This document shows, piece after piece, positions 1-41,541 of a DNA stretch of 41,541 bases. The stretch spans positions 1 through 41,541 of the forward strand of contig JAADGC010000198.1 in NCBI GenBank assembly GCA_013152585.1, given 5' to 3'. Made by a program: the position numbers and the translations under genes. The notes under the pieces were generated by a model, which was not told the DNA's origin, ran no database searches, and worked only from the letters and a program-made list of their open reading frames with translations. Origin of the DNA: Chloroflexota bacterium (GTDB taxonomy: Bacteria; Chloroflexota; Anaerolineae; J102). Numbering within the stretch: position 1 is the first letter of the stretch; each line of letters begins with the position of its first letter.

Positions 1-120
1 GAGAGTGGGTTGGGAAATTCGGATTGCGGATTTGGGATGGGGGGGCGGGGCGGGGAATTGCGGATTTCGGATTGCGAATTGCGGAATGGGAATTGCGGAT
101 TGGGGTTGTCCTCATTGAGA
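1..120. repeat. degenerate GCGGATT-type low-complexity repeat
   Basis: The window opens with a G-rich tract built from imperfect copies of short units such as ATTGCGGATT, TTCGGATTG and GGAATTGCGG. No reading frame fits it. A related segment occurs inverted at 2028-2045, upstream of argC. It is intergenic DNA downstream of argB and carries no obvious terminator. Confidence 0.55.
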
Positions 121-134
121 ATTGGCCGTGAGCA

Positions 135-917
135 TCAGTTCTCGCGCACGATGTGTGTCCCTTCGCCACGCTGATAGTGATCGAGATCGCCGATCATGGC
201 GCTGGGCACACCGGCCATGACCGCGGCCCTGGCGGCACGGGTTTTGGGGATCATGCCGCCGTTGATGAATTGGCCGGCGATCAGGTCGTCGATCTGATCA
301 CAAGGCAGCAGGCGCATGAGCTGGCCGGCAATGAGGATGCCGGGGACGTCGGTGATGAAAACGAGATGGGCCGCCTGCAAGGCAATAGCCAGGGCTTCGG
401 CGATGTGGTCAGCGTTCACATTATAACTTAACCCGTCCATCCCCAGGCTAATGGGTGAGATCACGGGAACGATGTCGGCGGCGAGCAAGGGGGCCAGCTT
501 GTGCGCATGAACCTGCTTCACCCGGCCCACGCGCCCCAGGTCGATCTCACCCAGGCACTGTTTTTCGACCCGCACCAGTCCCAGGTCGATGCCATTGAGG
601 CCGATAGCTTCGATGCCACCGTTGATGAGGTAGCGGACGACGCGCAGGTTGGCGATGCCGTTGAGCGCCATTTTGACCAGTCGCAGGGATTGTTCACTGG
701 TGGCCCGCAGGCCTTCGACCACCTCGAAGCTGACACTCATCTCGTTGTGCAACCGGACAATTTCGGGGCCGCCGCCGTGCACGATAACCGGCTGGATGCC
801 CTGCCTGCGTATGGCAACGATGGTCTGCACCATGCGGGCCAGAAAAGCGCGATCATCAATCTGGCTGCCGCCAATTTTGATCACGTGCAAGGGTCGGGAA
901 GTTGGGGATGTCGGCAT
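135..917 (-). CDS. argB: acetylglutamate kinase (ArgB-type amino acid kinase)
   Basis: A 260-residue amino-acid kinase that would phosphorylate N-acetylglutamate with ATP, the second step of arginine synthesis. The N-terminal KIGGS nucleotide loop is at residues 14-18, the HGGGPE substrate loop follows at 47-52, and an NVNAD segment in the C-terminal half matches the ATP-binding lobe. Length is normal for the family. The start has an AGAGGA ribosome site a few bases upstream. The gene lies 15 bp after argC on the same strand, so the two are probably one transcript. An alternative is the related LysW-aminoadipate/glutamate kinase (LysZ) of some Chloroflexota. No lysW is visible here and the partner is a classical ArgC, so ArgB is preferred. 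Confidence 0.86.
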   Translation of the reverse strand: MPTSPTSRPLHVIKIGGSQIDDRAFLARMVQTIVAIRRQGIQPVIVHGGGPEIVRLHNEMSVSFEVVEGLRATSEQSLRLVKMALNGIANLRVVRYLINGGIEAIGLNGIDLGLVRVEKQCLGEIDLGRVGRVKQVHAHKLAPLLAADIVPVISPISLGMDGLSYNVNADHIAEALAIALQAAHLVFITDVPGILIAGQLMRLLPCDQIDDLIAGQFINGGMIPKTRAARAAVMAGVPSAMIGDLDHYQRGEGTHIVREN

Positions 918-932
918 GTCTTCCTCTTTATG

Positions 933-1955
933 CTATAACAATCCGCTGGCTTCGGGAAGGCCGAACATGATGTTCATATTCTGCACGGCCTGGCCGCTGG
1001 CGCCCTTGAGCAGGTTGTCTTCGCTGGCGGTGACGATCCAGCGTCCGGGATAGGGAAGAGGTGTGAGGCCGATGGCACAGCGGTTGCTGTGGACGGTGTG
1101 ACGCAGGGTCGCCACCTGGCCGGCGGGTAGCAGATGGATCATGGCCTCGGAGGCGTATTGTTGCTGGTAAATATCCCGCACCTGAGCAGCACTCAGGTCG
1201 GGATCAATGTCGATGTACATGGTAGAGAGGATGCCGCGGTTGACAGGCAGAAGGTGAGGCGAGAAAGTGATCTCAAGTTGGGGAACATGGGCGCCGAGGA
1301 TCAGTTCCATCTCGGAGATGTGGCGATGGGCGTAACCGATGCTGTAGGGACTGAGATTTTCGTTGGCCTCCACAAATAGGCTGCTCAGACGTGGTTTGCG
1401 GCCCGCACCCGATACGCCGGATTTGGCGTCGATGATGACGTTGGCGCCCAGCACGCCCGCCCGTGCCAGCGGCCACAAGCCCAGATTGACCGAGGTGGGA
1501 TAGCAGCCGGGGTTGGCGATGAGTTCTGCCTGACGAATGGCGGCGCGGTTGACTTCGCACAGGCCATAGACAGCCGTGGCCAGGAGTTGTGGTTGGGTAT
1601 GGGGCCGGCCGTACCAACGCTGGTAGAGCTGGGGGTCGGGTAAACGGAAGTCGGCGGAGAGATCGATGGTGCGCACACCCGCGGCACGCAAAGTTGCGAC
1701 CGCCTCCATGGAGGCGCCATGTGGCAGGCACAGGAAGACGGCGTCGGCCTCATGCAGGGGGGCATCGGCCAGACGGATGAGGGGGGTGGGATCGGGGCTG
1801 GGGTAAAGATCTCCAAGCCTCTGCCCGGCAGATTTTTCGGAGGTGGCCCAGGCGACATGAGCCTGGGGATGGCGGTGGATGATCCGCAGGAGTTCGTAAC
1901 CGGTATAACCGGTGGCGCCGATAATGCCGACACGGAGGTTCATGGAGGGTGTCAT
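933..1955 (-). CDS. argC: N-acetyl-gamma-glutamyl-phosphate reductase
   Basis: A 340-residue NADPH-dependent reductase that converts N-acetylglutamyl phosphate to the semialdehyde, the step after ArgB. The Rossmann motif GIIGATGYTG is at residues 10-19. The catalytic cysteine is C151 in NPGCYPTS. The conserved SGAGRKP segment and the HRHISEME segment with its catalytic histidine follow. A second in-frame ATG (residue 5, position 1943) is an equally possible start, since neither has a strong ribosome site. argC is followed at once by argB. The upstream intergenic DNA holds a terminator and a possible regulatory RNA. Confidence 0.92.
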   Translation of the reverse strand: MTPSMNLRVGIIGATGYTGYELLRIIHRHPQAHVAWATSEKSAGQRLGDLYPSPDPTPLIRLADAPLHEADAVFLCLPHGASMEAVATLRAAGVRTIDLSADFRLPDPQLYQRWYGRPHTQPQLLATAVYGLCEVNRAAIRQAELIANPGCYPTSVNLGLWPLARAGVLGANVIIDAKSGVSGAGRKPRLSSLFVEANENLSPYSIGYAHRHISEMELILGAHVPQLEITFSPHLLPVNRGILSTMYIDIDPDLSAAQVRDIYQQQYASEAMIHLLPAGQVATLRHTVHSNRCAIGLTPLPYPGRWIVTASEDNLLKGASGQAVQNMNIMFGLPEASGLL

Positions 1956-2027
1956 GGTTTGGTAAAGGGGTAAGTTTGGGAAAAGTGAGCAGTAAGCTGT
2001 AATCAGTTATCAGATGAGGCGGCTTCA

Positions 2028-2045
2028 ATCCGAAATCCGCAATCG
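2028..2045. repeat. short inverted copy of the left-edge repeat
   Basis: The segment reads TTCAATCCGAAATCCGCAAT, the reverse complement of the GCGGATTTCGGATTG unit seen near base 63. It lies in the 346-bp gap between argC and the DUF47 gene. Confidence 0.45.
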
Positions 2046-2075
2046 CCCTTCGTGGCACCTGGCACTGTCGGGCAC

Positions 2076-2100
2076 AAAAAAAACTCTCCGATGGGAGAGC
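2076..2100 (-). terminator. Rho-independent terminator ahead of argC
   Basis: Read on the minus strand, CTCTCC (pairing partner 2094-2099) and GGAGAG (2084-2089) form a 6-bp stem closed by a 4-base loop, followed directly by eight T residues (2083-2076). It lies 120 bp before argC and 200 bp after the DUF47 stop. It could end the phosphate operon, end a small RNA, or act as an attenuator for argC-argB. Confidence 0.75.
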
Positions 2101-2205
2101 CTGGTGAAAGTTGCTGCGTTAATGCGGCCCGCGGCCAGGTTCCCGAAACCGATCAGGGTGGGGTGTTGTCTGGCCTGGGCTTAGGAAAGCAGGAATACAT
2201 CATGC
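2084..2205 (-). ncRNA. candidate structured small RNA or argC leader
   Basis: Between a good promoter (2210-2238) and an intrinsic terminator (2076-2100), the minus strand can fold strongly. GCCC-A-GGCCAG (2180-2170) pairs with CTGGCC-GC-GGGC (2138-2127), giving 6 + 4 bp around a small internal loop. Inside it a GGTT/AACC hairpin with a TCGGG loop sits at 2150-2138. The transcript would be about 120-135 nt. No convincing open reading frame lies in it. The conserved core of SRP RNA, T-box or a common riboswitch was not found. Either an independent small RNA or an attenuator of argC-argB fits. Confidence 0.5.
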
Positions 2206-2209
2206 GGCA

Positions 2210-2238
2210 AGGTTATCACGGGATGGCATGGTTGTCAA
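2210..2238 (-). promoter_or_regulatory. sigma70-type promoter for the candidate RNA
   Basis: A perfect -35 TTGACA (2238-2233) is separated by 17 bases from TAACCT (2215-2210), a weaker -10 box. Transcription would start near 2203 and run towards argC. Confidence 0.55.
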
Positions 2239-2301
2239 CCGGCCCTTTGCCGGTGGCAAACTTCTTCCTTGAGCGCTGTCGCGCAGGGAAAGACGCCGCA
2301 C

Positions 2302-2928
2302 CTACATCATCTTCATGACCACTTTGCCGAGTACATTGGCAGCCTGATCGGCCTGATCGGCGGCATTGCTGATGTGGCGATACACCTCGCGGATGCGCAG
2401 CATATCCATAATATGGTGAATGTCCTCCGGCCCATTGAATAATTCGGCGACAGCCTCACGATAAAGCTTTTCGACCTGATTTTCACGGTGCTTAGCCCGG
2501 CGGGAATGATCCAAAGTGACCATGGGGTTCAGTGTCAAACGTTGCATCGCCATCGATAACTCATCCGCGGCCTCCTTGACGCGCTCGACCATTTTGATAA
2601 GATAGGCGTCAGGAGTGACCTGCAACTCACGCATCTCCAATAAGGTGCTGTAAGCGTAGTCGAGCACATCGTCGAGATAGAGGGACAGTTCGAAGATGTC
2701 CTCCCGATCGAAGGGAGTGACAAACGTCTTGTTGAGTTCATCGATGAGAATGCGGCGCAGTTCATCACCCTCTTTTTCGCTCTGTTCCAGAGCCCGCCCC
2801 CCTTCTTTGTCATCATTTTTAACATAACGAAGCAAACCGTTGACACCTATTTGCACGGTGCTGGCCTGCTCTTTCAGAAGTTGGATGAAGATATTTTCTT
2901 TTCTTTTGCTGTGCAGGTTAATTCCCAT
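2302..2928 (-). CDS. DUF47 family protein (PiT phosphate-transporter partner)
   Basis: A 208-residue, largely alpha-helical, charged protein of the DUF47/PhoU-like family, which accompanies PiT phosphate transporters and is thought to modulate them. Typical features are the EQSEKEGDELRR segment, the FVTPFDREDI motif, and long helices ending in DQADQAANVLGKVV. The frame stays open upstream to 3111, but the start at 2928 is chosen because GGAGG (2943-2939) lies 10 bases before that ATG and family similarity begins there. It follows the PiT gene by 94 bp on the same strand. Its exact regulatory role cannot be read from sequence. Confidence 0.85.
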   Translation of the reverse strand: MGINLHSKRKENIFIQLLKEQASTVQIGVNGLLRYVKNDDKEGGRALEQSEKEGDELRRILIDELNKTFVTPFDREDIFELSLYLDDVLDYAYSTLLEMRELQVTPDAYLIKMVERVKEAADELSMAMQRLTLNPMVTLDHSRRAKHRENQVEKLYREAVAELFNGPEDIHHIMDMLRIREVYRHISNAADQADQAANVLGKVVMKMM

Positions 2929-3022
2929 TTTGGTTTTGCCTCCGACTTTGCAAGAATAAAAAGGATTACGGAATAAATGGAATCCGGCGCCCGGGGCGTG
3001 GCCGGGGGCAGGGGGCACCGCC

Positions 3023-4018
3023 TCAGGGGCCAAAGATAAGGCGCATGAGCGGGTAAGCCAGGGCAGCCAGTAACATCGTGATCGGTACGGTAATGAGCCA
3101 GGCGATGCCAATATCAGTGAGATTGCCCCATCGCACTTTGCTCATGCGCTCAGCGGCACCCACGCCCACAATAGTGGAACTGACCACGTGAGTGGTGCTG
3201 ACAGGGCCGCCCAAAATCGAGGCCCCGATGATCACCGCCGCCGAAGCAAGTTGCGAGGTAAAACTGTGAATGGGACGGATGCGGTAAAATTTTCCGCCCA
3301 GGGTGTGGATAATACGCCAACCGCCCGTGGCCGTGCCGATGCCGATGGGCAGAGCACTGACAAAAATGACCCAGGTAGGAATATAGAACGAATCCTGAAA
3401 TCCCAGCGTGACCAAACCCATGGCGATGATGCCCATGGCTTTTTGGGCATCGTTGGCGCCATGAGAAAGCGCCAGCGACGTGGCGGTGATGATCTGGGCG
3501 CGGTTAAATGTCTGATTGATCTTGGGCGTGGCATTGCGCGCCAGCAGGAGTGTCAGCTTAAGCAAAAACCAGCCCACAATAAAGCCCAGCACGGGGGAAA
3601 CAAACAAGGCCACGGCAATCGTGATCAGGCCTTCTGACCGCAAGATGCTGATCCCCCCATACATGATTGCTGCCCCCACCAGCCCCCCGGCCAGGGCGTG
3701 AGACGAACTGGAGGGGATGCCAAACCACCAGGTGGTGATATTCCAGACATTCGCCGAAAGCAGAGCGGCAATGATCACTGTGCTGGTGATGCTGGAGGGA
3801 TCAATCAGGTCTTTGCCCATGGTAGTGGCCACAGCCACCCCAAAGAGTAGCGGCCCCAGAAAATTGGCGATGGCGGCCATTGATAGTGCTGCCCGCGATG
3901 ACAGCGCCCGCGAAGCAATCATCGTGGCCACGACATTAGCCGCGTCATTAAAGCCATTCAGGAAATTAAATCCGAGCGCCAGAAACAACAAGACGCCGAA
4001 CGTCAGCCATACATCCAT
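3023..4018 (-). CDS. pit: PiT family inorganic phosphate transporter
   Basis: A 331-residue integral membrane protein expected to import phosphate with a cation. Two inverted signature repeats of the family are visible: GFNDAANVVATMIASRAL near the N-terminus and LSHGANDAQKAMGII in the second half. Between them is the HALAGGLVGAAI segment typical of PiT proteins. About ten hydrophobic helices are evident. It is the first gene of a two-gene unit with the DUF47 partner. A GAGG sequence lies upstream of the ATG. No clear Pho-box was recognised. Selectivity for phosphate over sulfate (some PiT relatives carry sulfate) is inferred from the DUF47 partner. Confidence 0.88.
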   Translation of the reverse strand: MDVWLTFGVLLFLALGFNFLNGFNDAANVVATMIASRALSSRAALSMAAIANFLGPLLFGVAVATTMGKDLIDPSSITSTVIIAALLSANVWNITTWWFGIPSSSSHALAGGLVGAAIMYGGISILRSEGLITIAVALFVSPVLGFIVGWFLLKLTLLLARNATPKINQTFNRAQIITATSLALSHGANDAQKAMGIIAMGLVTLGFQDSFYIPTWVIFVSALPIGIGTATGGWRIIHTLGGKFYRIRPIHSFTSQLASAAVIIGASILGGPVSTTHVVSSTIVGVGAAERMSKVRWGNLTDIGIAWLITVPITMLLAALAYPLMRLIFGP

Positions 4019-4161
4019 GTAGTATCCTCAGGTGTCCAGGCCCTTTTGCCACCAGTCATTCCCTGCTCTTCAGGGTGCGATAGGGCTGATCTGTGAAATG
4101 ATTAAGCAATCTTAACTGCTAAGGTGTTTCTGTGTAGCATCTTGTCGTCGTCGAAAATTGG

Positions 4162-4277
4162 CCATGAATGACACGAATTTTCACGAAAAAAGGAAAAACA
4201 CCTTCAAAATCTGGGAAAATCCGTGAATTCTGTGGCTAAAAATGCTTTGCTAAGCTGCATGTGTCATTTTCGCCAGG
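4162..4277 (+). repeat. dispersed repeat, family 2, copy 1
   Basis: A segment of the CACGAATTTTCACGAA / AATCCGTGAA type ends in CATTTTCGCCAG. It matches the reverse complement of 21651-21757. The last 58 bases are nearly identical (about three or four differences) and the rest is looser. It lies in the 288-bp gap upstream of the PiT gene, where no other gene is seen. Confidence 0.6.
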
Positions 4278-4306
4278 CTCCAGAATCTTAATTGAAGGAG
4301 TGCATT

Positions 4307-4399
4307 ATGCCAAGAATAGCAGGGCGGGTCAAGTTTGCCCGTAATCAAGGGGGTGCGTCAGGATTTTGGATAAGCTTTGGCTTTGGCCCCTCCGCATAG
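4307..4399 (+). CDS. possible 30-residue peptide
   Basis: A very short frame, ATG to TAG, has a consensus AAGGAG ribosome site (4295-4300) six bases before the ATG. The peptide is basic at its N-terminus and ends in a Gly/Phe/Ser-rich stretch (WISFGFGPSA). It lies just after repeat family 2 and runs divergently from the PiT gene. I recognise no family. It could be a true small protein, the broken start of a lost gene, or chance. The ribosome site is the only positive evidence. Confidence 0.25.
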   Translation: MPRIAGRVKFARNQGGASGFWISFGFGPSA

Positions 4400-4600
4400 A
4401 ATTCGGGACTAGCGAGGTTGCGCCTGAGACCGACAAGCGTGTGGACGCGGACGAGCGCCGAAAGCGCGGATAAATCAGGAAACTGGGAAACGGTGTGTTG
4501 ATCGGCGTCAGGCTGAACCGGCCTGGTCACCTTGTCTACCGATTACCCAGCAGTTCCAAATTTGGCGCCAACATAGTGGACGTCCATCAACGGCTCTTCG
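4400..4600. other. intergenic DNA, nothing recognised
   Basis: Open frames exist on both strands, but their translations are low-complexity and match no family I know. The segment links the possible 30-residue peptide to the first large repeat copy. From about 4581 it shares CGTCCATCAA with the flank of the third repeat copy (39070-39079). Confidence 0.4.
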
Positions 4601-4800
4601 TTTTGCTCTCGCTGACTGAAGTCAGGCTCTTCAGGCCTGCGGCCAGGAGTCGGCCTTCGCCGACTCTCCAGGTGGCGAAGATGGGACGGCGATGGCCGAT
4701 TCCCGGCGCAAAGCGTCCAAAGAGCCCGAGCCTGCCCTCGAGTGCTGTGAAGGGTACCCTCGGCCAGCGTCAGCCCCAAAAAGGAATGTTATTCCTGGAC
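4601..4800 (+). repeat. 200-bp hairpin repeat, family 1, copy A
   Basis: First of three copies (others at 22081-22280, inverted, and 39082-39273). It begins TTTTGCTCTCGCTGACTGA and ends GTTATTCC. It holds several dyads: CTGACT-GA-AGTCAG at 4612-4625; GAGTCGGC-CTTC-GCCGACTC at 4647-4666 (8-bp stem); and the palindrome GGGTACCC. The copies share most bases. Frames through it are shadows, because the same peptide appears wherever the repeat is. Copy A lies between the PiT gene and the 3' end of the molybdopterin operon. Confidence 0.85.
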
Positions 4801-4906
4801 TCTTACATCGTTGGTTCGCCATGACGAGTGAGCAATTCCCCGCCCGCTCGCCAAGACGCACCTCCGAAAAGAGGACGCACGCCCCCATGCTTGCGCGCGC
4901 CAGCCA

Positions 4907-5596
4907 TCACAACGCTGCCGGGCTGCCATCCCCCCGCGGCCCTTCCACCCAAAAGCTGCCATCGGGTCCTACCTCTTTTTTCCATACCGGTACGATTCTT
5001 TTCAGCCGGTCAATGGCATAGCTGCATGCATCGAACATGCCCTGCCGATGCGTCGCGGCCACGGCAATCATGACGCTGGACTCGCCAACTTCCATGCGCC
5101 CGATACGATGGACGATGGCGACATCCAGGATTTGCGGCCATTTTTCTTGCACTTCGGCCCCGATCTGGGCCAGCATGGCCGTGGCCATCTCATCGTAGGC
5201 TTCGTATTCCAGGTGGTCGGTTTCCAGATCGCCGGTGGTGCCGCGCACAATGCCGGAAAAAATCACAATCGCCCCGCGATCGGGGGCGGTGAGCAAGGCC
5301 GCCAGGGTGTCGGCTGACAGGGGGTCTGGTGTGACCCAAAAACGGCGTCGCGGCTGGCCGCCAGCCACGGGCGGGAAGATGGCGACCTCATCTCCTTCGT
5401 GCAGCACGGTGTCCCAGGTAGCATAGCGTTTGTTGATGGCCACATGCAGCGCACCTTCATCGTTGAAAGCCGGCGTGTGCTGGCGCAGTTCTTTCACCAG
5501 CTCCTGCACTGTGGCGTCTTCTGCCAGCTCGAGTTCGAGGATATTTGTTTGAAAAACGTCGCGTAGGGCGGCGAATAATCTAATCTCGATTTTCAT
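4907..5596 (-). CDS. MoaD-MoaE fusion, molybdopterin synthase
   Basis: A 229-residue protein carrying both subunits of molybdopterin synthase, which adds the dithiolene sulfurs to precursor Z. Residues 1-80 are the ubiquitin-like MoaD part, ending in PPVAGG (GG at 79-80). Residues from about 84 are MoaE, with HRIGRMEVGE (163-172), the THRQ/AC/AIDRLK segment, and the active-site WKKE (206-209). The MoaD Gly-Gly that normally carries the thiocarboxylate at a free C-terminus is followed here by QPRRR, so cleavage after Gly80, as reported for mycobacterial MoaX, would be needed or the mechanism differs. The start at 5596 is chosen over the upstream ATG because GGAG precedes it. It is the last gene of the Mo/W operon. 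Confidence 0.9.
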   Translation of the reverse strand: MKIEIRLFAALRDVFQTNILELELAEDATVQELVKELRQHTPAFNDEGALHVAINKRYATWDTVLHEGDEVAIFPPVAGGQPRRRFWVTPDPLSADTLAALLTAPDRGAIVIFSGIVRGTTGDLETDHLEYEAYDEMATAMLAQIGAEVQEKWPQILDVAIVHRIGRMEVGESSVMIAVAATHRQGMFDACSYAIDRLKRIVPVWKKEVGPDGSFWVEGPRGDGSPAAL

Positions 5597-5646
5597 GGTA
5601 TCGTTCTCCAATGCGTTGTATTCCGTCACGTCTGACGTGATGGGGC

Positions 5647-6135
<489 letters not shown>

Positions 6136-6137
6136 AG

Positions 6138-6872
6138 TTAGTAAACGAGTTCGCCACGGATGAAGGCGGCAGATTTGGGATGGCGGGGGGATTCGAAGAA
6201 TTGTTCGGTGGGAGTGACTTCCAGCAACTCGCCATCGAACAGAAAGGCCACGCGTTGCGCCAGCCGTCGCGCCTGCCAGATGTTGTGCGTGACGAGGACG
6301 ATGGTGGTGTGGCGCTGGCGATTGGCCTGCATGATGATATTTTCCAGCAGGCGAACGTTGGCCGGGTCGAGGTTGGCGGTGGGTTCATCCAGGAGCAGGA
6401 TTTCGGGGTTGAGTACCAGGCCCCGGGCCAAAGAAACGCGTTGGCTTTCGCCGCCGCTGAGGGTGTGGGCCGGGGCATTTCGCAGATTGGCCAACCCTAC
6501 GGTGCGCAAGACCTCTTCGACTATGGCCTGGCCATTGCGATTTCCGCGCAGGCGCAAACCATAGGTGACGTTGTGATAGACGCTGGTGTTGAGCAGGTAT
6601 GGCTGCTGAAACACGGTGGTGATGCGGCGACGGATGGCCAGGGGCAGGGTGTTCGGCGTGTAAACCTGGTCATGATACATCACCTGGCCCTGGGTGGGTG
6701 CTTCCAGATAATTGAGCAGCCGCAGCAAGGTGCTTTTGCCCGCGCCCGAAGGCCCCACCAACGCCAGCAATTCGCCCTGACAGACGTCAAGCTGGTCAAG
6801 GCGCAAGACGATGCGCCGGCCATAGCTATGGCGGATGTTCCGTAAGCTGAGTATGGGGGTCGGAGTAAGCAT
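6138..6872 (-). CDS. tupC: tungstate/molybdate ABC transporter ATPase
   Basis: A 244-residue ABC ATPase. Walker A is GPSGAGKST, the signature is LSGGESQRV, and Walker B is [13 protein letters not shown], followed by the switch histidine in LVTHN. No C-terminal TOBE domain follows, which fits TupC-type tungstate transporters better than ModC. It lies between the permease gene (40 bp upstream) and moaC (2 bp downstream). It should energise import of tungstate, possibly molybdate too. No strong ribosome site precedes the ATG. Confidence 0.85.
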
Positions 6873-6912
6873 ACGACGGTGAGAAAAAGAGGATGAGGGG
6901 GCCCAGTAGCCG

Positions 6913-7614
6913 TCAGGGGCGGGGATCGAGGCGGCCTTGCAGACGAAGCAGGAACCAGTTGGCCGTGAAGGTGAACCCGACCAGGATCAGACCCAGGGCG
7001 ATGGCCAGATCGAAATTGCCTTTGCGGGTTTCCAGCACGATGGCGGTGGTCAGCACCCGCGTGTGATGTTCGATATTGCCGCCCACCAGCATGACCGCGC
7101 CCACTTCGGAGATGATGGCACCGAAACCGGCAACGATGGCGGCCAAAACGCCGTTACGCGCTTCGTACAACAGGGTGAGCACAATCTGGGTCGAGGTGGC
7201 GCCCAACGAACGCAATTGCTGCGGTGCCTCGACTGAGACGGAGGCAATGGCGGTCATGGTGAATCCCGCCACCAGGGGGAAGGAGAGGATGATCTCGGCG
7301 GAGATCATGGCTTTGGGAGTGAAAAGCCAGTCGAGGTTGCCCAGCGGGCCCTGATGCGAAAAGAGCAGATAGATCGCCAGACCCACGACGACCGGCGGCA
7401 GGCCCATGCCGGTATACAGCAGTGCGACCAGAATCTGGCGCCCGCGGAAAGTATGCAGGCCCAACCATACGCCGGTGGGAATCCCCAACACGATGCTGAT
7501 AAAGAGCGCTGCGCCGCTGACTTGCAGCGACAGGATCACGACCTCCCTCAATGCCGGATCGAGGTGGACGATGAGGTCCAGCGCATGCAAAAAGCCGCGT
7601 ATCAGAATATCCAT
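6913..7614 (-). CDS. tupB: tungstate ABC transporter permease
   Basis: A 233-residue membrane protein with about five or six hydrophobic helices. The cytoplasmic EAA loop (SLGATSTQIVLTLLYEAR), which contacts the ATPase, is easily seen. Similarity is to the TupB/WtpB branch of oxyanion permeases. It follows the binding-protein gene by 12 bp and is followed by the ATPase gene, completing a standard importer. Substrate preference is inferred from the TupA-like binding protein. Confidence 0.85.
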   Translation of the reverse strand: MDILIRGFLHALDLIVHLDPALREVVILSLQVSGAALFISIVLGIPTGVWLGLHTFRGRQILVALLYTGMGLPPVVVGLAIYLLFSHQGPLGNLDWLFTPKAMISAEIILSFPLVAGFTMTAIASVSVEAPQQLRSLGATSTQIVLTLLYEARNGVLAAIVAGFGAIISEVGAVMLVGGNIEHHTRVLTTAIVLETRKGNFDLAIALGLILVGFTFTANWFLLRLQGRLDPRP

Positions 7615-7626
7615 AGCAACTGCCGT

Positions 7627-8550
7627 CTATTGAGGCTTGGCATCGGGATAGAAGAGGGGCTTGCCGAATTTCTCGACGCCAAACTCCCCAATCATCGTCT
7701 GCACTTCGGGACTGGTGATCCAGTTGATAAAAGCGACGGCGGCATCATAGTTGATATCGTTGTCTTTGTTGGGCGTGACGGGCAGGACACCGTATGGGTT
7801 GCGGAGGATGGGATCCCCTTCCACCAGGATGTCGAGGTTGATACCCGCGGACGTACGAGAGAGATAGGTGCCGCGGTCGCTGAGCGTGTAGGCCTGTTGT
7901 TCATCGGCCATATTCAGCACAGCACCCATGCCCTGTCCCACACTTTGATACCAATCCCCAGCCGGTTCGATGCCCGCAATTTGCCATATTTTTTGTTCTT
8001 TGACGTAAGTACCGGAGCTATCCCCGCGGGAGATAAAGGGAGCCTGGCTGGCAGCAATTTGCGCCAGGGCCTGGGCAGCGTCGGTCATGCCCTTAATTTT
8101 GGCGGGATCGGCGGTTGGCCCTACGATCACAAAGTCGTTGTACATCACATCGAAGCGGGTGGGAGCAAAGCCATCGGCCACGAACTGATCTTCGAGCTGG
8201 CGGGCATGCACCAGCAGCACATCGGCGTCACCAGCACGCCCCAGAGCCAGCGCCTGTCCGGTGCCCACGGCGATTACATGTACCTGAATGCCTGTTTTGG
8301 CCTCAAAATCGGGGATGATGGCGTCGAGCAGACCGCTGTCATAGGTGCTGGTGGTTGTAGCCAGCACTAATGTATCTTTGGTGCCGGCCGCGGGTGCGGA
8401 ATCAGGGATGATGGAATTGGCACATGCCCCCAGCAACGGCAGGAGTAGCAGGATGAACAGGAAAGCGATATGTCGAGATAACATACCGAACGCCAAAAAA
8501 AAGACGCTCTGCCGCGGTTGGGTGGGGGAGTAAGACTGCAATCGATTCAT
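7627..8550 (-). CDS. tupA: tungstate-binding lipoprotein TupA
   Basis: A 307-residue substrate-binding protein. The sequence after the signal, LATTTSTYDSGLLDAI followed by an AVGTGQAL segment and GDADVLLVH, is typical of TupA tungstate-binding proteins; the TTTST and SSGTY segments are likely oxyanion contacts. A lipobox LLGAC places the lipidated cysteine at residue 43, or 21 if the ATG at 8484 is used. The upstream start is preferred because AGAGGT precedes it and its ATGA overlaps the stop of the modE-like gene, implying translational coupling. Tungstate rather than molybdate is inferred from family resemblance. Confidence 0.86.
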   Translation of the reverse strand: MNRLQSYSPTQPRQSVFFLAFGMLSRHIAFLFILLLLPLLGACANSIIPDSAPAAGTKDTLVLATTTSTYDSGLLDAIIPDFEAKTGIQVHVIAVGTGQALALGRAGDADVLLVHARQLEDQFVADGFAPTRFDVMYNDFVIVGPTADPAKIKGMTDAAQALAQIAASQAPFISRGDSSGTYVKEQKIWQIAGIEPAGDWYQSVGQGMGAVLNMADEQQAYTLSDRGTYLSRTSAGINLDILVEGDPILRNPYGVLPVTPNKDNDINYDAAVAFINWITSPEVQTMIGEFGVEKFGKPLFYPDAKPQ

Positions 8551-8915
8551 AATGATACCTCTTTTTTGGTTAATCCGCCGAAATGGCGGCGGTATTCGAC
8601 GTGAGCCTGTTTATCAACGACATCTGCCATGGCCAGAAAGTGTTCGATGAGGGTGTGTGCGGCAGGAGTGAGGGTAGACCCGCCACCACCGCGGCCGCCC
8701 ACAGTGGCGGCGACGAGCGAAAGGCCCAGTCGTTCTTCCATTTCGTGAATGCGCTGCCAGGCGAGCTTGTACTGCACCCCCATGGCTACGGCCGCGGCAC
8801 TGATCGAGCCTGTGCGGCCCACTGCTTGCAGAAGGCGGACTCGCCACAGGCTGATAGCTACTTTGTTATCCACCTCGAACCAGATATTGACTCGGGGTTG
8901 CAGAGGAGGAAGCAT
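8547..8915 (-). CDS. ModE-type winged-helix regulator without TOBE domain
   Basis: A 122-residue protein equal to the N-terminal DNA-binding domain of ModE. The helix-turn-helix core is GSISAAAVAMGVQYKLAWQRI, with the typical LVAATVGGRGGGGSTLTPAA wing. There is no molybdate-binding TOBE domain, so it may not sense the oxyanion itself or may need a partner. It starts 22 bp after clpX, whose transcript may read into it, and its stop overlaps the tupA start. The likely role is control of this Mo/W operon. No clear ribosome site lies before the ATG; a GTG 14 codons downstream is an alternative start. Confidence 0.83.
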   Translation of the reverse strand: MLPPLQPRVNIWFEVDNKVAISLWRVRLLQAVGRTGSISAAAVAMGVQYKLAWQRIHEMEERLGLSLVAATVGGRGGGGSTLTPAAHTLIEHFLAMADVVDKQAHVEYRRHFGGLTKKEVSL

Positions 8916-8937
8916 GGTGGGGGGTAAAGGAATGGAA

Positions 8938-10230
8938 TCAGGCGCTTTCGGCCAGTTGCTGGTCGCTCCAGGGCACAGACTGCCCCTGGGTATTCAGTAA
9001 AATCGGGCGGGTGCCCGTGCGGATATTGTTGGCGTTAACAACGCATTTGCTAATGTCGTCGCGGCCGGGAATCTCGTACATAACGTCGAGAAGGGTGCCT
9101 TCGACGATGGTGCGCAGGCCACGGGCGCCGGTTTTGTGACGCATGGCTTCACTGGCCACGGCTTCCAACGCTTCGGGGGTGAATTCGATTTCCACGCCAT
9201 CCAGGCTGAGCAGGCGTTCGAACTGCCGCACAATGGCGTTCTTGGGCTCGGTAAGGATGCGGATCAGGGCCTCGGTGTCTAACGGATCGACGCTGACGAT
9301 GACCGGCAGGCGGCCGATGAATTCGGGGATGAGCCCAAAATGCAGGAGATCTTCGGATGTGACTTGCGCCAGCATCTGGCTGCGGTATTTTTCTTGCCGC
9401 GAGGGTGTGGTAAGGGTCTGGCCAAATCCAATCTGGCCTTTGGCACCCACACGTTTGGCTACCACGTCCTCCATGCCGTCGAAGGCGCCGCCACAAATGA
9501 AAAGAATGTTGCTGGTATCGAGGGGGATGAATTCCTGCTCGGGGTGTTTGCGTCCGCCCTGGGGAGGGACGTTGGCGACGGTGCCTTCGATGATTTTGAG
9601 CAGGGCTTGCTGCACGCCCTCCCCCGAGACATCTCGGGTAATAGAAGGGTTGTCGCCGGTTTTACGGGCAATCTTGTCAATCTCGTCGATGTAGACGATC
9701 CCCCGTTCGGCGCGTTCGATATCCCAGTCGGCGGCTTGCAACAGCCGTACCAGCACGTTCTCGACATCTTCGCCCACATAGCCGGCCTCGGTGATGCTGG
9801 TGGCATCGGTGAGGGTGAAGGGTACGTCCAGAATCCGGGCCAGGGTTTGCGCCAGCAGGGTTTTCCCGCAGCCGGTGGGACCCAGGAGGAGGATGTTACT
9901 TTTTTGCAGCTCGACTTCGCTGGGATCATTGTTTTCGGGGGCGATGCGTTTGTAGTGATTGTACACGGCCACCGAAAGGACTTTCTTGGCTCGGTCCTGA
10001 CCGATCACGTATTGATCGAGCTTGGCGGCGATTTCGCGGGGGGAGGGAATGGGACCGAATTCGATGTCGGCGTCCAGGCCGTCTTCGATGTCCGAGTTTT
10101 CTTCGTTGAGGATTTCCACGCACAGTGCCACGCATTCATCGCAGATATTGACCCCTTCCGGGCCGGCAATGAGTCGTCCGACCTCATCCTGCGAGCGTTG
10201 ACAAAACGAGCATGTGTGAATCGGGGCCAT
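8938..10230 (-). CDS. clpX: ClpX, ATPase subunit of ClpXP protease
   Basis: A 430-residue AAA+ unfoldase that feeds substrates to ClpP. The N-terminal zinc-binding domain has paired cysteines (CSFC near residue 7; CDEC near residue 30). Walker A is GPTGCGKT, Walker B is IVYIDEID, and the GYVGEDVE pore loop, [19 protein letters not shown] segment and a C-terminal sensor-2 region ([10 protein letters not shown]) are all present. An IGFG loop for ClpP docking is visible. Its ATG overlaps the clpP stop by one base (TAATG), so the two are translationally coupled. Confidence 0.97.
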
Positions 10231-10859
10231 TATGTTTCGTCGGAGAGCACCAGGGTGGTGTCTACTTCACCAAAGATGTGGTCTACCAGCCCGTATGCGA
10301 CGGCCTCCTGGGCATACATGTAACGGTCACGATCAAAATCATGTTCGATCTGCTCGGCGGTTTGGCCAGTGTGCTTGGCCAGGATGCTGAAGTTGGCGTT
10401 CTGCAAACGCTCGAGCTCGCGGAACTGGATGCGGACATCCGGGGTGTAGCCTTGAGCGCCGCCGCCGGCCGGGTGCATATGGATGGTGCTGTGCGGCAGG
10501 GCATAGCGTTTGCCGCTGGCGCCCGCTGCCAGCAGAATGGTAGCCATACTGGCTGTGACGCCCACGGCCCAGGTGGATACGGGAGACTGAATCATCTGCA
10601 TGGTGTCGTAGATGGCCAGACCCGCATAGACATGGCCGCCGGGCGAGTTGATATAAAGCTGGATGTCGCGTTCGGGATCGTCATGGTTCAGCCACAAAAG
10701 CTGGGCCACGATGGTGTTGGCGACCTGATCGCTGATGGGTGTGCCCAGGAAGATGATACGCTCTTTGAGCAGCAGGGAGTAAATGTCCATGTAGCGCTCG
10801 CCGCGCCCGGTCTGCTCAATAACGGTGGGGATCATAGAATAGGGGTTGGGTGTAGTCAT
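10230..10859 (-). CDS. clpP: ClpP serine protease subunit
   Basis: A 209-residue ClpP. The catalytic serine is S104 in [14 protein letters not shown], the histidine is in the [11 protein letters not shown] motif (H129), and the aspartate is in [18 protein letters not shown] forms the substrate strand region. The length is normal. It lies between tig and clpX in the classical order tig-clpP-clpX and shares one base with the clpX start. The short sequence before the ATG is A-rich and lacks a good ribosome site. Confidence 0.97.
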
Positions 10860-10922
10860 AATTTTTTCAAGTATGTTGGGGAGGGGCGCTATGAAACGGC
10901 GAATTCGATTCGCCGGGCTGGT

Positions 10923-12383
10923 CTAGTCGTTATCCGCTACTTCCAGTGTAACTTCTTCTTCTGTGCTCTCTGGCTGTTCTGATGTCGCTTCGGATTCGTC
11001 TGCGGCCACGTCTTCATCCTGTACGGCTTCTTCGTCTTCGATAAGTGGCGCTGTGAGGACAGGATGTTCACCGGGGGCGGGGACTTCTTCGCCTTTAGCG
11101 ATGGCTGCCACCAGGTCTCCGGCCCGGCCTCGTTTAATCAGCAATTCGATGTAGGCCCGGTACCTGGGATCCTTGTCCAGTGCTTCGCTTAGCTCGGCCA
11201 GTTTTTCGGAGTCGTCTTGCAAAGCATCTTCCAGGAACTTGTGGAGTTCATAGTCTGAGATTTCAAACTGCTCTAAGGCGGCGATTTTGTCATACGACAA
11301 CTCGATTTCGACCTCTTCCCGCGCCTGAGGCGCCAGTTCCGCCCGATACTGTTCTTCGGTTTTATTGAGTAGGGTCAGCAATTGTTGGGTAGATTCAATC
11401 CCGTAGGCTTTGTAAAAACCTTCCTGCTGCTGCACCAGAAAGTCGATTTTTTCGTCGACCAGGACCGGGGGAAAGTTGAGCGTCGCCTGTTCACGCAGAG
11501 CATCGAGCACGCGTTGATGGTGGGCATGTTCTTCGTCATGCTGTAGTTTTTCTCGTACAGCTTCGCTAATCCCCGCCAGCATCTCTTCGTAGTTGCCGTA
11601 CGGGCTGGCCTCTTGGGCGAAAGCATCATCTAAGGCAGGCAATTCCTGGCCTTTGATGCCTTTGACCTCGATTTCGAAGGTAGCGTTGCTTCCCGCCCAG
11701 GCACTGTTTGCATCCTCGGGAATGTCGGTGCTGAAGGTTTTGCTTTCGCCGATTTGCATGTCAATGAAGGCGGCATCGAAATCGGGAGCCATGGTGTAGT
11801 CAGACTCATCGGGGATGAAGTCCCAGTCGTCGTTCTCCAACACGACTTCATCGTTGACTGTGATTTTGAGGCTGGCGGTGACCAGATCGCCGTAGGCGAT
11901 GGGGCGCTCGACCGGCTGCCAGGTTTTGTTTTGACCCCGCAAATCTTCAATCTGTTCCTGGACAGCCTGCTGCACCGCTTCTTCGTCTATTTCGTTGAGG
12001 GGCACCCTGAGCTGGCGATAGTCGCCGGGATCAACTTCGGGCGCCAGCGGGATGACGATATGGTATGTGAGGGGAGTGGTTTCGGCTTCTTCCAGTACCG
12101 GGACGGCAAAGGGTTGGATGTCGATTTGATCGAGGGCTTCGACGAGGATTCCCTGGCCCATCTCATCGATGATGCCTTCCATCAAGGCGTCGCGACCATA
12201 GCGCTGGACAACCAAATGGAAGGGGGCCTTGCCGGGCCTGAAACCGGGCACGTTGATACGTTTGCCCAGCTTCCGCACCTCGGCGCGTAAGGCTTTCTCG
12301 ACCCGCTCTTCGGGGACGACGATGGTGACCTTTAACTGGCGGTTTTCGGTTTCTTGTTGGGTAATTTTTAAGTCGGTGCTCAT
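10923..12383 (-). CDS. tig: trigger factor chaperone
   Basis: A 486-residue ribosome-associated peptidyl-prolyl isomerase and chaperone. The ribosome-docking signature GFRPGKAP lies in the N-terminal domain (near residues 50-57). A central FKBP-like domain and a long helical C-terminal domain follow. The last 50 or so residues are very acidic (EDEEAVQDEDVAADESEA...), an extension seen in several phyla. It is the first gene of the tig-clpP-clpX group, 63 bp before clpP. Confidence 0.95.
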   Translation of the reverse strand: MSTDLKITQQETENRQLKVTIVVPEERVEKALRAEVRKLGKRINVPGFRPGKAPFHLVVQRYGRDALMEGIIDEMGQGILVEALDQIDIQPFAVPVLEEAETTPLTYHIVIPLAPEVDPGDYRQLRVPLNEIDEEAVQQAVQEQIEDLRGQNKTWQPVERPIAYGDLVTASLKITVNDEVVLENDDWDFIPDESDYTMAPDFDAAFIDMQIGESKTFSTDIPEDANSAWAGSNATFEIEVKGIKGQELPALDDAFAQEASPYGNYEEMLAGISEAVREKLQHDEEHAHHQRVLDALREQATLNFPPVLVDEKIDFLVQQQEGFYKAYGIESTQQLLTLLNKTEEQYRAELAPQAREEVEIELSYDKIAALEQFEISDYELHKFLEDALQDDSEKLAELSEALDKDPRYRAYIELLIKRGRAGDLVAAIAKGEEVPAPGEHPVLTAPLIEDEEAVQDEDVAADESEATSEQPESTEEEVTLEVADND

Positions 12384-12529
12384 AGAGACAAATACGTTCC
12401 AGATTTTTGGATAGATTTAGGGTACCTGCGTAAGATGTCGCAGACCGAAATAATCGGCTTTTAACCTTCCAAGTTTAGCATAAAGCTGGCAAAAGCGATA
12501 AAAACCGCACGACTACGATCTCCAGGGAA

Positions 12530-14320
12530 TCAGGTGCGGCCAAACTGGCGTTGAAGTTGTGCAGCGCTGAGGTGAAGTGTGGTGGGGCGACCGTGAGGGC
12601 AGGTGCGGGGATTATGGCACGCTTCCAATTGTTGCAGCAAAGCCCGCTGTTCGGCCAGCGAAAGTACCTGTCCGGCCTTGATGGCCAGGCGTTTGCAGAT
12701 AATCTTCACCAACTCGTCTTCGCGAGCCTGCCCTACCACGTCGTCTCGGGCAGCCAAACTCTCGGCGACTTCGGTCAACAGCGCTTGAGGATCACGTTTG
12801 CCCATAAAGGCAGGGATAGCGCGCAGCAGATAACTCCCACCGCCAAAGCTTTCGATATCAAAGCCACTTTGTTGCAGCACCGATAGCTGCTCGGAAATGA
12901 AACCGGCCAATTGCGTACCCAGTTCGATGGTGAGGGGTTGTAGAAGCTGTTGCCTGGAGATCGGCTGCTGTTCAGCCTGCACAATTTGTTCGTAAAGAAT
13001 GCGCTCGTGTGCTGCGTGCTGGTCGATGAGATACATGCCGCCGGGACCCTCAGCCACCAGATACGCGGCCCCCACTTGACCCACGGGTCGCAAAGGCGGG
13101 AGCAGGTCGGGCGAGGCGGCGGGGAGGGGAGAGGATGCCGTTGGGGCGGAGGCATCGGCGCCCACCAGCGGCGTAGCAGGAGGCTGACCTTGGCGATAGA
13201 TGCCCATCGCCATCTGGCCGGCGCCTTCCTGCCCCTGACCTGCCTGCAACAATGTTTGCCGGCGCTGGGCCCAGCCGCTGCGTGTGTCGGGGAACGAAGA
13301 TGGTTGCAATGAGGCCACCGGCGCCTGATCGTGCAGCGCCCGTACCACTGCCCGCTGCACAGCCCGAAACACCAGCGATGCCTCTCGAAAGCGCACTTCA
13401 GCCTTGGTGGGATGCACGTTTACATCCACCAGTCCGGGGTCCATGTCAATAAATAAGACCGCAATCGGGTAGCGGCCGCCGGGCAGCAAGGTATGATAGG
13501 CCTGAATCACGGCAAAGCTGAGATTCCGGTCACGGATGTAACGCTTGTTGACGAAAAGTTCGATGTAGCTGCGGTTGTTACGGTGCAGAGCCGGTTGGCT
13601 GGCAAAGCCGCTCACCCGCACAGCCGCTGTTCCCCCCGCCGCCTCAGTCTGCACGGGCAGCATCTGGCGGGCGATGTCGGCGCCATACACCTTGATCAGC
13701 GTTTGCTGGCGGTCACCATTGCCCGGCGCCTGAAAAATGAGCCGGCCATCATTGATGGTGCTGAAACGAACCTGCGGATACGCCAGGGCATAGCGGGTGA
13801 CGATCTTAGAGATATGCCCGGCTTCGGTAGCTTCGGTGCGCAGAAATTTCAGCCGGGCCGGCGTATTCCAGAAAAGCTGTTCAATGGTGATGCTGGTGCC
13901 GGGTGGCGAGCCAATCGGACGCTGGTGCAGCACCCGGCTGCCCTCCATCTTGATCTCTATGCCGGTGCTTTCATCGGCATGGCGGCTAACGAGGGTGGTT
14001 TTGCTCACAGCCGAAATTGCGGCCAATGCTTCGCCCCGAAAGCCCAGCGTGCCGATGTGTTCCAGATCGGCAGCGGACTGCAATTTGGATGTGGCATGAC
14101 GCTGTACGGCCAGGGGGACTTCGGCCCCGTGCATACCGCATCCGTTATCGATCACGCGGATCAGGCGTTTGCCGCCGGCGCGTATCTCCACGCGAATGTC
14201 CGTGGCTCCGGCATCGAGACTGTTCTCGATCAGTTCTTTGACCACGGAGGCCGGGCGCTCCACCACCTCGCCGGCAGCGATTTTATCGGCAACATCAGGA
14301 GACAGGATGTGTATGGACAT
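12530..14320 (-). CDS. mutL: DNA mismatch repair protein MutL
   Basis: A 596-residue MutL. The N-terminal GHKL ATPase has ELIENSLDAGA, VIDNGCGM and GTLGFRGEAL. The C-terminal domain contains DQHAAHERILYE, matching the DQHA(x)2E(x)4E endonuclease motif, and ends with CPHGRPT, so it should be a nicking MutL as in organisms lacking MutH. A Pro/Ala-rich linker (about residues 370-400) joins the halves. No mutS is in the window. A TATAAT box lies only seven bases before the ATG and no ribosome site is seen, which suggests a leaderless mRNA. Confidence 0.96.
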   Translation of the reverse strand: MSIHILSPDVADKIAAGEVVERPASVVKELIENSLDAGATDIRVEIRAGGKRLIRVIDNGCGMHGAEVPLAVQRHATSKLQSAADLEHIGTLGFRGEALAAISAVSKTTLVSRHADESTGIEIKMEGSRVLHQRPIGSPPGTSITIEQLFWNTPARLKFLRTEATEAGHISKIVTRYALAYPQVRFSTINDGRLIFQAPGNGDRQQTLIKVYGADIARQMLPVQTEAAGGTAAVRVSGFASQPALHRNNRSYIELFVNKRYIRDRNLSFAVIQAYHTLLPGGRYPIAVLFIDMDPGLVDVNVHPTKAEVRFREASLVFRAVQRAVVRALHDQAPVASLQPSSFPDTRSGWAQRRQTLLQAGQGQEGAGQMAMGIYRQGQPPATPLVGADASAPTASSPLPAASPDLLPPLRPVGQVGAAYLVAEGPGGMYLIDQHAAHERILYEQIVQAEQQPISRQQLLQPLTIELGTQLAGFISEQLSVLQQSGFDIESFGGGSYLLRAIPAFMGKRDPQALLTEVAESLAARDDVVGQAREDELVKIICKRLAIKAGQVLSLAEQRALLQQLEACHNPRTCPHGRPTTLHLSAAQLQRQFGRT

Positions 14321-14327
14321 GGCTGCT

Positions 14328-14333
14328 ATTATA
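14328..14333 (-). promoter_or_regulatory. extended -10 box of mutL
   Basis: On the minus strand TGCTATAAT (an extended -10 box, TGn plus consensus) ends seven bases before the mutL ATG. No -35 element is evident. Start-site spacing puts +1 at or next to the start codon. Confidence 0.6.
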
Positions 14334-14441
14334 GCAGAAAAGTGCGTGGGGGCCGTAGAAGAGGATCAGGGGGCATTCTGCGCCCTGCCAATTTGTGGTC
14401 GATGCCTTTTGTAGCGATAATGAGCCGTGCCCCCCCGTACC

Positions 14442-15101
14442 ATGAACAAACACCCTTTCTCCACCCCGCCGCTGGATGTCGATGTCATTCTCTTTGATCT
14501 CGACAATACCATTTATCCCCACAATGCCGGTCTATGGCAGGAAATAGATCGGCGCATTCAACAGTGGGTGAGCATGACCCTGCACCTGCCGATGGCCGAA
14601 GCGCACGTGGTGCAACACCGCTACTGGCAGGACTACGGCACCACCATCATGGGCTTGGTAGCGGAACACGGAGTCAACCCGGTGCCGTATCTGCACTATG
14701 TGCACGATCTCGACCTCAGCCCCTTTCTGCGTCCCAATCCCCAACTGGCCTCCGTGCTGGCGGCATTGCCCCAGCGTAAAGCCATCTTCACCAACGCCAC
14801 TGCCGCCCATGCCCGCAATGTACTGAATGCGCTGGATGTGGCCCCGTTTTTCGAGCAGCTCATCGGCATGGACGAACTGGGCTACGTGTCCAAGCCGCGC
14901 CCGCAGGCTTATGAACGCTGTCTGGCCTTGTTGGCAGTGCGGCCACAGCAGTGCCTGTTCATCGAAGACAGCGCCAAAAACCTGCTGCCGGCCCGCGAGT
15001 TGGGCATGCACACAGCCTTGATCGGCAGCCCCGCCGATGGCGAGGCCGATTATTACCTGCAGTGTGCGGAGGACGTGGCGGAGTTGGTGCGCCGGGAATA
15101 A
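14442..15101 (+). CDS. HAD hydrolase, pyrimidine 5'-nucleotidase-like
   Basis: A 219-residue haloacid-dehalogenase-superfamily phosphatase. Motif I is ILFDLDNTIYP, with both aspartates; motif II is the Thr in IFTNAT; a Lys follows in SKPRPQAYE; motif IV is FIEDSAKNL. The opening DLDNTIYPHNAGLW resembles the pyrimidine 5'-nucleotidase (SDT1-like) subgroup, so a nucleotide substrate is likely but unproven. A GTG at 14427 is an in-frame alternative start; neither start has a clear ribosome site. It is divergent from mutL. Confidence 0.82.
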   Translation: MNKHPFSTPPLDVDVILFDLDNTIYPHNAGLWQEIDRRIQQWVSMTLHLPMAEAHVVQHRYWQDYGTTIMGLVAEHGVNPVPYLHYVHDLDLSPFLRPNPQLASVLAALPQRKAIFTNATAAHARNVLNALDVAPFFEQLIGMDELGYVSKPRPQAYERCLALLAVRPQQCLFIEDSAKNLLPARELGMHTALIGSPADGEADYYLQCAEDVAELVRRE

Positions 15102-15134
15102 GGGGGGCTGTCATCATTCGGCAGCCGGGTAAAG

Positions 15135-15163
15135 TTGTCATGCACCCTGGCAGCGTGTAAAAT
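15135..15163 (+). promoter_or_regulatory. promoter of the nucleotide-sugar epimerase gene
   Basis: TTGTCA (15135-15140) and TAAAAT (15158-15163) are separated by exactly 17 bases, a good sigma70-type promoter. Transcription would begin near 15170, about 47 bases before the epimerase ATG. Confidence 0.65.
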
Positions 15164-15216
15164 GACCGAATTCAGTATCTCACCTTGACGTCTGCACTTT
15201 TGGACAGCGAACGTTT

Positions 15217-16179
15217 ATGTCTGAACATATTCTCATTACCGGTGGCGCCGGTTTTATCGGCAGCCATCTGGCCGAAGCCCTTTTGGCCACAGGGCAGCAA
15301 GTGACGGTGCTTGACGATCTCTCGACAGGTCGCTTCGAAAACATCGCCCATTTGGTCGAACACCCCCGTTTTCGTTTTGCCATCGACACCATCACCAATC
15401 CCATCGTCCTGGATCGGCTGGCCAGCGAAAGCCAGATCATCGTGCATCTGGCGGCGGCGGTTGGGGTGCAGTTGGTAGTCGAGCATCCGGTACGCACAAT
15501 CGAGACCAATATCTCGGGCACCGAGGCCGTGCTGCGCACTGCGGCTCGCTATCGCGCCAAGGTCTTTATCGCCTCTACCTCCGAGGTGTACGGCAAAGGC
15601 AATCATCTGCCTTTCCGTGAGGATGACGATGTGGTGCTGGGGCCCACCAGCCGCAGTCGCTGGTCGTATGCCGCCTCGAAAATGGTGGATGAATTCTTGG
15701 GACTGGCCTATCATCACGAATATGGCCAGCCCGTTGTCATTGCCCGTTTCTTCAACACCGTGGGCCCACGTCAATCCGGGCGCTATGGCATGGTGATCCC
15801 GCGTTTAGTCCATCAGGCCATGCGTGGCCAGCCCCTTACCGTCTACGGCGATGGGCAGCAAAGCCGCTGTTTTTGCGATGTCTCCGACACGGTACGGGCT
15901 GTTGTGGGCCTGATTCAGCATCCTGACGCCATTGGCCGCGTGTTCAATGTGGGTTCCACCGAAGAAGTCACGATCATGGAATTGGCGCAACGCGTCAAGG
16001 CCATCACCGGCAGTGACTCCCCCATCGAACTGATCCCCTACCGTCAGGCCTATGCCCCCGGCTTCGAAGACATGCGTCGCCGTGTGCCCGACACCGCCCG
16101 TATTCAGCAATTGCTCGACTGGCGCCCGCAACTTACTCTGGCTGATACGCTGCAGCGCCTGCATACGTCTCTGGCCTGA
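15217..16179 (+). CDS. NAD-dependent nucleotide-sugar epimerase/dehydratase/decarboxylase
   Basis: A 320-residue extended short-chain dehydrogenase. The NAD-binding motif TGGAGFIG is at residues 8-15. The catalytic Tyr and Lys are in SYAASK, and a serine precedes them in ASTSEVYG. VYGDGQQSRCFCDVSDTV, the family's sugar-binding and interface region, is also recognisable. It may act on UDP-glucose/galactose or decarboxylate UDP-glucuronate; the sequence alone does not decide. The neighbouring UDP-sugar dehydrogenase would supply a uronic-acid substrate, favouring a role in surface polysaccharide precursors. Confidence 0.82.
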   Translation: MSEHILITGGAGFIGSHLAEALLATGQQVTVLDDLSTGRFENIAHLVEHPRFRFAIDTITNPIVLDRLASESQIIVHLAAAVGVQLVVEHPVRTIETNISGTEAVLRTAARYRAKVFIASTSEVYGKGNHLPFREDDDVVLGPTSRSRWSYAASKMVDEFLGLAYHHEYGQPVVIARFFNTVGPRQSGRYGMVIPRLVHQAMRGQPLTVYGDGQQSRCFCDVSDTVRAVVGLIQHPDAIGRVFNVGSTEEVTIMELAQRVKAITGSDSPIELIPYRQAYAPGFEDMRRRVPDTARIQQLLDWRPQLTLADTLQRLHTSLA

Positions 16180-16353
16180 GCGCTATCCGGGGCATGGTTC
16201 AGATGAGACCTTTGGCTGCACTGAAAAAAACGCTCGCCAAGCCGCCCGGGTGCACAGCGTTTTTAACGCCAAGCGCAAAGTTTCTGCCGCAGATGTCATT
16301 TTCGCCAGACGCCAGTTTCATTCCTGAATTCACCAGACAAGGAACCATTCCCC

Positions 16354-17679
16354 ATGGCAGAACCCGATTTAATCTCCAAATTCAAGCAACACACAGCCGT
16401 GATCGGTATTGTTGGCCTGGGCTATGTGGGGCTGCCGTTAGCCGCCGCCTTTGCCGAAAAAGGATTTTCAGTGATCGGCATCGATGTCGATGCGCGCAAG
16501 ATCGCCTCGTTGCAACAGCGCATCTCCTACGTGCGAGACGTATCGTCGGAACGGCTGGCCCCTCTGATGGCCGATGTCCCCCAGCATGGACATTTGCATG
16601 TGACCACCGACTACGTCGCCGCGCAGGATTGCGACGCTATCCTGATCTGTGTACCCACGCCTCTGAACAAAACCCGGGATCCGGATGTGCGCTTCCTCAT
16701 CGCCGCCGGTGAATCGGTTGCCCGGCACATGCACAGCGGCATATTGGTTGTGCTCGAATCCACCACCTATCCCGGCACGACCGAAGAATTGCTGATGCCC
16801 ATGCTGGAACAGTCTCCGGCATTTGCGGGCCAGGGCACGGTGGGCGAAGATTTCTTTTTGGCCTTTTCGCCCGAACGCATCGATCCCGGTCGCCAGGATT
16901 GGACGGTGGAGAATACCCCCAAAGTGGTGGGAGGAGTGACACCAGCCTGCTTGCAGGCGGCCGTGACCCTGTATAGCCAGGTCATCCGGCCCGTGATCCC
17001 TGTCTCCACACCTGCTACGGCCGAAATGACAAAGCTCCTGGAAAACACCTTCCGGGCTGTGAACATTGCCCTTGTCAATGAAATAGCCATGATGTGCGAT
17101 AAACTGAATCTGGACGTATGGGAAGTGCTTGAAGCCGCGGCCACCAAACCCTACGGCTTTATGAAATTCACCCCTGGCCCCGGCGTCGGTGGCCATTGTA
17201 TCCCCCTCGACCCGCACTACCTTTCCTGGAAACTAAAAACGCTGCATTACACCGCTCGCTTTATCCAGTTGGCTGGCGAAATCAACACCGAGCTGCCGCA
17301 CTACTGGGTGCAAAAGGTGCAGGACGCCTTGAACGAGGTCGGTAAACCCGTGAAAAATAGTCGCATACTGGTGCTTGGCGTCGCCTATAAAAAGGACATC
17401 GACGATACCCGCGAATCCCCTGCCCTGGATATTATTGAACTGCTGCGACAGAAACACGCCGACGTCCAATACCACGATCCTTTCGTCCCCCGATTTTCAC
17501 ACAATGGCAGCGAAATGCACTGTGTGCCCAACCTGGAAACCGCGGTGCGTCAGGCCGACTGCGTGCTTGTGATTACGGATCACTCGGATTATGATTGGGT
17601 CGCCATTGCCAGAGATGCCCGGCTCGTGGTCGATACCCGCCATGTGATGCCGACCGTTCCCGTTGGCGCCGCGATTTAG
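16354..17679 (+). CDS. UDP-N-acetylglucosamine/UDP-sugar 6-dehydrogenase
   Basis: A 441-residue nucleotide-sugar dehydrogenase that oxidises C6 of a UDP-hexose to the uronic acid with two NAD+. The N-terminal motif is GIVGLGYVGLPLA. The catalytic cysteine lies in PGPGVGGHCIPLDP. The C-terminal domain has LGVAYKKDIDDTRESPA. The GVGGHCIPLDPHYLSWK form is typical of the WbpA/WecC-type branch acting on UDP-GlcNAc-like sugars rather than UDP-glucose. AAGGAACCATT precedes the ATG, and nearly the same string precedes the sulfate adenylyltransferase start. Confidence 0.88.
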   Translation: MAEPDLISKFKQHTAVIGIVGLGYVGLPLAAAFAEKGFSVIGIDVDARKIASLQQRISYVRDVSSERLAPLMADVPQHGHLHVTTDYVAAQDCDAILICVPTPLNKTRDPDVRFLIAAGESVARHMHSGILVVLESTTYPGTTEELLMPMLEQSPAFAGQGTVGEDFFLAFSPERIDPGRQDWTVENTPKVVGGVTPACLQAAVTLYSQVIRPVIPVSTPATAEMTKLLENTFRAVNIALVNEIAMMCDKLNLDVWEVLEAAATKPYGFMKFTPGPGVGGHCIPLDPHYLSWKLKTLHYTARFIQLAGEINTELPHYWVQKVQDALNEVGKPVKNSRILVLGVAYKKDIDDTRESPALDIIELLRQKHADVQYHDPFVPRFSHNGSEMHCVPNLETAVRQADCVLVITDHSDYDWVAIARDARLVVDTRHVMPTVPVGAAI

Positions 17680-17760
17680 GACAACGCCCGGTTTTCAAGT
17701 AGAATAGAACGTCCACTTTGTCAGCTTAGGAATCATCCAAAGATGAGTTCCTGTTTTTGC

Positions 17761-17820
17761 CCTCCGTGAGGTGGTCAGAAGTGCTGCCAGCACCGAAATA
17801 TCGGTGACCACTTCCCCGAG
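17761..17820 (+). promoter_or_regulatory. possible structured leader upstream of the PAPS-synthesis gene
   Basis: The 288-bp gap before the sulfate-activation gene contains nested dyads. GTGGTCA (17771-17777) pairs with TGACCAC (17805-17811). Inside, GTGCT-GCC-AGCAC (17781-17793) and CACCGA-AATA-TCGGTG (17791-17806) can form, partly in competition. This could be a cis-regulatory RNA or operator for sulfur control. It matches no riboswitch consensus I know. A TAGAAT box near 17700 is a weak promoter candidate. Confidence 0.35.
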
Positions 17821-17868
17821 GTTCATTCTAGACAAACACTTAGCTCTCGCTGAGGGGAATGGGTGTGA

Positions 17869-19713
<1,845 letters not shown>

Positions 19714-19753
19714 AGCAATCCCCGGGACTCTCCCTCCCCCGGAGGAAATGGCC

Positions 19754-20377
19754 ATGAAATCATGGTTCAACAGACGAGCAAAATCTGCCCCCCACACAGC
19801 ATCGCTATCCCCAACCATCGTGGTCGTGTCGGGCCTGCCGCGTTCTGGCACGTCGATGATGATGAAGATGTTGGAAGCTGGCGGCCTGTCCGTGCTCAGC
19901 GATGGCGAACGCCAGGCAGACACCGATAATCCCCAAGGCTACTACGAATTCGAACGCGTCAAACAGCTCGATAAAGGCGATGTGGCCTGGCTGCCCTCGG
20001 CGCGGGGCAAGGTCGTGAAGATCATCTCGGCGTTGCTGGAGCATTTACCCCCTGGCTACGACTACAAAGTGCTGTTCATGGAGCGGCGCATGTCGGAAGT
20101 GCTGGCGTCGCAACAAAAAATGCTAAAGCGCCGCGGCGAGCCTTCGCACGTGGACGACGAAACCCTGGCCCGATTGCTGGCAAAACACGTTCAGCACGTC
20201 AAATCCTGGCTGACAAGCCAACCCCACTTTGCCGTGATGACCGTGGACTATAATCACATGCTCGCTGATCCCGAGCCCTACGTGCGGCGGGTGAATCAGT
20301 TTTTGGGCGGGCAGCTCAACGAACAGGCCATGAACGCAGTGGTCGATCCCACTTTGTATCGTAACCGCGCCCCATAA
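19754..20377 (+). CDS. sulfotransferase-family protein
   Basis: A 207-residue protein with the 5'-phosphosulfate loop VVVSGLPRSGTSMMMKML near its N-terminus, the hallmark of PAPS-dependent sulfotransferases. It is shorter than many members (often 250-350). The YKVLFMERRMSEVLASQ segment resembles the 3'-phosphate-binding region with its Arg and Ser. The start at 19754 is chosen because GGAGG (19741-19745) is eight bases away; the ATG at 19748 is too close. It directly follows the PAPS synthesis gene (40 bp), so the two probably act together. The acceptor is unknown; a surface glycan fits the neighbours. Confidence 0.85.
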   Translation: MKSWFNRRAKSAPHTASLSPTIVVVSGLPRSGTSMMMKMLEAGGLSVLSDGERQADTDNPQGYYEFERVKQLDKGDVAWLPSARGKVVKIISALLEHLPPGYDYKVLFMERRMSEVLASQQKMLKRRGEPSHVDDETLARLLAKHVQHVKSWLTSQPHFAVMTVDYNHMLADPEPYVRRVNQFLGGQLNEQAMNAVVDPTLYRNRAP

Positions 20378-20410
20378 ACTCGTTACTGGACACTGGTGTT
20401 CCTCAATTTT

Positions 20411-20469
20411 GCCACGAATTGCGCCAAAAAAGAAGCAAAAAGCCTTTCATAATGCGTGCAATTCGTGGC
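20411..20469. repeat. perfect 12-bp inverted repeat
   Basis: GCCACGAATTGC (20411-20422) is repeated exactly inverted as GCAATTCGTGGC (20458-20469) around a 35-base A-rich loop. It lies in the 263-bp gap between the sulfotransferase and phosphodiesterase genes. It resembles dispersed CACGAATT-type elements such as that at 4162-4190. It could be a small mobile element remnant or a transcript-ending structure, but it has no T-run. Confidence 0.6.
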
Positions 20470-20640
20470 CGAAAATACATCTATCGGTGACGGATTCCGT
20501 TTTCACCAGACTCCAGCTCGTTATTTCAGGGGGATTTCTCATTTTGAGATCATGCAGGTATACTTTCTAGACATAGACGGCAGGGGATCTTCCCCACCAG
20601 CCGTCGTCATCCCCGCATCCCCCTCCACCCGGACATCTTC

Positions 20641-21639
20641 ATGCGACTGTATTTTCTCGGAATTGACGGGCTTGCCACCAGCATCCTCTTTGCTCCCCAA
20701 AATCAGGGGCGCTGGCCCAACTTTGCGCATCTGTTCGCGCAAAGCCAGCACGGCATCTGCGATTGCGAGGCTGAGTATCAATTTACCGGCCCTTCGTGGA
20801 CTTCGATTTATACCGGCCAGCCTGCCGACGTTCATGGTCTGAAAGACCTGTGGGGACGTCCCCGCAACGGCAGTAAAGCTTTTGTGAATGTACAAGAAGC
20901 GTATGTGTGGGACATCCTCAATCAGCATGGGCTTTCTACGGGGGTCATTACCATGCCCATCACATACCCGGCGCGGCGTGTGCAGGGCTGGATGATCGCC
21001 GGTTTTCCCTCGCCCAAGCTCTCTGTCACCGGGCCGGTGTCTGTCCCCCCCGACTTTCTGGTCGATCACAGCGAGGCCATTCGCCGCACCCAACGCATCC
21101 CCGGCATCGGCTATGCCTGGCATGATCAAATGAGCCTGGCCGAAGATGTGGAACATCTCAAGCAGGTGGAATTGCGGAAGGCCCAGTTGGTTCCACAATG
21201 GTTGGCCGCCTCCCCGGTCGATGCCTTGTTTGTGCAGTATTCGAGCCTGGACAGAGTGGGACATGAGCTGAACAACTATGCTCGCCGTGGCCAGCCCTTC
21301 GATTATAGCCATGTGCACACTATGTACGACTGGTTTGATGCGGAGTTGTTGCCGCAATTGCTGGCGATTGAGGCCGATTATTTGATAGTGGTCTCGGATC
21401 ATGGATGGCCGTTGTGGGCCGAAGTGCAGGGAGGACACGATCAGCATGGCACCTATGTTTTGCGCGGCCCCGATGTTCCCGCCGGGATGCGTCTGGATGG
21501 CCGCAACATCGACATCATGCCCACCACTTTAGATTTACTTGGATTCGAGCCCCCGGCAGTGACCGGGCACAGCATCTTGCTGCGCACCAGCGAACTCGAT
21601 CTCATCGACGAGCATCTGGAAGGGCTCGGGTATCTTTAG
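20641..21639 (+). CDS. alkaline-phosphatase-superfamily phosphodiesterase
   Basis: A 332-residue member of the type I phosphodiesterase/nucleotide pyrophosphatase family. Metal ligands and nucleophile are recognisable: D in FLGIDG near the N-terminus, Thr/Ser in FTGPSWTSIYTG, D and H in SSLDRVGHE, DH in VVSDHGW, and H in GGHDQHGTY. No signal peptide is seen, so it should be cytoplasmic. It may hydrolyse phosphodiesters, phosphonates or nucleotide-sugar-like substrates. Its position after the sulfation genes suggests a part in that pathway, but the substrate is not readable. Confidence 0.83.
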   Translation: MRLYFLGIDGLATSILFAPQNQGRWPNFAHLFAQSQHGICDCEAEYQFTGPSWTSIYTGQPADVHGLKDLWGRPRNGSKAFVNVQEAYVWDILNQHGLSTGVITMPITYPARRVQGWMIAGFPSPKLSVTGPVSVPPDFLVDHSEAIRRTQRIPGIGYAWHDQMSLAEDVEHLKQVELRKAQLVPQWLAASPVDALFVQYSSLDRVGHELNNYARRGQPFDYSHVHTMYDWFDAELLPQLLAIEADYLIVVSDHGWPLWAEVQGGHDQHGTYVLRGPDVPAGMRLDGRNIDIMPTTLDLLGFEPPAVTGHSILLRTSELDLIDEHLEGLGYL

Positions 21640-21650
21640 TTACTGAAATC

Positions 21651-21757
21651 TGGCGAAAATGACACCTGCAGCTTAGCAAAGCATTATTAGCCACAGATTT
21701 CACGGATTTTGCAGATGTTTTCCTGTCTTTTCCGTGAAAATCTGTGTGAATCCGTGG
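21651..21757 (-). repeat. dispersed repeat, family 2, copy 2
   Basis: The reverse complement of this segment matches 4162-4277. The best part runs from AATCCGTGAA through TGCTTTGCTAAGCTGCA to CATTTTCGCCA with only three or four changes. Shorter traces of its end (TTTTCRCCAGA) occur at 16294-16310 and about 20499-20510. The wider family is of the CACAGATTTCACGGATT type. Confidence 0.6.
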
Positions 21758-21842
21758 AAAAAACCCCCAGAAGGGTTTCAGTCGGCGAGCTGACGTATGC
21801 GACGGATGTCCCTGCGTTGTTACAATTTTAGGAGATGAAATA

Positions 21843-22037
21843 ATGTCTGATCGGAATATGAAAGATGTAGCGCAACGCGCCGGCGCAGTCAGAACGCAAC
21901 TACAGGCACTTTGGGCCGACGAAGGCGTTGATCAACTCTCTATTTTTCTGGACCCGGGCATCGTCAGCGTGCTGGAAGAGATCAAACGCGTGAGCCTGGC
22001 GTTTGTAGACGAGATCGCCGCCCTCGATGAATCGTAA
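21843..22037 (+). CDS. hypothetical 64-residue protein
   Basis: A small, mainly helical, acidic protein with no family I recognise. AGGAG lies eight bases before the ATG, so translation is plausible. The middle part, DQLSIFLDPGIVSVLEEIKRVS, is amphipathic. There are no cysteines, no signal peptide and no membrane segment. It lies between repeat family 2 and copy B of the 200-bp repeat, some distance from the phosphodiesterase gene. Confidence 0.5.
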   Translation: MSDRNMKDVAQRAGAVRTQLQALWADEGVDQLSIFLDPGIVSVLEEIKRVSLAFVDEIAALDES

Positions 22038-22080
22038 TGGCTCTTTTGGATTTCGCGGGGATCACATCCCCTCAGGTACC

Positions 22081-22280
22081 GTTTAGGAATAACATCCCTT
22101 TTTAGGGCTGACGCTGGCCGAGGGAACCCTTCACTGCGCTCGAGGGCAGGCTCGGGCTCTTTGGACGCTTTGCGCCGGGAATCGGCCATCGCCGTCCCCT
22201 CTTCGCCCCATGGAGAGTCGGCGAAGGCCGTCCTCTGGCCGCAGGCCTGAAGAGCCTGACTTCAGTCAGCGAGAGCAAAA
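22081..22280 (-). repeat. 200-bp hairpin repeat, family 1, copy B (inverted)
   Basis: Copy B of the element also found at 4601-4800 and 39082-39273, here on the minus strand. It keeps the CTGACT-GA-AGTCAG dyad, but the 8-bp GAGTCGGC stem is broken (one arm reads GAGGACGGC) and GGGTACCC has become GGGTTCCC. Stem changes are not compensated. It fills most of the 331-bp gap before obgE. Confidence 0.85.
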
Positions 22281-22356
22281 CAGAAGGAAATGGTTGGACA
22301 TTCGCCAAGACACGCCTTTTTTAGTGTCGCAAGTATCTTTATTTATCGTCAACGAG

Positions 22357-22362
22357 TATAAT
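22357..22362 (+). promoter_or_regulatory. -10 box of obgE
   Basis: A consensus TATAAT ends six bases before the obgE ATG (22369). No ribosome site is visible between them and no -35 is clear. The usual spacing puts the transcript start at the ATG itself. Confidence 0.6.
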
Positions 22363-22368
22363 TGAGTT

Positions 22369-23643
22369 ATGTTTGCAGATGAAGCCAAGATTTATGTAAA
22401 AGGTGGTGACGGCGGCAATGGCGTTGTCGCCTTTCGCCGCGAGAAATTTATACCCCGTGGTGGACCAGCCGGTGGCAACGGCGGCAAAGGTGGCGATGTC
22501 ACTCTCGTCGCCAGCGCCGATCACAATACCCTTTACCATTTTCGTTTTAAGGTCCATTTCAAGGGAGAACGCGGCAAACACGGCAGCGGTTCCAACAAAC
22601 AAGGCGCGCAGGGAAAGGATTTCGAGATACCGGTACCCCCGGGCACCCTTGTCTATGACGCCGAAAGCGGTGAGCTGCGGGGAGAATTGCTAAAGGTGGG
22701 AGAGCGCCTGCTGGTGGCGCGCGGGGGCCGAGGGGGCCGCGGCAACAGCGTCTTCCGTTCCTCTACCAATCAGACGCCCCGTCTGGCCGAAAAGGGCGAG
22801 CCCGGCGCAGAACGCTGGCTGCGTCTGGAGCTGAAACTGATTGCTGATGTCGGCATCGTGGGTGTACCCAATGCCGGCAAAAGTACGTTGCTTTCGGTGG
22901 TGACGCGCGCGAAACCCAAAATCGCCGATTATCCCTTTACTACGCTAGAACCGAATCTGGGAGTGGCGGTGGTAGATCAACGCGATATGGTATTGGCAGA
23001 TATTCCGGGCCTGATCGAGGGCGCTCATGCCGGCGCTGGCCTGGGATTGACGTTTCTGCGCCATATCGAGCGTACGCGGCTTCTGATTCATATTTTGAAC
23101 GGCCTCAGCCCCGATCCCGTAGGAGATTTTCAGGCGATCAATCAGGAGCTGGAGCTATTTAAGCCCCATTTAGCCACCAAGCCCCAACTGGTTGCTTTCA
23201 ATAAAATGGATGTGCCTGAGGTGCAGGAACGATGGCCCGAAGTCCAGCAAGCTCTGGCCGAGATGGGAATCAAAGCCCTGCCCATAAGCGCTGTTACCGG
23301 CGAGAACGTGCAGACCTTGCTGCAACAGACTTTGGCAATGCTCATAGCCCTGCCCGAAGCTGAACCCCTGCTGCCTTTAGTGCCCGTGCTGGTGCCCGAA
23401 GATGAGGATCTCTTCCACATCCGCCGGGAATCAGAGGGATGGGTGGTGGAAGGCAAGCGCATCCAGCGCGCTGCGGCCATGACAAACTGGGATTATTACG
23501 AGGCCATCATGCGCTTCCAACGTATTTTAGAAGCAATGGGCATCAGTGATGCGCTGCGCGAGGCAGGTGTGAAGGAAGGGGATAAGGTCTTTATTGGTGA
23601 TACCGAACTCACCTGGAGCGAAGATTATTTCATTGACGGCTGA
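22369..23643 (+). CDS. obgE: GTPase Obg/CgtA
   Basis: A 424-residue Obg GTPase acting in ribosome assembly and stress control. The glycine-rich Obg fold occupies about residues 1-158 ([24 protein letters not shown]). The G domain follows with G1 [14 protein letters not shown]3 [17 protein letters not shown]4 FNKMD and G5 SAVTGE. The last 80 or so residues form an OCT domain ([19 protein letters not shown]), as in Bacillus-type Obg. nadD follows after 45 bp, probably on the same transcript. Confidence 0.96.
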
Positions 23644-23688
23644 TGGCTTGTTGCTGCCTACGCCGTGTACCTATGTGGAGTTGCGACG

Positions 23689-24300
23689 ATGTATTCAGAC
23701 AGCGCCCGCCGGGTAGGTCTGCTCGGCGGCACTTTCGACCCCGTGCATATGGGGCATTTGATTTTAGCTGAGACGGCGCGAGATACGTTGCGGTTGGACC
23801 TGGTTTACTTTGTGCCCGCGGCTTCACCTCCGCACAAGCAAGGACAGATCGTAGCCAGCGCTGACGACCGGCTGGCCATGCTGAATCTGGCCCTAAGCGA
23901 TAACTCTCATTTTTGCATCTCTCACATCGATCTCAATCGTTCAGGACCCCACTTTACGTCGGATATGGTGCGCCTGGTGCGCCAAGAATTAGGGCAGGAT
24001 GTAGAATTATGGTTTTTGATGGGGCTCGATTCGCTGATCGATTTCCCCAACTGGCATGAACCCGATGCCATTCGTTCGGTAGCACGGCTGGCGGCAGCGA
24101 CCCGGCCTGGATACGAGATCGATTTTGGGCCCCTGGAAGCGGTCCTACCCGGCATCGTGCACGAGGTGACGTTGTTGCCTATGCCCGGGGTGAGCATTGC
24201 TTCCAACAATCTACGCCGTCGTATCCAATACGGCAGCAGTATTCGCTATTTGGTTCCGGAAACTGTGCGCCAATACATGCGCGAGCATCAGGTGTATTGA
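23689..24300 (+). CDS. nadD: nicotinate-nucleotide adenylyltransferase
   Basis: A 203-residue NadD, which adenylates nicotinate mononucleotide in NAD synthesis. The nucleotidyltransferase motif is GGTFDPVHMGHLILAE; the second motif is ISSNNLRRR-like (IASNNLRRRIQ) near the C-terminus, followed by IRYLVPETVRQYM. The ATG at 23689 is preferred because GGAG lies eight bases before it; a GTG at 23665 extends the frame. A NAD kinase lies farther right in the window. Confidence 0.94.
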   Translation: MYSDSARRVGLLGGTFDPVHMGHLILAETARDTLRLDLVYFVPAASPPHKQGQIVASADDRLAMLNLALSDNSHFCISHIDLNRSGPHFTSDMVRLVRQELGQDVELWFLMGLDSLIDFPNWHEPDAIRSVARLAAATRPGYEIDFGPLEAVLPGIVHEVTLLPMPGVSIASNNLRRRIQYGSSIRYLVPETVRQYMREHQVY

Positions 24301-24343
24301 GCTCTTGGCACTGCCGCCACAACCGATCACCCTATCCCCCCGA

Positions 24344-24961
24344 TCAGGCGGTGCGGGGGAGCAGGGCCTCGATCTGGTTTTGCAAATCGGCATAACGCCG
24401 GACGACCGGGAACTGGGGGAAGTTGCTGATGACGTTGGCGGGCGGGCGAAAGAAGATGCCGTGGTCGGCTGCGGCCAGCATGGAGGTGTCATTGTAAGAA
24501 TCCCCGACGGCGATGACATGCAGGTTGAGCTGCTGCAGGGCCAGAACGGCGGCGCGTTTGCTATCGGGCAGGCGCAAACGATAGCCACTGATCATCCCCT
24601 GTGCATCGATTTCGAGCGTGTGGCACAACAGGGTGGGCCGTCCCAGTTGCACCATGAGGGGCATGGCAAATTCGTAAAAGGTATCGGAGAGGATGATCAC
24701 CTGTGTGCGACTGCGTAGCCAATCGAGAAAGTCGCGGGCGCCGGGCAGGACGCTCATACTGGCGATGACAGCCTGGATGTCGGTCAGGCGCAGGTTGTGT
24801 TGGCGCAGGATGTCGATGCGATAGTGCATCAGTTTGTCGTAATTGGGCTCGTCGCGGGTGGTGCGTTGCAGGGCGGGGATATCTGTTTTGTGGGCGAATT
24901 CGATCCAGATTTCGGGGGTGAACACGCCTTCGAGGTCGAGGGTGACGATAGTGGGTTTCAT
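24344..24961 (-). CDS. thrH: ThrH-type phosphoserine phosphatase / homoserine phosphotransferase
   Basis: A 205-residue HAD-superfamily protein. Motif I is [13 protein letters not shown], with the DxE arrangement (D9, E11) typical of Thr[11 protein letters not shown] is motif II, SKRAAVL provides the lysine, and [10 protein letters not shown] is motif IV. ThrH enzymes dephosphorylate phosphoserine and can transfer the phosphate to homoserine, giving a route into threonine. The start at 24961 is chosen from family length; the frame stays open to 25135 but that part is low-complexity. It is convergent with nadD. Confidence 0.85.
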
Positions 24962-25172
24962 GGGATGGGATGGGTGGGGTGGGGGTGAAGCATGATTCGC
25001 CCAAGGATTGAACGCAGAGAGCGCAGAGAATTCTGGTTCTTTTAGATTTTGTGAGGGTCTCGATTCAGAGCTCCGGGAGGAGGGCAAAAACACTCTGTTT
25101 GGACAAAAATATCCTGGCCACCTCACGAAGCTCACAGTGGAGCCCCATGAGATGCAGTTGAGCCACTTTGTC

Positions 25173-25202
25173 TTGCCCAGAACGGTAGGAATAAGGTATA
25201 GT
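25173..25202 (+). promoter_or_regulatory. probable promoter of the terC-like gene
   Basis: TTGCCC (25173-25178) and TATAGT (25197-25202) are spaced by 18 bases. The start would lie near 25209, giving a leader of about 49 bases. The rest of the 296-bp gap shows a short GCAGAGAGCGCAGAG direct repeat near 25013 and nothing else. No yybP-ykoY-type manganese riboswitch was recognised. Confidence 0.45.
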
Positions 25203-25257
25203 TATGCTAACATGTGGGCCCCGAGTCCACAAATTTTTTGGTTATTCACAGGTAGCT

Positions 25258-26163
25258 ATGTCTGTTTCAGAAGTTGTTTTCATTATTATACAGCTTATAT
25301 TCTTGGAAGGGATCTTATCAATCGACAACGCGGCCGTCCTGGGGGCTATGGTGTCAACTTTACCGGCCAACGAAGCCATTCCCTGGCCCAAACCGCTGCA
25401 CTTTATGCATGGCTGGGCAGATCGCGTATTTGGTGGCCAACGCGCAGCGGCGCTCAAGGTCGGCCTATTAGGCGCTTATGCTGGCCGCGGGCTTATGCTT
25501 TTGCTGGCCACGGTGGTGATCCAGAATCCCTGGTTGCGTTTATTGGGGGCCGCCTATCTATTCAAACTGGCAATCGAACATCTGGCCTCCAATTATCGTG
25601 AAGAAGTGGAGGAGGATATTCTTACCTCAGGAAAGGTGAAGGGGTTTTGGGGCGTCGTCCTGGCCGTCGAGCTGGCAGATCTGGCGTTTAGTCTCGATAA
25701 TGTGGTGGCCGCCGTGTCCCTCAGCAACCATATCGTCATTGTAATGATAGGTGTTGCCCTGGGAATACTCACCATGCGTTTTGCGGCCCAGATTTTTACC
25801 TTGCTGATCGAACGCGAGCCGGTGCTTGTGACAGCAGCCTATATTTTGGTGCTCAACATCAGCCTGGAATTGCTAATAGAAGAGATCGGCATGCTATTTC
25901 ACACCGAAATCTATTTTGTCAGTTGGCAGAAATTTGTGATTTCGGTGCTCACGTTGGTTTTTGCGGTGATCTACGCCCGCAAACCCGGGCTGCAACGGTT
26001 ATTACGCCCGACTCTACGGGCAATCTCCCGCGCTTTTAGTGTCATCAATGATATCATTGAATTACTATTACGTCCCCTCACTTGGTTTTTCCAGGGGATA
26101 GGTTTCGGCTTTCGGCAATTGTTTCCGGCATTTGTCATCTTGCCGCATGAGTCCGACCGCTGA
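25258..26163 (+). CDS. TerC family integral membrane protein
   Basis: A 301-residue membrane protein with seven or more hydrophobic helices. The family's two acidic signatures are present: EGILSIDNAAVLGAM and ELADLAFSLDNVVAAV. TerC proteins are linked to tellurite resistance and, in several bacteria, to manganese export during metalation of secreted proteins. The ATG at 25258 is chosen because AGGT precedes it and the family starts there; the frame is open to 25204. The C-terminal tail (after about residue 235) is basic and partly hydrophobic. Proximity to secG fits a secretion link but may be chance. Confidence 0.86.
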   Translation: MSVSEVVFIIIQLIFLEGILSIDNAAVLGAMVSTLPANEAIPWPKPLHFMHGWADRVFGGQRAAALKVGLLGAYAGRGLMLLLATVVIQNPWLRLLGAAYLFKLAIEHLASNYREEVEEDILTSGKVKGFWGVVLAVELADLAFSLDNVVAAVSLSNHIVIVMIGVALGILTMRFAAQIFTLLIEREPVLVTAAYILVLNISLELLIEEIGMLFHTEIYFVSWQKFVISVLTLVFAVIYARKPGLQRLLRPTLRAISRAFSVINDIIELLLRPLTWFFQGIGFGFRQLFPAFVILPHESDR

Positions 26164-26201
26164 TCGATGCCGGCGAAACGCGCGTATGCGCCCGTAAATT
26201 T

Positions 26202-26231
26202 TTGGGCGAATTCAGATTCGAATGGTATAAT
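26202..26231 (+). promoter_or_regulatory. promoter of secG
   Basis: TTGGGC (26202-26207), an 18-base spacer and an extended consensus TGGTATAAT (ending 26231). The transcript would start near 26238, leaving room for the AAGGAG site before secG. Confidence 0.6.
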
Positions 26232-26261
26232 TGCTGGCTGACCCTCATTAAGGAGCCTTCC

Positions 26262-26483
26262 ATGGAAACTATCTTTTTTGTTGCCCAGATGATCGTTGCT
26301 TTGGTCTTAAGTGGCCTTATTCTCATGCAAACCCAGAATAGCGGCGCCGGTAGCATGTTCGGCAATGATACCACCGTTTATCGCACGAAGCGCGGACTGG
26401 AAAAAACCCTGTATCAGGCCACCATTATTTTGTCTGCGGTTTTCTTCTTGCTGGCCTTGGTCTCTGTGCGTCTGGCCGGCTGA
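26262..26483 (+). CDS. secG: preprotein translocase subunit SecG
   Basis: A 73-residue protein with two transmembrane helices (about 3-22 and 51-71) joined by a polar loop with QTQNSGAGSMFG, the SecG signature. It is part of the SecYEG channel. AAGGAG (26250-26255) lies six bases before the ATG. The frame is open upstream, but that part precedes the promoter. Confidence 0.92.
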   Translation: METIFFVAQMIVALVLSGLILMQTQNSGAGSMFGNDTTVYRTKRGLEKTLYQATIILSAVFFLLALVSVRLAG

Positions 26484-26509
26484 GCTACGATCAACAGGCA
26501 TAGAGCACA

Positions 26510-28198
26510 TTGAGCCGTCACATACGTTGGCAGGCGATCCTGGCCCTTTTGGGTCTGTTACTGATTGTCGCTCTGCTTAGCTACGTTACATACAGCTATA
26601 CCACCGAGTACGTCCCCGCCCGCGGGGGCGTATTTGTTGAAGGGGTGGCGGGGAATCCCCAGTACATCAATCCCCTGTTGTGCCAGTACAATCCTGTGGA
26701 TCAGGATTTGTGCGCCCTGGTTTTTAACGGCCTGCTGAAATTCGATGAACACGGTAACTTGCAGCCCGATCTGGCCGAAAGCTGGGAAGCAAGCCCGGCC
26801 AGCGATGTGTTCACCTTCACCTTGCGTGCGGATGCCCGCTGGCATGACGGCTTGCGCATCAGCGCTGACGATGTCATCTACACCGTCAATCTCATGCAGG
26901 ATCCCGACCTGCAGGTGCTGCCCGATCTGGCCACGCTATGGCGCTCGGTCATCGCTGAGGCCGTCGACGAACGCACCGTCGTTTTTCGGTTATCCGAACC
27001 CTATGCGCCTTTTCCCGACTACACCACGATCCGTTGGTTTGGCGTCATCCCCAAGCATTATTGGCAGCGCTACACGCCCCGCGAGATGCCCAAGGCCATG
27101 CTCAATACCCAGCCTATCGGCAGTGGCCCCTTCCGGGTGACCGAGCTGGATAGCCAGCATATTCGCCTGGAGCCCAATCTGCGTGCGCTCGATACTGTCC
27201 CCTATCTCGATGCCCTGGAATTTCGTTTCTATCCGGATTATGCCAGCATTCTCGCCGCGGCCGAGGTGGGTGACGTGCAAGGCGTCAGCCGTGTTTTGCC
27301 GGAGTTACTGCCCCAGGCCGAAGCAGACCCCAATCTACAACTCTTCACCTCACCCCTGTCCGACATCACTTTCCTGGTTCTGAATGTCGACACGGCCAAT
27401 GCTCCCTTCCTGCAGGATGTGCAGGTGCGGCAGGCATTGGCGCACGCTATCGACAAGCAACGCCTGGTCGACACCATTCTTCCCGGGGTGGGGATGGTGG
27501 CCAACAGCCCTCTGCTGCCCAACTCGTGGGCGTACGACCCCGACATCGCCACACCCGACTATGATCCGACCCAGGCGCAGAATTTACTGGATGAGGCCGG
27601 TTGGGTCGACAGTGATGGAGATGGAATTCGGGATCAGAATGGCGTGGACCTTGAGTTTGTATTGCTGAGCGATGACGCCCCCCATTCGCAGCTTATCAGC
27701 CGCAGCATCAGCGATGATCTGGCCAAGATCGGCGTGCGGGCGGTTCCGCAGCCCGTTTCGTTTACGGGATTGGTGACAGATTTTTTGGTGCCGCGTAACT
27801 TCAGCGCCGCCCTGGTCAACTGGGAGATGATCGGCGATCCCGACCCCTACCCCCTGTGGCACAGCACGCAGGAGAGCCCCACCGGCCAGAATTACAGCGG
27901 CTGGAACAATCGCCAGGCCGATCTGGCGATGGAACAGGCCAGACGCACGAGCGATATGGCACAACGCCTGCAGCTCTATCGCGAATTTCAGACCCTCTTT
28001 GCCGACGATGTCCCCGCCATCCCCCTTACTTATGGCTTATACACTTATGCCGTGTCCACTCAGGTAAAAGATGTGCAAGTAGGGATGTTGAATATGGCCG
28101 CAGATCGATTCCAAACTTTTTCCAAATGGTACATGCTCACACGCCAGGTCACGCTATCCGAAAGGCGTACTCTACAGTTTGACAAACTGCCAAAGTAG
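26510..28198 (+). CDS. family-5 extracellular solute-binding protein (peptide/oligopeptide type)
   Basis: A 562-residue binding protein of ABC importers for peptides or similar solutes. A hydrophobic N-terminal segment (about residues 7-25) anchors or exports it; there is no lipobox cysteine. Typical family strings include LAESWEASPASDVFTFTLR, ARWHDGLRISADDVIYT and IGSGPFRVTEL. The start is a TTG, accepted because the membrane segment begins seven residues later. No permease or ATPase genes are nearby, so it must work with components elsewhere. It follows secG by 26 bp. Confidence 0.86.
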   Translation: MSRHIRWQAILALLGLLLIVALLSYVTYSYTTEYVPARGGVFVEGVAGNPQYINPLLCQYNPVDQDLCALVFNGLLKFDEHGNLQPDLAESWEASPASDVFTFTLRADARWHDGLRISADDVIYTVNLMQDPDLQVLPDLATLWRSVIAEAVDERTVVFRLSEPYAPFPDYTTIRWFGVIPKHYWQRYTPREMPKAMLNTQPIGSGPFRVTELDSQHIRLEPNLRALDTVPYLDALEFRFYPDYASILAAAEVGDVQGVSRVLPELLPQAEADPNLQLFTSPLSDITFLVLNVDTANAPFLQDVQVRQALAHAIDKQRLVDTILPGVGMVANSPLLPNSWAYDPDIATPDYDPTQAQNLLDEAGWVDSDGDGIRDQNGVDLEFVLLSDDAPHSQLISRSISDDLAKIGVRAVPQPVSFTGLVTDFLVPRNFSAALVNWEMIGDPDPYPLWHSTQESPTGQNYSGWNNRQADLAMEQARRTSDMAQRLQLYREFQTLFADDVPAIPLTYGLYTYAVSTQVKDVQVGMLNMAADRFQTFSKWYMLTRQVTLSERRTLQFDKLPK

Positions 28199-28206
28199 TG
28201 TAAAAT
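28179..28206 (+). promoter_or_regulatory. promoter of tRNA-Leu
   Basis: A perfect TTGACA (28179-28184), 16-base spacer and TAAAAT (28201-28206). It overlaps the last codons of the solute-binding protein gene. Transcription would start near 28213, 28 bases before the mature tRNA. Confidence 0.7.
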
Positions 28207-28240
28207 AAAGCCAACATTGAGTCGTTGGCTCACGCTACAA

Positions 28241-28325
28241 GCCGATGTGGCGGAACTGGCAGACGCGCTGCGTTCAGGGCGCAGTGGGCAATAGGCCCGT
28301 GGGGGTTCAAGTCCCTCCATCGGCA
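28241..28325 (+). tRNA. tRNA-Leu (anticodon CAG)
   Basis: An 85-nt class II tRNA without encoded CCA. The acceptor strands GCCGATG and CATCGGC pair fully, with discriminator A. The anticodon arm is CTGCG-TTCAGGG-CGCAG, giving anticodon CAG. The long variable arm pairs GGGC with GCCC, and the T arm contains GGTTCAAGTCC. Confidence 0.95.
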
Positions 28326-28330
28326 CTCTC

Positions 28331-28363
28331 ACTCCCGGCCAACTGTGGCCGGGAGTATTTTTT
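28331..28363 (+). terminator. Rho-independent terminator after tRNA-Leu
   Basis: A perfect 11-bp stem, ACTCCCGGCCA (28331-28341) with TGGCCGGGAGT (28346-28356), a 4-base loop, then A and six T residues. It ends the tRNA transcript. Confidence 0.93.
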
Positions 28364-28419
28364 AGCTTCATCTCGCGTATGTGCTCAATCCCCCTCACCT
28401 ATCAGGAGTGCGCAAGTCT

Positions 28420-28812
28420 ATGGGTCGCGGGCCATTCCCTCCAAGCCAACTGACAACCCTGCGCCAAATGATCATTGTCACCGGGATTATCGTCCTGCTG
28501 TTGTTCGTGGCCGGCTATACGGGCAAATTGTTGACCAGCGGGCGCGTGCACAGTGACAAAGCAGCGCTGGAACACACCGTGCAAATGGAAGACCAGCGCC
28601 AGACAGAACTCCTGCAGGAACTCGTCAATGTCGACTCTCCTGCCGAGATCGAACGCGTGGCGCGTGATGAGCTGAACATGGCTAAACCGGGCGATCATCC
28701 CATTGTTGTGGTGCAGGACCCCGCCGGCGATGAGATCGAGCCGTTGCTCACACCCACACCTACGCCCACACCCACCCATTGGCAGAGGTGGCTGGCGCTC
28801 TTGTTGCATTGA
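28420..28812 (+). CDS. FtsB/DivIC-like septum formation initiator
   Basis: A 130-residue single-pass membrane protein. A short cytoplasmic N-terminus leads into one helix (about residues 17-36), then a coiled coil (HSDKAALEHTVQMEDQRQ...) and the AEIERVARDELNMAKPGD motif that marks FtsB/DivIC cell-division proteins. The Pro/Thr-rich tail (TPTPTPTPT) ends in a short hydrophobic amphipathic segment WQRWLALLLH. The ATG at 28420 is preferred (AGGAG upstream); a GTG at 28381 extends the frame. Confidence 0.78.
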   Translation: MGRGPFPPSQLTTLRQMIIVTGIIVLLLFVAGYTGKLLTSGRVHSDKAALEHTVQMEDQRQTELLQELVNVDSPAEIERVARDELNMAKPGDHPIVVVQDPAGDEIEPLLTPTPTPTPTHWQRWLALLLH

Positions 28813-28913
28813 TGGGGGGGACTGAGGGGGGGGACTAAAGCCATACTCTCCTGCCAAAATCCTGGGATGCCCCCATGCACATCCTACAGATATGCCTCTT
28901 TCGGCGTCAATGG

Positions 28914-28919
28914 TATAAT
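28914..28919 (+). promoter_or_regulatory. extended -10 box before the translin-like gene
   Basis: TGGTATAAT forms an extended -10 box ending at 28919. The start would lie near 28926. This places the ATG at 28875 upstream of the transcript and supports the GTG at 28965 as the real start. No good -35 is seen. Confidence 0.5.
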
Positions 28920-28964
28920 GTGCTATGCTTTTTATCTTATCCCCCACAGCAAGCGAGACAGCCC

Positions 28965-29594
28965 GTGCATAACCTGACCAGCATCATCGAAACCATCCGT
29001 ACTGATTTTGACAACCGTAACGCTGCCCGCGATCAGGCTTTGAAACATTCCCGCGAACTGATTCGTTTTTGCTCGTTAAGTATCCGTGCCAGCCACCGGC
29101 ATGAATTCGACGAGGCCCAACGCCTGCTCGAAACCGTGCGGCGCCGGGCGCAGGAACTCAGCAACGAACTTGAGGCCTATCCCGAACTGTATTACGCCGG
29201 TTATACGCAAGACGCCCTCAAAGAAGTAACTGAGGCGCATCTGACATTTGCCCTCATTCACCATCAGCCACTGCCCACCCCCAGTGATTTGGGCGTTCCT
29301 CATCCCGCCTATTTGGGAGGCCTGGCAGAAGCAGCCGGCGAATTGCGGCGGTTCATCCTCGATCTGCTGCGCCGCGACCGCCTGGATGAAGCCGAGCGCT
29401 TGTTTACCACCATGGACGACATCTATAGCGTGTTGGTCACCATCGATTTCCCCGACGCCATTACCCGCGGGTTGCGCCGCCAAACCGACATGGTGCGCGG
29501 GGTCACCGAACGCACCCGCGGCGATCTCACGTTGACCATGCGCCAGCACCGGCTGGAGCAAGCCCTGCGCGACTTCGAACAAAACATATCGTAG
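28965..29594 (+). CDS. translin-like protein
   Basis: A 209-residue, all-helical protein resembling the translin family of RNA/DNA-binding proteins: an N-terminal RDQALKHSRELIRFCSLSIRA helix, YPELYYAGYTQDALKE, and a C-terminal region with PDAITRGLRRQTDMVRGVTERTRGDL typical of translins. Eukaryotic translin forms the C3PO ribonuclease with TRAX; archaeal and bacterial members are little studied. The GTG at 28965 is chosen because the only promoter-like box lies at 28914 and family similarity begins there. It may share a transcript with the next three genes; 28 bp separate it from the Cas4-like half. Confidence 0.72.
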   Translation: MHNLTSIIETIRTDFDNRNAARDQALKHSRELIRFCSLSIRASHRHEFDEAQRLLETVRRRAQELSNELEAYPELYYAGYTQDALKEVTEAHLTFALIHHQPLPTPSDLGVPHPAYLGGLAEAAGELRRFILDLLRRDRLDEAERLFTTMDDIYSVLVTIDFPDAITRGLRRQTDMVRGVTERTRGDLTLTMRQHRLEQALRDFEQNIS

Positions 29595-29622
29595 CCAGGC
29601 CTTCCCTCTCCCCCCCTCCCTC

Positions 29623-29892
29623 ATGTCCCCCAGCGACCTCCCTTCCCCTTCCGTCATCCGCGCCTCCGAGATCGGGCAGTGGATTTACTGCCAGCGGGCG
29701 TGGTGGCTGAGCCGGCAGGGCTACGCCAATCAAAATCAGAGCCAACTCGAGGAAGGCATTGTTGCACATGAGCAACATGCCCGAGATGTCGCAAAGGCCC
29801 ACGTCACGCGGGAGATTGCCCGCTATCTGCTGGTACTGAGCTTGCTCCTCCTCATCGCCGTATTCCTGGCTTCGCGGCTTTCTTTGCTTTAA
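29623..29892 (+). CDS. N-terminal half of a Cas4-like nuclease, membrane-anchored
   Basis: An 89-residue protein. Residues 11-33 (VIRASEIGQWIYCQRAWWL) match the N-terminal segment of Cas4/RecB-type nucleases that supplies the first iron-sulfur cysteine (C23). EEGIVAHEQH (43-52) matches the motif I region with its histidine (H49). The remaining catalytic motifs are absent; instead a membrane helix (about 66-87) ends the protein. Those missing motifs occur in the gene at 30693, two genes downstream, beyond an L,D-transpeptidase gene. It is likely one half of a split enzyme. No ribosome site is clear at the ATG. Confidence 0.65.
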   Translation: MSPSDLPSPSVIRASEIGQWIYCQRAWWLSRQGYANQNQSQLEEGIVAHEQHARDVAKAHVTREIARYLLVLSLLLLIAVFLASRLSLL

Positions 29893-29919
29893 GCCTCCTT
29901 ATGCACAACTGTCCCCTTT

Positions 29920-30693
29920 ATGCCTGATCACATATCTTTCCCCTCACATCTTTCTCCATTGGTGCTGGTGTTGGGAGTAGCCACGCTGGCGCTGGGCATG
30001 TGGATCAGCAGCCTGTGGATGACGCCGGTTGTCAAAGGCAGCGATCTTGCCACCGCCACCCCCACCAAAACGCCGCCGTCGGTTGACGTTGTCCAAGGCA
30101 CATCAGCAGCATTTAACAACGCCGCCGCCCTGCTGCCCACCCTTACGCCCGTGCCCACGACGGCCCTGCCCGCGCCTTCACCCACCCCTGTGCCCGTCAG
30201 CACCCCGACAGCATTCATCACGCCCCAGCCCTGGGTGGTCGAGCTAGCACAAAAGCGGGGAATTAACCCCATGGGCCGGTACATTATTATCGATCAGGAT
30301 AACCAACAGATGCACATTGTCGAAAAGGGTCATCTCGTACGCCTGCTCGACATCACCACCGGCGATCCGGCGCTGGGCTGGGATACACCGGCATGGTTCG
30401 GTGTGATCGGCAAATACTGGGGTACCTTTCAGGGCCTGGGCGGCGTCAAGGCAGATGAAGGCTGGTGGCTGTTCAAACGCGGTGGCAATTTTTTAATCCA
30501 CGGCCTGCCTTATGTCCTTGATGACCAGGGTCAGAAAGTGTATAAAGGGGCCGATGAACTCGGCTTTGCTCCGGCCTCGCGAGGATGTATTCGCCTGGCG
30601 CCAGACAATGCCCGCTGGTTCACAGCCTGGAAACCACAGGGCGTGCCCATCATCATCCTCCCCTACACCGATCCATCTCAGGTGCCGGGCTGA
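29920..30693 (+). CDS. L,D-transpeptidase (YkuD domain)
   Basis: A 257-residue cell-wall enzyme. An N-terminal membrane helix (about 12-33) is followed by a Pro/Thr/Ser-rich linker and a C-terminal YkuD domain. Catalytic motifs HGLPY and ASRGCIRL, with the His and Cys, are intact. It should form 3-3 cross-links in peptidoglycan or attach proteins to it, outside the membrane. It sits between two halves of a Cas4-like nuclease, and its stop overlaps the start of the second half by one base (TGATG). Confidence 0.9.
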   Translation: MPDHISFPSHLSPLVLVLGVATLALGMWISSLWMTPVVKGSDLATATPTKTPPSVDVVQGTSAAFNNAAALLPTLTPVPTTALPAPSPTPVPVSTPTAFITPQPWVVELAQKRGINPMGRYIIIDQDNQQMHIVEKGHLVRLLDITTGDPALGWDTPAWFGVIGKYWGTFQGLGGVKADEGWWLFKRGGNFLIHGLPYVLDDQGQKVYKGADELGFAPASRGCIRLAPDNARWFTAWKPQGVPIIILPYTDPSQVPG

Positions 30694-31223
30694 TGACAGC
30701 GCTGCTCGTTGCTGCGGCCGCGATCATGCTGGCAGCCGGTCTCTGGCTGACTCTGCGTTCGCGACGCAGTTGGCAACAAACAGGCCTGCCGCAGGGCGAG
30801 GTCATCTATGTGGATGCCGGCGACTGGCACCGCAGTAATCGCTCTCTATTCTCCGTCCGTTACCAGTTGGCCGGTAAGCCCGATTATCTGGTAGAAATGG
30901 AGGGCAAAGTAATTCCGGTCGAAGTCAAGCACAGCCAGATCAAGTCCGCTGATCCTTATACTTCGCACAAATTGCAACTGGCAGCTTACTGCCTTTTGGT
31001 TGAAGATGTGCTGGGGTCACGACCTCCTTACGGCGTCCTCAAATACGCGGCCACTACGTTCAAAATCCCCTATACCGACGACCTGCGCCAGGAACTTCTG
31101 CACCATCTGTCCGAGATTCATCTGGCGCATAAGCGCAGCGAACTTTCACCTCAACACACCGATGCCGCCCGTTGCCGGCACTGCGGGTTCCGCCATGCCT
31201 GCGGTTCCCAGGCGCTGGCCTGA
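30693..31223 (+). CDS. C-terminal half of a Cas4-like nuclease, membrane-anchored
   Basis: A 176-residue protein. An N-terminal membrane helix (about 3-20) leads into the core of a PD-(D/E)xK nuclease: KPDYL (D64), VIPVEVK (E77, K79) and LQLAAYCLL (Q95). It ends with CRHCGFRHACG, giving C161, C164 and C170, the three C-terminal cysteines of the Cas4 iron-sulfur cluster. The fourth cysteine and motif I are absent here but present in the protein encoded at 29623. The start is fixed by the TGATG overlap with the transpeptidase gene. No other cas gene or CRISPR array is present. Confidence 0.75.
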   Translation: MTALLVAAAAIMLAAGLWLTLRSRRSWQQTGLPQGEVIYVDAGDWHRSNRSLFSVRYQLAGKPDYLVEMEGKVIPVEVKHSQIKSADPYTSHKLQLAAYCLLVEDVLGSRPPYGVLKYAATTFKIPYTDDLRQELLHHLSEIHLAHKRSELSPQHTDAARCRHCGFRHACGSQALA

Positions 31224-31250
31224 TCCCACCCTTTCACTCACGATACGACT

Positions 31251-32531
31251 ATGCGTTTTCAAACCCTCAAAGGCTTCAACGATATCCTGCCCGACGACTT
31301 CCGGTATTGGCGCTTTGTGCTCAGCAAAGCCACCGAACTCACCGACCGCTTTGGATTCATGCAGATCGACCCGCCCATTCTGGAAGAAACCCGCTTATTC
31401 CTGCGGGGTTTGCAAGAAGGCTCTGCTGTCGTCCTCGACAAAGAACTGTACAGCTTCGATGATCATGATGGCACCAACATCAGCTTGCGACCCGAATTTA
31501 CCGCCGGGGTCATGCGGGCCTATGTCGAAAACGGACTCCACACCTACCCCAAACCGGTGCGTCTTTTCTCCATCGGGCCCCTATTCCGCCACGAAAAACC
31601 CCAGGCCGGACGTTTTCGCCAACACGTACAGTTGAATGCCGAGCTCTTGGGCGAAGAAGATGCGGCGGCCGATCTCGAGATTATGCAACTGGCCTACAGC
31701 CTTTATCACGAACTGGGTTTTCAGGGCCTCACCTTCCAGCTCAACTCCATCGGCTGCTCCCAGTGCCGCCCCCCCTACATCCAAGCCCTGGTCGACTATT
31801 TCCAGGTGCACTACAGCGCCCTCCCCGCGGTCGATCAGCGCCGTTTGCGGGTCAACCCCCTGCGCGTGCTCGACACCAAAGAAAAAGCCACCCGGGCATT
31901 GCTGGCCGACGCTCCCCGCAGCATCGACTATCTGTGCGCCGATTGCGCCCAGCATTTCCAGACCCTGACCGGCTATCTGGGCGATCTGGATTTTGCCTAC
32001 GAGGTCAATCCCCGACTGGTGCGGGGCTTCGACTATTATGTGCGCACCGTTTTCGAGGTGTGGGGCAGCGAGCTGGGGGCGCAGAACGCCCTGTGCGGCG
32101 GCGGACGCTATGATGGTCTCGTCGAATCCGTAGGCGGACCGCCCACACCCGGCGTCGGCGTCGGCATCGGCATCGAACGCATTGTGCTCAGCCTGCGGGC
32201 GCAGGGCATCGAGCCCCCGGCGCTCGCCCATCCCCAGTTTATGACCCTGCATCGCGGCGCCGCCGCCAAAAAAAAGGCGGTGCAGATCACCCACCAACTG
32301 CGCCAGGCCGGTATGCCTGCCACCATGCCCTTTGGCTCCCGCAGCCTCAAATCGCAACTCAAAGCCGCCAACCGCAGCCACGTGCATTACGCTCTGATTC
32401 TGGGCGAAGACGAACTGGCCCAGGGCATTGTCACCGTCCGCGATATGACCACCGGCGAGCAAAGCGAAGTGACACTGGCCGACATTGTATCGTGGGCTCA
32501 GGCCCATTGGCCCCCGCCTACCGACGCCTAA
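31251..32531 (+). CDS. hisS: histidyl-tRNA synthetase
   Basis: A 426-residue class II aminoacyl-tRNA synthetase. GFNDILPDD opens the protein; RPEFTAGVMRAY is motif 2-like; RGFDYYVRTVFEVW is the histidine-binding motif; and GIGIERIVLSL is motif 3. A C-terminal anticodon-binding domain follows. It starts 27 bp after the Cas4-like half and is probably in the same operon. Confidence 0.96.
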   Translation: MRFQTLKGFNDILPDDFRYWRFVLSKATELTDRFGFMQIDPPILEETRLFLRGLQEGSAVVLDKELYSFDDHDGTNISLRPEFTAGVMRAYVENGLHTYPKPVRLFSIGPLFRHEKPQAGRFRQHVQLNAELLGEEDAAADLEIMQLAYSLYHELGFQGLTFQLNSIGCSQCRPPYIQALVDYFQVHYSALPAVDQRRLRVNPLRVLDTKEKATRALLADAPRSIDYLCADCAQHFQTLTGYLGDLDFAYEVNPRLVRGFDYYVRTVFEVWGSELGAQNALCGGGRYDGLVESVGGPPTPGVGVGIGIERIVLSLRAQGIEPPALAHPQFMTLHRGAAAKKKAVQITHQLRQAGMPATMPFGSRSLKSQLKAANRSHVHYALILGEDELAQGIVTVRDMTTGEQSEVTLADIVSWAQAHWPPPTDA

Positions 32532-32561
32532 CCATCGCCCATTCGATCCCGAGGTGCTCCC

Positions 32562-35500
32562 ATGCGTCTGCAAGACTATCCCCGCCCCCCTGATGATAAC
32601 GGGATTGGTATGCACTGGAGTGGCGGCAATCCCGGCGCCGTCGGTGCATCAGTCCTGCGCCAGCGATGGATCCCAGAGCTGCAACGCATGGGCGTCAAAT
32701 GGGTGAAATTCTTACATGATGGCGGGCTCGACTTCGCCGAAATGCTGCTGGCAGCCGACATCATGCCCGTCGTGCGCCTGTATCGCTTTCGACCCAACTC
32801 CACCGACATCGAAAAGGCCACCCTCAGTCAAAAAGAAATCGACTATCTCGATGAATATGTGGCCCGCGGGGTGCGCTATTTTGAATTCAACAACGAACCG
32901 GAACTGCACGGCGAGTGGGAAGGGGGGCAGGTGCCATCCGGCGCCATCGATTATGTGACCAAAGCCGCCATCCGCGACATGGAAACGATCCTGAAACACG
33001 GCGGCTACCCGGCTGTGCCCGCCACCGCCATCAGCACCAAGTGGGATCTCATCGCCAAGATCATCGAACTTGGGGGCCGGCATCTATTCGACGAACCCGT
33101 GTGGCTGGCACTGCACAACTATGATCTCAATCATCCCCTCGATTATCCGTACGATGATGTCAACCAGAAGGGCTTGCAGCTCAGCCAGGACGAGTACGAT
33201 CTCCTGGGGCACGACGCCTGGGCGGGCGGGCAATGGGGCCAGCGCAGCCTGGAATTTGTGAACCAGCAACGCCAGCAAGGCGCCAATCCTGGCAATACCA
33301 TTCACGACGACCCCTCCGGTTTTCGCGCCTACGAGCGCCTGGGCGACCTTTGCCGGCAACATCTGGGGCGCTATTTGCCTATCCTCTCCACCGAAAATGG
33401 CCCCCTGGTGGGCGAAGCCGACGATCCCCGCTATCCCACCACCACCGCCGCCACCCATGCCGAAAAGGCCGTGGACCAGGCCAAAATCATCATGGGAACC
33501 AGCGAACGCTATCTTGCCGCGCCTCCCCATTACTTCTGCACCGCTTTTTGGCTCATGGGCAATACCGTCCTGCTGGCCAATGGCTGGGAACAGCACGCCT
33601 GGTTTTCGGACACCTGGCCCGGCGGCAAATTACCGGCTGTCGAGGCCCTGGCTGCCCTGCCCAAACAGCCGCGGGCCGATGCCCAGGCATCTCCCACACC
33701 CGAGCAGCCCACGCACGATGACCCCGGAGGCACGCCCACCGGGAACCAAGGCGGCAGTATTCGTGGCACACTCAGCGGCCATGCTCACACCACGGTCATC
33801 CTGCGCTCAACCACCTACGCCGACCAAACCGAAACCGATGCCCAGGGCGCCTTCAGCTTTAGCGACGTGCCGCCAGGCGTGTATCGGCTGTCGGTGCCGG
33901 CCGCCAGCATTGTGCGCAACAACATCACCCTGGCCGCCCAACAGCAATTGACTCTCGATCTTGCCGATTCCACGTCGCCCAGCCCGGCACCAGCAGGCTC
34001 GTGGCAGGCCGACATCCGCGATGCCGGTGTTTCCCCCGGCTTTGGCATCATCCGCCTCAGTGTCGAAGGTCGCCTGCACCTGCCCGTGCACATCAGCGCC
34101 CCGGGCTGGGAAGGCTACACCCGCCAAACCGGTAGCAAAACCGAATATGGCCCCTATGCCCTCGAGTTCGCCCCCCTGGGCGCCGGGCATTACACCCTGC
34201 AAGTCGATGAAATCGATGCCCAGACAGAGGTCGATCTCGATGCCAATCAGATCCTCTTCGTCACATTCCGGCCGTCTGCCGAAAGCCAGCCCGATACGCA
34301 ACCCGCGGCCAACAGCGTGATTCAGGGCCAGGTCACGCAGGGCGCCGGTCTCACCATCATACTCACCGGTCCCCAAAGCGAATTCGACACCCAGGTAGCG
34401 GCGGACGAAAGCTATCGCTTCCCGCGCCTGTCCGCCGGCACCTACAGCCTGCGCATCCCCGGCACCGATTTAAGGCGCAGCGGATTGGTCATGGATGGCA
34501 GCAACCAACGCACGGCCAATTTCATCCTCACGCCGTCCAACGAACCGGCGGCGCAAAGCGTGATCAGCGGCAGCGTGAGCAACGGCGCCGGCCATACCCT
34601 CATCTTGCGTGGCCCTGATATCGAATTGAGCCAGACCATCGGCGCCGACGAGCAATACCGCTTTGACAGCCTGCCTGCCGGCACCTATCGGCTGGCCATC
34701 GAAGGCACCGATCTCCGGCGCAGCGGGCTCGTCATGGATGGCCAAAACGAACGCACGGCCAATTTTACCATCGGCCAGCCTACCCAGCAGGGCATGATTA
34801 TTGGTCAGGTGCACGGGGGCGCCCAATCGCAGGCCTTGTTGCGGTCGACAGACGGTGGCGAGTGGGTGCAACTGGTGGGGGATGACGAGCACTTTCGTTT
34901 CGAAGGCATCGCCGCCGGTGCCTACACCCTCACCATCTTTACCCCCAACGCCGATCTCGTGCGCAACCTGCAACTCGCCCCCGGCCAGACCATCGAGCTC
35001 GATCTCGATGCCACGGTCACGGTGCCCGCAGATCCCACCCCCAAGCCCGGTAACTGGCAGTTCAAGATCGAAGATGGGGGGCCGGGGCCCGGTTTTGCCG
35101 TCATCCGCGTGCGTATCGACGGTCAACCGCGGCTGCCCGTGCGCATCTGGACACAGGGTTGGGCGGGCATGGTGCGACAAATTGGCGAAAAAGCCGAATA
35201 CGGCGAATTTGTCTGCGAATTCGCCCCCCTGGGCAGTGGCGATTATTGGATCGAACCGGATGAATTGGGGGTGGTAGCGCAAGTCCACGCCGACGGCAGC
35301 CGCGTGATTTGGGTCACCTTCAGTCCCGAATCCACGCCGGCCGAATCGCCGCCGCCTAAAACCATCGATCATTATGTGCTGGTGGGCGCTCTGCCCCTCG
35401 ACAAAGTCAGCTATGTGACCGCTCTGGCCTACATGGCTCGTTTTCAGCCCGCGGTTGGCACCAGCATCAGCGAGGCCATGCGAGCTCGCCGCGTATCGAT

Positions 35501-35642
35501 CTGGGGCAGTGAACTCACCGTGACCGCTGCCGACGCCGAACGTTTGCAGAATTCCGGCTCCAAGGTAGAACGTATCCTGCCCGAAGCATTAGGCGCAGTC
35601 CTGCAACAACGCCTCGATGTCGATCTCCCCTATCCCGCCTGA
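32562..35642 (+). CDS. large glycosidase-like protein with repeated beta domains
   Basis: A 1026-residue protein. Residues 1 to about 370 form a probable TIM-barrel glycoside hydrolase of clan-A type: FNNEPE (acid/base E112) and LSTENGP (nucleophile E278) are correctly spaced. After a Pro/Thr/Gly linker come carboxypeptidase-regulatory-like beta domains beginning near residue 397. Two long units are clearly homologous (starting GSWQADIRDAG and GNWQFKIEDGG). The shorter units share IEGTDLRRSGLVMDG and IPGTDLRRSGLVMDG. A C-terminal unknown segment of about 85 residues has HYVLVGALPLDKVSYV. No signal peptide is visible, although such beta modules are usually extracellular. The substrate is unknown. 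Confidence 0.7.
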   Translation: MRLQDYPRPPDDNGIGMHWSGGNPGAVGASVLRQRWIPELQRMGVKWVKFLHDGGLDFAEMLLAADIMPVVRLYRFRPNSTDIEKATLSQKEIDYLDEYVARGVRYFEFNNEPELHGEWEGGQVPSGAIDYVTKAAIRDMETILKHGGYPAVPATAISTKWDLIAKIIELGGRHLFDEPVWLALHNYDLNHPLDYPYDDVNQKGLQLSQDEYDLLGHDAWAGGQWGQRSLEFVNQQRQQGANPGNTIHDDPSGFRAYERLGDLCRQHLGRYLPILSTENGPLVGEADDPRYPTTTAATHAEKAVDQAKIIMGTSERYLAAPPHYFCTAFWLMGNTVLLANGWEQHAWFSDTWPGGKLPAVEALAALPKQPRADAQASPTPEQPTHDDPGGTPTGNQGGSIRGTLSGHAHTTVILRSTTYADQTETDAQGAFSFSDVPPGVYRLSVPAASIVRNNITLAAQQQLTLDLADSTSPSPAPAGSWQADIRDAGVSPGFGIIRLSVEGRLHLPVHISAPGWEGYTRQTGSKTEYGPYALEFAPLGAGHYTLQVDEIDAQTEVDLDANQILFVTFRPSAESQPDTQPAANSVIQGQVTQGAGLTIILTGPQSEFDTQVAADESYRFPRLSAGTYSLRIPGTDLRRSGLVMDGSNQRTANFILTPSNEPAAQSVISGSVSNGAGHTLILRGPDIELSQTIGADEQYRFDSLPAGTYRLAIEGTDLRRSGLVMDGQNERTANFTIGQPTQQGMIIGQVHGGAQSQALLRSTDGGEWVQLVGDDEHFRFEGIAAGAYTLTIFTPNADLVRNLQLAPGQTIELDLDATVTVPADPTPKPGNWQFKIEDGGPGPGFAVIRVRIDGQPRLPVRIWTQGWAGMVRQIGEKAEYGEFVCEFAPLGSGDYWIEPDELGVVAQVHADGSRVIWVTFSPESTPAESPPPKTIDHYVLVGALPLDKVSYVTALAYMARFQPAVGTSISEAMRARRVSIWGSELTVTAADAERLQNSGSKVERILPEALGAVLQQRLDVDLPYPA

Positions 35643-35663
35643 TCCCCACCCCGGACCCCACCC

Positions 35664-36494
35664 ATGCGCATCGGCATCCTGCATCACCCCAAAATCCCTG
35701 CCTCCTTCAATCTCGCCAACGATATCGACGACTGGCTACGGGCCCGCGGGGTCGATTCGTGGACCGGCTCCAGTTGGAACGCCGAGCGTATCGGCGCCGA
35801 ATCCCTCCATCTCAACATGCTGATCGCCCTGGGCGGAGATGGCACCTTGTTGCGCGCCGGACGTCTCACGGCCCGGCACGAAGTCCCCATCCTGGGCATC
35901 AATCTGGGCCGGCTGGGCTTCCTGACGGAGGTGCAGCCGGAACACTGGCAGGCCCAACTGGGGCGCGTACTCGACGGTCAATACTGGATCGAGCGGCGCC
36001 TGATGCTCACAACCGAGACCTGGCGCGGCGATGAAAAAGTCGGGGATGATCTCGACGCCCTGAACGAAGTCGTGGTCAGCCGCGGCAGTCTGGCCCGGGT
36101 GGTGCGCATCAGCGCCGAAATCAACGACAGTTATCTCACCACCTATGTCGCCGATGGCGTGATCGTGGCCACGCCCACCGGCTCCACGGCCTATGCCCTG
36201 GCCGCCGGTGGCCCCATCCTGCCCCCCGAACTGCAGAACATCCTCCTGCTTTCCATCGCCCCCCATCTCAGTCTGGCCCGGCCCCTGGTTTTGGATAAAG
36301 GCGCCACGGTCACACTCAAGGTGCGCACCGATCATGCCGCCATCCTCACCGCGGACGGACAATTCCTGATTGATTTGCAGGACGGTGATAGAGTCGTGAT
36401 CGCGTCCAGCCCCTACCGGGCCTGCTTTGTGCGCCTGCAACCGCGTAGTTATTTTTATCAAACCCTGATGGATCGTCTGCGCCTGATCATCTGA
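35664..36494 (+). CDS. nadK: NAD kinase
   Basis: A 276-residue NAD kinase, which phosphorylates NAD to NADP. The family motif GGDGTLLRAGR lies near residue 58, followed by GINLGRLGFLTE, and the second glycine-rich motif is TPTGSTAYALAAGGPI. The length fits. It begins 21 bp after the glycosidase-like gene. Confidence 0.95.
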   Translation: MRIGILHHPKIPASFNLANDIDDWLRARGVDSWTGSSWNAERIGAESLHLNMLIALGGDGTLLRAGRLTARHEVPILGINLGRLGFLTEVQPEHWQAQLGRVLDGQYWIERRLMLTTETWRGDEKVGDDLDALNEVVVSRGSLARVVRISAEINDSYLTTYVADGVIVATPTGSTAYALAAGGPILPPELQNILLLSIAPHLSLARPLVLDKGATVTLKVRTDHAAILTADGQFLIDLQDGDRVVIASSPYRACFVRLQPRSYFYQTLMDRLRLII

Positions 36495-36528
36495 TCCCTC
36501 CTGCCATCCCTCTTTCCCGGAAACCTTC

Positions 36529-37314
36529 GTGTCTACTCCACCTACCCCTGCTTCCCAACTTATCAGCGCTGCCCGCAGCGCCGCCATGGCCGGCGATCAC
36601 GCCGAAGCCGAATCCTTGTATCGCCAGGTTCTGGCGCAAACGCCTGAAAACATCGAGGCCTGGATGGCATTGGCCACCCTGCTGAATACGCCGGCCCAAA
36701 AACGTGAGGCGCTGGAACGCGTGCTCGCCATCGCCCCGGAACATGTCGAAGCCGCAGCCGCACTGGCCCGACTGGAGCACTCGTCCCCTGCCCCCGTCCC
36801 AACCCCAACCTCGACCCCGGCCCCCGTGTCGACGCTTTATTGCGCCAATCATCCTAACCGCGAAACCTTGCTGCGCTGCAATAAATGCAACAAGCCCATC
36901 TGCATGGATTGTGCTGTGCAGACGCCGGTGGGCTACCGTTGCAAAGACTGTGTGCGCGCTCAGCAGGATAAATTTTACACGGCAACACCCACTAATCAAC
37001 TGGCAGGGACTGTGGGGGCGGCGGTGAGCGGTTTGCTGTTGGGGATAGCTGCCCTGCTGTTAGCGCGATTGATGGGCTTCAGCTTTTTTGGCATTCTGAT
37101 CGCCATCTTTGCCGGCCCGGCACTGGGCGGCGCCCTGGCACGGCTCATCTGGAAGTTCAGTGGGCGTAAACGCGCTCGTTCTTTCAATTTGATTGCCACG
37201 GGTATTACAGTTATCATAGCAGCGCCGATTGCCATCTTCCTCAGCGGCTCCCTGCTGATGCCCCTGGTCGTCATCGGTCTGGCTGCCAGCACCCTATACG
37301 CTCGCCTGCGTTAA
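36529..37314 (+). CDS. TPR / B-box zinc-finger membrane protein
   Basis: A 261-residue protein of unusual design. Residues 1-80 form two or three TPR-like helical repeats (AAMAGDHAEAESLYRQVLAQ). A Pro/Thr linker leads to a B-box-type zinc finger with spaced Cys and His (CANHPNRETLLRCNKCNKPIC, then CMDCAV and CKDCVR). The last 100 residues hold three or four membrane helices. The start is a GTG. Such B-box plus membrane proteins are common in Chloroflexota and Actinobacteria, but their function is unknown. Confidence 0.68.
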   Translation: MSTPPTPASQLISAARSAAMAGDHAEAESLYRQVLAQTPENIEAWMALATLLNTPAQKREALERVLAIAPEHVEAAAALARLEHSSPAPVPTPTSTPAPVSTLYCANHPNRETLLRCNKCNKPICMDCAVQTPVGYRCKDCVRAQQDKFYTATPTNQLAGTVGAAVSGLLLGIAALLLARLMGFSFFGILIAIFAGPALGGALARLIWKFSGRKRARSFNLIATGITVIIAAPIAIFLSGSLLMPLVVIGLAASTLYARLR

Positions 37315-37347
37315 TTCGCCCGTCCTCTCTGCCCTTTACTTCCTGCT

Positions 37348-39063
37348 ATGCTCAAAGAACTGCGCGTTCGCAATTTCGCCATTATCGATGACCTTCAGGT
37401 CATGTTTCATGCCAGTTTTACGGTGCTGACCGGCGAAACCGGCGCCGGCAAATCGATCATCATCGATGCCATCGAACTGCTGTTGGGCGCCAAGGCCGAA
37501 CAATCGGCCGTGCGCGCCGGCGCCAGCATAGCCAGTGTCGAAGGCATTTTCGAGCTTGCAGGGGATATCGGGGCTGAGGTGCAGCAGCTTTTGCAGGCCG
37601 ACGGCCTGGAAAACGACGACAACTGGCTGATCCTGGCCCGCGACATCCGCCGCGGGGGACGCAGCGTGGCCCGCATCAATGGCCGCGCCGTCTCGCAGCG
37701 CCTGCTGGCTGATATCGGGGGGCGGTTGGTTGATATTCATGGACAGGGGGAACATTTATCCTTGCTGCGCCTGCGCAACCACATCGACTTGCTCGACCGC
37801 TATGCTGAACTCAGCCAGCCACGGGCCCACATCGCGGCTCAGGTGGACACCCTGGCTACTGTGCGTCGGCACCTGGAAACGCTGCGTCGCGACGCTCGCG
37901 AGTTGGCTCGCCGCATTGACCTGCTCAGCTATCAGGTGGAGGAAATCGACGGCGCCCAGTTGCAACCGGGCGAAGAGGAGGCGCTGGAGGCCGAGCGGCG
38001 ACGTCTGTCCAATGCCGAGACGCTGGCGAACCAAACCACCCTGCTGCAGGCCCTGTTTGACACCGACAACGACGAGCTGCCCTCCATGCTCGACCTCATG
38101 GGCGAAGCTGTGGCGCGGCTGGAAAAACTGGCGGGCATCGATCCCGATCTGGCAGAAGCCCTCAGTCAGGCGCAAGACTTGTTCGAGCGTATGACGGATT
38201 TGTCACGCGAGATGGGCCATTATGCCGACACCGTGGCCTATGACCCCGCGCGCCTGGTCGAGGTGGAAGAACGCCTGGACCTGATCTATCAATTCAAACG
38301 CAAATATGGCGACAGCATCCCCGAGATCATTGCCTTTGGCGAGCGCGCTGGCCAGGAGCTGGCGTTGATCGCCGATAGCGAAACGCGCAGCGCCGAACTG
38401 GAAGCACAGGAACAACATCTTTTACAGAGCATTGGCGCCGCCGCCGCCGAGCTTTCGGCGGCCCGCCAACAGGCCGGTCAGTTGTTGGCCCAGGCCATCG
38501 AGGAAGAATTGCAGGATCTGCGCATGAGCGGCGCGCGGGTAGCCGTCGAAATCCAGCAACGGCCGCATCAACAGGGATGTTTTGTGGGGGATGCGCGCTT
38601 TGCTTTCGATGCCACGGGGATCGATCAGGTGCAATTCCTGGTCTCGGCGAACCCGGGTGAACCGCTGATGCCACTGGTCAAAGTAGCCAGCGGCGGTGAG
38701 ACGGCCCGCCTGATGCTGGCCCTGAAGAATGTCTTATCCCGGGCAGACGACACGCCCACCCTGATTTTCGATGAAATCGATCAGGGGATCGGGGGGCGTG
38801 TGGGCGCGATTGTGGGGCGCAAGCTGGCCGATCTGGCGCAAGCACATCAGGTATTGTGTGTGACCCATCTGCCGCAAATCGCCGCTTATGCCAATCATCA
38901 TCTGGCCGTGAGCAAGGGCATGGAGGCCGACCGCACCGTGACGCGGTTGCAGGTACTGGAGGGTGCATCCCGCGTGGCCGAGCTGGCCGCCATGCTGGGA
39001 GCGCCCAGCGAGACTGGCCGCCAATCGGCGCAGGAATTGCTGGTCGAGGCCGGGCGGGGATAA
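37348..39063 (+). CDS. recN: DNA repair protein RecN
   Basis: A 571-residue SMC-like ATPase of double-strand-break repair. FAIIDDL and Walker A GETGAGKSIIIDAIELLLG open the protein. Two long coiled-coil arms follow. The C-terminal head carries the signature VASGGETARLMLALK and Walker B IFDEIDQGIGGRVG. Sequence from about residue 375 to 425 is Ala/Gln-rich coiled coil. It begins 33 bp after the B-box gene. Confidence 0.95.
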   Translation: MLKELRVRNFAIIDDLQVMFHASFTVLTGETGAGKSIIIDAIELLLGAKAEQSAVRAGASIASVEGIFELAGDIGAEVQQLLQADGLENDDNWLILARDIRRGGRSVARINGRAVSQRLLADIGGRLVDIHGQGEHLSLLRLRNHIDLLDRYAELSQPRAHIAAQVDTLATVRRHLETLRRDARELARRIDLLSYQVEEIDGAQLQPGEEEALEAERRRLSNAETLANQTTLLQALFDTDNDELPSMLDLMGEAVARLEKLAGIDPDLAEALSQAQDLFERMTDLSREMGHYADTVAYDPARLVEVEERLDLIYQFKRKYGDSIPEIIAFGERAGQELALIADSETRSAELEAQEQHLLQSIGAAAAELSAARQQAGQLLAQAIEEELQDLRMSGARVAVEIQQRPHQQGCFVGDARFAFDATGIDQVQFLVSANPGEPLMPLVKVASGGETARLMLALKNVLSRADDTPTLIFDEIDQGIGGRVGAIVGRKLADLAQAHQVLCVTHLPQIAAYANHHLAVSKGMEADRTVTRLQVLEGASRVAELAAMLGAPSETGRQSAQELLVEAGRG

Positions 39064-39081
39064 GTGAGCGTCCATCAATCG

Positions 39082-39273
39082 TTTTGCTCTCGCTGACTGA
39101 AGTCAGGCTCTTCAGGCCTGCGGCCAGGAGTCGGCCTTCGCCGACTCTCCATGTGGCGAAGACCGGACGGATTCCCGCCGCAAAGCGTCCAAAGAAGCCC
39201 GAGCCTGCCCTCGAGCGCAGTGAAGGGTACCCTCGGCCAGCGTCAGCCCTAAAAAGGGCTGTTATTCCAGGAC
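39082..39273 (+). repeat. 200-bp hairpin repeat, family 1, copy C
   Basis: Third copy of the element at 4601-4800 and 22081-22280. It retains the perfect 8-bp GAGTCGGC-CTTC-GCCGACTC hairpin and the GGGTACCC palindrome, and lacks about eight bases near GATGGCC. Like copy A it is preceded by GCGTCCATCAA. It begins 18 bases after recN. Confidence 0.85.
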
Positions 39274-39539
39274 GCTACCTTAGCCCCGAGTTCAATCGGC
39301 GGGATCAGGGCGACGACAGGCGCGGCACCCACCGCGTATCCGCCGTGCGCCCGTCGCGTACCCTCGCCGGCGCCCCGGCGCACTATGCGGTGGAGCGCAG
39401 AGCGTGCGACCACGCGCACCCCGGCGGGCTGACACCGAAACCCGCCAGCAACCCTGACCGTATAGCAGATGTAACACAATCACGACGCAGACCCGGCTTT
39501 GCCCGGGCATGGCGTCTCTCAAAGTCAGGAGTATTGGCA
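39274..39539. other. GC-rich intergenic DNA
   Basis: About 265 bp of very GC-rich sequence with several short dyads, such as CCCGG-CTTTGC-CCGGG near 39490, but no frame that resembles a protein and no clear terminator. The open frames on both strands here are shadows. The end carries the AGGAG site of the next gene. Confidence 0.4.
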
Positions 39540-39788
39540 ATGAACAAACGCCTCTATCGTTCGCTCAACAACCGGATGATCGCCGGTGTCTGCGGTGGCA
39601 TTGGCGAGTATCTGAATATCGATCCCACGCTGGTGCGTCTGGCGTTTTTGGCCCTGTCTCTTTGGGGTGGGGGCGGCATTCTGGCCTATGGGATTGCCTG
39701 GATCGTGATCCCCGAGGAGCCCTTGAATGACATCGTCCCATCCCCACCGCAATCTGAGCCCCCGGCTGGGGACGATAGCGGGGTCTGA
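39540..39788 (+). CDS. PspC domain protein
   Basis: An 82-residue membrane protein of the PspC family. The domain reads KRLYRSLNNRMIAGVCGGIGEYLNIDPTLVR, followed by a membrane helix (FLALSLWGGGGILAYGIAWIVI). PspC proteins sense envelope stress in the phage-shock response of proteobacteria; stand-alone small forms like this one are widespread and less understood. AGGAG lies eight bases before the ATG. No pspA is nearby. Confidence 0.9.
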   Translation: MNKRLYRSLNNRMIAGVCGGIGEYLNIDPTLVRLAFLALSLWGGGGILAYGIAWIVIPEEPLNDIVPSPPQSEPPAGDDSGV

Positions 39789-39814
39789 TACAGAAGACGA
39801 CGGGCCGTGGGCTA

Positions 39815-40375
39815 TCAGCCCAGCGCCAACGTGCGGAAACTTTCGTCCAGACAGTTGGGACAGATGGCAACCGCACCGCTGGCTGTGTCCACAGCCCGCG
39901 TTTCGCCACAGTAGGGGCAGGGTGTTTGGGGGGGATACAGGTGGGAGCCAGGGGCCAGGGCAGCGGCGATTCTGCTGCCGTCGGCAGCCAGAGGGACGGC
40001 ATAGCCTTTCTGCAACAACAGATCGTTCAGATGGATAATATTGCCCTGTGCGTCTTCAACCGAAACCTCACCCAGCAGCCGCCCAAACTTGCCGCTACGG
40101 TCTTGCCCGCGTTTATCGAGGATCGTACGGATGAGGATCACTTTATGCAGCACCAGGTCCCGCACAAAGTCGCGCGCCACCAGCCCCTGCGCCCGCTCAG
40201 GCCCGCGCAATTCGGGCGTATCCAGGCGCCACAGGCGGATTTTTTGATGGTGACGCCACATGCCCATGCCTAAATCCAAATCGACAGTGATCGTATCTCC
40301 ATCGTAAACCTCCGTCACCACGGCGACGTAATAATAAAGCTTGGATTTGAGTTTGAGATTGGCGACTTGCGACAT
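39815..40375 (-). CDS. staphylococcal-nuclease-like protein with zinc ribbon
   Basis: A 186-residue protein. The SNase-type core has VYDGDTITVDLDLG and RLWRLDTPELRG, with the catalytic Arg and Asp region, then HLNDLLLQKGYAVP. The C-terminus adds a zinc-ribbon-like CPYCGE...CPNC. No signal peptide is seen, so it may act inside the cell on DNA or RNA. The ATG at 40375 is chosen because GGAGG lies six bases upstream; the longer frame to 40534 runs through the tRNA-Arg gene and is not real. It is convergent with pspC. Confidence 0.8.
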   Translation of the reverse strand: MSQVANLKLKSKLYYYVAVVTEVYDGDTITVDLDLGMGMWRHHQKIRLWRLDTPELRGPERAQGLVARDFVRDLVLHKVILIRTILDKRGQDRSGKFGRLLGEVSVEDAQGNIIHLNDLLLQKGYAVPLAADGSRIAAALAPGSHLYPPQTPCPYCGETRAVDTASGAVAICPNCLDESFRTLALG

Positions 40376-40434
40376 AAAAATCCTCCTACAGTGCAGATAG
40401 CGATCGTTTCGGGGCCCACCGGCTATCAGTATGA

Positions 40435-40507
40435 TGCCCCCGGCAGGACTCGAACCTGCGACGCAGGGTTTAGGAAACCCACGCTCTATCCTCTGAGCTA
40501 CGGGGGT
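40435..40507 (-). tRNA. tRNA-Arg (anticodon CCT)
   Basis: A 73-nt tRNA without encoded CCA. The D arm is GCTC/GAGC, the anticodon loop is TTCCTAA (anticodon CCT, reading AGG), and the T arm is GCAGG-TTCGAGT-CCTGC. The acceptor stem pairs CCCCCG with CGGGGG, but the outermost pair is A1-C72, a mismatch where other arginine tRNAs have G1-C72. The flanking ACGGGTGTTGCAC can also pair with the 5' acceptor strand. It lies 60 bp upstream of the nuclease gene. Confidence 0.9.
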
Positions 40508-40579
40508 GCAACACCCGTAGTTTAGGTTTAGCACGGCCTGGCCCCGACAGGCAACGCCCCCAGGGGGCCGAGCAATGCG

Positions 40580-40783
40580 TTATCTTTTGGGCGAAATGGG
40601 TGGTTTCAGCCTCAAAATGTGCCTGAAGTCCGGGTATTCGACAATGGACGCCCACTTGGTGGACATGGGGCGAATGTGCACCTGACGCAAACGCACGCCG
40701 ATGCGGTCGGCCCAGTGGCGAGCGGCCCAGCGTAAGTCTGTGGCGCCATACCAGGCGCTCGCCTCCACAATCACCTCATTCAT
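40580..40783 (-). pseudogene. truncated YgjP/DUF45-like fragment
   Basis: A 67-residue frame. The part WAARHWADRIGVRLRQVHI and the following RPMSTKWAS match the segment of YgjP-type (DUF45) metal-dependent hydrolases just before the catalytic HELxH region. After STKWAS the sequence departs and stops, so the metal site is lost. Its ATG overlaps the stop of the DUF5615 gene by four bases. It is most likely a remnant, or a small gene that reused the fragment. Confidence 0.5.
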
Positions 40784-41121
40784 CGCAAAGGACGATTCAC
40801 TCGAATCAGCTCACCCTGTAGTTCGCTGGCTGCCTCGATTGCCTGGTGGATGCGCTGAGCCTGTCCGGTGGCATCTGCATCTTGCGTGCATACAATTATG
40901 CCGGCATGGTCTGGTGAGGTGCGATGCAGACGTATGAAATCACGACGATTAAGCGTTATCAGCGCCCGGGACTGCGCCACGGCAAATGCCAGTACAGCTT
41001 CATCCGGGATAGCCTGACCACCCTTGCCTGCCTCTTGCACGGTTAGTACATCGTGCCCCAACGCCCTCAACGCTCTGGCGACTTCCAGGGGGAAGTTTTC
41101 ATTGGTGTAGAGGTGGGCCAC
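40780..41121 (-). CDS. DUF5615 PIN-like toxin
   Basis: A 113-residue protein of the DUF5615/Mut7-C-like PIN group. Its start, LYTNENFPLEVARALRALGHDV, matches the family's usual DENLP.....LR..GHDV, with Asn in place of the common first Asp. VLAFAVAQSRALITLNRRDF follows, containing the second acidic site. PIN proteins cut RNA. It lies three bases after the DUF433 antitoxin gene and is expected to be its partner. The first-Asp replacement may lower activity. Confidence 0.75.
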   Translation of the reverse strand: MAHLYTNENFPLEVARALRALGHDVLTVQEAGKGGQAIPDEAVLAFAVAQSRALITLNRRDFIRLHRTSPDHAGIIVCTQDADATGQAQRIHQAIEAASELQGELIRVNRPLR

Positions 41122-41124
41122 CGG

Positions 41125-41451
41125 TCAAGCCTCCTGGTTTTCAAGCAACTCTTGTTCGATTTCATCAGGATGAGTGGCGACATAAGCCCAGGCCTGCGCC
41201 AGATCGGCGGCGCGTAGAGTCGGGAAATTATGCAGAATGCGGGCCTCACTCCAGCCCAAGCGCCGGTAGCCCTCCAGTGTCCAGACCGGGATACGCGTAC
41301 GCACAATGCAGGCAGCACCACCAGCGACACCGGCTATTTTTTCGATGCCTGGCCAGGTTCCAGCCAGATCGAAGACAAGTCGTTGCAGAATCTGTGCTTT
41401 TTCTGCAGGCGTTAGCGCCTGGATCTGTGCTTCAAAATCGGTAAGGATCAT
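41125..41451 (-). CDS. DUF433 family antitoxin
   Basis: A 108-residue protein whose core is the DUF433 domain: RTRIPVWTLEGYRRLGWSEARILHNFPTL and the AADLAQAWAYVATHPDEIE end. DUF433 proteins are DNA-binding antitoxins usually paired with DUF5615 toxins, as here. An N-terminal extension of about 45 residues precedes the domain. AGGTG lies six bases before the ATG, with a strong promoter upstream, probably autoregulated. Confidence 0.78.
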   Translation of the reverse strand: MILTDFEAQIQALTPAEKAQILQRLVFDLAGTWPGIEKIAGVAGGAACIVRTRIPVWTLEGYRRLGWSEARILHNFPTLRAADLAQAWAYVATHPDEIEQELLENQEA

Positions 41452-41483
41452 AGTGTCACCTCAAAATGCTCTGAGCAGCTTTG

Positions 41484-41512
41484 ATCATAACACAAGCTGG
41501 TCTCTCTATCAA
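41484..41512 (-). promoter_or_regulatory. promoter of the DUF433-DUF5615 module
   Basis: On the minus strand TTGATA (41512-41507) and TATGAT (41489-41484) are spaced by exactly 17 bases. The start would lie near 41477, about 26 bases before the antitoxin ATG. A short palindrome GCTCAGAGC just downstream (about 41469-41477) could be an operator. Confidence 0.65.
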
Positions 41513-41541
41513 CGGCCATTACACCCGTTCCAACTTCATCA

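Follow-up and report, generated by a model that had tools for sequence, protein, structure and literature searches.

MITEs, which are moved by DDE transposases, and REP/REPIN sequences, which are moved by HUH transposases, are usually treated as separate worlds. Palindrome-associated elements (PATEs) are non-autonomous and keep both ends of an IS200-type element. PATEs are derived from IS200/IS605 (PMC3119063, PMC7290912). The bacterial MITEs listed in a section of PMC3733652 include RUP, NEMIS, Nezha, and ERIC, alongside GTAG repeats, with Chloroflexi among the hosts. For REPINs, a passage of PMC3116915 proposes, as one possibility, derivation from palindromes flanking an IS200-like element. 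In the excerpts consulted of PMC6006769, a small class of TnpA-Y1 transposases (class 3) has "atypical secondary structures," with high-copy hairpins that flank IS200-like genes, and is placed between IS and REPtron. This class carries an NHVH motif and Y----Q and occurs mainly in Planctomycetes, Acidobacteria, and Proteobacteria, according to the same excerpts.

Here, we analyze a repeat in a 41,541-nucleotide stretch of DNA (hereafter, the window) from a Chloroflexota bacterium of the class Anaerolineae. The window corresponds to contig C250 in a genome of 3.80 Mb and 251 contigs (hereafter, the host genome). The repeat resembles bacterial MITEs in its size, terminal inverted repeats (TIRs), short target duplication, lack of coding capacity, many intergenic copies, and transposase-bearing relatives with the same ends. 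Unlike them, it carries a structured and apparently HUH-derived module that is common to MITEs of other TIR types. As with the REPINs and their RAYT genes in the passages of PMC3116915, the module has two inverted hairpin sets and a spacer, occurs both in tandem and dispersed, and in relatives lies beside a specific Y1 gene (a trait not seen at the two Y1 genes of the host genome). It differs from REPINs in having three hairpins per half and no GTRG foot, and the transposase differs from RAYT in scoring around or above the IS200 cutoff and not reaching the RAYT cutoff. Class 3, as excerpted from PMC6006769, likewise has IS200-like Y1 genes with atypical hairpins of high copy number on their flanks, but the genes described here come from Anaerolineae and mostly have DHVH and Y---Q (YINGQ), which sets them apart from that description. 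At the level of description, the likeness to PATEs lies in left and right IS200-type ends without tnpA (compare loci L317, L313, and L330); nesting within MITEs is not a trait that we can ascribe to PATEs.

We consider it likely that the repeat is a cassette of HUH-derived hairpins lodged within a MITE of the DDE type and that, in the host genome, it was spread by the outer ends. The passages of PMC3116915, PMC6006769, and PMC3733652 contain no nested arrangement of this kind, and PMC10969869 makes no mention of ISAzo13, nested, IS200, Chloroflex, or REPIN. Among titles and abstract openings, we found no paper on an ISAzo13 MITE, and one paper contains both terms; searches on nested bacterial MITEs, on Anaerolineae with palindromes and insertion sequences, and on RAYT with Chloroflex brought up no title or abstract opening that named the element.

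Copies in the window and across the genome

The observation is real, larger, and more layered than first described. The preliminary description reported nearly the same element at three sites of the window, and both the sequences at these sites and a repeat search bore this out. Copies A and B form an inverted pair (94% identity over 197 nt), and copies A and C match in two stretches, at 97% over 92 nt and at 91% over 81 nt. All three contain the 6-bp dyad CTGACT/AGTCAG; the GAGTCGGC hairpin is carried by A and C, as had been noted, and B has GAGGACGG...GCCGACTC instead. The features are as follows, with core scores from the covariance model R1 described below.

4576..4806, plus strand: copy A, whole element; ends GTGGACGTCCA and ...GACTCTTAC; flanks ATA / ATC, non-identical
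4576..4605, plus strand: copy A, 5' TIR, ISAzo13-type
4776..4806, minus strand: copy A, 3' TIR; the minus strand reads GTAAGAGTCCAGGAATAACATTCCTTTTTGG
4610..4742, plus strand: copy A, six-hairpin core; R1, 97.4 bits
22075..22305, minus strand: copy B, whole element; flanks TTG / TGA, non-identical
22139..22271, minus strand: copy B, six-hairpin core; R1, 88.6 bits
39064..39279, plus strand: copy C, whole element; flanks TAA / TTA
39091..39215, plus strand: copy C, six-hairpin core with an internal deletion; R1, 69.1 bits

Many copies had been predicted for the genome, and the union of our searches gave 81 places on 70 contigs. At least 40 places were found by blastn (40 scored of 169 candidates), 62 with a 5' 23-mer allowing up to 3 mismatches, and 43 with a 3' 25-mer; the controls for the two oligomers (reversed for the 5' one) gave 0. 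For at least 31 of the 81 places, a contig end lies within 250 bp. Single copies may hence be counted twice, and whole copies are fewer than 81. This assembly breaks at the repeat, which occupies many of its contig ends.

The stop codon of recN coincides with the 5' flanking TAA of copy C (39061-39063). In a rough open reading frame (ORF) survey of 97 element places, fragments counted, the neighbors were 89 gene 3' ends and 62 gene 5' ends (medians, 39 and 70 bp); the ORF calls were mechanical, so the excess of 3' ends is suggestive at best. A bias of this kind would follow from insertion at TAA stop codons.

The window holds other features as well. A second dispersed repeat of ~65 to 80 bp (AAATCTGTGGCTAAAAATGCTTTGCTAAGCTGCATGTGTCATTTTCGCCAGACTCCAG) lies at 4205-4300 (+), 16286-16328 (+), and 21635-21719 (-); it occurs in at least 40 places of the genome, and two of its window copies are within 450 bp of the six-hairpin repeat. 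A single ORF at 4907-5629 (-) fuses MoaD-like (ThiS) and MoaE domains. Two 129-nt direct repeats, 74% alike, lie at 34401-34529 and 34644-34772 in an ORF of 1026 amino acids with weak S-layer/adhesin-like matches.

Ends and flanking triplets

To find the ends and any target-site duplications, as the preliminary description had suggested, we aligned the genomic copies, lining them up on hairpin 1 and the 3' part. All ends align. The true unit measures 216 to 231 bp, holds no transposase gene, and has imperfect TIRs of ~30 bp in a CTWAG context. Its consensus ends are TWA-GTGAACGTCYARAAATTACYTTTCGTTTTG on the 5' side and CCTAAAAAGGAAAGTTATTCCTGGACGCTTAC-TWA on the 3' side, mutually inverted over about 30 bp, mismatches included. 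The ends first proposed, TTTTGCTC and GTTATTCC, therefore fall short, as the conserved unit extends 18 to 25 bp further 5' and 6 bp further 3', and the GTCCATCAA stretch of A and C, taken at first for a flank, belongs to the TIR. A pattern placed inside the TIRs occurred at 80 places (reversed control, 0).

Among the 28 copies with both ends readable by eye (triplets entered by hand), 14 had identical flanking triplets, where 5.6 were expected by permutation of sides (P = 1e-5). The agreeing pairs include TTT/TTT, TCT/TCT, and TTG/TTG; as these three are not TWA, they argue for duplication rather than target preference alone. At L062 in the relative G006, an empty paralogous site has TTA once, and the filled site has TTA on both sides. 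Together with the TIRs and the transposase family with matching ends described below, the above-chance triplets and the empty site uphold the earlier suggestion of a non-autonomous mobile repeat. Exact triplet agreement is absent in copies A, B, and C, as it is in 14 of the 28 copies genome-wide, which counts against the nested explanation. So do two copies of the host genome, C51 and C221:2781, in which the 5' TIR is apparently replaced in part by target-like sequence.

At the same two sites (G000 C51:8298 and C221:2781), a stretch identical to the 3' flank, of about 14 and 11 nt, respectively, replaces the 5' end and is longer than the usual triplet. Three further loci, L200 (G000 C150:29260), L201 (C195:1333), and L203 (C80:20778), have an ISAzo13-type left end with another filling and without the six-hairpin core.

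Many dispersed intergenic copies would also be expected of a chromosome-organizing site, such as one for a nucleoid protein, for gyrase, or at a domain boundary. Nothing in our results points to such a site; TIRs, matching triplets, and truncated copies are marks of mobility, and they make this explanation exceedingly improbable.

ISAzo13-family elements with matching ends

The search for a transposase with matching ends, also suggested in the preliminary description, led to elements of the ISAzo13 family in the host genome and in relatives. The end patterns alone led directly to no transposase. IS66 elements have GTAA ends and an 8-bp duplication, and elements of the IS5/Harbinger group have a TWA target. 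These two groups were considered first; the flanks of the repeat lack an 8-bp duplication, and ISAzo13, tried next, matched.

Within the class, 44 of 298 genomes match the Pfam family PF07592 (ISAzo13); one gene was found in the host genome and three matches, all belonging to one element, in G010. Out of the 23 positions of the end consensus, the two ends matched at 22/21 in L211, 22/20 in L229, 21/19 in L222, and 20/19 in L210 of the host genome, whereas shuffled sequences reached a maximum of 16 to 19. L211 is flanked by TAA on both sides. Elsewhere in the class, the ends of ISAzo13 elements are weaker but similar, and some of the 30 scored loci have none above background. Elements with both ends measure 1.36 to 1.45 kb. 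Only 5 of 10 such elements have agreeing flanks (read by eye), and the ends in the host genome are more diverged than those of relatives; both observations count against nesting. We found no published duplication length for ISAzo13 in the literature consulted.

The same ends thus bound insertion sequences of the ISAzo13 family in the host genome and in its relatives, and the outer layer of the repeat is very probably a MITE of this family, judging from its ends. The only ISAzo13 gene found in the host genome is interrupted at eight consecutive A and continues in a second frame (L210, about 1476), through either a frameshift mutation or programmed slippage; this split, too, counts against nesting. 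An active ISAzo13 source in the host genome is therefore putative at most.

Fold and covariation of the interior

The interior is a separate module of ~130 nt with six hairpins. It recurs in relatives of the same family at about 73% identity, framed by different ends. We aligned 29 copies from relatives and none from the host genome (alignment A1). These are 29 of 43 rows: 4 with the same core in reverse orientation, 3 that were truncated or rearranged, and 7 with insertions were left out, and 3 of the 29 were trimmed. RNAalifold gave the hairpins, and two pairings were added by hand. The fold begins with hairpin 1, continues with a closing helix (P1) round hairpin 2, an inner helix (P2, round hairpins 3 and 4), and hairpin 5, and ends with hairpin 6.

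In the resulting 43-pair structure, 94.6% of cells are paired. Changes on both sides were observed at 12 of the 43 pairs (72 cells), compared with 7.8 pairs (26.1 cells) in shuffled controls and 1 to 4 pairs (2 to 10 cells) when partners were slid. The covariation test proposed at the outset thus found compensatory changes in excess of both controls. The statement that stem changes are not compensated was wrong in general: 12 pairs change on both sides across the relatives' copies, and copy B is the exception. A measure of further pair types showed no excess (22 versus 24.9 in shuffles). Double changes are absent from P1, and of all helices P2 is paired least well (76% of cells). There are 15 G-U cells and 34 A-C cells, with 11 of the A-C cells in one pair. 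Wobble pairs are hence not enriched, which offers no indication of an RNA on the given strand; the pattern fits a DNA fold without proving it. The earlier preference for DNA over RNA remains the better guess on this ground.

A covariance model (R1) was built, with the host genome absent from its training set. Both strands match R1, as the fold is nearly its own mirror image. Relative to A1, the loop of hairpin 6 is about 26 nt longer in the lineage of the window. Insertions in the core were seen in 7 of the 43 rows, among them L175, L245, and L261 in the loop of hairpin 5 and L260, L265, and L268 near hairpins 2 and 3. Several of these sit at hairpin tips, as if loops were targets.

A conserved structured RNA, cis-regulatory or a terminator, that was copied around could account for the strong covariation and for intergenic copies with more neighboring 3' ends than 5' ends (89 and 62 in the rough survey). 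We hold it to be very improbable, given that the core has no Rfam match in the window or in three relatives, that G-U cells are outnumbered by A-C cells, that the fold is near-symmetric with both strands matching the model, and that the context of the copies varies. A weak Acido-Lenti-1 match in L062 was located elsewhere, outside the core.

The resemblance to REP/BIME sequences proposed in the preliminary description is partial. The interior does resemble a REPIN beside a Y1 transposase, but it lacks the GTRG foot at the 5' base of the hairpin by which canonical REPs are defined, and we reject a canonical REP for this reason. GTRG occurs in 6 of 29 rows, at hairpin 4 only, and nowhere else on either strand; for hairpin 6, most of the minus-strand foot lies outside the alignment.

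A Y1 transposase clade beside the core

We sought PF01797 genes in ten genomes and ran R1 on those loci. The Y1 genes adjacent to the core are distinct in sequence, typically with ELYVHLVWATWDRLP, DHVH, and YINGQ (alignment A2). In a scan with NCBIfam models, four members scored 54.9 to 68.5 with IS200 (NF033573; cutoff, 55) and 20 to 28 bits with RAYT (NF047646; cutoff, 80), and so they are not RAYT. A class-wide search with A2 left a gap in scores between 162 and 139 bits, and we defined the clade as 160 bits or more.

R1 matched at 17 of 18 clade loci and at 1 of 12 other Y1 loci (P = 2.5e-6), the 30 loci tested being the A2 matches newly given loci. Three of the 17 matches are weak or unusual (L337, E = 8.5e-4; L341, E = 2.5e-5; L339, very GC-rich). 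Counted by genome, R1 was present in 13 of 18 genomes with the clade and in 24 of 181 without it (P = 1.9e-7, assuming that both draws of 199 genomes were identical). Other Y1 genes showed no link to R1 by genome (9/54 versus 13/125; P = 0.18). These association tests ignore shared ancestry. The 5 clade genomes that lack R1 and the 24 genomes that have it without the clade count against a nested origin; in one genome with R1 (G064), Y1_Tnp was not found.

The arrangement of hairpins round the clade genes varies. Hairpins 1 to 3 precede the Y1 gene and hairpins 4 to 6 follow it at L317, L313, and L330. At L326, L327, and L328, the whole core lies upstream of the gene and only hairpins 4 to 6 lie downstream, and at L331 and L333 to L336, cores are found around the gene, with arrays in several. 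The split hairpins at L317, L313, and L330 suggest that the core is a fusion of the two ends and that its spacer once held the gene. The clean layout with the gene in the spacer was seen at these three loci, which were read closely, and not at all loci, which again counts against nesting. With good probability, then, the inner module would be the joined ends of an IS200-type element without its transposase, similar to a REPIN or a PATE.

A family of REP, BIME, or REPIN sequences that depends solely on a Y1 transposase, of RAYT or IS200 type, for its movement and has incidental outer inverted repeats would explain why the core flanks the Y1 clade and folds like inverted REP doublets, and the host genome does have two Y1 genes (L306 and L315). 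Neither of these has a core nearby, however, and the clade was not found in the host genome, where its best match (92 bits) falls below the score gap; as the assembly is 96% complete, the absence of the clade is likely but not certain. Since, in addition, the TIR and TWA context coincide with ISAzo13 ends and the GTRG foot is not conserved, we regard this explanation as quite improbable and continue to favor a Y1-derived core inside an ISAzo13-type shell.

Distribution of the core and its shells in Anaerolineae

R1 matched 37 of 199 genomes of the class at E values up to 1e-6; the E values are rough, the search covered the class only, and the 162 genomes without matches are its sole negative control. 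In a comparison of bit scores over 22 sources, scores reached 108 bits in G029, a genome of another family, in which the matches form tandem arrays. A scan of genome contigs for the core pattern gave 27 loci, all in Anaerolineae or Chloroflexi metagenome-assembled genomes, from a contig collection that may omit the host genome. Some arrays in G029, e.g., at C1 316500-319300 (L157), are long tandem six-hairpin arrays with conserved linkers.

The core copies of family relatives with usable flanks numbered 32. Their shells were ISAzo13-type TIRs in 11, GGGTGYGTCC-type TIRs (of two subtypes) in 12, and TTGACTGACAAA-type TIRs in 2, and none was seen in 7; in 6 of the 32, e.g., L066, L170 (assigned by eye), and L255, the ends scored below or near the shuffled 95% level though the motif is visible. 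In related Anaerolineae, besides forming tandem arrays, the module sits in MITEs of two or more further TIR types.

These shells bear on whether the repeat is simply an ordinary MITE of the ISAzo13 family, with a hairpin-rich filling that did not arise separately. Palindromic fillings are common in MITEs, and TIRs, triplet agreement, and copy number would suffice for spread in this genome. The same filling with the same boundaries nevertheless occurs in MITEs with other TIRs, in tandem arrays without TIRs, and beside one Y1 clade, and we find an ordinary MITE an unlikely explanation.

A likely nested arrangement and its implications

In the nested arrangement that we prefer, an ISAzo13-type (DDE) transposase acting in trans would recognize the ~30-bp TIRs, and the unit would insert at (C)TWA(G) with duplication of TWA. 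The inner layer would consist of the left end (hairpins 1 to 3) joined to the right end (hairpins 4 to 6) of an IS200-type element of the one Y1 clade, and the spacer that separates hairpins 3 and 4 would have lost the Y1 (HUH) transposase gene. In genomes with the clade, folded single-stranded DNA is probably the form in which the module moves. The host genome, where the clade was not found, appears to have had the module spread by the outer MITE ends. Copy number, ends, above-chance triplet agreement, the matching ends of ISAzo13 elements, covariation, and the association with one Y1 clade were observed directly; we infer movement by either transposase, the sequence of events, and that the folded form is single-stranded DNA.

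A bolder and tentative idea, to which we give somewhat less than even odds, is that the cassette constitutes a unit of selection, outlasting its transposase by switching between unrelated vehicles, its HUH partner in some Anaerolineae and DDE-type MITEs of at least three TIR types in others. If the idea is true, a single folded DNA module is spread by two transposition systems of unrelated chemistry. The Y1 clade and a substrate are now named for in vitro tests. A single covarying fold is found in MITE and REP/REPIN settings alike, across several genomes, and persists where the HUH transposase was not found. This opens the question of whether the fold itself is selected, for replication, protection, or transcription, or is a mere hitchhiker.

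Follow-up and report, generated by a model that had tools for sequence, protein, structure and literature searches.

The window (the whole stretch of DNA analysed, 41,541 nucleotides, contig C250) belongs to a 3.8 Mb draft genome of a Chloroflexota bacterium that is 96% complete. Five co-directional genes form the locus: a translin-like gene, the N-terminal half of a Cas4-like protein (N half), an L,D-transpeptidase (LDT) gene, the C-terminal half (C half) and a hisS-like gene. Their coordinates and those of their relevant parts are as follows.

28875..29594, + strand: translin-like protein (NF011160/PRK14562; NCBIfam E 6.7e-83, 277.3 bits against a cut-off of 291; PF01997 E 4e-4)
29623..29892, + strand: N half, 89 residues, with C23, H49 and a C-terminal membrane helix (PF01930 positions 3-50, TIGR00372 positions 2-49; positional homologues family-wide)
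29689..29691, + strand: codon of C23, predicted first [4Fe-4S] ligand (aligned with the first cysteine of 8d3l)
29767..29769, + strand: codon of H49, the motif I histidine
29824..29874, + strand: N-half membrane helix, residues 68-84, mean hydropathy 2.75 (from hydropathy and the positive-inside rule; preceding side predicted cytoplasmic)
29920..30693, + strand: LDT (YkuD) gene between the halves, a passenger outside the nuclease (PF03734 E 2.5e-12)
30693..31223, + strand: C half, 176 residues, with an N-terminal membrane helix, D64/E77/K79/Q95 and C161/C164/C170 (PF01930 positions 47-158, TIGR00372)
30699..30749, + strand: C-half membrane helix, residues 3-19, mean hydropathy 2.4 (following side predicted cytoplasmic)
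31251..32531, + strand: hisS-like gene, downstream context (conserved neighbour of the family; named from the translation as read)

The two halves and the Cas4 fold

In the N half, C23 lies within the motif IYCQRAWWL. The C half starts with the ATG at 30693, which shares one base with the TGA of the LDT gene (TGATG), and ends with the stop at 31223; it carries PDYL (63-66), VEVK (76-79) and QLAAYCLL, followed by the three cysteines. The split Cas4-like motifs that the earlier note had read in open reading frames of 89 and 176 residues were thus confirmed in both. No further PF01930 match was found in the window's genome beyond the pair. The translin-like gene, which in Anaerolineae regularly precedes the N half, just misses an NCBI model titled 'haloacid dehalogenase superfamily protein' (277.3 versus 291 bits).

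Both proteins match the Cas4 profile PF01930 (160 positions, cut-off 22.7 bits). The C half covers positions 47-158 above the cut-off (E 4.3e-11, 43.6 bits), and the N half covers positions 3-50 below it (E 9e-4, 19.8 bits), in the segment that the C half misses. The TIGR00372 and PADLOC Cas4 models are concordant with this. The two halves consequently fall in adjoining segments of the same nuclease family and not, as the earlier note had allowed for, in two different non-nuclease families. The C half alone scores 69.2 bits against the TIGR00372/NCBIfam cas4 model, whose cut-off is 65, and so passes this equivalog cut-off while lacking the first cysteine and motif I. Automatic annotation may for this reason label half a protein as Cas4.

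The fold was modelled on an orthologous pair, L221, whose halves are naturally in frame, by reading the intervening stop as a residue and using 36 similar rows. AlphaFold2 predicted this single chain with a mean pLDDT of 93.2 and a pTM of 0.88; the model is a Cas4 domain whose centre holds a helical hairpin, which corresponds to the membrane hairpin. In Foldseek the best PDB match was the type I-C Cas4 8d3l_J (E 1.3e-7, TM 0.70 relative to the whole-length target), followed by a Cas4/Cas1 fusion, Dna2, ACE1 and MGME1. The profile alignment with 8d3l contains a single gap, in which query residues 65-159 stand against residues 63-102 of the chain, at the site of the hairpin. The artificial orthologous chain is accordingly predicted to fold as a complete Cas4, as expected if one PD-(D/E)xK fold is made from both halves. 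The model serves as a proxy: it indicates that the halves can form one fold and does not imply assembly from separate chains.

The residues that such a fold would need are strongly conserved. Among N-half homologues the first cysteine is present in 160/160 and the motif I histidine in 159/160. In the C half, the catalytic aspartate, glutamate and lysine are kept in 168/174, 170/174 and 172/174 sequences, respectively, the glutamine in 174/175 and the cluster cysteines in 174/175, 174/175 and 173/175. The set of four cysteines, one N-terminal and three C-terminal, is complete only when both proteins are taken jointly, and the active-site set of His, Asp, Glu-x-Lys and Gln is likewise spread across the pair. 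Both membrane helices occur in 160/160 pairs, with median hydropathies of 2.7 (N half) and 2.8 (C half). Flanking each helix, the median net charge amounts to +3 towards the nuclease part and to 0 on the opposite side, from which both soluble parts are predicted to be cytoplasmic. Distances among N halves correlate with those among C halves (r 0.62, 71 pairs), as expected for co-inheritance. Profiles, conserved motifs and the model support the view that the two proteins complement each other within a single Cas4-type fold.

Distribution and joint retention

Among 20 genomes of the same order, the C half was found at high score in 16 and a good N half in 15. Across 298 Anaerolineae genomes a strong C half was present in 201 and a strong N half in 195; 193 genomes contained both halves, 95 neither and only 10, all drafts, were discordant (8 with the C half only, 2 with the N half only). 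Three of the eight C-half-only genomes, from family f46, hold a weak N match, and in at least two discordant genomes the C half lies at a contig end. The co-occurrence, from counts tallied by eye in the match listings, gives a Fisher p of 2e-65, a value uncorrected for relatedness and inflated by common descent. All four complete genomes tested that have no C half also have no N half (G054, G085, G289, G248). G012 has an N half that is both interrupted and truncated, and a search there for the C half found none, which suggests joint decay of the two.

The association does not depend on adjacency. N halves that do not adjoin the C half turned up at another place in the genome, single-copy and intact. 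The halves are separated on one contig by 887 kb in G553, 434 kb in G235 and 387 kb in G242, and in G029 by about 0.5 Mb if the contig is circular or 2.8 Mb otherwise. They lie on two long contigs in G152 and on different contigs in G022, G025, G088, G115 and G202.

Other classes of Chloroflexota also carry the split pair. A scan of the genomes of 84,980 species returned 511 relatives; the best 80, nearly all from Chloroflexota and some of them from genomes already counted above, comprise 79 split loci, no fused one and one cut by a contig end. Among their hosts are Roseiflexus, Chloroflexus islandicus and, with a complete genome, Herpetosiphon aurantiacus DSM 785. Two genes instead of a single polypeptide are found in all but three of 175 loci. 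A predicted split Cas4-type nuclease is thereby kept through most of the phylum Chloroflexota, and the finding is broader than the earlier note proposed, a phylum-level feature and not a local oddity. Chance or assembly error was ruled out by the phylum-wide conservation, by complete isolate genomes (CP000875.1) and by single-contig genomes. A viral origin was also considered and rejected: an IMG/VR scan with the paired alignment gave no relative, and phage records gave only weak RecB/Cas4-like matches.

The split pair was also observed on planctomycete plasmids, namely PALBO2 of Paludisphaera borealis and pSINAC03 of Singulisphaera, which is conjugative. On both, the two genes share an ATGA overlap. 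The small gene is annotated there as hypothetical and the large one as a PD-(D/E)XK nuclease.

L273 2151-2932 (NZ_CP019084.1): planctomycete plasmid pair, ATGA overlap, near DNA methylase genes
L295 2124-2896 (NC_019895.1): planctomycete plasmid pair, ATGA overlap, near DNA methylase genes

On a third planctomycete plasmid (L296), the C half is shortened and adjoins an IS701 transposase.

Intervening genes, fused forms and alternative readings

An LDT gene fills the gap between the halves in 20/71 mapped loci, and the tree requires 12 or more changes in its presence there. In other loci the halves overlap or lie a few bases apart. Given these counts and alternative gap types, the LDT is best described as a passenger. 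In G008 (L047, about 4250-5080, minus strand) the halves are separated by a toxin-antitoxin pair like DUF433 and DUF5615, named from translation. The five-gene arrangement of the window's locus (translin-like, N half, LDT, C half, hisS) is recurrent in the family. The upstream neighbour differs by class: it is an M50 peptidase in Roseiflexus and Chloroflexus and an HD-domain hydrolase in the large-genome lineage. In two loci of these two genera (L193 1834-3012, L207 2835-4001), the M50 peptidase directly upstream of the N half is site-2-protease-like and replaces the translin-like gene.

Fused forms with two central membrane helices were found in three loci of family f76, large-genome Chloroflexota that are probably Ktedonobacteria.

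L169 2321-3310: fused Cas4-like protein, two central membrane helices, family f76
L171 4515-5651: fused Cas4-like protein, two central membrane helices, family f76
L173 4353-5411: fused Cas4-like protein, two central membrane helices, family f76

In all three the catalytic aspartate is replaced by threonine or alanine (GKPTY, GKPAY, ARPAY), and in two of them the glutamate is replaced by aspartate. They form one clade nested among split forms, and every lineage branching below that clade is split. Of 511 relatives the best 80, almost all from Chloroflexota, included no fused form from another phylum. Within the sampled group, the split is, judging by the tree, the older state and the fused form the derived one. 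The single chains with two helices for which the earlier note suggested a survey do therefore exist, nested within split forms and not as their ancestor.

This topology bears on the proposal of the earlier note that one ancestral gene was split when the LDT gene inserted. That the gene was whole until such an insertion or some recent damage, leaving the halves as remnants, is an extremely unlikely account even though the LDT does sit between them in the window and in 20/71 mapped loci, since the loci without it are equally split, its presence has changed repeatedly, the motifs are strongly constrained and the lineages below the fused clade are all split. The proposal is abandoned here, as is the meaning that the same note attached to co-expression with the LDT and translin-like genes. 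The recurrent gene order could place the pair in a cell-wall or RNA-processing operon with these two proteins, but the neighbours change between classes (M50 peptidase, HD-domain hydrolase, and DNA methylase on the planctomycete plasmids) and the LDT is missing from many loci, so that the context holds no general meaning and this reading is very improbable. A role in CRISPR adaptation, the pair serving Cas1-Cas2 from a distance, is suggested by the Cas4 homology and by a slightly higher frequency of Cas1 where the pair is present (128/201 genomes versus 43/97 without it; p 0.002, uncorrected for relatedness and completeness). Against it, a search of the whole genome of the window found no Cas1, no cas genes lie beside the pair, and no regular repeat array was found in positions 20000-41541 of the window; 73 of 201 Anaerolineae genomes with the pair have no Cas1, and the CRISPR-type Cas4 genes of related genomes form separate tree branches. 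Not being encoded with cas1/cas2 in a CRISPR genome, the pair resembles solo-Cas4, i.e. a Cas4-family gene outside cas loci, and we regard adaptation at a distance as highly improbable. The description of the halves by the earlier note as complementary, membrane-anchored and without a CRISPR link is upheld by the co-conserved motifs, the co-retained genes and the missing Cas1.

Two further readings concern the protein itself. Production of a single protein by stop-codon read-through or frameshifting could be imagined from the 37 of the best 80 (of 511) loci in which the halves are in the same frame within about 50 bases. Yet the intervening stops show no preference (TAG/TGA/TAA 19/15/13), the spacing varies, two or three stops intervene in some pairs, the C half begins with a start codon of its own, and many pairs overlap out of frame or are parted by an LDT gene, by the toxin-antitoxin-like pair or by hundreds of kb; such a mechanism is barely credible. 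That the pair assembles into a membrane module without catalysis, serving as a DNA-binding Fe-S protein in a structural or regulatory role, is also unlikely. The aspartate is lost in L169, L171, L173, L180 and L188, so the scaffold can persist without it, whereas Asp, Glu and Lys are each kept in at least 168 of 174 loci, the window included. The loss in the Ktedonobacteria-like clade implies that not every member can be a nuclease.

A proposed membrane nuclease and its relation to known systems

The main reading, to which we give a probability of about 0.85, is that each gene encodes one subunit of a single Cas4-type nuclease embedded in the membrane, and that only the heterodimer has a complete cluster and metal site. 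The halves very probably assemble at the membrane; from sequences and models we infer their physical assembly, the cluster and the nuclease activity. The small subunit, leaving the cytoplasm through its C-terminal helix, would contribute the motif I histidine together with the first cysteine of the cluster. The large subunit would enter the membrane with its N-terminal helix and give the PD-(D/E)xK core and the other three cysteines. Paired as a split hairpin, the helices would bring the cytoplasmic portions into contact; [4Fe-4S] cluster and metal site would then be complete in the heterodimer only, and the enzyme would stay inactive until both subunits were inserted.

Cas4, Dna2 and MGME1 cut single-stranded DNA ends as exonucleases or flap nucleases. 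The enzyme proposed here could similarly act on DNA, as an exonuclease or flap nuclease independent of CRISPR, from the cytoplasmic side of the membrane. The anchoring, the independence from CRISPR and the occurrence on conjugative plasmids beside DNA methylases suggest that it handles DNA there. As a guess, its substrate may be DNA ends associated with the membrane or DNA that is entering there, and the pair possibly handles incoming DNA, which is also a guess. It is a tentative extension of the main reading, more doubtful than probable, that Chloroflexota and some planctomycete plasmids share an obligate two-subunit membrane Fe-S nuclease, gated by co-insertion, as a CRISPR-independent barrier or processor of entering DNA.

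A catalytic site and a metal cofactor divided between two membrane-anchored proteins across a whole phylum would be rare, and the split suggests that the nuclease stays switched off as long as its two parts have not met in the membrane. Chloroflexota entries labelled 'Cas4' in databases are often half a protein, the small partner being overlooked and annotated as hypothetical, which affects solo-Cas4 surveys and assays of such proteins. The question can be put to a direct test in cultured hosts, Herpetosiphon aurantiacus among them.

No earlier report of a split or membrane-bound Cas4 was found in the open-access literature. The nuclease domains of Dna2 and MGME1 belong to the same PD-(D/E)xK superfamily by fold search. 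Both are single-chain enzymes, not two membrane-tethered parts, and Dna2 has in addition a helicase. The Argonaute-associated Cas4 family protein ACE1 (9iac, 9iab), a significant fold match, is also of Cas4 type and outside CRISPR; in contrast to the pair, it is a single chain with another partner and no membrane hairpin was noted in it. CRISPR-associated Cas4 (PF01930/TIGR00372; 8d3l, 4r5q), the best fold and profile match, shares the PD-(D/E)xK core, the motif I histidine and the order of the four cysteines. The pair differs from it in being two polypeptides with a membrane helix at each break point and in having no Cas1/Cas2 nearby or in the window's genome. According to Hudaiberdiev et al. 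(2017, PMC5704561), the solo-Cas4 of many Chloroflexi is monophyletic. A word search of the main text of that study found no occurrence of 'split' or 'transmembrane', and its Chloroflexi solo-Cas4 may be the C halves seen here. The solo-Cas4 genes and the pair have in common their location outside cas loci, while the C half alone is devoid of the first cysteine and of motif I, which are carried by its small partner.
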